From Antedon mediterranea (lineage: Eukaryota > Echinodermata > Crinoidea > Comatulida > Antedonidae): DNA of 64,000 nt. Numbering within the stretch: the stretch's first letter is position 1; every line of letters starts with the position of its first letter. Both the position numbers and the translations under genes were made by a program. The DNA lies in the NCBI RefSeq assembly GCF_964355755.1, contig NC_092674.1, positions 10,919,001 through 10,983,000 on the forward strand. Reading direction: 5' to 3'. Of the stretch, positions 1 through 64,000 are shown in pieces. The notes beneath the pieces were generated by a model, which did no database searches, was not told the origin of the DNA, and was given only the letters and a program-made list of their open reading frames with translations.

Positions 1-1128
1 AAAGAACTACCATCAATTATTTGATTTAGTGATTTTATATAAGTATAAGTTTTAAAATTGAGGGTTAAAAAAATCATCAGCCATTCTTGATGTGATAATC
101 CCTATTATTGTAGCACAAACAAAGCTATACTAGGATTGGGCTGAATTTTAACCAGAATACCGGGGTAACCCACTTCCCATTACAAAAGATGCCTTAGGTT
201 CTTTACAGTGAAGAACTCTGAATAAAAAACATTGAATTGAATATGCCATTTTGTACAAAGTTATTAACTTCCACAGAAATAAAAAGTGGATAAAAAATAA
301 ATCTAAACAGAGAGCTATTGTCTGATAGAACGGACTTGACCAACTTTTTTTTTCCAATCCCATGTAAACAAAAATGAATGACAATTATTTTACATTAAAA
401 TGGTCCGTCCAACAAAGCATTTAAAAAATATATAAAATAATATAAATTTATAATTGATTTAAATTGAACGGAAACATGTCCGTTCTCATTGCTATTACAA
501 CATTCTACACATGATTTGTCCACATGTAAACAAATATTTTTCTTGTAGGTCTAAGCTTAAACAACACTACGGTAGTTTGTATAAATTCACATTGCTATTG
601 ATAATAACAATTTGCTCTTAAAGAAAGTGCAGCAAAGAACTATGCATTTTCTACTTCAGCTATTTCTATTGTAACCTTCAATAACAACAAATCAAAGGCC
701 TTGACCTTGTTGACCTATTTTTGCAAAATTATACAAATTCAAAACTAAATGTGATATACTCTACAATTTGTATTATTAGGCCTACTTTTATTAAGTAACA
801 GAACATAAAGGAATATACTGTATGCAATTGGTTAGACTTAATTCATAATTAATAATTATTATTTTATTTGTTTTCCAATAAATTTTGTATTGCTTTACCA
901 TGTATAGATTGTATGAATGAAATCAATTTAAATTTTTGAAGGGCAAAAAACGGTTGATTCAGAAAATTATTATTGTTAAATAACAGATAAAAATTGGTAA
1001 ATATCATGGATATTATTAGGATTACATCAAAAATGAAAAATAACATTTAATTAGAATTAATAATAGGGCAAAACTAACATTTTAACAAGTTGGTTTATAT
1101 TTTAAGGATAATGGTCTACACTATTTAC
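1..1128 (-). other. CBP intron (AT-rich, no exon seen)
   Basis: This is the intron following the TAZ1 exon of the minus-strand CBP gene. I looked for the second half of TAZ1 (the histidine/cysteine-rich end of that finger) and did not find it, so the next exon is off the left edge. A weak remnant of the 27.7-kb SINE body may lie near 150-230. Nothing else is supported. Confidence 0.6.
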
Positions 1129-1369
1129 CTGTACAGTTTTTGCCAGCTTGACAATGCGTCATGTGATTGAGTACATTTTTCATGGTCCGACAGTGTGGAA
1201 GTGAGCATTGTTTTAATTCACCGTTAGCCTGGCTTTCCCTCCGCTGACACTTGTGTGCATGTAGAAGGAGCACTAGCTGCTGCTGTATAAGTTTTCTTTT
1301 CTCAGGATCGGCTGTTGGCGTTTGAGTTGCGTTCGGGCCCATAGCAGTTTGCGCAGTCTGAGGCATATT
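1129..1369 (-). CDS. CREBBP: CBP/p300 exon with first half of TAZ1 zinc finger
   Basis: CBP/p300 is a nuclear histone acetyltransferase and transcriptional coactivator; TAZ1 binds activation domains such as those of HIF-1alpha and CITED2. The minus-strand exon is bounded by an acceptor (ttttgcag) after 1369 and a donor (gtaaatag) at 1128-1127. It is 241 nt, enters in phase 0 and leaves in phase 1. It encodes 80 residues: a short linker, then [20 protein letters not shown] and the next zinc ligands in SLPHC and MTHC. The exon ends after AGKNCT, where vertebrate CBP continues AGKxC. Identity with vertebrate CBP/p300 over TAZ1 is very high by eye. Invertebrates usually have one CBP/p300 gene, so CREBBP versus EP300 is a naming choice. 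Confidence 0.95.
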
Positions 1370-1937
1370 CTGCAAAACACACATCAAGCATTTATAGCAA
1401 AATGGTAATTTTATGATTTTGAAAATACTTTTATTGTCATCGCTAGTTACAGCACAATCAATCTTTCTTAACTGCTATCAGCCTGTCAGTGTATAATACA
1501 CTACAAATCATACACTATTCAATTTCAGCTAAATCATTTTCCTTCACAAGTAATCTGATCTACATATATCATCCAGTACAATAATGCTTGCTATAGTAAC
1601 ATGAATGATATCATATATTTTATGAATGTTTAATTTCATAGGATAAAAACAGTGATGAAAAATGTGTAGCAGAAATATATTGTAGTAAAAAAAATAATTA
1701 AAAAATTATCACAGGAATTCTTAACATTATACCAATGGTCTAGTAAAAATGTTTTACCGGTCCATATTCAATTTTATTTACCAACCTTGTTTTAAAGATT
1801 ATTAGTGCGTAAACAACAAAATATTGACTAGCCAAAACAAGTTAATTGGAGATTATAGACTAGTCATAGATTTTACTGGATATTGGACCAGTATAGTACT
1901 CAATTAAACACAGAGTATAAACAATATAATAACTTAC
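1370..1937 (-). other. CBP intron
   Basis: A 568-nt intron between two CBP exons with canonical GT (1937-1936) and AG (1371-1370) ends on the minus strand. AT-rich with no recognisable repeat. Confidence 0.7.
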
Positions 1938-2393
1938 CATTCCAACATTACCAACTGGGTTAAGATTAGCAGTCATATCATTGGTCATCCTTTGGGATGC
2001 CTGAAGGTTCGACGCCATTCCACCGGCCATACTGGCCGCAAGACTTGGCTGTGCCTGCATGTTGTTAGGCATCACGCCACCGAGTCCGCTGTTAATACTA
2101 TTACCCATGTTTCCTGTGGCCATGTTGCCGAAATTGCCAGTGATATTGCCTGGAATTCGATTGACCATTGTATTACCGGCCATTCCAGCCATATTACCAG
2201 CAACGTTGCCTGGCATGTTACCAGCCATAGCATTTGACAGTTGGTTAGGCATCATGGTGGAGGTGGTTATTGTACCGGCAAATGAGTACTGCTGTAGCAT
2301 GTTCACTGCTGGTACATTAACATTGGAAGTTGAGAAGTGAAATGGGTTATTTCCAGCCTGGCCCATTTGGCCCGTGTTAACTGGCATACCAAC
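1938..2393 (-). CDS. CREBBP: CBP/p300 exon, Met/Asn/Gly-rich linker before TAZ1
   Basis: A 456-nt exon (152 codons, phase 0 at both ends), bounded by an acceptor (attatcacag) after 2393 and a donor (ATG|gtaagt) at 1937-1936. It encodes a low-complexity linker rich in Met, Asn, Gly, Ala and Gln, with repeated N-M-x-G-N steps (about residues 50-100 of the exon). In vertebrate CBP the stretch between the N-terminal receptor-interaction motif and TAZ1 is a similarly disordered Gln/Met/Asn-rich region. Two plus-strand open frames across it (1992-2237 and 2059-2340) are shadows of this repetitive codon pattern. No folded domain is visible; its role is probably that of a flexible tether. Confidence 0.9.
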
Positions 2394-4886
2394 CTGTGAT
2401 AATAAACAAAATACAAAATTGAAATACTGTATTGGCAATATTTTATATGTAAAAATATTAAGAAAAAACAAGCCTTCTCTTTTATAAATTAAAGCTGTAT
2501 TGTTCTCCATAACATGAAAAATAAAGATGAATAAATCAAACTTGAAATAGGTCATTTTGTAATTTTAATCAGCTATTCACTTTTTCGTCACAAAAAAAAC
2601 CCATCATGATTATAAATGGTTGTATTTAACATAAATCGAATTACAAGTTTTTCACTGTTCAGATACAGTTTTCGGTTGATGATTTTCTCCCTTAAATTAC
2701 AGTTTAGTGTTTGCCTTGAAAGAATAATAAATCTCACATTAAAATGGCCTATTACAAAAAAAATGAATGTAAACTTTTTTTTCAGGGGTACAATTACTGT
2801 AACTTAAATTTTTCCCAAATTCCTTATATACTACAGTTCAGATAAAGACCAAATTTGGAAACCACAACTAAATTATTAAGAGACAGGTAAAAATATAAAA
2901 TGTCACTCAGCCCATTGTACATTATTGTAGGTTACTACAATACAACCATTATTTTTTGTATAAAATTGTAAATTTATCTATAAAAATGGTAAAAATATAA
3001 ATAAAATTGAAAATCAATATTAATACTAAATTATGATATAATGGAATTATTGAACATAATAAACAAAGAAAAACTTGTTGCGTGTTTATCAGACACAAAG
3101 AAAAAGGAAATAACCAATTAATTGTCTTCAATGGTGTGCGTATAAAAAAACACCAAGTGAGTATGACCTGAATATTACATACTGTATAGCCTTCTGTTTC
3201 TTTCTAAAATTTGAAATACAATTTATTTATGACACTGACCTTAATGCACAAATAAGGATAGTATTTTGAACTCTTTTTTTAACATGATGCTTTTTATTTA
3301 AGCAATTCAGTTATATAGGTATATTTTCAATAATTATTGAATTCATTATTTTTTATATAATTTATAAATACCGGTAACTGTTAGTACTGTAGTAGTAGTA
3401 CTGTAAGTAGATTTGCTTAATATATTTTGCATTTAATTATACAATACCACAAAAAGGGTGTGGCATTAACAAAAAGGGTGTGGCATTAACAAATTGCTTA
3501 TCACTACAGTACAGTAGTACTAAATGATGAATACAGTTTACATAACAAATACAGTACACCTAGTCTTATTGTACTACAGTATAACTTACTATTTTAAAGA
3601 TCAGACAGTTACAGCACAAGACTACTGGTATTGTTAAAGTTAAAATAGACCTTGTTTCTACTACTGTCCAGTTGTAGTGCACTGTATCTCCAATGTTATG
3701 GTTTACCCTTCATATTGTTATTATGGATGCCTATGCAAAGTATTAACTATTAAATAATATACAATTTTATCAAGCTATTTACAGCATATTTCATTATTTG
3801 ATATTGATACTAGTGGAGAAGATCATAAGGTTTACATGTGGCTCTGGTGCAACATGACTACAAGGTAGTGTTTAACTACATAGTACTACAGTATTGAAGG
3901 GATTTCCCCATTTCCTTGATTGGTTGGTCGATGTTGACCTTTGTCTATGGATTTACATATACACACAAGAGGTTACCCAGTATAAAATATAAATTTCAAT
4001 CAATAGGCATGTTTTCATACAGCATGTGGATCGAGGGCAAGTAGCAAATGTCTAGTTTTTTAAATATAAATATTTGTTTTTAAATACCTACAGTACACTC
4101 AGTATCATTTTAAATTTCTGTAAAATATTAATTTATAATTCTTTACTATAGTAAACAGATAACTTAAAAGTTATCAGGGATTTTAACTTGTTCAATTTTA
4201 ACATTCATCTATAATATTTTGTATTCAATTTTTTATTTAAAAAAAAAAACAATACAAAATCTGCTTGGCAACAGTAGATTTACATTTACATTATAAAATA
4301 CAGTAAAAACATTCTTAATATTTAGATCCCTCAAAAACGCTAAAGTCAGTCAGTACTTATGGATGAAGCTCAATTTTTAACTTTTATATTGTTTGGCATC
4401 ATTGCAAATTGACAACCTTTTATTAGAAAGTATACTACTACTATAGTAGTATAATATTAATAATCACTAAATAGTGTGATAACAATTTTGTAATTTAAAT
4501 ATAGTTACTCTTAGTTTAGAACATTAAACATTAGTTTAGAACATGACAATTTGTACATCATAACTGTATTGTACATTTTCATAATCTAAAAATACAAATG
4601 TCATAAAAAAAAACGGTATGAATAATAATGATCTTTCTTTATTGTAACCATTACCCATGCTTGATATGATAACACACATAACAGAGTCTTCTTTATTGTT
4701 TCAAATATCCCGATTCTGTCCTATTCAAACTACAGTACATTCTGAAAACCCTACTTTTCCCTATTACTTGCAGTTTGGCCAAATGCTCATCTTATCACTG
4801 GCCATGGTTCTTGAACATGTCTAAATTCTAACATTCAATAATAACTGCGTATAGCACTAATAAGAATTGAATTAAATTGTACATAC
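2394..4886 (-). other. CBP intron with a 2-copy 20-bp tandem repeat
   Basis: An intron of about 2.5 kb. It contains an exact 20-bp tandem duplication (AAAAAGGGTGTGGCATTAAC) at 3451-3470 and 3471-3490, and many short TACTGTA/TACAGTA words around 3380-3620. No coding exon or complete transposon was recognised. Confidence 0.6.
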
Positions 4887-5599
4887 CTTTCCCATAGCTG
4901 CAGGATTGACCGCCACATTTTGCATGTTTCCCATAGCATGCTGTTGCTGCTGAGGAACAGATGACATTGAACTGGCTAAAATATTAGAGTTGTTTTGCAA
5001 CATACCTCCTGTACTGACATTTGTATTTCTATTAATGTTCATAGTATTACCCATATTACTATACGGGCCGGGGCCATTCATCATTATCGGTTTCATCTTA
5101 TTATTCATTAGGCTGCCTGGGCTCGCAGCAGCAGCATTAGTTGTCGTTGCTGATACCATCGTGGCTGGCATGCTCGCATTCACCGCCATAGCCAGTTTAT
5201 TTTTCTGCTGGCCAGTGTTGGGCAAACCGACACTGGGTGGTCGTGGTGAATTCATATTATTAGGCATAGGACTATTTGCACTGTTCATATTTGGGCTAGC
5301 ACTGACAGAGTGGGTCTGGTGCATTTGGGTTGGAGCTGGACTAGTACCAGATTTTGCATTCACATTGGAGTTAGAGGCATTGGAGGACACGCCTCCGCCA
5401 GTCCTTGCTGGAGATGCAAGCAGTTGGGAAAGTTGCTTGTTTTTCTTTAGTGTTTCTGACGCAGTGTCAGGTACTGATGTTTGAATAGTTCCATTTGATT
5501 CATTTTCAACCACTCCACTAGGATTATTTGCAGTGCTATCTCCAACTCCACTTGGTTGTATTAAGTCGTCTTGTAGATCATCCAGAAGACCAAAAAATT
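4887..5599 (-). CDS. CREBBP: CBP/p300 exon with N-terminal LXXLL motif
   Basis: A 713-nt exon, bounded by an acceptor (tatcgccag) after 5599 and a donor (AAAG|gtatgt) at 4886-4885. It enters with 2 nt of a split Glu codon and ends in phase 0, joining the 2393 exon in frame (GK|VGMP). It begins EFFGLLDDLQDDLI, matching the acidic DxENDLPDELI stretch of vertebrate CBP. It then has KNKQLSQLLASP, equivalent to the KHKQLSELL nuclear-receptor-interaction LXXLL box. The rest is Ser/Asn/Pro/Met-rich low complexity. The plus-strand open frame 4990-5484 is an antisense shadow. The gene call is firm because motif order and exon phases both fit. Confidence 0.93.
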
Positions 5600-7681
5600 C
5601 TGGCGATAAAAAAAGAGCAAACAATCAAAAACAGTCTACAGTTAAATTCATGTCAGGTTTTGTTATTTACTAGGGTTAATTGGTGATCACTGGGTAGTTA
5701 TTGCTAACTTTTGTGGGTAGGGACAACTTACCCAGACCTGTCAAATAACTAAGCCTGTGTTATGAAAAATACTGTAATATCACGAAATAATTGGTTAACA
5801 TTATTAGTTGAAATTAATCTAAATACAGTCGACCTTCTCATTTACACACTTCTCAATTACGAACCTTCTATTTTACGAACGCCGAACGATGACGTCATCA
5901 GTAATATAATAAAACTTTTACGTACCTACTAATTTATTATCTTCTTAATTTATTAAACTACCCCAAAACAATTATTTCATAAATAAAGCAAAGCTTATTA
6001 AAAACGATCCACGATTTATTTATAGTTTAAAAGTTGTCTATTCCTAGGCCGTTAGCTAGGCCTAGGCCGTTTAGTCTAGGCTTAAGCTAGAGATCATCAT
6101 CGCCACTACTGCACTGCTGGAGTGCATGGAGAGCACCCTGCACGTGTTTTTGAAAAAAACAAAGGTTGATCGCGAACTGCAAAAAAGGCTAGCTACGATG
6201 ACCATACTATCAATTTGGTTTGGTTTGTGCATGTGTTTACGATATAAAAAAACACTTGACTCTTATTTATTAACATTTTAAAACTTTAATGTCAGTCGTC
6301 GCGTAGCCATTTTTCTGGGAATTCCATTTTACTTGCATAGTTGTTGTCAAACACCACACATACATAGTAGCTTAAAAATGTAAATATTTGCGGTCCAGAA
6401 CGGATTTTATATTATTACTTTAGGAACAAGTTCGTAAATTACAGTTTGTGTCAAAATATGCATAATAAAAAGTAAACAATGGAATTTTGGTACAGAGAAT
6501 GTGTGTAACATAACAAAAAGCAGAAATATCAATCTTTTTGGCATTTAAGGTGTTAATTTACATGTTAAATTTAATTGTTTTATACTGTATTTTTAATACT
6601 GTTTGTTCTTTATAGTGTACTATACACAGTAAGTTTTACATAGGGCATTTTGTTTGGACATGTTTTTACCACTGATTTAATAGAGGGCGCTTTTTTCCGA
6701 ACCTTCTCATTTACGAACTTTTTCATTTACGAACGCCTCTCAGACCAAGGGGTACGTAAATGAGAAGGTCGACTGTACTACAATTTCAAAACTTGTTCAA
6801 GAAAGTTGACATCAACCACCTTAAAACACCACAATTTAACATAACGACATTGTTACAGTATGTATGCTACAGTATGCTTTTGTTCGGCTTTCTATATTTT
6901 TGTTTTGTTTTAAGGGCCAGAGTAAAAGTATCGGGAGCTTTCAAGATCTTCTCATTACCGTATATTTAGCAGCCGGACACAAAAGTCACGGTACAATCTC
7001 CCTACTGTAGCCACACTAATTAATTTACTCGTCTGTGACTATTCAGAATGATGCTTAACTGGCTTTGGTTGGGAGAAAACTGGGAATATCAGGAATACCA
7101 ATAAACTAGGCCTACAGTCAGTAGTCCCAAGTTCTATCCCAATACTGACGGTGTGACCAGTGTTAAGTTTCTTTGAGAATATCCAAGGCAATCTTGAGCG
7201 AGGGTTGGCGACAGTAGGGGAAGTTGATTAAAACCAGCAAGGGTACCCCCAAATGCCTTCAGGCATGTTAACCTGATCACCTATTTAAATTTCAACAAAG
7301 CATGGGTGTGTGTGGTGGGGATGGATTGTTTGGCACAGTGGTCAAATTAAATTTGCATACAAAGTAACGTAGAACTTCTATTGGAACTAATTTGTATTTA
7401 GTAATAGTATATTGTCCATCTTTTCACTCACTTACAGTAGCCTATCATCCTCTAGGCCTAGTCTATCATTTCCATGCTTTACACAATTCAACAACATGAA
7501 TAACACAGAACGTAAATGTTATAATTTGAAAAACGACTCATCTCCTTTTTCCATCGACTTCTTTTTAATGTTCTAGGCCTACTAAAAATGAACAAAATAT
7601 CTAGCTTTACAAATATATATGCTTTATAAAATGGTAAAATGTATTAATAGTGTTAATATAACAGGTTAAAACGATACTTAC
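5600..7681 (-). other. CBP intron 1
   Basis: Intron between the first and second coding exons (donor GT at 7681-7680, acceptor AG at 5601-5600, minus strand). It carries the pogo/Tigger-like MITE at 5826-6775. The stretch 7060-7300 looks like a decayed interspersed repeat, but I cannot place it in a family. Confidence 0.7.
5826..6775. mobile_element. pogo/Tigger-like MITE (950 bp, TA duplication)
   Basis: Ends read CAGTCGACCTTCTCATTTAC at 5826 and its reverse complement (GTAAATGAGAAGGTCGACTG) at 6775, flanked by TA on both sides (5824-5825, 6776-6777). TA target duplications and CAGT-starting ends are typical of Tc1/mariner, pogo/Tigger branch. The subterminal regions contain degenerate repeats of the end (CTTCTCAATTACGAAC, CTTCTATTTTACGAAC). 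No transposase frame remains, so it is non-autonomous. A perfect TGACGTCA lies at 5890-5897. The element sits in CBP intron 1. Confidence 0.85.
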
Positions 7682-7766
7682 CACTATTTTCACTAGGTGT
7701 TACCACTGATGACATCTTCGGCCGTTTGTTTGGTGGGCCGCCTTCCACCAAATGGTCGGCCATCAT
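7682..7766 (-). CDS. CREBBP: CBP/p300 first coding exon
   Basis: Start codon and first 28 codons of the coactivator. Two consecutive ATGs occur at 7766-7764 and 7763-7761, so the protein begins MMADHL or MADHL. The peptide MADHLVEGGPPNKRPKMSS is the counterpart of the vertebrate CBP start (MAENLLDGPPNPKRAKLSS), including the basic KRPK nuclear-localisation-like cluster. The donor G|gtaagtatcg (7681-7680) is near consensus and leaves phase 1, which fits the 2-nt entry of the 5599 exon to form a Glu codon. Confidence 0.95.
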
Positions 7767-8420
7767 GAGTTTAGCCGAGCCGGTAAATAATATAATAAAT
7801 TAGTACATATAATTCTATCGATAAAACAGCACTGCAAACATTATGCAGGCAGTATATAAGTTCAGATTATATCGAACTTGTTGTCTCCAATGTTAACTAA
7901 GTCATCCTACTATCTTTGAATACAAACGGTCGTTCCGTATCCCTCACACAAACGCGCTTCACGAAAATACACTTGGCTCGCTCAGGTGCTTTCAGTTACA
8001 TCATAACGATACATAAATTTCACAAGTTAGCCTCTATCCACAACCAAAAGAATACATTTTAAGTTAAGACTCCTCAAAGTAATATCCGAGCAGTTTACAT
8101 AGATAAATAAATATCTTTTTCGTCGAATATTCCTCCGAAAATCGTAGCAAAATGGCGGCTGTTGATGAAACTTTTCTACGCTTGTCACAGATCTAACAAG
8201 GGAAGCTTCCGAATATTCCCGAAAACGAAATATAATTTATTCATACTTCCTCTCGTCAACATTAGATCACGTGGTACATTTACTGACTGTCTATTGGTCT
8301 AACGCTTGTACGAGCTCTTCTGATTGACAACCCACATTGAATCGGATATTTTCGGAATTGCCCGTAAATGTTCGGTCGTAAATAAAAGGCATGATGGGAA
8401 GCTTTAAATGTACCCACATG
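7767..8420 (-). promoter_or_regulatory. CBP promoter and 5' leader region
   Basis: The region upstream of the CBP start is visibly richer in CpG than its surroundings. It contains CAAAATGGCGGC at 8148-8159, which on the gene strand reads GCCGCCATTTTG, a consensus YY1 site of the kind found near start sites of TATA-less housekeeping promoters. An E-box CACGTG lies at 8268-8273 and a gene-strand CCAAT at about 8293-8297. Transcription probably starts near the YY1 site, giving a leader of about 350-400 nt. The start site itself cannot be seen. No divergent gene was recognised on the plus strand. Confidence 0.55.
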
Positions 8421-9629
8421 CCATCGCAAAAACCCTTTAACCTTTGACACTCAGCTGATGATGAAGAATCATGTAGATTTGTAATAAAAAATATCTTAAA
8501 ATTGGGTTATGATCCTATTTTAAATTATTTAAATGCAATGTAATCATTATAAATACAGTTGTATATTATTTAACTTTATAAAAATAGTTGTTTTATTAGC
8601 TGGTACAACAAAATCACCCTGTAAATGTGTTGCACAGTCATCAAAATAGACCAAAGACTAAAGAGAAGGATTGAGCTAGAGTGTGATGATACTTGATAGT
8701 TTTTCAGAAAAATAAAAAAAAACATTCTTGAAATGAACTTAAAATGGTTATATAAACTATACAAAAATGATGTATTTATTATATATTCCGAATATTTATA
8801 ATGGATAAAATCAATCCACAGAGAGGTGCTATAGTAGGCCTACTATTTGTAGGCCTACTCTTCAGGACCGAGTCTTTTTTTTTCCGTGTGACTTTTTGAC
8901 ACTGAAATAAAGTAACATTTGTAATTTTAGGTATTAGTATTTTGATATGAAAAATTTTGTTTGCGTTAGCCGCTTGATTTTGAAACTGGAAATGTAGATA
9001 AATGTAGATGTTCACCACCATTGACCAGTAATCCCTTGAGAGTGAACTTTCTTCCAATAGGAGAAGCTAAATGTACATGTTCAAAGCTTGTTTGTAGTAA
9101 GTTTTGATTATGGGATAGAAAACTTTTGTAAATTTTAAAGCAATGAGTTCATATTATTATCAATTCATGTTAAATTTTTAGAAGGTTACACTCTATTTGG
9201 CTGGAGTAGAGTTTAGGCCTAACAGGTCACTCTACTTAGCAAAATGGAAGCATGTTGCAAAATGGAACCTTTGATTGTAGAATCATTGACGATACCATGT
9301 GCCTATGTTTGAAATGTAATAGTAAGAAAAATAATGCTCTATTTTAAAATTATGGGTTTTTTTTTGCAAGAGAGCAGTCGAAAGCATTTATTATGCCGAG
9401 CAACTGAAAAATAACTGACTTTGCCAAGTTGATCTATGACGAGACTGTGCTTCGTGTAGCACCACTGTTGGTTGGTCTGTCAATGCTTGTATAACATACC
9501 TGTAGAACCATTGTAACATGTTACATGTCCTACACATAGTTAAACACTCTTACCTTTGTTTAAATCTATATAACATATTCAACAAAGTTAAACGACACAG
9601 GAGTGGGGGCTAAAATACTGACATAACGC

Positions 9630-9800
9630 CTAGTGGAATTGTAGGGGAGTCGCAGATTGGTGGTTGCTTGCCTTCCAATCCCAGTCCAGGGTTCAATCCT
9701 CTGACCTAATGCCAGGGTTGTAACCCACTACTCTTTCAGGTCCACTTCCAAAGCCTCAAATGAGACTTAGGTTATGTGCACAAAAATTAAATAATTCATC
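9630..9800 (+). mobile_element. tRNA-derived SINE copy, family B (plus)
   Basis: Contains a pol III box A-like TGGTGGTTGCTTG and box B-like GGGTTCAATCC, followed by a body with CCCACTACTCT and TGAGACTTAGG. A diverged copy in the opposite orientation is at 16890-17070 (shared GCTTGCC-TCCCAATCCCAG and GGGTTCGATC). Box spacing and two dispersed copies support a SINE rather than a tRNA gene. Confidence 0.6.
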
Positions 9801-10740
9801 CATCCTGTAATTGTTGAGTTACTATGCCAGTTGGATGCATATGAAATAAATGTGTAACGTACTGCATTTGACGTAAGACAATTATAGTGTCAAATAAATA
9901 TAAACAAATAAATTGTATGAATTATTGTATTATTATTTTTTAATTGCTGTTAAATATATGCCTGGTTTTTCATTTGAGGTTTATTTTTCATAAATTTTTG
10001 TTGTTTTGAAAAAAATATTTGTATATTTACCTGTTAATCCTGCTTATCTGTACTTGCCTAGCATTCTCCAGGAACACGGTTGTGGCGTAACAACCAAAAC
10101 TTCCAGACAGTCTCAACTATAATTTATTTCCTTTTTGGAAAACTTACATGGTGTACCGCAAACCTAACTTTACCACTATTAAAATACTGTAATGAAAATG
10201 TTGTATGTGCTGTACCGATTCCTGTATAAGCCTGCTTTTCCAAATATAGAAAGCAGGTTGGAATCGGAATGCTCTTTGACCCAAATATGCTTACATTATA
10301 GTCCTGGGCCGTTAAACAGATCCAATGAGTTGACCAATCACAAACAACAGTTCAGATGATCCAACTTCATTTTCTGAAGTCATTGGTCACATGGTCTAAA
10401 TTTGGGCCCTAAGCACATAGAGCATTTACATCTATTGCCAAACCAGGACATTCAAACTTATCAATTGCCAGCCCAGGGCCGCCAAAAATCGTAAGTAATG
10501 GCAATAATTAGGATGACAATAACGGGACTAAGTTGGCCTTTGGTAACTGTTTTTTTTTTCAATTCTTGTAATTAATTTATTACCATCCTTTTTTTTTTTT
10601 AAATTATTGCCAATGACCCATTCAGACTTACAGTTTGGGCCGGAACTTAAATGTAAACACTACTGCTTTTCAACTTATTTCCATTGTGAAACCATACTTT
10701 GTAATCGTAAAATAAATGTGGGTGAATAACCTTTGTCTTA

Positions 10741-10985
10741 CAGCCTAACTGAGCTGAATTGCGAGCAGGTGTGGACGACACATACAAGAACTTTCTTTTC
10801 CCGTAAAGGTGTCAATTGCTGCCATGAAACGGCGCTCATTTGTCTCTCCACAACAACAGGTGCCGAATGGACCAGTACACAGGGATAACCCCCTACTCTT
10901 CTGAAAAATGAACTGGATTCGTAAAGTGCACACAAGCCAGATTTGTACACTGGACCTCCAGTTTTAAGTTCTTATCCGAAAAGAC
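10741..10985 (-). mobile_element. SINE body fragment, family A (minus)
   Basis: Shares with the better copy at 27744-28085 the order: CTTnTCGGATAAG, GTCCAGTGTACA, TGTGTnnACTTT, CCAGTTCAT, AGAGTAGGGGGTTA. The tRNA-related head is missing or unrecognisable. Two minus-strand open frames here are by-products of this repeat. Confidence 0.6.
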
Positions 10986-11221
10986 CCATGGTCAAGGATC
11001 AATTTAGATCAGTACCCTAATTTTACATCATATGTGTTTGGTGTACATAGGGATGTAGCTAATTTGTCACAATGAATGATCATTGTTTGAAGTTTGGTTG
11101 CACTTTTGGGATCATGTCAAAATGATTATACTGCATTTACTCCAGCAACTACGTTTTTTTCACTACAATAACGTATGAATAATTAGTTTACGAGGCAGTC
11201 GATAAAATACTGTGTACGATT

Positions 11222-11253
11222 CCCCCTGCCCCCCCCCCCCCCCAACACCCCCC
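11222..11253. repeat. C-rich low-complexity run
   Basis: A run of about 17 consecutive Cs within a longer C-rich stretch, followed by ACACCCCCC. Length may be inaccurate in the assembly. Confidence 0.8.
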
Positions 11254-14200
11254 TAAAAAACTTAATGAACCAGCTAAAAGTAAACAAAATGTAGTCAACT
11301 GTGTAACTGCAGTAGCCATTTTGACATAGTCCCTTATAACATTTAAATTTGTAGAGATCATTTTCCAGTTTCGAGGTTTTTTCTCAAACCATCAAACCAA
11401 AAGTTGTAAACTTACAATGGATTCGCCTTAAATCACAAGCAAATTTCCGAAACTATTTTCACAAAAATGTTTAAAAGAAGGAAACACCAAAGTTACTCTT
11501 TTGATTTAGTACAGCATAAAGTAACTGCATTTTATTAGTGTCCCTTTCACACAGCTGTATTTCTAAAAACAAATGCAATTCCACACAATCATGACCAAAT
11601 TTTTAGCACAATACAAATATTGTTTACACATACATTGAAATCGTGAAAATGATAGTGTATTATTATATAATGCTTTATATAGTTCATTTATACATTTGAA
11701 GTATCCCATAAAAACAAACGAGTTAAACAGATTAACATTATTATTAATTACAAACTATTCTTAAATCTTAAAAAGAAAGATATTAATGTATGTACTTTTA
11801 TACCAAATTGTGTCCTAGACTAGTTTACAATGATTTGTCTTATTAAACATCATTTAAATACTATAGGCACATAGTAATAGGGTTGTCCCCTGAATAGGGG
11901 ATGGCTGTAGTGTTAAAAAATACCCCTCGTTACTTTCAGTGTCTCTTTAAATGGTGTTCCCTGTATAGGGGTGTCCCCAAAAATGAGGCTGTACTGTATT
12001 TCACAAAACTAAACCCAAGTGGTGTTGGAAAATTAACATTCTAATAAATAAAATGTATAAAATTGTTTAATATTATTGTAATGCAAACATATCTGTTTAT
12101 ATTACCGATGAAAACACAATTAAGATAAGAAACAAATATCATATTCAAATTAACTTCCTCATCAAAAATATGGCATTATTAAACGCAAGTAGATATGTAG
12201 TCGCATACAGTATGTACAGCAATATACTTCTACATTGGTATAAAAACTTTGACCCACAAAATTTCAATAGTCTACACACACATCAAAAAACATAGAAACA
12301 TACTACAAATCACCGAAGGAAAATTGTTTTCTCGATTAAAAACAGAAAAGTATATATTGTTTGACTATTCTTATATAGATATAAAAAAAAAACAATTTCA
12401 ATATTTCTTCACTTTTCAAAAACGTCAATATTTAAATATAATGTAAATTAAGTAAAACAACATAAATATATGAATTTAAACAATTATATAAAAAGAAAGA
12501 CAAAGAATATTAAAAGTTTAAGGTTTTGTTAAAAATGTATCACCATTCAAAATTATTAGTTATACATACATAATGAATATTCATATCATGTTCAATATTA
12601 CTATACAATTAAAAACATTAAGTGTTTTAAAAGGTATACAATGTGTTTTTAATTGACGTAGAAACTGTGATTTTATCTATGGATGAATAAATGCTATAAT
12701 AAAATGTTATGCTGTGTTCATCTGTCCAGTGAACAATTTGTTAAGTACATAATTTTCGCAATTTTGTTCTTTTGGTGTATATGATTGAAAATAACTTTTA
12801 CCAATTTGTGTTCCATTACAGGTACGCAATGGGTGAAAAAAAAAAAAAATCGATTCTGCCAAGGGAAATTATTCTGAACTACAAATAAAAAATGTGCAAG
12901 TTAAAATAGTGCACTGGATGAACCAGCTTGCGAAACTTGTGTACAGAACAAAATCTATCAATATCAGCTTGTCACTTGTATATTGTAGTGTATTTAGACT
13001 GTAATGAATCTGTTTAGGTGTTTAAAAGTGGTATGAGGGTATTGATAGAAAGAAGGAACCACCTATGTTCCAGTAGCCCACAATTTGGTTTACTATCATT
13101 AACAGGTGTGATAAGTATTAAAAGTAAGTAAATAAGTACCGGTAAGTTACTTAAATTACTGTACATTTTGATCTTTACAATATTTAATATCAAATTGTTT
13201 ATCCATGAGTTAAATACCGTACCTACACAACTACCGTGCATGTTTAAATAATGACATCAGTAAAAATCCAAGGCGGTGTAAAAGGACGTAGGCATATATT
13301 TGACAGACTAACTTGATCATTTTTCTGCAAAAGTTATTATTTTCAAATTATACGAATATGAGAGTTTTCAATCAATCTGGTAGCTATTTAGAATTGTTAA
13401 AGCTATATGCAGGTAAATTTTCTTAAAGAAAAAATCTGATTGGGTGTAGTAAGACTGTGCATTTGACATGTTCAGCACTGATCATATACTTACAATGGGG
13501 CACAGAAAAATGGCTTACTACATATGATTTTTCTTAGTAGAACCATAGAGGAAGATAAGAGATCCTCCATGCTGGAATTCACACAAGTGCATATGATTGT
13601 GCTCGCTGCCTGGATCAGTAGGGAGCCCTCGTGCGCCAAGCTTGTTGTTGAAGTTCTATCTTGGTAACGTTATGCGTTTCTTAAACATCTACAGTATATG
13701 AATTTATGGTATGTTGAAAGAATTTTTATAAAGCAGAACATTAAGAAACTTGTTTGTTAACATGAAGTAAAAATCAAAATGGTGAAATATACCTATACCC
13801 GTTTCACACTGCATAAATTGTTAAAACTTGTACTAACTTTTAACAATAAATTGTGAAAATATTTTGTTTTCATGCATGTATTAAGTAAGTGAACCTTGCA
13901 AAATCTCAGGAGAAAGTACAACTATTTTTGTGATATGCGATTAAGATAATCAGCAAAATACTAGAATGCAGTAACTACTTGGAACATCTTGGAACAAAAA
14001 CAGCAGGCATCTCACTGGTGTTTTGAGATTTTGCACAAAGTTTCTTCACTCCACGCAAACATGGTTACAACTTGTTACAGGTTGTTCATTTTTGAAGATG
14101 TGAAAAGGATATACTGTAGTGTAAGATACAAATGTAAGTAGGTAGCTGACATAATCATAATGGCAATGGTTCAAATTGGAGACAATATATTCAACTATCC

Positions 14201-14612
14201 ATTAATCAGAAAAGAACTGTATAAGCAATAACAATTATTGTATGACAATTAAAATGAAAGCCCAATGTCATTAATTCATAATAAAAATCTGTATACATTA
14301 TCATACACATACTGTATTAAGCTCAACAAATAACAAAAATAAAAGAGTATAGGGTGGTTCGATATTCTAGGTTTGTTGAGAAAAAAACAAATGGAAGACA
14401 GAAAGTAAAACAAAAGGATTGCTACAATTATATTGTAATTCATTAATAAAATGTTTCCAAATTTAACTGAATTTTTCAAAATATACATATATGATTTTAA
14501 ACACAAACTTATGTTTACTTATACTGTATGTGCAGGCTAGACAAATGTATGTAAAGAGAATCACCCTGTTTCACAACTTAGTATGACTACAATACTTTAA
14601 CCTCCTGAACAA

Positions 14613-14618
14613 TTTATT
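14613..14618 (-). terminator. Candidate ADCY9 polyadenylation signal
   Basis: TTTATT on the plus strand gives AATAAA on the gene strand, about 190 nt past the ADCY9 stop. The AT-rich context contains other AATAAA words further on, so this is only the nearest candidate. Confidence 0.3.
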
Positions 14619-14803
14619 TTTCTTAATATATTGTGAAGTTCTTTAATGAACACATTAACTAATATAACCTGGTTAAAATCCAAGTATGATGCCCTAGAAT
14701 TGAGAATTAAAAATGTCAACATTAACATAGTCATAAGATAACACAAAAATTACAATTGATAATTTAGAAAAACTGACCTAAAAATCATTAAGATACAAAC
14801 ATA

Positions 14804-16543
14804 TTATGGTATAACAACAGGTACCGGATCAGGGAGAGGCTCTGCTTTTTTGCCTATAACAAAAAAGGTCCGCATCGGTGCTTGTTTGCCTTTTACCGTT
14901 ACCTCACCCCTATACTTAAAGTCATACAAGTGATTAAGTTTCTCCACAGTTTCCTCTGCAACTTGAATATGCTTGGCCACACCAGTCGAATCCATACGGC
15001 TGGCGATGTTTACTGCATCGCCCCAGATATCATAAAAGAGCTTTGTTGTTCCAATTACACCAGAGTTAATGCTGCCATGGTGGAAACCGATACGCAGAAT
15101 AAACTCAAACGCTCCCATGGTCATGCTCAAGCTTTCGCTATTAAACGTTTCCACGCATTTCTGCATTTGCAAAGAAAAGTCCAGCAAGGTTTGAAGATGT
15201 TCGTACTTGAAAGTTCTTTCGTGTTCAGGTTTTGAAAAATGAAGTCCACACGCTGCCATGTACGTCGAGCCAATGGTCTTAATCTTTTCAACGTCTCTGA
15301 ATTGTTCTTTTTCTAAAAGCGCATCAAAGTCGCCAATCATTTCATTCAGAATACGAATACATTCGATACCGTCTGCAAATATCTCCGAGTAAAACTCGTT
15401 AAAGTTTATTATGCTTCCAAAAATGATTCCTACATTTTCATGGTTTTTAGAATATTTTGAAGAGGCCGTCTCCTTGAAGCTCTCGTACACAAACTTTGGA
15501 ACAATATTGTGTAGTAATTCTTCAGCCTTGTTTTTCTGTTCTTGAATCTTACCCTTGTCTTCGGCCGCTTGTACTCCTCCGTAGAAATTTAACCGAAAGC
15601 TGATTTCAAACTGACGGTTCAAGAGTAACACAAGAAGAACAAGGAGTAGAACAACAAGAATCAATTCTGGCATGCTACTGGTGTTGTTGTTGTTGTCATC
15701 TGGCATACTGGTAGAGTTTGTAAACAAGTCTGCACCCTCAGTGAACGTACATTGATCAATGCTAGATATAATGATAAGAGTGGCGCCACTCAACAGAGCC
15801 ATAATAGTCTTTGTCCAAGAACTTAATTGAATAAAGTTACAATAGTGCAGTAACGCAACTGTTGTTATAAAACAGTAGAATGGTTGCATCATCAGATCGT
15901 CCTTGTTGCATTGCACGTTAGAATAAACGGCAACGGATGGTAAACTAATTAACACTACTCCAAGAATATGGCGTGGATACCAACTATGAAAGAAACTGAC
16001 AAGGCGGGACGAACATCGCGATCTTGCTTTTAAAAAGAACGCTTCCTGTAGAACAGTTATAAATACACACAGTTGTAGTATTGTTCCAACGGCAAATACA
16101 ATTGCCCAATGCAGTTGCACGTCGAACACGAGGAAACATCCTATTGATGTGAATAAGTACACTAAAAAGCCTATGCCAACATCAAATAGTGTATTATATT
16201 TAGTTGTGGAGATCGTTTCACTTGAAAGACGTCTCGATGACGGTCGTTCTTGCGCTTCCATTTGCTGTTCGTCAATTACAGTGTCATCATTCAGTTGTGC
16301 GCGTAGGTTCCGTGGTTTGAACTGATCACGATACAATCTTTCAACACCACTTTCTTCAAAACTCAACATGCATAGATGAGTCGGCGCAGATTGTAGGTAT
16401 TCTGCGTTTACTTGCTTCATAAAACTAACCAGCCGCCGATCCTCAATCTCTTGCGCTTTTACCTTAGACTCTGTCGTCCTTTCTGAATTGCCTTCTTCAA
16501 CATCTGCTGGTGATAGGCCACCGTTCTCAGAGTGGGTTGTGAT
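14804..16543 (-). CDS. ADCY9: Adenylate cyclase 9, last exon: second membrane domain and C2 catalytic domain
   Basis: This exon supplies the C-terminal half of a class III transmembrane adenylate cyclase (ATP to cAMP, plasma membrane). Acceptor tctgttacag precedes 16543; stop TAA is at 14806-14804; 579 residues. Layout: cytoplasmic C1b end (1-115), six hydrophobic helices (about 118-310) with a glycosylatable loop (NSTS, NNTS), then C2 (about 370-565). The segment WYPRHILGVVLISLP...VAVYS...HYCNFIQLSSW closely matches vertebrate ADCY9. C2 keeps Lys422 (KIKTIG), Asp505 (DIWGD), Asn512 and Arg516 (NIASR) and the VKGK lysine, the ATP-binding and transition-state residues of mammalian C2. The protein ends about 12 residues after GKK, lacking most of the vertebrate AC9 C2b tail. 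An upstream in-frame ATG (16657) lies in the intron and is not used. Confidence 0.93.
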   Translation of the reverse strand: MTTHSENGGLSPADVEEGNSERTTESKVKAQEIEDRRLVSFMKQVNAEYLQSAPTHLCMLSFEESGVERLYRDQFKPRNLRAQLNDDTVIDEQQMEAQERPSSRRLSSETISTTKYNTLFDVGIGFLVYLFTSIGCFLVFDVQLHWAIVFAVGTILQLCVFITVLQEAFFLKARSRCSSRLVSFFHSWYPRHILGVVLISLPSVAVYSNVQCNKDDLMMQPFYCFITTVALLHYCNFIQLSSWTKTIMALLSGATLIIISSIDQCTFTEGADLFTNSTSMPDDNNNNTSSMPELILVVLLLVLLVLLLNRQFEISFRLNFYGGVQAAEDKGKIQEQKNKAEELLHNIVPKFVYESFKETASSKYSKNHENVGIIFGSIINFNEFYSEIFADGIECIRILNEMIGDFDALLEKEQFRDVEKIKTIGSTYMAACGLHFSKPEHERTFKYEHLQTLLDFSLQMQKCVETFNSESLSMTMGAFEFILRIGFHHGSINSGVIGTTKLFYDIWGDAVNIASRMDSTGVAKHIQVAEETVEKLNHLYDFKYRGEVTVKGKQAPMRTFFVIGKKAEPLPDPVPVVIP

Positions 16544-16889
16544 CTGTAACAGAGGCTGGATATTTTGAAAAGGAAGAGAGAAAGAGAACACATGTAAGAC
16601 AAGACACAACACAATGCCAGGCAAATTAACATGCAAATGACATGCAAAATGATTCATGATTCATGCAAATTAGATTTTAAAAGCTCCCAATCACCAAGAA
16701 GAAAATTTCTATTTAAACCAATTGAAGTGCGACCAACATTTATTTATTTATTTTTTTAATTTTCTAAAAATAATATTTTTAATTAAAATCTGTTCAAGTA
16801 CGTAGCCAGGAGATTTTGAGGACTTGAACTTTATTTATTCAATACTTTTAAATTTATAATGATTAGTGCAACAGTATGTTGTTATATAT

Positions 16890-17070
16890 CTCTCAATATC
16901 TAAGGTTCAATCCTAACCTAGTCTTATAAACCAAGTCTCATGTGCGGCTTAGGGAGAGTAGATAGTTAAATAGATATAGATATAAGTTAAAACCCGGACA
17001 CTCGTCAAGATCGAACCCTGGGATTGGGAGGCAAGCGTCAACCTTGGTTCCCTACGGCCGTATTGTTTAG
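16890..17070 (-). mobile_element. tRNA-derived SINE copy, family B (minus)
   Basis: On the minus strand it reads GACGCTTGCCTCCCAATCCC, then GGGTTCGATC (box B), TACTCT and TGAGACTTGGTTTA, parallel to the plus-strand copy at 9630-9800. An AGATATAG-type insertion separates two parts of the body. Confidence 0.55.
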
Positions 17071-17742
17071 AGTAACATAAAATATGTACCTTTTATAAAG
17101 ATGACGATTTATATGTATCTTACACTGAGAATATAATTTAAAATCAATTAAAAAAATATTTATTTTAAACAAAAAATGTTTTTAAATCCAATATTTAAAA
17201 AAATTAGTAAATTCAGGACCCTTTGGATCATGTTAAAATTACTTTACTGCAGTAACTACTTATGAAATATGTATAATTTTTAGTTTTTCAATATACAAAA
17301 AGCTGCTAAATAATTATATAAAATATAAACAGCTTACAGAGAACAAAACATAGTTAGCAAAGTTAATGTGATGAGTTCTTTTACGTAAATTCAAAATCTT
17401 TTCCCGGAGCAAGATACAACTTGATATACTGTATATTCTCACGTATAAAGTTGCGTAAATCAGATATACTTATTTAATCCCAGCTTCCCAAGATTTATAT
17501 GATCCACATGAGTCTAAAGTGACCAGAAATTACCATGTTTTAACAATGCTATTCTGGTTACTATAATTCACCAAAATATTAATCACTTACTGCTCCAGAA
17601 TTGCTTAGTAACTGAAATTATACATGTTAAGCCAACATGGATTATGAAATTAAATTTGAATACTAAATGGACATCACACATTTAAGATGTATGTATGTCC
17701 TTTCCCACATTTAATTTTCTAGTAACATGTTACGTACTAATG

Positions 17743-17890
17743 CTTGGTTCCCACTCGGACACAATGCAAGGACGTAGCGCAACGCAAGTAATTTGGTCAA
17801 TCATAAGCAATGGATTATTTGAACTGTCGTTTTTCATTGGTCAATTGCTTGCGTTGCGCTTACAATCTTTCGTCCTAGTATGAACCAAAG
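17743..17890. mobile_element. Short MITE with imperfect inverted ends
   Basis: The left arm (CTTGGTTCCCACTCGGAC ... GTAGCGCAACGCAAG) and right arm (CTTGCGTTGCGCTTAC ... GTCCTAGTATGAACCAAAG) are imperfect reverse complements of about 45 nt each around a short centre with ATTGGTCAATTG-like sequence. No clear target duplication, so the superfamily is undetermined. A plus-strand open frame over it is chance. Confidence 0.6.
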
Positions 17891-20736
17891 ATTTAGGCAT
17901 AATTTTATACGTAAGTATATACAGTAATATCTAATTCTGTAAGAAAAATGAATTATAAAGCATGATGATAACAATATGTAATTACAAAGTATGACATCAT
18001 GAAGAATTTACTAAAATGGGTAAAGATAGTAAGTATATAGTAAGAGCTACATCTGTCGTTTTAAACTTTAAAATACAAAAAAGTGAGTGAAAAAATAAGA
18101 GAGTGAAGGAATAAAGAATTTAAGTCCAATTACAACCAGAAAACAAAATATTATTTTTGAACTAATGATGTATTAATTTACTTTAAAGAAACATTTTAAC
18201 TACTTTTTAGTGGAGGTTTTTTATCTCTGTCAGTTATTTAAAATAAAACAAATAAAAATAATTAATATAACATGTAAAAAAAAAAAATATTGGATAGGCT
18301 TTATAAAGAAAATAATTCATTAAAATTATTATTTTAAGAACAAGAAAATGAATACTATAATAATATTGAAATACCAGGATTGGATGAATGGAAATTAATT
18401 GATTTCAATTTCATATACTTTACTTTTGGTACTACAGTACCTTATTTAGTAATAGAGAAACAATAGCTAATAAGTAAAAGTATGGGGCATCCCAATAGCC
18501 TACAAACCAAATTTTAAGCTTGTGCACTAGCCAATTTTGTTCGCACAAATGATAAGTGTCAGCTATGCTTGCAACAAATTCTGTGTTGTATTTGTAGAGT
18601 ATATTTTTATATTTTGTCAATTATACGCCATTCAGTCTTGTGCCTCCATTATGTTTTTATGTGCAATTTGAATAAAATATTTTCATTAGTGTATTTTTTT
18701 CAAAATTTAGGGAAAGAGGGTAGGAGAGGGGGGACATTCACCTCTTGGATCTGTCTCAGACTGAAACAAATTACAGATAAAAACCACAACAAGTAATTCC
18801 AACTTCCTAAAAACAGAATATTTAGTGTTCTATTTGTGTTCTGTCAGCAAATAGTGAAATAGAGTACAGGAAACTACCCCATACAAGATCAAGGTCAAAT
18901 CTATAAATACAACTAAAACAAGATTTTGGAGAATAAAATAGAAAATATTCCTAAGAATTATCCATGATTTTAATTAGATGATTCTATTTTTAAATTAGAC
19001 ACAGGAAATGTGGAATTTTTAATTCTGGAAAAACTGAACTGATTTAATGGGCTTCACTAAAATTGTCTAAAATGGAAAGAGAAATATCTTTCTATATTTA
19101 AATATGGTGGTAGTATATCTACTGTAAATGTGAAGTTTTAAATGTTAAAATGTGAATTAAATAAATGTTGATTCAGAACGGTTCTTGATTTTTGTACAAG
19201 AAATTATAAAGGTTACTGCAATGTACTTTTATGTATTTTTGTGTGAATAACACCATGGAGGCAGTAATATATTCAAGCATGACTGTGTGCAACCAAGCAT
19301 GACCATACACAGGCAAACGTTAATGTATGCATGAATATTGGTTTGTTTTGTTGTAGATCGTCTACTCTAAACAAACCGATTGCTATTTGCTAATATGAAT
19401 AAAAGTAACAATTAGAAGATAACCCCAATTTACTTTTAATAAGACTAACATTGTGGGAATTTAAATTTGTTTTGTTCTGGTTTATTGTAATAAAATCTGA
19501 CAAAATAAAAATTTAATGTCGCATGCAAATACAGGCTTGTAGTGGATATATTATTATATAGGAAGATCTACAGTTCAAATTCAAAACAAGAATTTCTATT
19601 TGCAGTGGTTAGATATTTTAAAGTTAAAATAAATTCATAAAATAAATATATATTTATATCATATAAAATGTGTAGCTTACAGTAATAGTGGTTAAATTGT
19701 ATGAACATGTATATGATCATAGATATATTATATCTCTATATGATAAAATGTTTATTTTTTATCTAATTATGTAAAATTGTGTAACTTTGTGTTTTTCCCT
19801 CAAATTAGAAAATAATCTATAATAAAACCATTCATTTCCATTCACCAGATAAATATCAACCAAAGGGTTTATCAAGTATAATGCATACACCAAAAGAAAC
19901 ACACCATTTATATTGTTGATGATGAAATAGTTCTACATTTATTCTTGAATGTTATACAAATAATGAATGTTTATGAGTGCAATGAAACAAATAATTTCAT
20001 GAGGTGACAGATGAAAATTGGTTATGTTTTCACTATGCACACTACAGGTTGATCAAGCCTAGCCTTGTATCACATGTGTAGTTGCTCACTATCTAACAAA
20101 AATTAACGCCCAAAACAAAATTGCAGTACTCGCATAAAATGACATTGTACTCTTGATGATGTAATTAAGAGTTCAATAGAATATTTATTGAATATCATGT
20201 GACCCACAAACAAATGACAACAATCTACTTAGGTGTGTTATGATGATGATTATGACATATAAATATTGAAATATTGAATGCTGATGATAAATTAATAAAT
20301 ATCCAAATATTTAATCAACAATAATGAATTGTGTTGGAGTGTGCAATAATAATAATACTTTATAGGTAAACAGAACAATAGTGTTTGATGGACTAATAGC
20401 TATTGTGGTCTATAAGTTTAACAATCACAACCTTATTAACCTTTATATTCATCTATAGCCATGATAGTAGAGGGAGAAAATTCATGCAATCCCGGCAATA
20501 AAAACAGTAAACGAAAAAAAAAGGAAAATATACAAAACATTGAACATACTGTACATCATGACATACATAGACATCAGATTTATAACTAAATAACTAACAA
20601 GTTAAAATCTAAAAATTAATGCAGAAATAAAAGGCGATGGGAAGGTGGGAATGGGGATGTATGTTTATCAACTATTATTGGACATAAAAATGTTCATTTT
20701 TTTAGTGTAAATCGTACAAATACCAACATTTTTAAA

Positions 20737-20796
20737 TTTTCTGTGTAGTATTGGTTGACACGTTTCAACCAATACTATACACAGAAAATTCATTCT
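20737..20796. repeat. Compact hairpin (about 24-bp stem)
   Basis: ATTTTCTGTGTA-GTATTGGTTGA is followed after about 7 nt by its reverse complement, with only a 2-nt (TA) bulge. The arms are otherwise exact. It could be a young inverted-repeat element or a small hairpin RNA; the loop is short for an animal microRNA precursor. Confidence 0.7.
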
Positions 20797-21544
20797 TTTT
20801 CTGATTTTGTATTCAAATGTAATTTGTTAATGTTTTTAAACCTAAATATGAAATCAGTCATCAGCTAAGAATTTTCATTCAAATGTACAACAGGTTATAA
20901 TTTAAGCTGTAACAGACAAAGAAATCATTTTAACAAAAATTAATTTTGAATTACCTAATCTCTAAATGCGATTTAATATTTTTGTATAAAAAAATTTCAG
21001 AACGCATAATAATTATGATAATTCGCAAATATTCTTATTTTTATAATTAGATTTTATGATTAATAAAAATTATTAATTGATTTCTTAATTTAAAAATTAA
21101 TTGTTTGTTTAAAAATACTTTTTCTATTCTTTTTTTTAATCAGTGAATTTATAATTATGGAAAATTACAGTACCATAAAAATTAATGAATAATATATTGC
21201 AAAAATGTTGTCTTCATTAATTTTATCATTGATACTAAAAGTTAGAGAGATTCACTAGTTTAAAATTAATTGAAATTAATTAGTTTGTTTAAAAGTACTA
21301 GAATTTATAATAATGAATTTATAGAAGCTATACACAAACAAGAAAGAGAAGCCTATATTAAAACCTATAGAAGATAAGGGTGAGATTAATTTGATGCTAT
21401 TTAGAGGTAATTTTCTTTTCTGTGTGGTAAATACTTAAATAAAAGGGAAGATTTGTACCCTCCCTCTCAGAATTCACCCTACATAATACAATTAATGTAC
21501 AGCTACGGTACACAAAGTGTACACAAATCTCGAAAAATATGATA

Positions 21545-21775
21545 TGCAGTACCACAACTTTACCCCATAATTTGGTCCTAATTTATCATAGCTTTACGCC
21601 ACAATTTGGTACAAATTTATCTACAGCTTTACGCCACAATTTGGTACAAATTTATCCTAGCTTTACCCAACAATTTGGTACAAATTTATCAAAGCTTTAC
21701 CCAATAATTTGGTACAAATTTATCATAGCTTTAACACACGATTTGGTACACATTTATCATAACTTTACCCTAACT
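21545..21775. repeat. Minisatellite, about 38-bp unit, about 6 copies
   Basis: Units share AGCTTTACCCA.AATTTGGTACAAATTTATC with drift. The 84-codon plus-strand open frame over it is a repeat by-product. Confidence 0.85.
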
Positions 21776-22119
21776 GTAAGTGGCATAATGTAGTAAAATA
21801 TATTTCTTATAGTTGATATATGAACAAATACTGAATTTCGTTTATTCATTGAATTTAGACAGAAACTTATTGAGAGAGTGAATGACCCTCAACCTGTAAA
21901 TGACATTTTTAAGTGACTGGCACATATCTTTTTATTACTTACAGACATTCTGAAAATATTTTTTTGTAACAATCTGGCGTAAAAGGCAAAGAAGTTTGGT
22001 TGGCAAAAAGAAAATGTATTGAAGAATGTTAACTCTTTTTATGCACTATAAACTACAAAATCTAAGTGTAATAGTAACTAATAAATAGTGTAGTGTATTG
22101 TGACGTTAGTTTGGGTTAC

Positions 22120-22233
22120 CTGTGCACTCTCTGGATTACTTTGAGCTTCTGGATGCGGCGGGTGAGCAGATTTGCGAGATAGCACTCGTGGCATCCATAC
22201 TGGGCTACTTTTAGGAGCTTGACTACTACTGAC
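22120..22233 (-). CDS. ADCY9: ADCY9 exon, C1b cytoplasmic linker
   Basis: A 114-nt exon (38 codons, phase 0 both ends) between acceptor acactgtag (AG at 22235-22234) and donor CACAG|gtaacc (22119-22118). It encodes a Ser/Pro-rich, probably disordered peptide (SSSQAPKSSPVWMPR ... HPPHPEAQSNPESAQ). The C1b region of ADCY9 links the first catalytic half to the second membrane domain and is poorly conserved, so sequence alone would not identify it. The call rests on clean splice sites, phase agreement with the exons on both sides (25863 and 16543) and an open frame. The surrounding 66-codon frame in another phase is not used. It could be alternatively spliced, since skipping it preserves the frame. 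Confidence 0.75.
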
Positions 22234-25200
22234 CTACAGTGTGTAAAAGAACATGCAATAGTAGAAGTAGTATTAGTATATTTTGTGTCCAAGCTTAGAA
22301 CCATTAAACATAGCAATATGTATGTTTAGTATTAGTAACCAAAGTTGTCAGTAAAAAGTTTTAGTATTAAAACATCTCCAGTGCGACTATTCAAGGGACG
22401 GGGCTATTCAGGGGACGCCCCTATTCAGATGACTGTATGACACACCAATTTACGGGATGCTTTTCTATGAAGCAAACAAGGGGAAGTATGTTCCACACTA
22501 CAGGAAATCCATAAGCATTAAAATGAGTTTCGGCAGCAAGCTTTATATACCAAACACCAAACAAATAGTATGGCTTAAGCCTTATAGATCAGTTTGCATG
22601 AAAATTACTCTTTTGCTATTTGAACCTGTTTGTTGTTTATTTTTATGGAATACCAAGGATAACAAATGAGGAATAGACTTATTTCGGTTTTGTGTCTTTC
22701 GAGAAAATCCCCTTTAACATGCACATAGCTGTGGCAAATCCAGAAATGTTTTTGTGAGATGAGTGGGGTGGGGGGATGGGGTGGAGTTCTACCTTTTAGA
22801 TTGTATTTGTCAAAATTTAGGTGATGGTAGTTCCACCAATGCATAATAGTAGTAGCAGTTGTAGTATAGGTTGCAGTAATAGAGTTAACATCCATAGCAA
22901 TTATAATTGCAATAGTTATGCAATGATAGTAGCATTAATATTATTATTAGCAGTAACATTTCAAACAACAACATTTTATACAAAATACAACATATAAAAT
23001 CGACACAAACACCATAAAAAAGTGGGGCAATGCATGAGAAAGTAACTCTATTGATTAATTTAATTTCATTTTTATGCCAATGTTGACAGATGTCTGTCAA
23101 AAACACCTGAAGGGGACAAGGGGGTGTTACAACCGGGCGTGACGACAGCAGACTTACGGTCAAAGATCATCCTGCAATGCTGACTACTTGTCACAGTTGA
23201 CCGGTATAAGGGTGTTATATATATATATTTCTTTGACACCGACCTAATTTCAACGTTTTAAATTCTTCAATAGAAATTTATTTTAGAATCAGAAATTATT
23301 TATAATCTTGGCCAGTGTTTTCATGGAAAAGTGCAGTAATTTAATTATGTATAGGTTAGCATAAGTAGGAGTTTATTTAACATTAGTTTAAAAAAGTTAA
23401 ATTTAGTTTAGTTTAAGTTTAATTTAATTCTTGTTAGCAACATAATTAAACAGGGAACAAACCCACAAGCATAAGCTTATCAAACTAAATTGTACCCTTT
23501 TCACACAAACTTTGAAGGCCAATTTTTGTAAAGAATGTTGTGAGTTAGCATTCTGAGTATGAATTGAAGTCATCTCATTCTGAGTATGAACTGAAGTCAG
23601 CTCATTCTGAGTATGAATTGAAGTCATCTCATTCTGAGCATGAATTGAAGTCATCTCATTCTGAGTATGAATTGAAGTCATCTCATTCTGAGTATGAATT
23701 GAAGTCAGCTCATTCTGAGTATGAATTAAAGTCAGCTCATTCTGAGTATGAATTGAAGTCAGCTCATTCTGAGTATGAATTGAAGTCAGCTCATTCTGAG
23801 CATGAATTGAAGTCATCTCATTCTGAGTATGAATTGAAGTCAGCTCATTCTGAATATGAATTGAAGTCAGCTAATTCTGAGTAATAATTAAAGTCAGCTC
23901 ATTCCGAGTCTGAATTGAAGTCAGCTCATTCTGAGTCTGAATTGAAGTCGGTTCATTCTGAGTATGAATTAAAGTCAGACCATTCTGAGTATGAATTGAA
24001 GTCAGCTCATTCTGTGTCTAAATTGAAGTCAGCTTATTTTGAGTATGAAATTAAAGTCAGCTCATTCTGAACATGAATTGAGGTCAGCTCATTCTGAGTA
24101 TGAATTGAAGTCAGCTCATTCTGAGAATAAATTGAAGTCAGCTCATTCTGAGAATGAATTGATGTCAGCTCATTCTGAGTCTGAATTTAAGTCATCTCAT
24201 TCTGAATATGAATTGAAGTCAGCTAATTCTGAGTAATAATTAAAGTCAGCTCATTCCGAGTCTGAATTGAAGTCAGCTCATTCTGAGTCTGAATTGAAGT
24301 CGGTTCATTCTGAGTATGAATTAAAGTCAGACCATTCTGAGTATGAATTGAAGTCAGGTCATTCTGTGTCTAAATTGAAGTCAGCTTATTTTGAGTATGA
24401 AATTAAAGTCAGCTCATTCTGAACATGAATTGAGGTCAGCTCATTCTGAGTATGAATTGAAGTCAGCTCATTCTGAGAATAAATTGAAGTCAGCTCATTC
24501 TGAGAATGAATTGATGTCAGCTCATTCTGAGTCTGAATTTAAGTCATCTCATTCTGAGTCTGAATTGAAGTCATCTCATTCTGAGCATGACTTGAAGTCA
24601 TCTCATTCTGTGTCTGAACTGAAGTCAGCTCATTCCGAGTCTGAACTGAAGTCAGCTCATTTTGAGAATGAATTGAAGTCAGCTCATTCTGAGAATGAAT
24701 TGAAGTCAGCTCATTCTGAGAATAAATTGAAGTCAGCTCATTCTGAGTCTGAATTGAAGTCAGCTCATTCTGAGTCTGAATTGAAGTCAGCTCATTCTGA
24801 GCATGACTTGAAGTCAGCTCATTCTGTGTCTGAACTGAAGTCAGCTCATTCCGAGTCTGAATTGAAGTCAGCTCATTCTGAGTTTGAATTGAAGTCAGCT
24901 CATTCTGAGTCTGAATTGGAATTGAAGCCCGCTCATAGTCTGAATTAAATTCAGCTCATTCTGAGAATGAATTGAAGACAGCTCATTCTGAGTTTGGATT
25001 CAAGCCAGCTCATTCTGAGTCTGAATTAAAGTCAGACCATTCTGAGTATGAATTGAAGCCATCTCATTCTGTGTCTAAATTGAAGTCAGCTTATTTTGAG
25101 TATGAAATTAAAGTCAGCTCATTCTGAACATGAATTGAGGTCAGCTCATTCTGAGTATGAATTGAAGTCAGCTCATTCTGAGAATAAATTGAAGTCAGCT

Positions 25201-25862
25201 CATTCTGAGAATGAATTGATGTCAGCTCATTCTGAGTCTGAATTTAAGTCATCTCATTCTGAGTCTGAATTGAAGTCATCTCATTCTGAGCATGACTTGA
25301 AGTCATCTCATTCTGTGTCTGAACTGAAGTCAGCTCATTCCGAGTCTGAACTGAAGTCAGCTCATTTCGAGTCTGAACTGAAGTCAGCTCATTCTGAGAA
25401 TGAATTGAAGTCAGCTCATTTTGAGAATGAATTGAAGTCAGCTCATTCTGAGAATGAATTGAAGTCAGCTCATTCTGAGTCTGAATTGAAGTCAGCTCAT
25501 TCTGAGTCTGAATTGAAGTCAGCTCATTCTGAGCATGACTTGAAGTCAGCTCATTATGTGTCTGAACTGAAGTCAGCTCATTTCGAGTCTGAATTGAAGT
25601 CAGCTCATTCTGAGTTTGAATTGAAGTCAGCTCATTCTGAGTTTGAATTGAAGTCAGCTCATTCTGAGTCTGAATTGAAGCCCGCTCATAGTCTGAATTA
25701 AATTCAGCTCATTCTGAGAATGAATTGAAGAAAGCTCATTCTGAGTTTGGATTCAAGCCAGCTCATTCTGAGTCTGAATTGAAGTCATCTCATTCTAAGC
25801 ATGAATTGAATTCATCTCATTCTGAGCACGAATTCAAGTCAGCCTTCAATTCTTTACTGTAC
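22234..25862 (-). other. ADCY9 intron largely filled by the 27-bp minisatellite
   Basis: Intron between the two C1b exons (GT at 25862-25861, AG at 22235-22234, minus strand). The array at 23548-25842 takes up nearly two thirds of it and ends about 20 bp from the splice donor. The part 22380-22440 has a remnant of a GGGGACG-type transposon end. The part 22840-22980 has TAGTAGCAG/ATAATAAT-like low complexity. Confidence 0.75.
23548..25842. repeat. 27-bp minisatellite, about 85 copies, with higher-order structure
   Basis: The unit is 27 bp (nine codons) and, read on plus, spells ELKSAHSE followed by Tyr, Ser, His or Asn. Because 27 is a multiple of three and the unit lacks stops in one frame on each strand, it yields open frames on both strands (plus up to 201 codons at 25096-25701; minus 130 codons at 23424-23816). 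These are repeat by-products, not supported genes. A block beginning with the same 50-60 codons recurs at 24039, 24391 and 25096 (spacings 352 and 705), showing segmental duplication inside the array. Blocks carry a 1-nt insertion that shifts frame. Confidence 0.9.
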
Positions 25863-26023
25863 CTGTTGTAGAGTCGTATTTGGGGCAGGTGCTGTGTCAC
25901 CACCATTTGAACTATTGCCATTTTCAGGTAGGCTTTCTGAGCCTGCAGTACTCTTCGGTGTGTGTGGTAGACCAACTGCACTAGTTTTGTCCTTTTTCTT
26001 CTCAATGAAATGTGTTTTTATAC
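25863..26023 (-). CDS. ADCY9: ADCY9 exon, end of C1a and start of C1b
   Basis: A 161-nt exon between acceptor atatttttcag (AG at 26025-26024) and donor CAACAG|gtacag (25862-25861). It enters with 2 nt of a split codon (probably Gly) and ends in phase 0. The peptide starts (G)IKTHFIEKKK, matching the G-LKTYLISG that closes the C1a catalytic domain in vertebrate ADCY9. It then becomes Ser/Asn/Pro-rich linker (KSTAGSESLPENGNSSNGG). This is the most upstream ADCY9 exon found; the C1 catalytic core and N-terminal membrane domain are not in the window. The 27-bp minisatellite ends about 20 bp downstream of its donor. Confidence 0.85.
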
Positions 26024-26237
26024 CTGAAAAATATAAGAGGAAATTACTTTAAATGATTTTAAAATATTGTATTCACTTGTATTGCCATAAACAAGCAAAA
26101 ATAGATAATTATCAACTTCACTTTATCTGTTTATATCTCTCAAGCTACTGCATAGGGTTAGCAATCCTACATTACAATGTACTTTTTACCTATCATCATG
26201 ATTGTAGGCATTTTTCATACAACATACTGCACATTAT

Positions 26238-26786
26238 GGGTATTGCTAAACACCGCAAACCCCCGCAAACCTCCAAAAAAACATAGCAAACCCCACCGAA
26301 CCAACATAAAAGTGATTAAATAATGTAGTGTATGACCCACTGGGTATATAAATTATTAAATTTCTACTGTTAACTACTTTTTGGGGGATAAAACATCATT
26401 TTTTGGTTAAAAATTAGCAATCATTTTTGACCAAAAAATGATGTTTTACCCCAAAAATAAGTAGTTAACAGTAGAAATTAAATTTTTTTTTTACATGGAT
26501 ATACCTAGTGAGTTGTACACTACATGATTCAATCACTTTTATGTTGGTTCAGTGGGGTTTGCTATATTTTTTTGGAGGTTTGCAGGGTTTAACAATCATT
26601 TTTGACCAAAAAAATGATGTTTCACCCCAAAAATAATTAGTTAACAGTAAAAATGTAATATTTTTTTTACATGGATATACCCAATGGGTTGTACACTACA
26701 TGATTCAATCACTTTTATGTTGGTTCAATGGGGTTTGCTATGTTTTTTTGGAGGTTTGCGGGGGTTTGCGGGGTTTAGCAATACCC
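26238..26786. mobile_element. Foldback MITE with 8-bp target duplication
   Basis: Ends are GGGTATTGCTAAAC and GTTTAGCAATACCC, with long inverted arms continuing through ACCGCAAACCCCCGCAAACC. Both sides are flanked by CACATTAT (26230-26237 and 26787-26794), an exact 8-bp duplication. Eight-bp duplications occur in hAT and Merlin elements; the GGG-starting ends do not settle which. The right half carries two tandem versions of an internal block (about 26415-26590 and 26590-26780) with GGAGGTTTGC and ACCAAAAAATGATGTTT motifs. No coding capacity. Confidence 0.85.
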
Positions 26787-26832
26787 CACATTATCATTAT
26801 ATATTGTTTGAAGGTTTGTATGGCGAAATCAA

Positions 26833-26949
26833 ATGTTGATATAAAGTTTTCGGTACACCACGAATAGTTCTGAAAAGAACTGTTGAGTTTCTCAATATGC
26901 TTTGATCCCTATTGATCAAACGTCAAGAAACTCAACTTTATATCAACAT
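26833..26949. repeat. Inverted-repeat element (short MITE or hairpin)
   Basis: ATGTTGATATAAAGTT at the left is matched by AACTTTATATCAACAT at the right, with further pairing of GTTGAGTTTCT and AGAAACTCAAC nearer the centre. No target duplication was identified. Confidence 0.6.
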
Positions 26950-27743
26950 TATCAGTATAAAAACTTAAAATACTTAATCCAACAAGTTTTAGTATACTAT
27001 AACTCATACATTTTCTAAACACACAGTGCTAATTCTAGATGAATTGATATGGATAATTATTCAATTAATTTAAATTGATTAACTAATTTAAACAAAGAAC
27101 TACATTGCATGAGCTTTTAACTTATTTTATAGATTTACTTTATTATGATTCTTTATCATATTGTTAAATATGTATCTGCTGCCCTCTGTTGGTAATACAA
27201 GTTCAATGTAGATAAAAATCACACAATGTTCTATTTTAACTTCAACTTCCACTCTATTTCTCCGAAAAAATGAGAATTAAACTATAAATATCATTAACTA
27301 TTCAATATTTGATGCTGCTCTTCTAATTCACTGTACATAAATTCTATTTATATACTCCAAAAAATCACATGATAACTATCTTTGTTAAAACAGTGAAAAT
27401 GGATACATGTTGCCAAGCTGTTACCAAATAATTTTGTTCCCAGGATGAAATAATAATTGAAATAGGGGTTGATTTATATTTCAAATATTTGTCGATGTAT
27501 TACACAATCTTTATCAATACTACGATTTACTTCATGCTTGGAAGGGGCAATTTTTGGGGTAGGGTTACGGAAAAAAGGATAACGGTAAAGGTAGTATTTA
27601 TCAACCTCAAACTGGAAATTAAGGAAATTTGGATTAGGCCCTTTACGGACCCACAGCAGCCAGTAGTGTAGCTACTGCAGATCAGCACACCGGGACCCGA
27701 TCCCCTACTCTTTTCGTGTACAAAGTTCTTTAATGTGCACTAA

Positions 27744-28085
27744 GCGAGTCATATGGCCGAGCGGTTAAGGCAGGGGCGCCGTTTATCGTACCTAAAGAGC
27801 CAACAACAACATCGGCAAGGGTTCGAGGCCGACTCGCTCCTAGTTCTGGTGGTGGAACAAGTCTTCTCGGATAAGGATTATAAACCGTAGGTCCAGTGTA
27901 CACAGTTATAACCTGTGTGTACTTTAAAGAACCCAGTTCATTATTCGAAAAAGAGTAGGGGGTTACCCCGGTGAACTGGTTCACACAATAGCCTCTGTAT
28001 CAGGGGGATTACCACCTATCTGATAGGACAGTGATTAATTCACTATTGGTAATCCTTGGCCACAGTGCCTAAAGACATAAATTAA
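27744..28085 (+). mobile_element. tRNA-derived SINE copy, family A (plus)
   Basis: The head is tRNA(Leu/Ser)-like: GCGAGTC (27744-27750) can pair with GACTCGC (27831-27837) as an acceptor stem, box A is ATGGCCGAGCGGTTAAGG and box B is GGTTCGAGGCC. The anticodon and T stems do not fold well, so it is not a working tRNA gene. The body includes TCGGATAAGGATTATAAACC, GTCCAGTGTACA and GAGTAGGGGGTTACC. The tail ends in AAAATAAAATAAAATA. Other copies: 10741-10985 and 46320-46597 (minus). A related tail at 27660-27740 suggests a second copy immediately upstream. The 84-codon minus-strand frame is a by-product. Confidence 0.8.
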
Positions 28086-29689
28086 AAATAAAATAAAATA
28101 TGTACACAGGACCAACGGCTTTATGTCACATCTGAAGGTCGAGAAAATGCGAGTAAAGTATCTTGCCTAAGGATGCAATCAGTTTGATACAGATGCCACT
28201 GTGTTCTTAAAGAAATTGCAAATGCATGGTGTGTATATCAATTGACATTCATTTTGATGACCGTACTAGTGACATACGAATACAATTGCAGTGAAGTACA
28301 TGAAAAATTATTCATTAATTTTCCAAAAGCCTAAAGCCTTGTTAAGTGTTCCAAGCTCAACTGACCCAAATATCATATCTAAGGTCTGGTTTTTTTTTGT
28401 AATTGAGCATTAATAATAGAAACTGCAAGCATGAACAAAAAATATGGAGCGCCCTCAATTTTTTATTTTAGATTTTTCTCAGTACAGTATTATTTTTTTT
28501 TTAGAGAGACTACATGTCATTAAATAAATGACAAAACCTGTTTTTTTTACAATCATACTGTATTTGTGCAACATAACATTTTTTGTCAGGCCCAACTGTC
28601 ATAACGACACAGTCTCCTAATAATTCAAGTCTTGATGAAATATATTAAGCTGCATCCAATCAGTATCTAATTTAAATTCTTAACTACTTGTTTTAAATTT
28701 CTTTACGAGCACTAAAGTAATTACGATGAAGTCTTAAATAAACATCTCATTATTACAAGGCTTACGATTTGACTGGTCTGAAACTAATGTTGCTGTTTTT
28801 GTGTTTACCTAGGCCTAACTAGACAATTTACAGTCAGACAGAATCTTCATGTGGGCAGGTGAAAAGGGATTTTTGGCCAGTTGATTCTCTTTAACTAATT
28901 TGTACTTCCTAAACTGAATCCAATTTTCATTTTCAAGAAAAAGGGGAAATTTTCTAAATCTTTGCAAACATATGCGTAATGTAAATAAACTCAAATATTA
29001 TTATTAAATAGGTTTATGAGTATAGCTTACTAACTGCAAGTAGAATTTGATTGGCTTGATATGCAGCAAATATTTGATGGGAAATTTGTTGTGGTAGACT
29101 TGTTGTGAACTACTACTGGTAGAGTGCGCTCCACAATATGGGGCGTTGCCCATACCAACAACTAACGAGTGATTGTGAAACATTACAGAACGTATTAATT
29201 TTGACTTCACCTACTGTTCAAAATTTTCCCAAATGTGTTCTTCAGACACACTAAGATGTTGACACCCAGAAACGTTAATCTTTGTCAAGGTATCTGACTC
29301 ATTACTTCCTGAACACTATACTTATCAAATAAAGCACAAATTCATTTTCAAATGCCTTAGGGATCACCTCATCTGTCAGAAATTGAATGATATTTATAAC
29401 AAAAAGCCATGGAACAAGGAATAGCATTTCCTAGTAAATCCCTCCAAAAACGATCTTTTAAAGCTGAATGATGGACAGTTTAATACTATTAAAGTATGTT
29501 ACCTATCGATAAACATGAATTTAATAATTCAATATTTCATATCGACATACAATCTTATTTCTTTTCTTCTATTGCAAAATAACTTTGCAGAAAACTGCCA
29601 GTAAGACTTGTCTAGAATAAGTAATTGTTGCAAGAAATGTTGTCCCGTAATTTGTGATTTGTGACTGTGATTATATCTGAAACAGTATA
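28086..29689. other. Intronic or unassigned DNA
   Basis: AT-rich sequence with several T- or A-rich runs (28388, 28493, 28537) and no repeat family or exon that I can recognise. Confidence 0.5.
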
Positions 29690-30080
29690 CCGTAAGTCTT
29701 CTAATAGTAACCCACACTCTAATAGTAACCCACACTCTAATAGTAACCCCGCTTCTAATAGTAACCCACCTTATAAGTCAATCTATAATAATAACAACCC
29801 ACTACTCTAATAGTAACATGGGAGTTACTATTAGAGTCACAAAAACTTATGATGGAGCCGTATTTTGAAAATAAGGAGATACTGCATGTTGATCTCAGGA
29901 GTGGGGGAGGATTGAGTGTTTTTGAGTTTATAAAATAAAGTTTGGAAAAGTTGGAGGTGGGTTACTATTTTCATATTAATAATAATATTAATATTGGGGG
30001 CTACTATTACTCTAATAGTAACCCACCCTAAAAAACAATCAAAGAATAATAACCCAGGGTTACAATTAGAAGATTTACGG
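29690..30080. mobile_element. TA-flanked MITE with internal tandem repeats of its end
   Basis: The left end CCGTAAGTCTTCTAATAGTAACCC and right end GGGTTACAATTAGAAGATTTACGG are near-perfect inverted repeats flanked by TA (29688-29689, 30081-30082), Tc1/mariner style. Inside, the left end word CTAATAGTAACCC is repeated tandemly four to five times, and inverted copies (GTTACTATTAGAG) occur near 29825. Confidence 0.75.
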
Positions 30081-30095
30081 TAAGCACTTTTTTAA

Positions 30096-30823
30096 CACTT
30101 TCACCGCCAAAGACGGAAATCTCCGTCTTTCGATGCCCAGCGCCAGACCGCCAAAGACGGAAATTTCCGTCTTTGGCTTTTTATTGCACAATTTGTTAGA
30201 TCAGGTATATATGGACCGCATGTAGAAATTTCAACATCCAAATCGATCTGGACCGCAAATATTTTGATACTTTATTAACCCCTAGTGCCATTGACCCAGC
30301 TGGTCTACATCGTGTCCTATCCGTAAACAACATAAAGTGCTTACTGCGGACGAAGCAATTGCAGAAATATTTGCCAACTCTGACTCTGAAAATGAGTATT
30401 TATTATCCCCAGATGATGAAGGTATATTTGTACCTAAATCTGGTTTATAAAATGTAATAAATAATTGGAGATAATTTAGCTAGCCTGGCCTAGGCTAGTT
30501 TGTAGAATAGGTTGAGAATCGTGACACTGACAGACGGTGCAGCCAGGCTAAAAACCTCATTATCTCTGCTTTGTTCTCCGATTGAGCCTAAAGTGCTAAA
30601 AGTGAGCCAAGTTCTTTGTACAATTATGTGGTATTACAGTTTTATTTCAATAAAGTGTTTGGTACCATTGGAAAGTTTATTTCTATCTCATTATTTGAGT
30701 GTATATTGCATGTTATTCTGATTACAAACACCTTTGCTATGAGCTTTGAAAAACAGGTAAATTTATCTAAAATGGCTGGCGGTGAGGGGTACTTCCTTTA
30801 TTGAATGCCTGGCGGTGAAAGTG
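30096..30823 (+). mobile_element. Internally deleted piggyBac-type element
   Basis: Ends CACTTTCACCGCCA and TGGCGGTGAAAGTG are exact inverted repeats flanked by TTAA (30092-30095, 30824-30827), the piggyBac signature. Subterminal CCAAAGACGG/CCGTCTTTGG palindromes follow the left end. A short plus-strand frame ending at 30450 encodes KVLTADEAIAEIF then acidic SDSENEYLLSPDDEG and a stop; this resembles the acidic N-terminus of piggyBac transposases. The catalytic core is absent, so it cannot move on its own. Confidence 0.88.
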
Positions 30824-31063
30824 TTAAGACAAAGAATTAATTACAGTGTTCTTAAAAACAAAAGTTACTCGTAATTAATACATGAGAGATTTCAATTTGC
30901 TACAAACTAGGTATATTATATATTCTACCGTAATCATTTATTGGCTTCATTAGCGGACATTGGGTTTCTTCAACATATAATGATTCTAATGTACAGTAAA
31001 GATCTAAAGGTCTAAAAGATGATGAAACAATATGTGCAGGCCATAAGTGGTCAACCCATTAAC

Positions 31064-31195
31064 GCCAATTCACACAGACAAGCGGTGATGGTAAGTGGAA
31101 AACTGCGCAGCTTATCCCACGTAGAATCTGTCCACCCGCTCAGAGTTGTATGTAAATAGTCATAATGAGTAACAGATCTGTCTGTGTAAATTGGC
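31064..31195. mobile_element. Short MITE, GCCAATTCACACAGACA ends
   Basis: GCCAATTCACACAGACA at the left and TGTCTGTGTAAATTGGC at the right are near-perfect inverted repeats around about 100 bp. A related, more decayed copy is at 40946-41062 (AAAGGCCAATTTACAC ... GCGTAAATTG). Confidence 0.7.
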
Positions 31196-32920
31196 CTTTA
31201 TAAAGTAAACTAACATTAATAATAATTAATTAGAATATTAAATTAAAATACAAAAATACATACAGTTGGCTTATTCACAATTCATACACGTTTAAACATT
31301 TTTTTATTAAAGTGAATACTTGAGGAAATCCTTAAACATTGATGGACATACAGTAGTATTAAGGAATGGAAAATGTCTGTGCACCTATAAGTACAATTGT
31401 TGAATACAGCTACTAGCTCAGACTACCTTTTCATACAAACAGTTCAAAAGCCATTAGGGCACAAAGTTGTTGGCAACATGCATTATTAAACTCAGCTGAC
31501 TAGGTTTCTTTATCAATATCATAATATCTATAGCCATTAATTAGGTTAAAAAGTCATGAGTTCCAAGTCATGCGTTAAAACCACAGCTTGTTTTAATCAT
31601 CCAAGACACTCAAAAAAGCAAATGAATGCTTTCCTCTTTCTTAAAAAACTAAGCCACGTGGGATGTTTGAGGCTTGTAAGTGAGAAGAAATAATGGGCTT
31701 GAAGCAACCAATAATACATATATTTAACACTAATGCCCACTAGTATTTTTTTTTCAACATACATCCAACATAAGCATATGACAGGATGGAAAGAAACCCA
31801 TACTCAAATGACATAGTGATATTAATATTAACCATGAAAAAATCATGGTATTTTGACATGATTTGAACCCAAATCCCTAGAATTGCTAAACAAGCAATGG
31901 TGGTGCCACTACACCTACCTTAAGGAAGCTTTTTTCATAATCTTTGTTAATTGCAACATCCATATACATGGTATCGATATGACAAAAGTTGTACTGGTTT
32001 AAACTACACTACACAAAAAAACCACTCAAAGGAAGGGGTGGAGAACTGCCATGGAGCAAATATATATACATGTTCTTTATGCCGAACACAGTAGTAGCAA
32101 ACGTTCTGAAGGTTTAATACTGAAATAACATTGCATAATGAATAATATTAATGCTCTTTTATATTGGTGTTGGCAGAAAACAAGGGAATAACAATATCAT
32201 TGCGCCCTCTATACACAAGTTCATACTGACAACTTTTACATATGGACTCCCAAATTTGGTTGACTTGTCTCTAGTAATAACAAAAACTTACAAAAAAAAT
32301 GTTAATGCTTGCTTGTTATTCAAAATTCATATCAATGGCCATTATTACTAATTAAGATTTAACAACTCTTCTACACATCCTTCATTCAAAATTTAAAACA
32401 CATTTTTTAGGTATAATATTCTTAAATTCAATAAAGTAAGAAAGATTGATGATTCACAATGTTAGTACAAGAAGCATTGAAAGAAAAGAAAAATTAAATA
32501 AATGTTTAGCAATCACCTTGAAGAGACGATTATAATAAATAAAATCAACTGAATGTAAAATCTTAATTGAATTCAAACTAATCAAATTATTATATTTAAA
32601 AAATCAGTATAGTGTAATTGCATGTCAGCCTTGAACGAAGATGCTATTTTAGAACTGTGATAAACTATTTATATAACACTTGGTTTTATTAGCGCCTCAC
32701 AAAGGAAACAATTATAACTTGCAATACATTTGAAACCAAAACTATAAGGCAATGCTATAAATAGCTAATACAGATACCCTGGAGAATTGTAGACATTAAT
32801 TCCTGCTTTACATTTCAACAATAAGCTGGATTCTAGGGCAGCCTCTACGACGATCTATTGTTAAATATGTCAGCATTGTTAAGTAGTTTATTAGCTTACT
32901 TAGGCTACCAAGTGTAAAGC
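31196..32920. other. Unassigned intronic DNA with a tRNA-like SINE scrap
   Basis: On the minus strand, about 31850-31925 reads TAGTGGCACCACCATTG ... GGGTTCAAATC, a box A/box B pair typical of a tRNA-derived SINE head. The rest is AT-rich with no gene. Confidence 0.45.
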
Positions 32921-33450
32921 TACAGTTAGCTTTTCTGTGCTACAGTTAGCTTTTCTGTGCTACAGTTAGCTTTTCTGTGCTACAGTTAGCTTTTCTGTGC
33001 TACAGTTAGCTTTTCTGTGCTACAGTTAGCTTTTCTGTGCTACAGTTAGCTTTTCTGTGCTACAGTTAGCTTTTCTGTGCTACAGTTAGCTTTTCTGTGC
33101 TACAGTTAGCTTTTCTGTGCTACAGTTAGCTTTTCTGTGCTACAGTTAGCTTTTCTGTGCTACAGTTAGCTTTTCTGTGCTACAGTTAGCTTTTCTGTGC
33201 TACAGTTAGCTTTTCTGTGCTACAGTTAGCTTTTCTGTGCTACAGTTAGCTTTTCTGTGCTACAGTTAGCTTTTCTGTGCTACAGTTAGCTTTTCTGTGC
33301 TACAGTTAGCTTTTCTGTGCTACAGTTAGCTTGTCTGTGCTACAGTTAGGTTGTCTGTGCTACAGTTAGGTTGTCTGTGCTACAGTTAGGTTGTCTGTGC
33401 TACAGTTAGCTTGTCTGTGCTACAGTTAGCTTGTCTGTGCTACAGTTAGC
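32921..33450. repeat. 20-bp minisatellite, 26.5 copies, 20 of them identical
   Basis: Unit TACAGTTAGCTTTTCTGTGC. The first 20 units (32921-33320) are identical; the last six carry TTGT and, in part, TAGG variants. A single stray unit-like word occurs at about 33752. The uniformity points to recent expansion or strong homogenisation. Confidence 0.97.
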
Positions 33451-33907
33451 TATGTTAGTTGTTGCCGAGTTTTAAATTTTAAATGAAGGGTATGTAGAAG
33501 AGTTTCTAAATATTAATTTGTTTATAACAATAGCCATTGATATGAACTTTGGATAAAAAAAGGTTTTTTATCAATCTTTCTGCACATTGTGCACATGTAT
33601 CTTAGCATGAGCAGGTTTGACACTGATTTGTCGTAGGTTGCCCACAATTTTAGGCCAAATCATAATTTTTTTTCTATTTGTTATAGTATAGTATTTCCGT
33701 ACATCCAAAATTTCTGTAGTAATTGTCGGTGTTTTATAGAACTTGAGAAGCCTACAGTTAGCTTGTATTTAATTAAGTAAGCTTGTCGAGCTATCAGTTG
33801 TATGAACACGATGTCACATTTATTTATCTGCTTTTTAATAGATTTAAATTTAAACGTAAATATCACCATTATCATTCCTTAGATACATAACTTTATTTTT
33901 ACCTTAA

Positions 33908-34159
33908 AGATGTATTGTCCCTTAAAACACACAAAAATGAAGGTTAAAATATTCTAAATTTAAATTGGCCATATTAAAGTAATATTAAAGTTATTCACCT
34001 TAAGTCGAAAATTCGAGCCAAAATCAGCTAAATTAATTTGATTACATTTCGTCTGGAGCGAAAGTAAACAATAACTATTATGATACTTCAAAATGACCCA
34101 CTTTTTTCGAAATCTTTTTTTTTTTTTTTTTTGGAATTTGACAAAGGGACAATACATCT
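33908..34159. mobile_element. TTAA MITE (AGATGTATTGTCCC family), copy 1
   Basis: Ends AGATGTATTGTCCC and GGGACAATACATCT, flanked by TTAA at 33904-33907 and 34160-34163. 252 bp, no coding. TTAA duplication with AG-starting ends fits the Kolobok-type element at 55702 better than piggyBac, but the ends are not the same sequence. Confidence 0.85.
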
Positions 34160-34251
34160 TTAAGAAAAAAAACCTTGTTCTTGGTGAAGATTTCACATTT
34201 ATTTATGCTCTGCTATTTTTTTCTATAGATTGAAACCAGAAAATTAAGACC

Positions 34252-35173
34252 AACGCCCGTATTCTTAAACCGGACTTTAGTCGTAGTTCGAAGTTCGACT
34301 TGAAAAAGTCATAGTTCGAGCTATTACTTCAAATTCGATTAAAAAACGAAGTAGTCGAAGTTTGCAGTTCGACTTAATGAAGTCGAGCTTTTAGTCGAGT
34401 TGCACACGTCTGGGTAACAAAGGCTATACATTGGCCAATGACAAGAGAGTATTTGAGGAGCAGACGAAATTTTGCGCATTGATATCACTTTCCATTTCTT
34501 ACAACACTTTTTACGCATCAGGACTATTTACATGAAAAATAATTTTAATCGTTAATTATTAGAACAATATCAGTATTAATTTAACAGTGAAGTATATTTG
34601 ATTAACAACAAATAAAATCTTCAAAATATATTTAGGAACCATGGCGGTACGGTAACTTTTATATTTTCTAGGCCCCCAACAAAGTATGATCGCGACGAAC
34701 CACGCACTTCATAGCGTGACAAGAAAGCGCTAGGCCCCCTAAACATTCCATCGCGTGGTGAATTGCCGCATCTCCCATTGTCGCTATGGCGTGACGTCGG
34801 ACTTGCGCGAAGAAAATAATGTAATTTGTATACAGTTGTAAATAAAGATGATTTTCATTATTATAACTTATACCAATGTATATTTAATTAAGCTAATATA
34901 AATATAGATATTTCATTCTTCAATATCTGGCCAATATAACAACTCAATGACTGTTACGTTTTTTATAAACATCGTTTAAAAACCATTTAGTTGACCATTT
35001 AGCCAGCCCCCTCCAGGACTAAAGAAATCGATCAAAATCCGTCTCGATTTAGTCGAGGTTGGCCTGATTTAGTTGGTGATTTAGTTGAAGTTCGGTTTAT
35101 GAATTAAAATGACGTCATTTTTTTAGTTTTAGCTCGAACTACGACTAAAGTCCGAATTAAGAATACGGGCGTT
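34252..35173. mobile_element. MITE with long inverted ends (AACGCCCGTATTCTTAA)
   Basis: About 38 nt at each end pair as inverted repeats (AACGCCCGTATTCTTAA, then CCGGACTTTAGTCGTAGTTCGA against its complement). 922 bp. Multiple degenerate copies of TAGTCGAAGTTCGA lie near the ends. A CpG-rich core at 34680-34815 stands out. No clear target duplication and no transposase. TGACGTCA occurs at 35110-35117. Confidence 0.8.
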
Positions 35174-36574
35174 AGTAAAATGTAAACATATCACCACTGA
35201 AATCTTTATGCAGAAAATGCACAATAACAATGCTAAAATTACCACACATAAATTAAACAAGAGCTTTTCAACAGCTTACATATGTCTGAGCGGATAACCA
35301 ACCGCTTATTTTTACAACAAACACGCCTATTAAATACTATTTTTAGCTTTGAATACACTATTTTTAGTTGACCACGGTCGTTTTACCGTTCATAGCATTT
35401 TAGTATATATTGGCAGAATAGAATAATAGGAGTGTTAGTAATTACTAAACCACTTATTCATACTATCCAGGTAAAGAATCTCAAAATAAAACATAATTCA
35501 TATTTATGCATGCTGTAAATAAAAAATTATCAAATTAACATACTCAGTACAACAAAAGCTTATGTGATCTCATTTTAATTTATATCGTGATTATCGTGTT
35601 TAATATTTTAATATTACAGTCTGAAAATAGATCTCTAATAAATTTTATTTAATCTCGTTTTTAATGCAATCGTGAGATAACTTTTCTATTTAAAAAATAA
35701 TCTGGCTGTATTAAACTTTACTTGACTTTTAATTTTAGTATTAACTGCTGCTATCTTTATTATTTTAGGATTTGGCACAATATTAATTAATATAGTAGTA
35801 CTTTATATACTGTTTAATATTTTATAAACTTATTTAAATAGAATTGGAAGCCACATAAAAATGATCACGGTTTGATTAGTATACATAGCAATAATTGTAT
35901 ATGTTGTTTATGTAATTGTAAATTACATAAAGTTCAGTTCATGCAGTATAAATGACTTATTGTGAGTTGAATAGCGAGAATATTTTCATGAAGTTAAAAG
36001 ATTGACTGTTCTGGCGATATTGTACAATACCATTTATAAGTTAGTTTTACTGTATAAAGAAATACACATCAGAAGCTTCTTTGGGACACCCTATAAAGAA
36101 ACATCTCTATTATGGGACACGTTCCTGTGTAATGGAAGAACAATGTTTTAACATTATGGCCAACATTATTCAGGGGCATGTATTGAGGGAACACTTCCCC
36201 TGGAAAATAACAGCACTATATGTCTTAAAACTAAGGCCAAACACTGGTGGGTCCAAATGATGTCCCCCTAATAGGGGTTCTACTGTATTACTATATAAAC
36301 AAAGATACAACAACAAACAACTTGTAATAAACTAGGTCACTCAAGGATTCACGTGATTATTAAAATTTGAAAGAATGTAAAAATAGATCAGCATTTTGAT
36401 TGATTTGATCAGTTAAAATCTGCAATTTAAATTTCATACTTGATGCAGTTTGTAGAGCAAATTAGAAATGAAAACTTAATCTATTGATGATGAAAGTCAA
36501 TATTGTTATTATACTGTTTATATTCAGATGCGGTGAAAGGATGCATTATATACCAATCCAGATAAATATCGTAT
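35174..36574. other. Unassigned intronic DNA
   Basis: AT-rich. At 36060-36290 there is a decayed transposon remnant with GGGACAC words and an end resembling CCCCTAATAGGGGTTCTACTGTA. Nothing else is supported. Confidence 0.45.
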
Positions 36575-37065
36575 TTAAACGCCCCGCTTTGAATAAACGC
36601 CTCCCTCAAATAAATGCCCCGCTTTGAATAAACACCTCCCTCAAATAAATGCCCAGCTTTGAATAAACGCCTCCCTCAAATAAATTCCCCGCTTTGAATA
36701 AATGGCTCCCTCAAATAAATGCCCCGCTTGGAATAAACGCCTCCCTCAAATAAATTCCCCGCTTTGAAAAAATGGCTCCCTTAAATAAATGCCCAGCTTT
36801 GAATAAATGCCTCTCTCAAATAAATGCCTCGCTTTGAATAAACGCCTCCCTCAAATAAATGCCCCGCTTTGAATAAACGCCTCCCTCAAATAAATGCCCC
36901 GCTTTGAATAAACGCCTCTCTCAAATAAATTCCTCGCTTTGAATAACCGCCTCCCTCAAATAAATGCCCCGCTTTAAATAAATGGCCCCCTCAAATAAAT
37001 GCCCAGCTTTGAATATACGACTCCCTCAAATAAATGCCTCGCTTTGAATAAACGCCTCCATCAAA
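36575..37065. repeat. 35-bp minisatellite, about 14 copies
   Basis: Unit made of GCCCCGCTTTGAATAAACGCC followed by TCCCTCAAATAAAT, with point variants. It ends about 30 bp before the MITE at 37097. Confidence 0.92.
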
Positions 37066-37096
37066 AAAAATATTATACTATATCACACAACACATA

Positions 37097-37349
37097 CAGT
37101 GGAACCTTCATTTTACGTACGGTACGGGACTGAAAGGCGTACTTAAAACACAGGGAATAGGGGAAGTAGGAGTAGGATAGGAATAGGGGAATGCACGTGT
37201 AGCTTGTCTCACACAGCCATTTTTATTATGCTTTGTTGTTGTTAAATTGCGCCTTCAATGTAAGAAAATGATGACGTCATCGGTTATTTTAGGCGTACGT
37301 AAAATCCAGGGAACGTAAAATCAGGGTACGTAAAACGAAGGTTCTACTG
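37097..37349. mobile_element. pogo/Tigger-like MITE (253 bp, TA duplication)
   Basis: Ends CAGTGGAACCTTCATTTTAC and its imperfect complement GTAAAACGAAGGTTCTACTG, flanked by TA (37095-37096, 37350-37351). Contains repeated ACGTAAAAT words and ATGACGTCATCGG (TGACGTCA at 37272-37279), also seen in the MITE at 5826. Confidence 0.85.
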
Positions 37350-37539
37350 TACTTGGCATTTGATTGGTTGAATATGTATCACATGCCATGTGTTATTTGG
37401 ATCCTTTTTCACTATTTGAGCTAATCACACTATTGGCGTTACTTTGCACATTTTATTTTGCAACGCAAGACTGACACACTAAAAACCAACCTATAGACTT
37501 AGTGTGTGCCGCTTGTAATGGATCTACTTTGGGGGGAAA

Positions 37540-37945
37540 ATCAGAGAAAATGTGTATATACCAAAATATCAAACAAATACGGGACAAAACTATATCAGGT
37601 ATTGTGATGCAAAGCTGTGGAATGATATCCCAGATGATTAAGGTTGTTAACAAAATTTTAAAAAGAAATGAAAGAATATTATTTGTTTATTTAAATAATT
37701 ATTTTTGTGTTTCAAAAAAGAATTATATATTTCAGATAAAGTTAAAAAGATTGTTTTCATGTATATTAAGTTTAGAAAGGTTTCCCTTATTTATTTATCA
37801 ACTATTTATTTATTATTTATTTATTTATTATTTATTTATTTATTATTTATTCTTCAAAGTTATGACTATTTTGTTAGCCTATCCCTTGATATGTTTACAA
37901 TGTTTATTATACTACTATTTATTTTTAGTTAAATAAAAAGAAATT
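37540..37945 (+). mobile_element. LINE 3' end with reverse-transcriptase C-terminus remnant
   Basis: The frame through 37555-37635 reads YIPKYQTNTGQNYIRYCDAK then LWNDIPDD and a stop. This matches the C-terminal hallmark of many non-LTR ORF2 proteins, P-x-Y-x-T-x-x-G ... Y-x-x-A-K-L-W-N-x-I-P. The frame is then broken. Downstream is T/A-rich sequence with (TTTA)n at 37795-37850 ending near AAATAAAAAG, as expected for a 3' tail. The clade cannot be fixed (CR1, L2 or Rex-like). A 144-codon frame in another phase is not the real one. Confidence 0.7.
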
Positions 37946-38048
37946 CAAGATAGAAATATCACCGCATACTTTATTATGTTGACATCTTGACCTAGATTCT
38001 TCAATATAAACATCTAATTATTACCCCAAATCCAGTACGAACATTAGT

Positions 38049-38250
38049 ATATATTTAACTAACAAATACAGTACTTGAACTATATAATCCGCAATAAAAA
38101 AAAATACAATCTTTTTTATATTTAACTAACAAATACAGTACTTGAACTATATAATCCGCAATAAATAAAAATACAATCTTTTTTATATTTAACTAACAAA
38201 TACAGTACTTAAACTATATAATCCTCAATAAATAAAAATATAATCTCCCT
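38049..38250. repeat. Tandem triplication, about 67-bp unit
   Basis: Three near-identical copies containing TATATTTAACTAACAAATAC ... AGTACTTGAACTATATAATCC ... CAATAAA. Confidence 0.9.
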
Positions 38251-38482
38251 GAATAAGAAACTAAAGAAGGTATATGAAACATACAATCAACGTGAGAGGT
38301 ATATTCAGAACATATTCAATGTATATTTATCTAGACCTTTATGTAAAAAAAGGGTCCTTATTATATTACACAAGCCTTGTATGTTGTTCTTTTATTCTAT
38401 GAAGAGCCCTTAGCTGTTTATTTTATCAAGGAATGTTATTTGTTTAATTTCTTCCAATTCATTTCTTTTTAGCAGTATATTT

Positions 38483-38605
38483 CTATAAATAACCTAATAA
38501 TCTATTGCAGTCACAATCATCCTCATCATCTTCAGCACCATCCTCCTTGTTTAGTTTCAGTTGGTTAATGTATACTTCAAGTTGTTTGGCATAGGCCCCT
38601 TGGCA
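38483..38605 (-). CDS. Possible terminal coding fragment, unknown
   Basis: A minus-strand frame of 40 codons ends at TAG (38485-38483). It reads QGAYAKQLEVYINQLKLNKE followed by an acidic DGAEDDEDD, then CDCNRLLGYL. The composition (amphipathic helix then acidic tail) looks protein-like, and an AATAAA lies downstream at about 38420. There is a stop just upstream and no convincing acceptor that gives the right phase, so it may be a decayed gene or transposon piece. I do not recognise the protein. Confidence 0.2.
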   Translation of the reverse strand, partial: CQGAYAKQLEVYINQLKLNKEDGAEDDEDDCDCNRLLGYL

Positions 38606-39780
38606 TTACTGTCAATCACAAACACTTGTGATGGATAATATAAAGTAGTTCATTACAAGTCTACACCAAGCAAATGCATTTAACGTGGTATAGTACTGTA
38701 TACAAAAATAATAATAAAGATGAAATATAAGCAGTGGCGTTATTGCTTAAATTTTTCAAAGACTGAGATAGATTGTGTATGACCATGGAGAAATCAGGTA
38801 TGACTGAATTGGGAGGAGTCACTTTTCTAGACCTAGGCCTGTTTTCCACTAGAATGCAATGCATGAAAATATGCATAACGCAAACAATTTATCATCTGAA
38901 ATATGTCTTGCTCTATGTGTCTGTGTATTGCGTCCTTTATGGAAACCAAGTGCAAATACCTTCCACAGATTGAAAAACATAGTACACCATAAACATGATG
39001 CATTCAATGGTAAAATTCAATGAATATATCTTATTCGTGTATCCACCATTGACCTCAAAACCCTCAAAATTAATCTCTAATCTTAATACATAAGAATAAC
39101 ATTTATTTTTTTTAGTTCACATCTGCACAGGCAGGTGAGGAGGCTGGACACTCAATATTCATTTAATATTTATTTAATAATAAGGCACCATGCTTCCCCT
39201 TTCTTTTACTGCATTCCTCCTCCCCCCCCCCCCCACCTCCCTATCTATTACAACATCCCTGCAATTACCTTAATCATTATCATGCTTGTCTCACAGCATG
39301 GCCGGTACACAAAGCCTTTCACTTTAATAACAGAAAAATCAATACTGATTTGCCTTCAATCACTGTCTTCTTTGCGTCAATTAATTAAATTTAATTTATT
39401 TCGATTTGATGACATGACAAGTAAATTCACACTTATGTTATTTTAAAGATTTGATAATTTTATTACAGAAAACACTTCTTACATAATAAGTTTAAGCAGA
39501 ACAAAAGCTTGAGTTACTTTGAGTATATGTGGATCTTAGCCACCTCCTCCAACTCTCCTAAATTCTGATTTTATAGTGCAAAAGATAGGACATTTTACGC
39601 TGTAAAATTGATAAATTCTGATTCAAAATGACCATACATCTTTAAATAAGGTTCAATTGCGAAAGTCTGTGAAGACAGAACCAAAGGTCATCACATTTAC
39701 ATAAAGTCGACCAAATTTGGTCAAACCAGCCAACGTATGCGAATAGTAAATACTAAATTCAAAGAGCATATTTTAATTTA
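38606..39780. other. Unassigned intronic DNA
   Basis: Contains a C-run at about 39222-39235 and otherwise unremarkable sequence. Confidence 0.4.
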
Positions 39781-40155
39781 AATGCACAAGACTTGCAGGT
39801 TAATTTCTATGTTTTATGATGCATCTTTTTTATATTATACAGTACTTGAATTTGTATCTTTTAATTTTTTTTAATTGTTTTAATTTTTTATAAATTCTGT
39901 TCATTCATTAATCCTTTTTACTTTTAAATCAAATTATTAATAATACTGTATTGTGTACTGTAGCTTACAGTATGTTAAAATTGTTTTTATGTTTTTATCA
40001 TGGGAACATTTTCTCTATGGTTTTTATACCACACTGTATATACCTTTTTTGTTAATTTTAAGAATAATTTATGGCCTTGCACGGCCTTGACGAAAAACAC
40101 CTTTTGGTGATCAAGTTCTCCTTGTTGAAATAAAGCATTTATTATTATTATAGTC
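39781..40155 (+). mobile_element. Probable LINE 3' untranslated tail
   Basis: T-rich sequence leading to GGCCTTGCACGGCC and TTGTTGAAATAAAGCATTTA followed by (TTA)n. This layout is typical of 3' ends of CR1/L2/Jockey-type LINEs. No coding remnant was found upstream. Confidence 0.4.
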
Positions 40156-43100
40156 ATAGGTGCTAGGTTGTTGCAAAAATCGAAAGCTCTTTACTGGCAC
40201 TAACTAGTGCTTCACAGTGTTGCATTGGACATACTATAAATAGCATTCAAAATGTAGCAGGAAAATTAGATGACCAAAGACTGTTAATTCTAGGTCTGAC
40301 ACGTTTTTCGTACATAAACATGGTGGTCCATAACCAGAGAGAGGATTCAGTTGTAACAGCTCACTCACTTCTGTTACTGGTGAACTAATTACATTAGATG
40401 TCTAAGTGGGTATAACTTTGTTATTTCATAGCACTTTCTTTCATACCTTTAGTTAGAAAGATATTTTTAGATATGAAAAATCAATAACAGTTTGATTGCA
40501 AAAGCATTAGCTAATTTAAGCATTCATAAATCTATTTATAGTACTACTATTCAAGGAGGCAAAGAAGGCAGTAGTGTAACGGCTATGATCGCTCACTGGC
40601 TAAACCCAGGAGCCAAGAGCTAAGGGGCACCAGAGTATGAGCAGCCCAATGCAACTACAAAGTGTCAGAGGGCACCTTAGGAGTGCAAAATGCCTTTTCC
40701 CCAGTGTTATGCCACTGGATAGATACAAGTATAGATGCTTGCATTGTACCACAGTTGCTCCCATATAACTATTGGGTAATGTCACTGTCATTTGGGTAAT
40801 GTCACTGTCATTTGGGTAATATAACCAGTATACCAACTTTCAATGAGAGGGCTAAAAGGTATATCATGGCAATAAAAAAAATAGTCTCAATTCTAACTGA
40901 TGCCGGCATGATGATGCCTACATGACCAGTTTTTCTACTGGCATGGTAAAGGCCAATTTACACATATGTACAGTAATGGTAAGCTTGTACAATGTGGAAT
41001 CTGTATCTATTCTGAGTGGGTTTCTGCTCAATCTCTCCATGTTTTGCGTAAATTGTCATAAGAAATAATGAGTAATTAATGACACAAATTTTAAATTTAT
41101 TTTATGCATTTCAATAAATTTAATTTCTTAATGTATTTAAATGAGACTTATATATTGCTATTAAACAGAATAAGGACAATGTATATTGATCAAGGTAAAG
41201 CCAGCACATAATACACCATTGATATTATACCTATTTTTAGAACTGGCACGCTATAAATAGATTGTATTATAAATAAATATGGGTTTTATTTCCTCAATAG
41301 AAAAAATACTTTAAACATCCATATGTACCTTTATCAAAAGAAACATTGTTTGTTTTATGACACATACCAGGAGCAATATACAAAAATTCCCCAACAAATT
41401 GTTTAAAATATCATTCGGTTCTAAAACTTGTGAATGATATACGGAAAAAAAATTTATCCACAACATGTGATAAGCTCACCCAATAAATTTAAATTTTCGT
41501 TATGCCAAAGTACATTTTTTAATGAAATAAATTCTCATTTATGTATGATAAAATAAAGAACATAATTGATAAATAGGAATTGGATAGTTCACGGAAAAGA
41601 GAGTCATGTTGTCCCTGCTTTATAAGCAAAATAAAAGAGTATGACATTCAATCTGGCATGAAGGATGGATTTTCACGGGACCATTCAAATGGTTATTAAG
41701 TAATTGTACTTCTTTTGTATGTAAGATTAAATATGAAATTTAAAATATTTTAGGTATAACTGGATTTTCACGACTGTAATCCCAATTCTGAAAGCAGATA
41801 ATTTTGGGAAGAGAATGCTGTCACTTATCTGCTTTGTAGGCTATAGGCCTATGTAAAATTGGGGAATGACATTGGCAGTTGGTTGGCCGATGTACATAAA
41901 AGATGATTTTATTTTGGATCCTTTAAACAGTGGTGTCTGATTTGTATTTGCTTGGTGAGGCAAGGGCACTAGATACTGTATTGCAGTATTATTTTTCCAT
42001 TGATGCTGTGTATAGTGTCAAATTGAATTCTCATTATTGTTGGTACTACTACTACCGTGTACTACTTATATTTATTTATATCATCATGTATTTGTTCAAA
42101 CTTTAATTCAATTAAACAATTGATTGATATTTTTAGAATTGGTACACTAAAAATAGATTTAGAATCATAAAAATGAGTTTTATTTCCTTAATAGAAAAAG
42201 TTCTTCAAACAAACAAGAATCGTTAAATGAATAAATGCATTGTTTTCATTATGGGACATTGCCAAGAATGGATAATAATAGACATTTATTACAGCAATTG
42301 TTCAATAAGAATTTTCACAAAAGAATTTGCTTTATCTAGGCCTCCAGAAACCCGATAATACAACATTATTATTAAAACCATAAAACTGTGTTATGAAAAT
42401 AGAAACTATCTTTCCAAAAATACACTATCTGTATTTTATCTATACAATGTGAGAGAATAATGGCATTACCAAAAGGGTCCCATTGTGCCTTTAGTTCCTA
42501 CTACACGGCACTAAATTGTCCCTTTACTATGACAGGGGCTAGGATGGTGCTCAAGTAGTATACCGGGGTAAACAGCTACTGTTTGGTGCAGCGCACACCA
42601 GGCAGATGTTAACACTGGACTTATCAAAGAGAAGCCATCATGAACCTGTATGGTGATTATTTTTATGTCTCAGTTAATTCCTGTCTTAAACACACTTTGC
42701 TATTCCACTCAGAGCTGCTTCATAATTTGTCCTCTAGTAGTTTTTGTTTTCATAACATCCCTTCCTCAAGTACTAAAGTCACTACCAAACATAACACGAT
42801 TCCATGTTTAAGAATGTCTATACGGTATGTGAAATGTAAAACAAGAAATGTAGTCAATTATTTTTGAAGAAAAACTATCTAAATATAATAAAATAATGAC
42901 AATTATTTCACCTGTTGTCAATAAATCATTTATGATTTTAGTTTAGATATAAAATTATATTTGAAATGATAAAATAATATAAATAATAAAAACGTCATAA
43001 ATGTACACCAATAATTGCTCTATAAAATATATATTTTAAAATAATTAATATTTTTATCTTTTTTCAATCATATCAAATCAAATAAAAGTCGTATGGTCTC

Positions 43101-43183
43101 ATGATTGGTAAAGTAATTATGCCAGCTGTCTTTAGTAAGAATTTTTTTCTAATTTACGCAATAAATGGGAAATCGCTGTAGGT
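40156..43183. other. Unassigned intronic DNA
   Basis: Holds a 20-bp unit repeated about three times at 40770-40820 (TTGGGTAATGTCACTGTCAT) and the decayed MITE at 40946-41062. Two versions of TTTTAGAATTGGTACACTAA.AATAGAT (41235 and 42130) suggest an old duplicated element. No exon. Confidence 0.45.
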
Positions 43184-43187
43184 TTAA

Positions 43188-43792
43188 CACGTTCACTGCC
43201 AAGGCATTTTCCGTAATTTCTGTCCCAGTGCCAAGTCCCGTTTACATATTAAATTACAGTTTGAAAGTGTAACATCTGGTCACAGACTATCATGATGTCA
43301 TTCAAAATACGATGGCGGGAAAAACCGTTGAGACGTATAAATACGTCACTGGCAATGGTCCAACAATTTTATTGACTTTGCCAGGAACGTAAATATACGT
43401 CGGGGATTTTCCGCGCTAAAATCGGTCAAACCTATCATCGAGAGATAAAAACAGTAAACCACACTGAATCATTTCATCCTTTATTATTTTTATTTACTAT
43501 TAGCGCAATTTATGACATGTTTGAGATGATTATATTGAGTGTGAGGGCGCCATCGTATCAACCATATTCAATGCATGAGGGAATAAACACAAACAAACAT
43601 ATGACATTTATTTTTAGATTATCGTTTACGTACATCATTCATAAACTGCCATGCGATAATTCCTGTTCCAATCACCACTGCCAGCGATTCTACATACAAT
43701 ACAAAAGTGCTACGATTTTGACGTAGTATTACGTCTTGGCAAGTAGCGACACGCAATTTTTGACGTATAAATACGCCGTGGCAGTGAACGTG
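43188..43792. mobile_element. piggyBac-type MITE
   Basis: Ends CACGTTCACTGCCA and TGGCAGTGAACGTG, exact inverted repeats flanked by TTAA (43184-43187, 43793-43796). The ends differ from those at 30096 by only two bases, so they are sister families. Subterminal ACGTATAAATACGTC motifs recur near both ends. The 69-codon frame inside is not transposase-like. Confidence 0.88.
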
Positions 43793-44146
43793 TTAACAAC
43801 ATCATGAAAACACAATAAAAAATTACCCTTTTACTTGATTGAAGCTGGCTTGTTTTAAGCTAAATTATTTCAATAAATTGAAATTGAAATAAAACAGACA
43901 GAAAGTAAGTAAGTAAGTAACTGTATTGACAAACACTTTTGGATCAGTGGCAACACACTCATTAGTGGTGCAGTCAACTTAGACTACATACAAATAAACA
44001 TTATAAACCAAACATGTATGTATGTACACTCAACGATACATGTATGTATGTACACTCAACGATGATATTCAAATCTTAACAATGAATTTGGTTTATTGCA
44101 ATAATTGTTGTATAGTACTGTAGAATAGAACATCCGTCTGTCTCGA

Positions 44147-44903
44147 GAGACAATGATGTGTACCTTGGAAGGACCTCAACGGCCGACAGACAATGATGTG
44201 TACCTTGGAAGGACCTCAATGGCCGACAGACAATGATGTGTACCTTGGAAGGACCTCAATGGCCGACAGACAATGATGTGTACCTTGGAAGGACCTCAAT
44301 GGCTGACAGACAATGATGTGTACCTTGGAAGGACCTCAATGGCCGACAGACAATGATGTGCACCTTGGAAGGACCTCAGTGGCCGACAGACAATGATGTG
44401 CACCTTGGAAGGACCTCAGTGGCCGACAGACAATGATGTGCACCTTGGAAGGACCTCAGTGGCCGACAGACAATGATGTGCACCTTGGAAGGACCTCAGT
44501 GGCCGACAGACAATGATGTGCACCTTGGAAGGACCTCAGTGGCCGACAGACAATGATGTGCACCTTGGAAGGACCTCAGTGGCCGACAGACAATGATGTG
44601 CACCTTGGAAGGACCTCAATGGCCGACAGACAATGATGTGCACCTTGGAAGGACCTCAATGGCCGACAGACAATGATGTGCACCTTGGAAGGACCTCAAT
44701 GGCCGACAGACAATGATGTGCACCTTGGAAGGACCTCAATGGCCAATAGACAATGATGTGCACCTTGGAAGGACCTCAATGGCCGACAGACAATGATGTG
44801 CACCTTGGAAGGACCTCAATGGCCGACAGACAATGATGTGCACCTTGGAAGGACCTCAATGGCCGACAGACAATGATGTGCACCTTGGAAGGACCTCAAT
44901 GGC
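44147..44903. repeat. 40-bp minisatellite, about 19 copies
   Basis: Unit GACAATGATGTGTACC followed by TTGGAAGGACCTCAATGGCC and GACA. Variants are in blocks: GTGTACC in the first five units, GTGCACC afterwards, and CTCAGT confined to a middle run of about seven units. This indicates local duplication of neighbouring units. Confidence 0.95.
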
Positions 44904-46319
44904 ATTACCTGGGCACAAGCTGCAAGCATAGGCTAAACAAAATGGAGGCAGTATACGATTGACCATTGTTGACCTTCACTATTTTACCATCTTGATCATT
45001 TGAACACCTGAGTACATTACATTTTGGGTAATGTTAACGTTATACATAATCGCTCACAAACTTGCGGTTATTATACAAATTTAAATTTTATTTTAAATAA
45101 ATGGTTATTCTATGTTAGGCCTATGTCTACATTTAATGATAACATAACTATGTATCATCATGGATTTATAGATATAGTTATATAAATCAACAAGGGAATA
45201 CAAGTTGATCTAGCAATGCACAGCCTTTTAATATACTCCGTTAATACAATTCTAAGCATGATCACTCCAGGGAAGTAACAATGGCCTGGACCTAGACGTA
45301 AGGACGTCAGGAAGCTTTTACGATGCTAAAAAATAAAATAATAAAGAGGCCTAGGGTACTTTTAATCTAAATATAATATAGTTTTTTGTACACGCAATGC
45401 AATTGTTTGATAGATTCAATCAAAGATACAATAGAATTTTTTCTATACATTTTGATGTATATTAAATAACACCATTCAAAAAATGACATCCATAATCGAC
45501 AATAGAAATTTTATTTAAAAGATTTTTTTTTACGGTTGAACAGGTTAAAATGAACAAATAATTCATCTACACATGGGCTGCAAGCTTATTGATCGAATAA
45601 ATGAAATTATCATGTGAAACCATCTTCAAGAATTACCATACTGAGCACAAGATAACAGAGATAGCTTGATATCACAAAGTAATGACAATAACCAGTACCA
45701 TCCAAAGGGTATATTTTGTCCTAGTTGACATGCCATACTTAAAAGGAATGAGTGACAGGACATTTACAAAATATATTTGGTTCTCTGAGGATGCTTTTTC
45801 ACTTAGGATACAACTATTTATTATGGATATAACTTTTAATATTGGATATCATATTATGCACAAATAACATGTGTTGCTGTCAAAAAACCAAAAGGTCCAG
45901 TAATCAACTTTAAGTACGAAATTATAATACATTCTAAGCAATGAAATATATGCCGTGGTACGCTAAGAACACGCTATCATGATACAAATAGGATTCAATA
46001 TTTTTTTTAAATGTTATTCCCAATTATTTATATTTAAAATATTAAATTTTATCCTGATGACATGTACTTCCTGGCCAGGGGCTCGCAATAGCAGTGACTA
46101 CTTCAAACTCATTAAAAAAAAAAATTGATCATCATTACTGCAGTAAAGAATGTAGTTACTGCAGATGATTTTGACATGGTCAGTCCAAATAAACTCATGA
46201 ATAAACGTAAAAAGTCCCAGTCTAGCTATTGGAATTACTGAATGTGAACAGAACGCTTATTTGCATGATAAATGCAAATTATTTTTTTCCAACAAAGAAA
46301 AGATAGGATTACCAATGTT
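44904..46319. other. Unassigned intronic DNA
   Basis: AT-rich, no repeat or exon recognised. A 61-codon plus-strand frame at 45682-45867 has no supporting feature. Confidence 0.4.
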
Positions 46320-46597
46320 AGTAAATTAATTAATCACTATCCTATCAGATAGGTGGTAATCCCACTGACAAAGGGGCTATTTTGTAAACCAGTTCATCCT
46401 ACTTGTCTCAAATGATGAACTGGCTTCATTAAAGTGCACACGGGTAAACTGTATAAACTGGACATACGATTTATAATCATTATTATCCGAGAAACTGGTT
46501 CCACCAGAACTAGGAGCGAGTCGGCTTTGATTCCATGCCGATATTGTTGGCTCTTTTGGTACGGTAAACAGCATCTTAAACCACTTGGCCATTTGAC
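46320..46597 (-). mobile_element. SINE copy, family A (minus)
   Basis: On the minus strand: ATGGCCAAGTGGTTTAAGAT (box A), AAAGAGCCAACAA-ATCGGCATGG, AGCCGACTCGCTCCTAGTTC, then the shared body to ACCACCTATCTGATAGGA. Same order as 27744-28085. Box B is mutated. Overlapping short frames on both strands are by-products. Confidence 0.75.
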
Positions 46598-48877
46598 AAT
46601 AGACTCATTTGTAAGTTTATACAAATGTTGGTTGGGGCTTGGTTATGGAGGAGGCTGTTATAACACAGTACAGTACTTCTTCGTTTCTTGAATACAAAAC
46701 ATTTTAAATTTCAAATATACAGTTGCATTTTTTTTATATGATACAATGCTAAAATGTTTTTTCATTTCCCTGATCTGACACATGTCTGTCCTTCCTATTA
46801 GCAGAAGTAGTATAATCATCTGGAGAAATTTCAGATAATCGCTACTTTAAGATTTCTCAAATCTGACATTCTTACAACATTTATTATTGCTATTATAAGC
46901 CATACTAGTGTCATACTTTGGTGATGGGACAAAGTTTGAATTTATCTTTCTATAATACACACAAATATTGGTATATTCTTGCTAATTGGTTGGTTAATTT
47001 TTCATCATTGGTTAGTTTGATCTATTCAACTACTGTAAAATGCTCTATTCAATGGTGCAATTCACTGTTTAGGTTGTTGTCAACATTATTGGGATTTTAG
47101 TGCTATATGATATGATAAAGTATGTGTAAAGTGTAATAATGCATTATAACATTAACAATGAGAACCTTGTTAAATTTAAAGGGGAGAAGAGGAAGGCCAC
47201 ATGGATGTCTTCTACCCCTGTATTGTGGTCGTTTAAGGCAGCATAGGTTTTTATAGAAATATGTTGGTCATTATTACCAACACCTAGAGAATAGCAAGTT
47301 GAAGTACCATTTTCCGGAAGAACCATCTTCCATAAGTTGATACAATACAGGCAATGTGAAACATGTAGGGCACATTCAACCAGACATCCCAGAATGTCAT
47401 TTCAAGATATCATGGCAATCTATTAATAACCAGAGAGATGACAGAACAGATGCTGATGCACATTATATTTTCAATTTCAAAATAGACATCTGTTTTCAAC
47501 TTGTTCTATTCTTTCTATCATCGAGTGAAAAATGAAACATAATATTCATAATACTAAAATGTCATGTTTATAGCGCGTGCTATATCATGCTATTTATAGA
47601 AACAAGGAGGAATGAAACTTCAATTCTATTACTATTAGTATGTTATTTTTCAAATTCAAATAATTTATGAATCATCGGAACTGTTAATCATGATTGGTCA
47701 ACTTAATTCCAAGTTAGAACCAAGCTTTAGAGATAACATTAGAATAAAGAAATGTATTTTTGAATGTTATATATTATCAGGGAAGTGTTACTTTACACTC
47801 TTCTCTGCTAATGCTAAAACTACAGTAGTGTATCTTCAATTTATTGAACATTAAGATCTATAAAACATCATACATTACACTTAAAACATTATGAAAACAT
47901 TTATGTCATTTGGGATGTAATGTACAGTAATAATAAAATTGGATCGATTTGATTCATTTAAATGACTAAATCTCTTTTATGCCTTTTATATAAGTGATTT
48001 ATTGTTAGCAAATAAATGTGCCTTTACAATTTATTAAAAGGAAAAAAATGCAAATATATAATGCGAATAATGCTAATGTAACACAATCACTCTCTGGGGA
48101 CAGAATATTAAAGTTCAGTTAAAATCAGTTATATAAAGTTGTAAATTATTCAAGGCTGACAAAACATTGTCAACACAATTTAAATTTATGGTTAATAAGA
48201 TGATGGTCCTATCAGAATTCACCTCGGTATTATCTATCAACATGTTGCTATGGCAACTAGTATACCTCCCACACTATAATAATTTATGTTTGTATTGCGA
48301 TTACAAAGCGCGACGTTTTCAAATATAATTCTAATTTGCTCGGTAAACATACGATTCTCTCATGTTGAATTCACACCGCTATTCTAAAAATAGATAATAC
48401 ATAATCAGATACATAAGATATATAATTGATGGAGGTGACAGCCATTACAATGTGTTATCAATTTGATATATATTCAGCCGTTAGATCTGCAAGACTATCT
48501 GTGTGTGATAAGTATTGCTATAATACAAACATCTAGCATTTAAAATTCTATCATATTTAAATTTGCTAAAAATGCACATTTTTTTAAAAATAGCAACAAA
48601 ATTCCATCAATTTATTTATACTAGCTATCCCATAAGTGCTTAATGGCAACGCTGCATCAACACCTCTAATAGTATTTTATTAAAATGTCAATTGATCTTC
48701 ATTTATTCATGTTTATATTAAGTTTTGTGCTTTTAAAAGGCTTTACAATATAAATAATGTAATTTAAATTCCATGAGATATATGAACTAATCAATTTAAA
48801 AGAAAACCTGGATACACTGTATGAGACTGGTTTATACAGAAATGTACACTTACGTACGGTCGAAACCTTTCCTTTGA
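46598..48877. other. Unassigned intronic DNA
   Basis: No gene or repeat family could be named. The segment 47150-47420 has a somewhat coding-like composition broken by stops and may be a transposon relic. Confidence 0.4.
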
Positions 48878-49201
48878 GACACCTCTATTAATGGGACACC
48901 TCTATTAATGGGACACCTCTATTAATGGGACACCTCTATTAAGGGGACACCTCTATTAAGGGGACATCTGTATTAAGAGGAAATCTGTATTAAGGGACAC
49001 CTCTATTAAGGAGACACCTCTATTAAGGAGACACCTCTATTAAGGGGACACCTCTATTAAGAGGAAATCTCTATTAAGAGGACACCTCTATTAAGGGGAC
49101 ACCTCTATTAAGAAAACACCTCTATTAAGGGGACACCTCTATTAAAAAGACACCTCTATTATTATTAAGGGGTCACCTCTATTAAGAGGAAATCTCTATA
49201 A
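48878..49201. repeat. 17-bp minisatellite CTCTATTAAGGGGACAC, left part
   Basis: About 18-20 units of CTCTATTAAGGGGACAC with variants (AATGGGAC, AAGAGGAAAT, AAGAAGAC). Each unit contains TTAA. The array is interrupted by the MITE at 49202 and resumes at 49540. Confidence 0.93.
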
Positions 49202-49539
49202 AGATGTATTTTCCCCCTGAAAAAATAATTCTTAAAAAAATTTTTGTTGAATATTCCATTTTAATGTAACATAATAGTTATCCACTTTGACCAAAAATTT
49301 GATCGAAGAAAAATGTATTTACCTGACAAAAAATGTAATTTAAAGGAAAAATGGTCAAATTGGCTGCCAGCCAATGGATTTTCGGTTGAATTTAACCATT
49401 TATTTTGTCATATTATAAGTATAATAATAAGTTTTTTTTTCTATGGAAGTGATTAACTTTATTAAAACTACAAAATAACATATTCAAATTCTGATTTAAT
49501 TAATCTTCATTTTTCATGTTTTTGGGGGACAATACATCT
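49202..49539. mobile_element. TTAA MITE (AGATGTATTGTCCC family), copy 2, inside a minisatellite
   Basis: Left end AGATGTATTTTCCCCC, right end GGGGGACAATACATCT. The right flank is TTAA (49540-49543); the left equivalent is ATAA, one change from TTAA. Both flanks belong to the 17-bp array, so the element used a unit's TTAA as its target. Shares internal sequence (GTGATTAACTTTATTAAAAC, CCAATGGATTTT) with copies at 52470 and 62244. Confidence 0.85.
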
Positions 49540-49650
49540 TTAAGAGGACCCTCTATTAAGGGGACACCTCTATTAATAAAACACCTCTATTAAGGGGACA
49601 CCTCTATTAAGAAGACACCTCTATTAATATTAAGGGGACACCTCCATTAA
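49540..49650. repeat. 17-bp minisatellite, right part
   Basis: Continuation of the array at 48878-49201 (ACCTCTATTAAGGGGAC units) after the MITE insertion. Confidence 0.9.
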
Positions 49651-51860
49651 ATAGGGTCTAAAAATAGGGTCTAAACATAGGGTCAAGAGTGATAATATAA
49701 TTTAAATATTATTAAACTTTTGTGTCATAAATGTTTATTACGGTACTAAAATCTGTTATGATTTATAGTAGGATTTTTATTTTTTTGCTTTAGTTAATTG
49801 TTGGTAAGATACAATATACTGTACCATATGAAAGATTACTGTTCAAATATTTCAGTCTTAAAATTAAATTTCAAGAGATTTATTCAAGAGAGACATATTA
49901 CATTATCAGTACCGACCTTCAACATTGTCTAAATGTAATATTATTAAGTATTTGACGCAGGCAGAAAGCTGACGGAAAAACTCAAGACTAAGCGCAATGG
50001 GCTGACAAGCACATGATCTAAGAGCCTAGAGCAGCGAGAGCCTGCAGCAGTGAGCTACACTGAATGCAGCCCTCATAAGTAAATGATCTGAGAGCCTAGA
50101 GCAGCAAGAGCCTGCAGCAGTGAGCCACACTGAATGCAGCCCTCATAAGTAAATGATCTGAAAGGCCTAAAGCATTTAAACATTCTATCACTTCTAAAAC
50201 GATAAAAAAATACACTAGAAAACTCGTAACCTACATTTCATGTTAAAGTAAAAACTATAATCATTAACAGTGATCTATAAATACAGCTATTAAACTTTAA
50301 TGTAATACTTTCTGCAAGACTTGAAACATTCATAGCCAATCAATACGCTGCTTTACATTTATGGTAGATGCAAATCTATAAATAGATTTTTTCAAGCAGA
50401 GAATTTTTTAGCAGGAGATACTTAACTTACAATCTAACATCTAACTAAATGTTAACACTGCCATGACCAACCTTTAAAATAGTAATATAACTAAAAGATA
50501 AAATTTATTAGTAAAAGATATTTTAAAAACTAGGCAAAGGTTACTTTCAAATTGTGCAATTAAAAGTGATATTTGACTTCATAAAATTTATTGACATTGA
50601 ATTATACATTATAGCCAGACATGTGTGTATTTACCATGCTTTGTACATGAGCCGGCCCGAAAATCTGTCAAAATGAGATAAATGCTGCCCCAACCAGCAT
50701 ATAATTAAATTAAAAGTTTAATAGTTTACATAGCATGCTTCGTTGTGTTTACATAGTTTGGAAAGTCTGTGTATTTTCAATTTTGTATTATACTATTACA
50801 AGCTTTTTTTTTTTTCAAACTATTCACAAAATTGTAAAATTAACATTAAATTAGATTTTATAAGACTTTATTAAAAGTCGATTGAAATTAAAGTTATTAT
50901 TTTTGGCAATATCGCCTTGTAAACAACTGACCCTCACCACAAACCACTCTACACCACACTCTGATACATCATTTCACTTTCCTCTGACAGAGTAACTATG
51001 ACTCACAACAACTATGAAACATCCAAATTTGTGTGAAGCACTTTCTATCTACCCCTCCCTACTTTCTGTATATAATTTATTAGTACATTTTAAACAACTT
51101 GTAAAAATGTAAAGATATATTACCTAAATTGTAGAGGCAATAAATCAAATATATTTTTAGATTAATTCTTCACAGGTCAAGAACCACACACAGTAAAACA
51201 TTTTTGTATTAATGATTTAGCTTGTATTAAATCATAAAAACAAAATTTGACCACTTAAATTATACCATTACTAGGTTTGAAAAATGCTTGATACCTAGCC
51301 ATTTGACCTCAGCTAAGGTCACCTTACCTGACCTTATTTTCCTGTTACTATATTTAGAACACTGAAATTATCTGCAGGCTAGATATGCAAGACGCATTGT
51401 AGATTCCTAAGCAATGGCCACGCTCTCAACCTAATTGATACATGCACAGGCATAACATGTAACGAGGATGAGACAGAATTTAAACAAGATGATAAATGTT
51501 TGCATGTAATAATATCTTCAAATAAGAATTTATTAATATCTATAAAAAAAATATTAAGTTTCATGAGACCATTACATTCAATATACAAGCAAGAAATGAA
51601 TGCATATAAAATCACATACGAATGAAATATGAATTTTAATATAAAGTCGTAGTTTTAAAACAGCCATCCAGAATTGGTCAGGATTATAAAATATCAATAT
51701 CAATATCAAATCAAAGACTTGAAAGACTGTACGAGCTAAGTTTCAAATCACAACTATACAGTATGTTACTAAAAACAGGAGAACCCCTCATTTTTGGACT
51801 ATATATTATCACACCCTTTCCACTGTTAATATCAAACCCCTACAATATCACCACTCCCGC
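49651..51860. other. Unassigned intronic DNA with a 69-bp duplication
   Basis: A 69-bp unit (GAGAGCCTAGAGCAGC ... AGCCCTCATAAGTAA) is present twice in tandem at about 50013-50163. The remainder is AT-rich and without recognised exons. Confidence 0.5.
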
Positions 51861-52160
51861 CTTATCATATTGTCCATTGCAATACACTGACACACCAACA
51901 CAATATGATATACTATTCAATGTCTGAGTTGAATAGTTTAAACTGGATAAATGGAATAAATAAGTTATAAATTTATTTTTCCAAAGTTTAAAAAACATAT
52001 GTAAAATAGCCTTATCATATTGTCCATTGCAATACACTGAAACACCAACACAATATGATATACTATACCATGTCTGAGTTGAATAGTTTAAACTGGATAT
52101 TAATGGAATAAATAAGTTATAAATTTATTTTTCCAAAGTTTAAAAAACATATGTAAAATA
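51861..52160. repeat. 150-bp tandem duplication
   Basis: The block starting CTTATCATATTGTCCATTGC at 51861 repeats at 52011 with few differences (one small TTA insertion). Confidence 0.93.
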
Positions 52161-52469
52161 GCATAGCATCATCAATATGGCTTGTTAAACAATTTAAACA
52201 ATATTCTAGAAAAAAAATTAATAATAAATTGCATTAGTTTCAGCTGACTAAGCACAACTACACATGAACAAACAATAGTCTTATTCACCTGGAAGAGTAA
52301 CTTGGACAATCTATAGGCACAAATATACCCAAGCACTTAAATACTTTTTCTATCTATTAAAGTATAAAATCCATTAATATTTCTGTACCTAAATTTGCAT
52401 AATATTAACAGTTATGAGACTTTCAATTGATAAAAGCGCTTTACAGAAAATGATCCCAATCAATGGATA

Positions 52470-52787
52470 ACAATACTCTTTGAAAAATAATTTTTTTTTT
52501 TTTAATTGAATATGCCATTTCAATGTCACATAATATGTATTTACTTCAACCAAAAATTGGATTTAAAAAAATTATTTGCCTGAAAAAATTGGAATTTAAA
52601 GAAAAAAATTGTCAAATTGGCTGCAAGCCAATGGATTTTTGGTTAAATTTAACCATATATTATCAAATTTTATATATATATATTTTTTGTGTTCGTTTTT
52701 TTTCTTCGGAAGTGATTAACTTTATTAAAACTATAAAATAATAATAATTAATATTCATTTATAATGTTTTTGGGGGACAATACATCT
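52470..52787. mobile_element. TTAA MITE (AGATGTATTGTCCC family), copy 3
   Basis: Right end GGGGGACAATACATCT followed by TTAA (52788-52791). The left end is worn away, but the internal sequence matches copies at 49202 and 62244. Confidence 0.75.
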
Positions 52788-52836
52788 TTAACTTTTGCAC
52801 TGATTTGTTCCACAAGCAAGGACCAAATTGAGAGAA

Positions 52837-53740
52837 GACATCCATTCCAATGTACAATCTTCTACAGTACTGTATGTGACATCCATTCCAATGTACAATC
52901 TTCTACAGTACTGTATGTGACATCCATTCCAATGTACAATCTTCTACAGTACTGTATGTGACATCCATTCCAATGTACAATCTTCTACAGTACTGTATGT
53001 GACATGCATTCCAATGTACAATCTTCTACAGTACTGTATGTGACATCCATTCCAATGTACAATCTTCTACAGTACTGTATGTGACATGCATTCCAATGTA
53101 CAATCTTCTACAGTACTGTATGTGACATCCATTCCAATGTACAATCTTCTACAGTACTGTATGTGACATGCATTCCAATGTACAATCTTCTACAGTACTG
53201 TATGTGACATCCATTCCAATGTACAATCTTCTACAGTACTGTATGTGACATGCATTCCAATGTACAATCTTCTACAGTACTGTATGTGACATCCATTCCA
53301 ATGTACAATCTTCTACAGTACTGTATGTGACATCCATTCCAATGTACAATCTTCTACAGTACTGTATGTGACATGCATTCCAATGTACAATCTTCTACAG
53401 TACTGTATGTGACATCCATTCCAATGTACAATCTTCTACAGTACTGTATGTGACATCCATTCCAATGTACAATCTTCTACAGTACTGTATGTGACATGCA
53501 TTCCAATGTACAATCTTCTACAGTACTGTATGTGAGATCCATTCCAATGTACAATCTTCTACAGTACTGTATGTGACATCCATTCCAATGTACAATCTTC
53601 TACAGTACTGTATGTGACATCCATTCCAATGTACAATCTTCTACAGTACTGTATGTGACATCCATTCCAATGTACAATCTTCTACAGTACTGTATGCGAC
53701 ATGCATTCCAATGTACAATCTTCTACAGTACTGTATGTGA
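52837..53740. repeat. 41-bp minisatellite, 22 copies, with internal palindrome
   Basis: Unit GACATCCATTCCAATG then TACAATCTTCTACAGTACTG and TATGT. It contains the 12-bp palindrome TACAGTACTGTA. The only frequent variant is CATCCAT/CATGCAT, alternating irregularly. The 65-codon frame at its start is a by-product. Confidence 0.97.
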
Positions 53741-55654
53741 GATCGCTGCCTGATCAAAGACCGCTCCTTTTACAACTATAAACCTTAATCAAATATAATA
53801 TAGCACGATACTCGTTATAGTATAATACCTAAAGATTTAAGTAAACTTTATTGTCAAATTATAGTAATCTGAAATTTGTTTTACTCATGGCAACAGTAAA
53901 ATTTACATAAAATACAGATAAATATTGAATGTATTAATTACAACTGGTTTGTTAATGTGACCAAATTATAATGTAAGGTAAAGTTTATAGCAATGTAGAT
54001 AATTAATTTGATATTATTACTAAAACTGAAACTAAGGTGACTGACCGGTTGATACATTTTAATAGATCCTATGACTGTAACACATTATGTACACAGCTAT
54101 AATAAGGACTTATTAGATTATGTGAACGTGCACACGACGGTCTTGTCCACATGGGTCATAGTCGACTGTTACTCGTCGACAGTAAGTGGACATTTACGTT
54201 GACGTGCCAGAAAACATGTAATGTAATGACCGTGGGACGTACTTGTAATCTCCATAGTAGTACTCGTCCATGGCCCAGCCCGGTGAAAGTACACAGGCTT
54301 AGGTCAGGCTGTAGCTTGGGCCTAGCCTAGATCCTTAATTTTCAGACCCAGGCCATACCTGTATTATTAAAAGTTTTATTGATGATGAATATGAAATTAA
54401 AAAAAAAAACACAAAAAATGAATAACAAGTTAGAAATAACTTGTTGAGGCTGGGCGCGGCCGAGCCTAGGACTTGTAGATATAACAATATATTATTACAA
54501 TATATTGATAACAATTTTAAAAAAACATTGTTTTGATGAAATATAAAGTGCGTCTTATACATCGACGATATAAAAAATACCGATATTTTACTCTCAGTTA
54601 GGGGGTGCGTCTACTCTTATACACAGGTGCGACTTATACATCGAAATATACGGTAGGTACTGTTAAATAACTACAGTAGAAGAAGTTAAGAACTAGTTTA
54701 CAGTAGAAGAAACAGGGCCTTAAAGATTATTTAATTTTACTCATAACTCCCTATCGGACTGATAAGCCTTTCACATAACAATCTCGTTGCCTGACAATAA
54801 ATAATATTGGGAAACTTCCAAAACTACCCTATCCTATTGATAATGTTATTATGAAACTACTTAACACAGTTAAATCCCATAACATAGAGAAAAAACAAAG
54901 GCTTTGATATCTGATGAAATCAAATCTTAATCTCAGTTGATTCAAATTGTCTATGAATATTTTGCTTTTTTTTATTTCAAGCATCTACTGTATAAAGAGG
55001 GTAACCCTTCCAGTTTTACCAGGTAGGTTAACAATTATCCAGGGGCCCTATTGATTAATAAATTAAGAATACATTCAACAAATTACAATATCACATAGAG
55101 TACAATATAAACAATAACAACCCTGGCATAGTCTTAAGGGTATAAAAAAATTGAATAATTACATTTTAATTTTAATAAAGAACTTTTGTTTAAAATTCAA
55201 ATAACAAATGCATTATTTATGGCAATACATTAATGTATCCTTTTTACTTCTTATGCGCATAATATTCAATAATACAAATGCAAATCATATATTAAGTACG
55301 ATAGTTCTATAAATAGAATACTATTGGAATTACTTATACAAAAATGAAATAACTACTACAGTATGTAGTCACTGTTTTATGTTGAATAATGTATAGCAGG
55401 ATTCGTATATGGAATAGAATATTTGTAATGAAATTTGGCTACAAAATTCAAGCATTTGAAAATGACATCCAATTTTTACATTGTTGATATTTTTTAGTAT
55501 ATCTCGCTCTTCGAGGAGAAATATGGCATTTATCGGTTTATCCAGGTAAGCTAGGCACGTAATAGACTACGAATTACAGATATTTTTGATAGTGTAAAGT
55601 GTATACTACTTAATTTCAAATTTAAATACAACTTTAAGTACAGAAGAATAAAAG
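53741..55654. other. Unassigned DNA left of the Kolobok-type element
   Basis: Holds a GC-richer patch at 54120-54330 with a 25-codon minus-strand frame (start 54271) of no known family. At 54545-54655 repeated GTGCG(T/A)CTTATACA motifs resemble a transposon end. No exon is supported. Confidence 0.4.
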
Positions 55655-55701
55655 AACCCTTATTTAAGGGACACCCTTATTTAAGGGACACCACTATTTA
55701 A
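55655..55701. repeat. Left fragment of the TATTTAAGGGACACC minisatellite
   Basis: Three units (CCTTATTTAAGGGACAC) ending in CACTATTTAA, whose TTAA (55698-55701) is the left target duplication of the transposon. The rest of the array is at 60438-60925. Confidence 0.9.
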
Positions 55702-55877
55702 AGTGCTAGTGCCACACTTTCGACAAATACGACATTTACTATTATCAGTATCAAGAATAATATATGTAGATACTGTGTTAAATTGAGTTTCAATAATAAA
55801 GTGTTATATATATGAAAAAAAAAGCAATATGTGTGTCGTTATTTGGTCACGAAATGTTACCTTTCGACATTTGTATG

Positions 55878-55885
55878 TGACGTCA
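55878..55885 (+). promoter_or_regulatory. CRE palindrome TGACGTCA in the left subterminal region
   Basis: Perfect CREB/ATF site 99 bp before the P2X7-like start codon and 176 bp from the left end. A TTATAA word follows at about 55937. A matching site lies in the right subterminal region. It may serve as a promoter element or as a subterminal protein-binding site. Confidence 0.6.
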
Positions 55886-55983
55886 CAGCCAGAACACCGA
55901 CGATCGCGAGGAGGAACTAACCTGCATCTTGCGCCTTATAACACACCCCGCGGCGATCACAACAAGCTTACTGAATATTTGTT

Positions 55984-56192
55984 ATGGATTCCGAAAGCGA
56001 TTTAGAAAGTGTTTCATCAGATAGACCAAGTAGTAGTAGTTCATCATCAAGTGATGAGGAAAATGGTACTGGCCTTATAATACCATATAATTTCGAACCA
56101 CGTTTTGAGGAACATGAATTACAAGACATTGATGAAGAAGCCCAAGGTGAAGATGTTGACATGATGGCTGCACGCCTGGATAATTTAGAATG
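55984..56192 (+). CDS. Kolobok-element P2X7-tail-like protein, exon 1
   Basis: First of two exons of a 209-aa protein. It encodes 69 codons plus 2 nt. MDSESDLESVSS is followed by a Ser tract, DEENGTG, then an acidic stretch (EEHELQDIDEEAQGEDVD) and MMAARLDNLEW. The donor GAATG|gtaggt splits the Trp codon (phase 2). The N-terminus looks disordered and acidic and I recognise no domain. The start codon is the first ATG after the candidate TTATAA. The gene lies wholly within the transposon and converges with the transposase gene. Confidence 0.88.
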
Positions 56193-56619
56193 GTAGGTGT
56201 TCCCCCGTTGTGGTTGTTGTAGTGAAGCGTCTGCTTGATTGGGCTAGGCCTAATTAATCAATCGAAGCTAGAGCTACCTCAGTGTTTCTAAATTCTAAAT
56301 ATACAATCGGTTTTTTTTTCAAATTTTGTGAGATGCCATACGTTAATATAAAGTCCCCATCGTAATTTGTTTGATGATTATTATTAGATGGGTCGGATTT
56401 GGGACGGTGGTTTAATAATAATAGGCTACTCCTTGCTTGGCTTGGGTTTGGTTATAATAATAGATGGACTAGGCCTAAAGTATTAATATTAATATTCTGG
56501 TCATAGTTCAAATGGGCATTTGAATTTCACTTGATTGAGTGACTGCTGATATGATCAACTAATTATAATCATAATAATTAATTTTATAATGACTAAATAC
56601 ATGTTTTCATCTTGTTCAG

Positions 56620-57040
56620 GTGTTCCTGTGAACATTGCCAAATCATGGGCTCAGGGGAAGAGTGCATCTGCTGCAAGGAGTGCGAAAACACAAGTGCTAA
56701 ACTTGAAGACAATGTCAATCTGTTCAACAATGATGCTCCATTCTCCTGCATCACAAATCATCCAGGTTTCAAGTCTGTTGCTCTTGACCCTTGGGTGCTG
56801 GAAGTAGCATGGCTTTCGTATAAGCAACACTATGATAAGAAAGTTATCTATAACGGACCAAAAAACAAAAAGTACCGTCACATATCGTACAGACAGTATG
56901 CCCGATGGATACATGGATATGTCGGAAAAAATATCCGTATAGTGCTTCCGTCTTGTGTTGTCTCTTGCATAAGAGCACATTTCCCACCACCTGGAGATGA
57001 CCCAGTGTTTACAGGATTTAAATTACCCGACCTAAATTAA
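56620..57040 (+). CDS. Kolobok-element P2X7-tail-like protein, exon 2 (ballast-type zinc domain)
   Basis: Acceptor cttgttcag precedes 56620; 139 residues after the split Trp, stop at 57038-57040. It encodes WCSCEHC ... EECICCKEC, then SCITNHPGF..., YRHISYRQYARWIHG, LPSCVVSCIRAHFP and FTGFKLPD. This order matches the C-terminal cytoplasmic ballast domain of P2X7: CxCxxC, CC, ITxSELF, AYRxYxxW, LPSCCRWRIRxxFP, GFKxP. That domain binds a dinuclear zinc cluster and guanine nucleotide in P2X7. No P2X channel segments are present, so this is a soluble protein carrying only the domain. The intron sits exactly at the domain boundary. AATAAA follows at 57108-57113. Its role in transposition is unknown. 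Confidence 0.9.
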
Positions 57041-57320
57041 AACAGCCATAGCAGCATTTTAATTTTCTTATACTATTTAGTATTAGGTTAATAATTTTTT
57101 GAAATTAAATAAAGTACAGTAATAATTTATACAATTTGCAACTCATTTTGATTTTATTGCTTCTCTCACTCATATACATCTCCAATACATTGTTATTGGG
57201 GAAAAAATGAAATAGTCTGAAAATACAGTACATTGTGGATATTTCAACAATTTTATTATGTCTACAATAATATGCTGTGTTCAATTCATTTATATGATTA
57301 ATAAACATGGTGTCAAGTTA
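57041..57320. terminator. Shared 3' region of the two convergent transposon genes
   Basis: Plus-strand AATAAA at 57108-57113 serves the P2X7-like gene. TTTATT at 57153-57158 gives AATAAA on the minus strand, 163 nt past the transposase stop. The two transcripts therefore end almost back to back. Confidence 0.6.
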
Positions 57321-59133
57321 TTACTGGTTTTTAAACCGGCTTGTATGTTGGGCAACTGCAGCACTTTTTTCAGGTCTTTCAAATGCTGCGCACAATGATG
57401 GTGGTATGGTCTCTGTAAATGCATCTAGATTTGGTTCCATAACAACCTCAAGAAGACTCTTGAACAACTCATCAACATAATTATATGTACATTCTGTTAA
57501 AAGTTTTTTAACAATGTAACCCCCTTTCTTGTACTTGGGAAATGATATTACGTATTGCTTTTCTCCAGCCTTATTTACCATTTGTTCTCTGGTACTGTTC
57601 TCATTATAGTGAAGAGCAGCTATGAAAAGTCGACTCTTCATTCCACTATATGAAAAGTGGAACATTTTAGGAGCGAAATGATTAATAAGGCTATGGTACC
57701 CTTCCACTGATGACGTTTGCCCATGAGGTGAAGAATTGCGAATGTCCTTCACCAACATTTTGGTTTCAACAAATTTTTGTAAGGCATCACAAGCTTCAGT
57801 ATCAGCAGTCAACCACTTTGTTAACCGTTGGTCTGAAGGAGACATTACCGGATGGGCACATTCCGTATATGGTTCAGGATGTCCAGTATGAAGATTTTGT
57901 ACATGTCTTACCACAGACTTCCACTTTGCTTCAATGATATCTTTTTCATCAATGTTGGTGGACATTACACACCAGTAATAATGGTTAGAAATAGATTTTT
58001 GCCAATTACCTAAAAGGTTACACGATTTTTTTGTTGATATGGCCTGGATCTTTTTCTTAATACTTTTTGCAATGTGCCAGCAGTCAAAATAATGCTTAAT
58101 GTCTGGAAAATTATCCCTTAAATATTTTTGTAGTTGTCTATGTCTATCGGAAACAATTGTACTTATATTTACTTTGAAATCTTTAAAGACATCCAATGTT
58201 TTTTGTAGACCCTTAAGTTCCATATGATAAGATGATTTAACATCACTACTCTGAACTAATTCAACATTCAAAATCTTATTTTCGGTCAAGTCAACTGATG
58301 TGTATGAACCATATTTTGCACTGTGGCCCATACTGTCACAGCGTCCATCTACGCCAATAGAAATATCCTTGCCCTGTAATTCAGCAAAGTGCTTATCCCT
58401 TTTAGAAAACCAATTATTCCTTACAACTCTGTGCAAGAAATTTTGTTGGTGACGGAAAAAAGTACGTTTACTAATGGCGCTCACATTTATACTTTTTAGC
58501 GCTCTTAAAAATTGTGTGGGTGTTGAGCCAGAAAAAAGAATAGCCCCACTTAGTAGAATGTTACCCATTGGGGTACCTCTAGCTTCTGGCTGACTTTTCC
58601 ACTCGCGGTTAGTGTGGCAACATAAGCATCTTATGTTTGCAATAAGCATGCTTCCCTTGTTACGACAACATACTTGAACTTTACTGGAAAAACAGGAAAG
58701 GCATATAGAAAGTAGCATCAGTAGGTGATTGTGAAAAACAATGTATTTTGGCTGTCTATGTGCATCCCCATTAAATCCTTTCATCTCATCATCTTCCATC
58801 TCTGTATCCTCACCATCTGAAACCGATACATCCTCTTCCGGTCGATAATCTGAATCGCTATCATCTTCTGTCGACTCATCAAAATCTTCATCATCTTCAT
58901 CAGACGATTGTTCTTTGTATGTTGGTTTGGCTTTTTTGGGTGCCACGACTTTAGCTTTGCTCATTTTTCGTCGCCGAACACGTTTTCTTTGCTTTCGTGT
59001 CTGTGTGCCTCTGGACACCATAAGAGGCTTATCGCATACACTTGCCAGCTCCTGTTCATCCTCTTCCTCATCCTCTGTTCCAGTAATAAGCTCCCTGATC
59101 ACTCCCGCCTTTTCTCTTTTAACAAATGCTGAC
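57321..59133 (-). CDS. Kolobok-type THAP-DDE transposase, exon 3 (catalytic)
   Basis: The largest exon of a 708-aa transposase; residues 106-708. Acceptor ttccaacag precedes 59133; stop TAA at 57323-57321. Order: basic cluster (RKQRKRVRRRK), acidic stretch (SSDEDDEDFDESTEDDSDSD), a Cys-rich zinc-type segment (LSICLSC ... CLCCHTN, about 247-280), then the RNase H-like core. Candidate catalytic residues are Asp367 (GVDGRCDS), Asp434 (VSDRHRQ) and Glu582 (SVEGYHS), with the D-x-x-H motif DCWH at 455-458 between the second Asp and the Glu. This D-D-(D/C)xxH-E layout is known for Kolobok and related superfamilies. The frame is uninterrupted over 1.8 kb. Confidence 0.92.
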
Positions 59134-59223
59134 CTGTTGGAATGAATATTAATACTATTAATAAATAAATATCAGACAAACCTAAACATTTTTTCTTTTA
59201 TTTATTGAATCTATTACACTAAC

Positions 59224-59322
59224 CTCTGTGCTGTACACTCTTTGGCCACCTGACCACCATCGTCGGATGTCTCCCTCACAACATGTATTGTTGGTACCGC
59301 TGTTTTGGCATTCAGTAAAAGC
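59224..59322 (-). CDS. Kolobok-type transposase, exon 2 (end of THAP domain)
   Basis: A 99-nt exon (1 + 96 + 2 nt) between acceptor acttttag (AG at 59324-59323) and donor CAGAG|gttagt (59223-59222). It encodes LLLNAKTAVPTIHVVRETSD ..., whose AVPTI is the C-terminal signature of the THAP domain (AVPTIF). Phases fit exons 1 and 3. Too short to appear as a long open frame. Confidence 0.88.
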
Positions 59323-59881
59323 CTAAAAGTAGTGAGGAAACCGTTGTCTAGTTAATATTAAGGGCAAAATAACGTAAGCAATATAATTATAATATAGTTG
59401 TTAGTTCCCACTTACACCGACAGGACATTCTCCTACTGAGCATAATAGTGTAGGCATTGACTAACCTCCATCATGTTTGTACAGCATTCAGTAGTACTAA
59501 TTAGGCCTGGCTAGGCTAGCCCTTATCCCATTATTATTAATGTAATAAGCCAAATACATAACAACTAGGTTAGGCCTAGTTGAGTTATCTGTGTGGTGTA
59601 GGCAAAACTGTTACTATTACTTATTAATTATGTTAAGTTTATTTAAAGATAAACCAACATAAAGTAAATACTATACATATATATCAGGCGGAGCAACTGT
59701 ACTCTGTATGTATGTACAGTAGTTTTAATGTTACTGCAAATTATGTGCCGGCGCGCCTAGAAGCTAGGCTTGGCCCAGCGGGCCCAGCAGGCCTAACAAT
59801 AGCGACGGCGAACGTATTTTATGCAGTTTTTGTTGAAGGTAAAATATTAAAAGTAAATTCATCTAATTAACAAATACTTAC

Positions 59882-60096
59882 TTTGTAGCTAGACCAGCTT
59901 TGAATTGACCCATGTTTGTAAATGAATCGTCTGAAAAATGCTTAAAACAGAGCACTGATCGAGCTGTGGGTTTCCATTTATCGCGTTTTGTACGTACAAA
60001 TCGCGTCCATTGCCTGGCGATGGAACTGTCCTTTGGCCACCGAAACAATAAGTTATTTTCATGATCACAATTCGCAGCAACACAGCGAGAAGGCAT
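59882..60096 (-). CDS. Kolobok-type transposase, exon 1 (THAP zinc finger)
   Basis: Start ATG at 60096-60094; donor ACAAA|gtaagt at 59881-59880; 71 codons plus 2 nt. It encodes a THAP-type C2CH finger: Cys5-x4-Cys10, Trp30, Pro43, Cys50-x2-His53 and Phe59. The THAP domain binds DNA and in transposases usually recognises element ends. Without splicing the frame would end at a TAA that begins in the donor (GTAAG), so the splice is needed. Confidence 0.92.
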
Positions 60097-60268
60097 ATTG
60101 ATTTATTATAATAGATAAATAAAAAAGTAGCTGACAATAATAATAGTTGAAAATAACAATTAGTACCAGTAGAAAGCAGTATACAGTATATATTATTAGT
60201 AGTAAACCAGCGTCTCATGCATGCACGTGTGTTGTTTTAAAAGGCGGAAGTAGAATGTCTTCTGCCTG

Positions 60269-60276
60269 TGACGTCA
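60269..60276 (-). promoter_or_regulatory. CRE palindrome TGACGTCA in the right subterminal region
   Basis: Perfect CREB/ATF site 173 bp upstream of the transposase start and 161 bp from the right end, mirroring the left one. A TTATAA-containing word (60280-60286) lies just beyond it. Confidence 0.6.
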
Positions 60277-60437
60277 CGCTTATAAAGTACGAGGGCATAT
60301 TAACGTTCCTAATTAAGAGGCGATTACGGCCATACCGTTAAAAGTAGGTCAATGCAAATTTCGGTCAAGATTTATAGACATTAAGTCTACCCAAAAAATC
60401 ATTAATATCTTAATTTAAAGGCTGTGGCACTAGCACT

Positions 60438-60925
60438 TTAAGGGACATCCCTATTTAAGGGACACCCCTATTTAAGAGACACCCCTATTTAAGGGACACC
60501 CCTATTTAAGGGACACCCCTATTTAAGGGACACCCACTAGTTAAGAGACACCCCTATTTAAGGGACACCTCTATTTAAGGGACACCCCTATTTAAGGGAC
60601 ACCCCTATTTAAGAGACACCCCTATTTAAAGGACACCTCTATTATGCATGCATTTCTTTAATCATGGACCATTTGTAAGAACATTATTTTTAATGAAAAT
60701 ATCATCCATGTAAAATACGTTTGCAAATAAATAAGGGACACCCATATTTAAGGGACACCCATATTTAAGGGACACCACTATTTAAGGGACATCCCTATTT
60801 AAGGGACACCCCTATTTAAGGGACACCCCTATTTAAGGGACATCCCTTGTATTTAAGGAACATCCCTCTTTAAGGGACACCCCTATTTAAGGGACAGCCC
60901 TATTTAAGGGACATTCCCATTATTT
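60438..60925. repeat. Right part of the TATTTAAGGGACACC minisatellite
   Basis: About 25 units of 17 bp, CCCTATTTAAGGGACAC, each with TTAA, interrupted by about 85 bp of other sequence at 60650-60735. Continues the array begun at 55655 before the transposon insertion. Confidence 0.93.
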
Positions 60926-62243
60926 ACTATTTAACACATTTGGTCAGTACAGTATATCATGAGTCAGTGATAACAATTAATCAATACATTAACACATTAA
61001 TTTTATACTGTAATGTGTACATTTGAAAATTGTTATTGATTTAATTTCTAAACTCAATTTACAATATGTCATCAACAAACATAATAAAATGCAAATAGTT
61101 GAATGTGTATATTATGTAGCAGTATCATTTACTAATGATTGATACCCTACAGTAGCATCAATCATAAACTAATTAATACTAGGTAATAATTAATAATTAA
61201 CCAAACATACTACATACCGTACTTATTAATGATTTTGATTGCTTATTATTAAACCGCAAAATTATAGACTATTATCGACTATTGTCTTAATTTGGTCTTC
61301 CGCTAAAATATATTTTCTACATTCTTTTAACAAATTCAAGGGTATTTTTGGTTAAATTTTACCGTTTATTTTGTCTTTTATAAAGTGAAATTATTATTTT
61401 TGTGCAAAATAGAGTATTCAAAGTCTGATTTTATTAATACCGTATTCATTTTTCAAGTTTGATTGGCTCCTGAAAAAAAAATTTAAGTGGGAAATAATGG
61501 GGAATTTTTGACATTGTGCAAGAATAAATGACCTTGAATAAAGAGACCAGAAACGAAAAGTTTAAGTTACTGTAAATTACCAATATATTGATAATTATAG
61601 CAATGACTGATCATAAATGTTTCGTACGCACCTAGCTTTCACATACTAAATCACAAAAATGTAGAATGAACTCTGAAGACGAAGCTTCCAGTTTAAGAGA
61701 CGAATGAAGTTATCGCAATGTTGACGTCATTTAAACGTCACTCTTAAAACATTAAATTGGAAAGATTATATCAAGTACTTCTCTGAAACCATGGTAAAAG
61801 TACTTTGTTAGTCGTTTCAGTTGAAACATTATCAACAGTAGTATTAGTGCAATTTAAATCGTGATAAGACATTAGAAATATTGAGTATCATAATAATTAT
61901 AATGCTCTTCTGACGCAAATATTTTTAACATACATACGTAAAAATACCAGTCAAAAATTTGAAATATTTATTGAACAATTAAATATACACTAAAGTACTT
62001 TATTACTTTTTTTAATTTTTAAAACGGTTTTCGCTCTATTTGTTAAATGCATTGTATTTCTTTGACCTTTAGCACCCAAAAATCTGGCTCCATGTATATG
62101 GTAATAACCTTTTATTTATTTGTTTATTGATCAATCAGTCATCTTAATGGTAAACCCACTCAATGATAAAAGCGCTACAGGGTTAAATTCAGTCAAAATT
62201 AAACAAATCTCATGAGGTTTAAAATGTCCCAAATTTCTATTAA
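60926..62243. other. Unassigned DNA with a TTAA-MITE fragment
   Basis: About 61290-61470 matches the inside of the AGATGTATTGTCCC MITE family (GGTTAAATTTTACCGTTTATTTTG, TATTCAAAGTCTGATTT) without clear ends. A TGACGTCA is at 61722-61729. No exon. Confidence 0.5.
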
Positions 62244-62674
62244 AGATATATTGTCCCCTGAAAAAATAATTGTTTTAAATGCGAGGTATAAAATGTCCCA
62301 AATTTTTTTTAAAGATGTATTGTCTTCTGAAAAAAATAACTTTTTAAAATGTTTTTGTTGAATATTCCATTTTAATGATTGTCTCATAATAATAGTTAAT
62401 AGTAATATCCACTTTGACCAAAAATTGGATTAAAAAAAATTATTTACCTGAAAAAACTGTAATATCAAGCAAAAAATAGTAAAATTTACTGGAAGTCAAT
62501 GGGTTTTTGCTTGAATTTAACTGTTTATTTTGTCATAGTGAAAACATATTTTTTCGGTTTTTTTTTCATACTGTATGGAAGTGATTAATTTTGTTTAAAC
62601 TACAAAATGGCCTATTCAAAGTCTGATTTATTATATTCATTTCATATTTCATGTTTTTGGGGTTTAATACATCT
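62244..62674. mobile_element. TTAA MITE (AGATGTATTGTCCC family), copy 4 with duplicated left end
   Basis: Left end AGATATATTGTCCCC after TTAA (62240-62243); right end AATACATCT before TTAA (62675-62678). The flank plus left end (AAAATGTCCCAAATTT...TTAAAGATGTATTG) is repeated in tandem at about 62285-62330, so a duplication of roughly 65 bp occurred after insertion. Confidence 0.8.
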
Positions 62675-64000
62675 TTAATTAAACTAGCAGTTGGTTTGGC
62701 AAACTAGTTCACAGATTTTTCATAAAAGTTAATATAACATGTAAATAAAATTAATTATAAAATACAATTGTTTTCTTACTGTAAAAAAAAATTAAATTGA
62801 TAGTTTCATGTCCAGAATTTGATATTTGTTAGGCCTTTACTAGCTAATTGATAACAACATGAGAATGATTTTAGAAGTCTAGTTGCTGGAATAACTGTGA
62901 TCATGTTATTTTTATGACAAATGAATGATTTTTACATGTTTTTTATTGAAATTTTTTGAGGAAATCGCAAATAGTAAAATAAAATCCATGCGGCTTCTAA
63001 ATATGAGCGAGGATTCTACTATACATTTACAGTAAGGGTAATTTAAAGCTTTGGGTGTGGTGTAATGGCAGTTATTTTTAGCATCTATGTGTCATACCTT
63101 TTAACAATGAGCGATGGGGGTACAAATAAGGGCTGAAATACAAACTACAGATGCAAACGCTTGTCTTCAGGAAATTGGCCATAATCATCATACAGGGCAA
63201 AAAAGGACACACAGGGTCGCGTGACATGCATAAAGGCCAACTGGCCTTTGCAAGACATTCATGAAGCAAGTGCAAGACCCTTTTTTTCACTCCAAACAAA
63301 TATTGCATTATTATTCAATATTAATACGCTGCATATTTTATCTATTTTTCAAGTTTATATTTTATAATGTACATATATTTGTTAGCTCAATCCATATTTA
63401 AATACAGTAAATTGTCTTTCTAATCCTTCTATACACAAAATGTGGAAAATATCAAAGCTGGTTCTAAATATAGCCTAAGTAATCGTTTAGCAATTCAATT
63501 TCAAAAGAGGAAATGAAGATGCGAGGCGAAAAGCAGATAATGACCTTTGTGGTCGAAAGACATAGAGCAAGAGCCTTCTTCTCGTTGTTAAATTAAGGCA
63601 CTCTTTCAATAGACGACGAATCTTTTAGTTTTCGGACCTGTATAATTGTAAAAACCTAAAAAATCAGTCAAGAACTGTTGACAATCAGTCTGCTCCAAGA
63701 TCAATGCTTCCTGTTAACAGGTTCAAAGGTCACATAGAACCATGAATTATAATGCGCTTATTTAAAATATGCAACAGAATTGTCAAATAGCATTAGACAA
63801 TTCCATATTCAGATTAATTATAGTTATTTAGAACAATTAAAGAAAGGGAAGTTGTTCTCTCTAAACGCTAGTCATACGTTAACAATTCAGCATAGACCAC
63901 CATTTTAATTTAGACCTTATGAAAACATTTCTCACCTAATTAAAATAAATCACTAAATAAAAAAAAAAACACCTCAATTTAATTGAAATGAATGAAGACA
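62675..64000. other. Unassigned DNA to the right edge
   Basis: No repeat family, ADCY9 exon or other gene was recognised. A 76-codon minus-strand frame at 63078-63308 has no splice or motif support. Confidence 0.4.

Follow-up and report, generated by a model that had tools for sequence, protein, structure and literature searches.

An apparently intact and autonomous Kolobok transposon of the Kol0 group, encoding a THAP-DDE transposase and a convergently oriented KolX protein with a C-terminal P2X7 ballast domain, very probably (roughly 0.9) accounts for a 4,744-base TTAA-to-TTAA unit in the genome of the crinoid Antedon mediterranea. The unit spans positions 55698-60441 of the window, namely the whole 64,000-nucleotide stretch of DNA analyzed here. 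The first-pass annotation had described a TTAA-bounded element with terminal inverted repeats, carrying a THAP-DDE transposase and a spliced gene of P2X7 ballast type, and this description is confirmed by the element ends, the gene models, Pfam profiles and fold comparison (table 1). The features that place the element among Koloboks are the 4-bp TTAA target duplication, the RR...YY termini, a DDE core with a DxxH motif, the residues of an H2CH finger and a THAP domain, the latter being usual in the Kolobok superfamily (PMC6004289). The encoded KolX with its ballast fold, rather than the position of the transposase in a tree, is the basis for assignment to Kol0. Both KolX and the proposed derivation of the P2X7 tail from it were published in 2022 (Kojima and Bao 2022, PMC9587614), and the element is therefore a new example, not a new discovery. 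The present analysis adds the anatomy of a crinoid member and the empty site restored in register, and it points to an intron that is probably conserved, to an N-terminal motif seen in several relatives and to a candidate inverted repeat inside the ends.

Table 1. Features of the element and its flanks (window positions)
Feature	Position	Strand	Basis or remark
Left flank: 17-bp minisatellite with TTAA in its unit (target site)	55656..55701	.	Repeat analysis and flank joining
Left terminus: TTAA target duplication plus 15-bp terminal inverted repeat AGTGCTAGTGCCACA	55698..55716	+	Matches 60423-60441 in inverted orientation without mismatch
Possible subterminal inverted repeat, left copy, with TGACGTCA palindrome	55877..55897	+	19/21 to 60257-60277; putative role
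KolX exon 1: 69 codons plus 2 nt	55984..56192	+	Acidic, Ser-rich N-terminus with IIPYNFEP
KolX phase-2 intron, splitting the Trp codon TG|G before CxCxxC	56193..56619	+	Spliced reading frame
KolX exon 2: P2X7 ballast-type zinc domain and stop codon	56620..57040	+	Profile, fold, alignment
Transposase exon 3: DDE catalytic core and stop	57321..59133	-	Alignment, fold
Transposase exon 2: includes AVPTI box of THAP	59224..59322	-	Agrees with annotated P0121
Transposase exon 1: THAP zinc finger	59882..60096	-	Spliced model and Pfam
Possible subterminal inverted repeat, right copy	60257..60277	-	19/21 to 55877-55897
Right terminus: 15-bp terminal inverted repeat plus TTAA	60423..60441	-	Inverted match to left terminus
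Right flank: 17-bp minisatellite as in left flank, register kept across the insertion	60437..60913	.	Repeat analysis and flank joining

Anatomy of the Element and Its Insertion Site

The ends of the element are identical inverted repeats, matching at 18 of 18 positions in a pattern search (two such matches were held by 0 of 100 shuffled sequences) and over 19 nt, TTAA plus 15 bp, in a repeat search. Inside the TTAAs the termini read AG...CT, which fits the 5'-RR...YY-3' rule given for Kolobok elements (PMC9587614). The minisatellite unit on the right side is TTTAAGGGACACCCCTA, and when the flanks are joined via a single TTAA the repeat continues in register, each of the five units examined around the junction matching at 16-17 of 17 positions; this in-register empty site marks a clean insertion with TTAA duplication. 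The two copies of the 21-bp subterminal repeat, both containing TGACGTCA, lie 179 and 164 bases inward of the element ends, but can be taken as suggestive only, since another 21-nt pair within the element reaches 86%. Both genes lie wholly between the inverted ends. The annotated KolX and transposase of A. mediterranea each differ by one residue from the proteins of the window and reside on contigs of different size, which suggests that the element has more than one recent copy; alternatively, the single-residue changes could reflect differences between alleles or species.

Elsewhere in the window, an array of the unit GACACCTCTATTAAGGG at 48878-49203 looks related to the TTAA-bearing minisatellite entered by the transposon, and arrays of this kind present many potential TTAA targets. 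Very homogeneous tandem arrays (97-99% matches; periods of 20, 40 and 41 bp) occupy positions 32919-33451, 44144-44903 and 52837-53744. A further repeat, with 85 copies of 27 bp at 23549-25843, has long open stretches on either strand, which translate into repeats of nine residues of the SAHSENELK and TSIHTQNEL types, and is probably a non-coding minisatellite. Two exons lie on the minus strand about 13 kb apart, one for the TAZ1 domain of CREB-binding protein (1121-1474; PDB match with E=3.5e-33) and the other for adenylate cyclase type 9 (14804-16660; E=5.5e-126). CREBBP and ADCY9 adjoin in the human genome too, and the order of these genes may thus be old and conserved.

The Transposase

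The spliced transposase has 708 residues and an N-terminal THAP domain recognized by Pfam (PF05485, E=5.4e-10). Its DDE triad is formed by D367, D434 and E582, with the DxxH motif at D455-H458 between the second D and the E, and all these residues are invariant in the 43 aligned rows. A candidate zinc finger lies between DxxH and the final E (H515, H520, C530 and H532, assigned by residues only), of which the three histidines are present in 43/43 and the cysteine in 42/43 of the same rows. No Pfam DDE family scored above its cut-off with this protein, MULE reaching 22.0 against the required 27.6 bits. In structure comparisons the transposase matches the fold of ISCth4 and Hermes by VIA-align, while the match to the P element transposase was obtained with Foldseek only, no P element chain being present among the best 50 VIA-align matches listed.

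KolX and the Ballast Domain

KolX of the window is a protein of 209 residues in which the product of exon 1 is strongly acidic, with 21 D/E versus 3 K/R among 69 residues, and is followed by a domain matching the Pfam profile P2RX7_C (PF20478; E=4.3e-11, 43.5 bits versus a curated cut-off of 23.5) along profile positions 81-192 of 192 only. A Pfam scan of both exons gave P2RX7_C alone, and thus the P2X core is absent from this protein. Comparison of the domain with the P2X7 structure, a check proposed by the first-pass annotation, found a match between the KolX model and the P2X7 fold; Foldseek taken alone returned E=1.1e-3 with a TM score below 0.4.

The alignment equates seven cysteines of KolX (C71, C73, C76, C87, C88, C113 and C182) with the zinc ligands C477, C479, C482, C498, C499, C506 and C572 of rat P2X7. 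In an alignment of 120 relatives, these positions are conserved in 39/40, 40/40, 39/40, 102/107, 104/107, 111/114 and 113/115 rows, respectively (95-100%), the denominators being the rows that cover each position. Of the five residues contacting guanine nucleotide in rat P2X7, namely R546, H547, R574, R578 and K583 (Rump et al. 2020, PMC7016195), three are retained in window KolX as R156, H157 and R188, and their equivalents are present in 105/114, 103/113 and 107/115 relatives (91-93%). The equivalent of R574 is V184, a valine shared by 110/115 relatives, and K583 has no equivalent in window KolX. Similar partial conservation of the contacts has been reported for sea urchin and acorn worm (PMC7016195).

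The N-terminal region contains a recurrent motif with core Y/F-x-F/Y/G-E/D-P, typically [IV]xPYxFEP, which a loose pattern used without a chance control found in window KolX and 14 of the 120 relatives, most of the 120 rows having no N-terminus in which it could be sought. It is absent from P0119 and P0120, both of which have long N-termini. It may be a docking motif.

Relatives and Distribution of KolX

Named relatives of KolX include proteins of a sea anemone, a nemertean and a hemichordate at 41-46% identity and of tick and frog at 30-32%, while metagenomic relatives reach 64%. Three relatives from a sea anemone and two ticks (P0029, P0110 and P0112) carry the public name 'P2X purinoceptor 7(-like)' and look like KolX-type proteins; with 194-205 residues they are too short for a channel, and the label is thus probably a misannotation. 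In viral and prokaryotic contigs, 26 and 12 matches, respectively, to one short pattern for each set, in scans that were not exhaustive, yielded 0 confirmed ballast domains, and a structure search returned no viral fold match to KolX at E<=0.001.

The 120 KolX rows and 118 transposase rows have three contig sizes in common, equal size not being proof of a single contig: 3,377 bases (both JGI), 13,990,091 (Ptychodera flava) and 27,379,721 (Tubulanus polymorphus, with two transposases). Close linkage would be implied by the 3,377-base contig only, because those of Ptychodera (14.0 Mb) and Tubulanus (27.4 Mb) are too long. The earlier idea that the domain belongs to an accessory protein of Kolobok-type elements gains support from these shared sizes, together with the spread of relatives across animals.

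Origin of the P2X7 Tail

KolX, the accessory protein of Kol0 elements, has been identified with the ballast domain of P2X7, showing clear similarity to residues 476-595 of the human receptor, and P2X7 has been proposed to be a fusion of a P2X4-like gene with KolX (Kojima and Bao 2022, PMC9587614); this article is the sole match for KolX together with Kolobok among the open-access full texts searched. The occurrence of the domain across animals, including stand-alone ballast proteins, had been described previously by Rump et al. (2020), the text of which (PMC7016195) has 0 occurrences of 'transpos' and makes no mention of transposons. Our own tree, built by a quick method, contained 106 rows and 140 columns, drawn from 124 gathered sequences (120 KolX matches, the window protein and 3 P2X7) after dropping 13 rows with fewer than 105 residues and 5 without P[SA]C. 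It groups P2X7 with the frog row P0120 and row P0119 at 73% SH-aLRT on long branches, and thus gives no placement of P2X7 among KolX proteins. The suggestion of the first-pass annotation that the P2X7 tail came from a transposon therefore agrees with what is in print, but gains nothing from this tree.

The association of KolX with the transposon could be questioned in two ways. The first description of stand-alone ballast proteins treated them as products of ordinary metazoan genes, some with conserved linkage (PMC7016195), and KolX might accordingly be a host gene picked up by this particular transposon instead of a standing gene of its family. However, its position wholly between the inverted ends and convergent with the transposase, the description of Kol0 families as KolX-encoding (PMC9587614) and the contig size of 3,377 bases shared by a KolX-like and a transposase-like protein render this very improbable. 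Somewhat less remote, yet still unlikely, is the opposite direction of transfer, in which a ballast gene already present in animals would have been taken up by Koloboks, and the tail of P2X7 would derive from a host gene instead of a transposon. The lack of resolution in the KolX/P2X7 tree leaves room for this, as does the argument that ballast genes were ancestrally linked to two markers throughout the invertebrates (PMC7016195); but the two markers may themselves be genes of the element, and the distribution of Kol0 among vertebrates, annelids, cnidarians and sponges (PMC9587614) fits an old association of KolX with these transposons.

A third question is how KolX would have joined the receptor. 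The first-pass annotation had supposed that the phase-2 intron at the edge of the domain made exon capture easy, whereby P2X7 would have acquired exon 2 of KolX by splicing. The edge of the domain is indeed where the intron lies, and judging from the protein sequences this intron, in the form that splits TG|G, is probably widely shared among KolX genes. A strict pattern around CxCxxC fits 31 of the 120 relatives, with Trp as the preceding residue in 14 and Arg in 17 (P0009, with Arg, and P0017, with Trp, fit by eye and were left uncounted). Translation continuing through a phase-2 intron whose last two bases are AG, with G as the next base, would yield the codon AGG, and the Arg is thus probably a mark of read-through. 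The Trp rows comprise 10 NCBI gene models and 4 unnamed sequences, whereas the Arg rows are all unnamed sequences, in which the residues before Arg vary from row to row except within sets of close relatives; because of such sets (P0038/P0040/P0041/P0046 and P0049/P0061), the 17 do not count as independent. Against capture at this point stands the structure of P2X7 itself. Its last exon, exon 13, codes for 170 residues (PMC7016195), which puts its start near residue 426, some 51 residues upstream of C477; P2X7 has no intron at the Trp, and retains in its consensus PxWCxCx2C (PMC7016195) the very residue whose codon is split in KolX. The phase-2 intron as a point of exon capture is thus rejected as the simplest reading, and we consider this route very unlikely; the same observations favor capture of an intron-less KolX, or later loss of the intron.

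Possible Function and Significance

By analogy with its family, the THAP finger of the transposase would bind the element ends and the DDE core would cut and join at TTAA. KolX would be a small partner that binds zinc, and possibly guanine nucleotide, through its ballast domain and contacts the transposase or the end complex through its acidic N-terminus. An ancient KolX gene would then have fused to a P2X4-like gene to produce P2X7, as already published (PMC9587614). A function as cofactor, in the pairing of ends or in strand transfer, is suggested by the zinc-built helical fold, by the guanine-nucleotide site of P2X7 and by the dependence of the P element transposase on GTP (PMC7776569). KolX could in this respect be a trans-acting, zinc-stabilized guanine-nucleotide subunit of the Kolobok transposase, paralleling the built-in GTP-binding domain of the P element enzyme. 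We regard this as quite doubtful, a judgment strengthened by the loss of two of the five nucleotide contacts in KolX and by the statement that P transposase is unique among transposases in its use of GTP (PMC7776569). If it were true, the cytoplasmic tail of P2X7 would be the inherited nucleotide sensor of a transposition cofactor.

The element serves to illustrate how a transposon could have supplied the tail of a vertebrate immune receptor and, being apparently intact, is offered for testing the function of KolX. It provides a clear specimen, and the position of its intron constrains the proposed fusion by arguing against simple exon capture; a new principle is not introduced, the link itself having been published in 2022.

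Comparison with Known Systems

The element resembles the Kol0 Koloboks described earlier (PMC9587614) in its TTAA target, RR..YY ends, DDE core with DxxH and a zinc finger before the E, and ballast-fold KolX, and differs from them in its crinoid host, which lies outside the groups named for Kol0; the KolX intron, N-terminal motif and subterminal repeat found here have no mention in the part of that article available to us. With the ballast domain of P2X7 (PF20478), KolX shares the fold, the seven zinc cysteines and the equivalents of R546, H547 and R578, but it lacks the P2X core and the equivalents of R574 and K583, and has a longer spacer between CC and CIT as well as an acidic N-terminus. 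The stand-alone ballast proteins Nanor and ZCD (Rump et al. 2020, PMC7016195) are likewise short, with the domain at the C-terminus, whereas KolX here sits within an apparently intact transposon; Nanor is considered a likely domesticated KolX by Kojima and Bao (PMC9587614). The P element (PMC7776569) is similar in having a THAP-DDE transposase that our Foldseek comparison matched, together with subterminal inverted repeats, but it generates 8-bp duplications instead of TTAA, and its GTP-binding domain is part of the transposase, whereas KolX is a separate protein.
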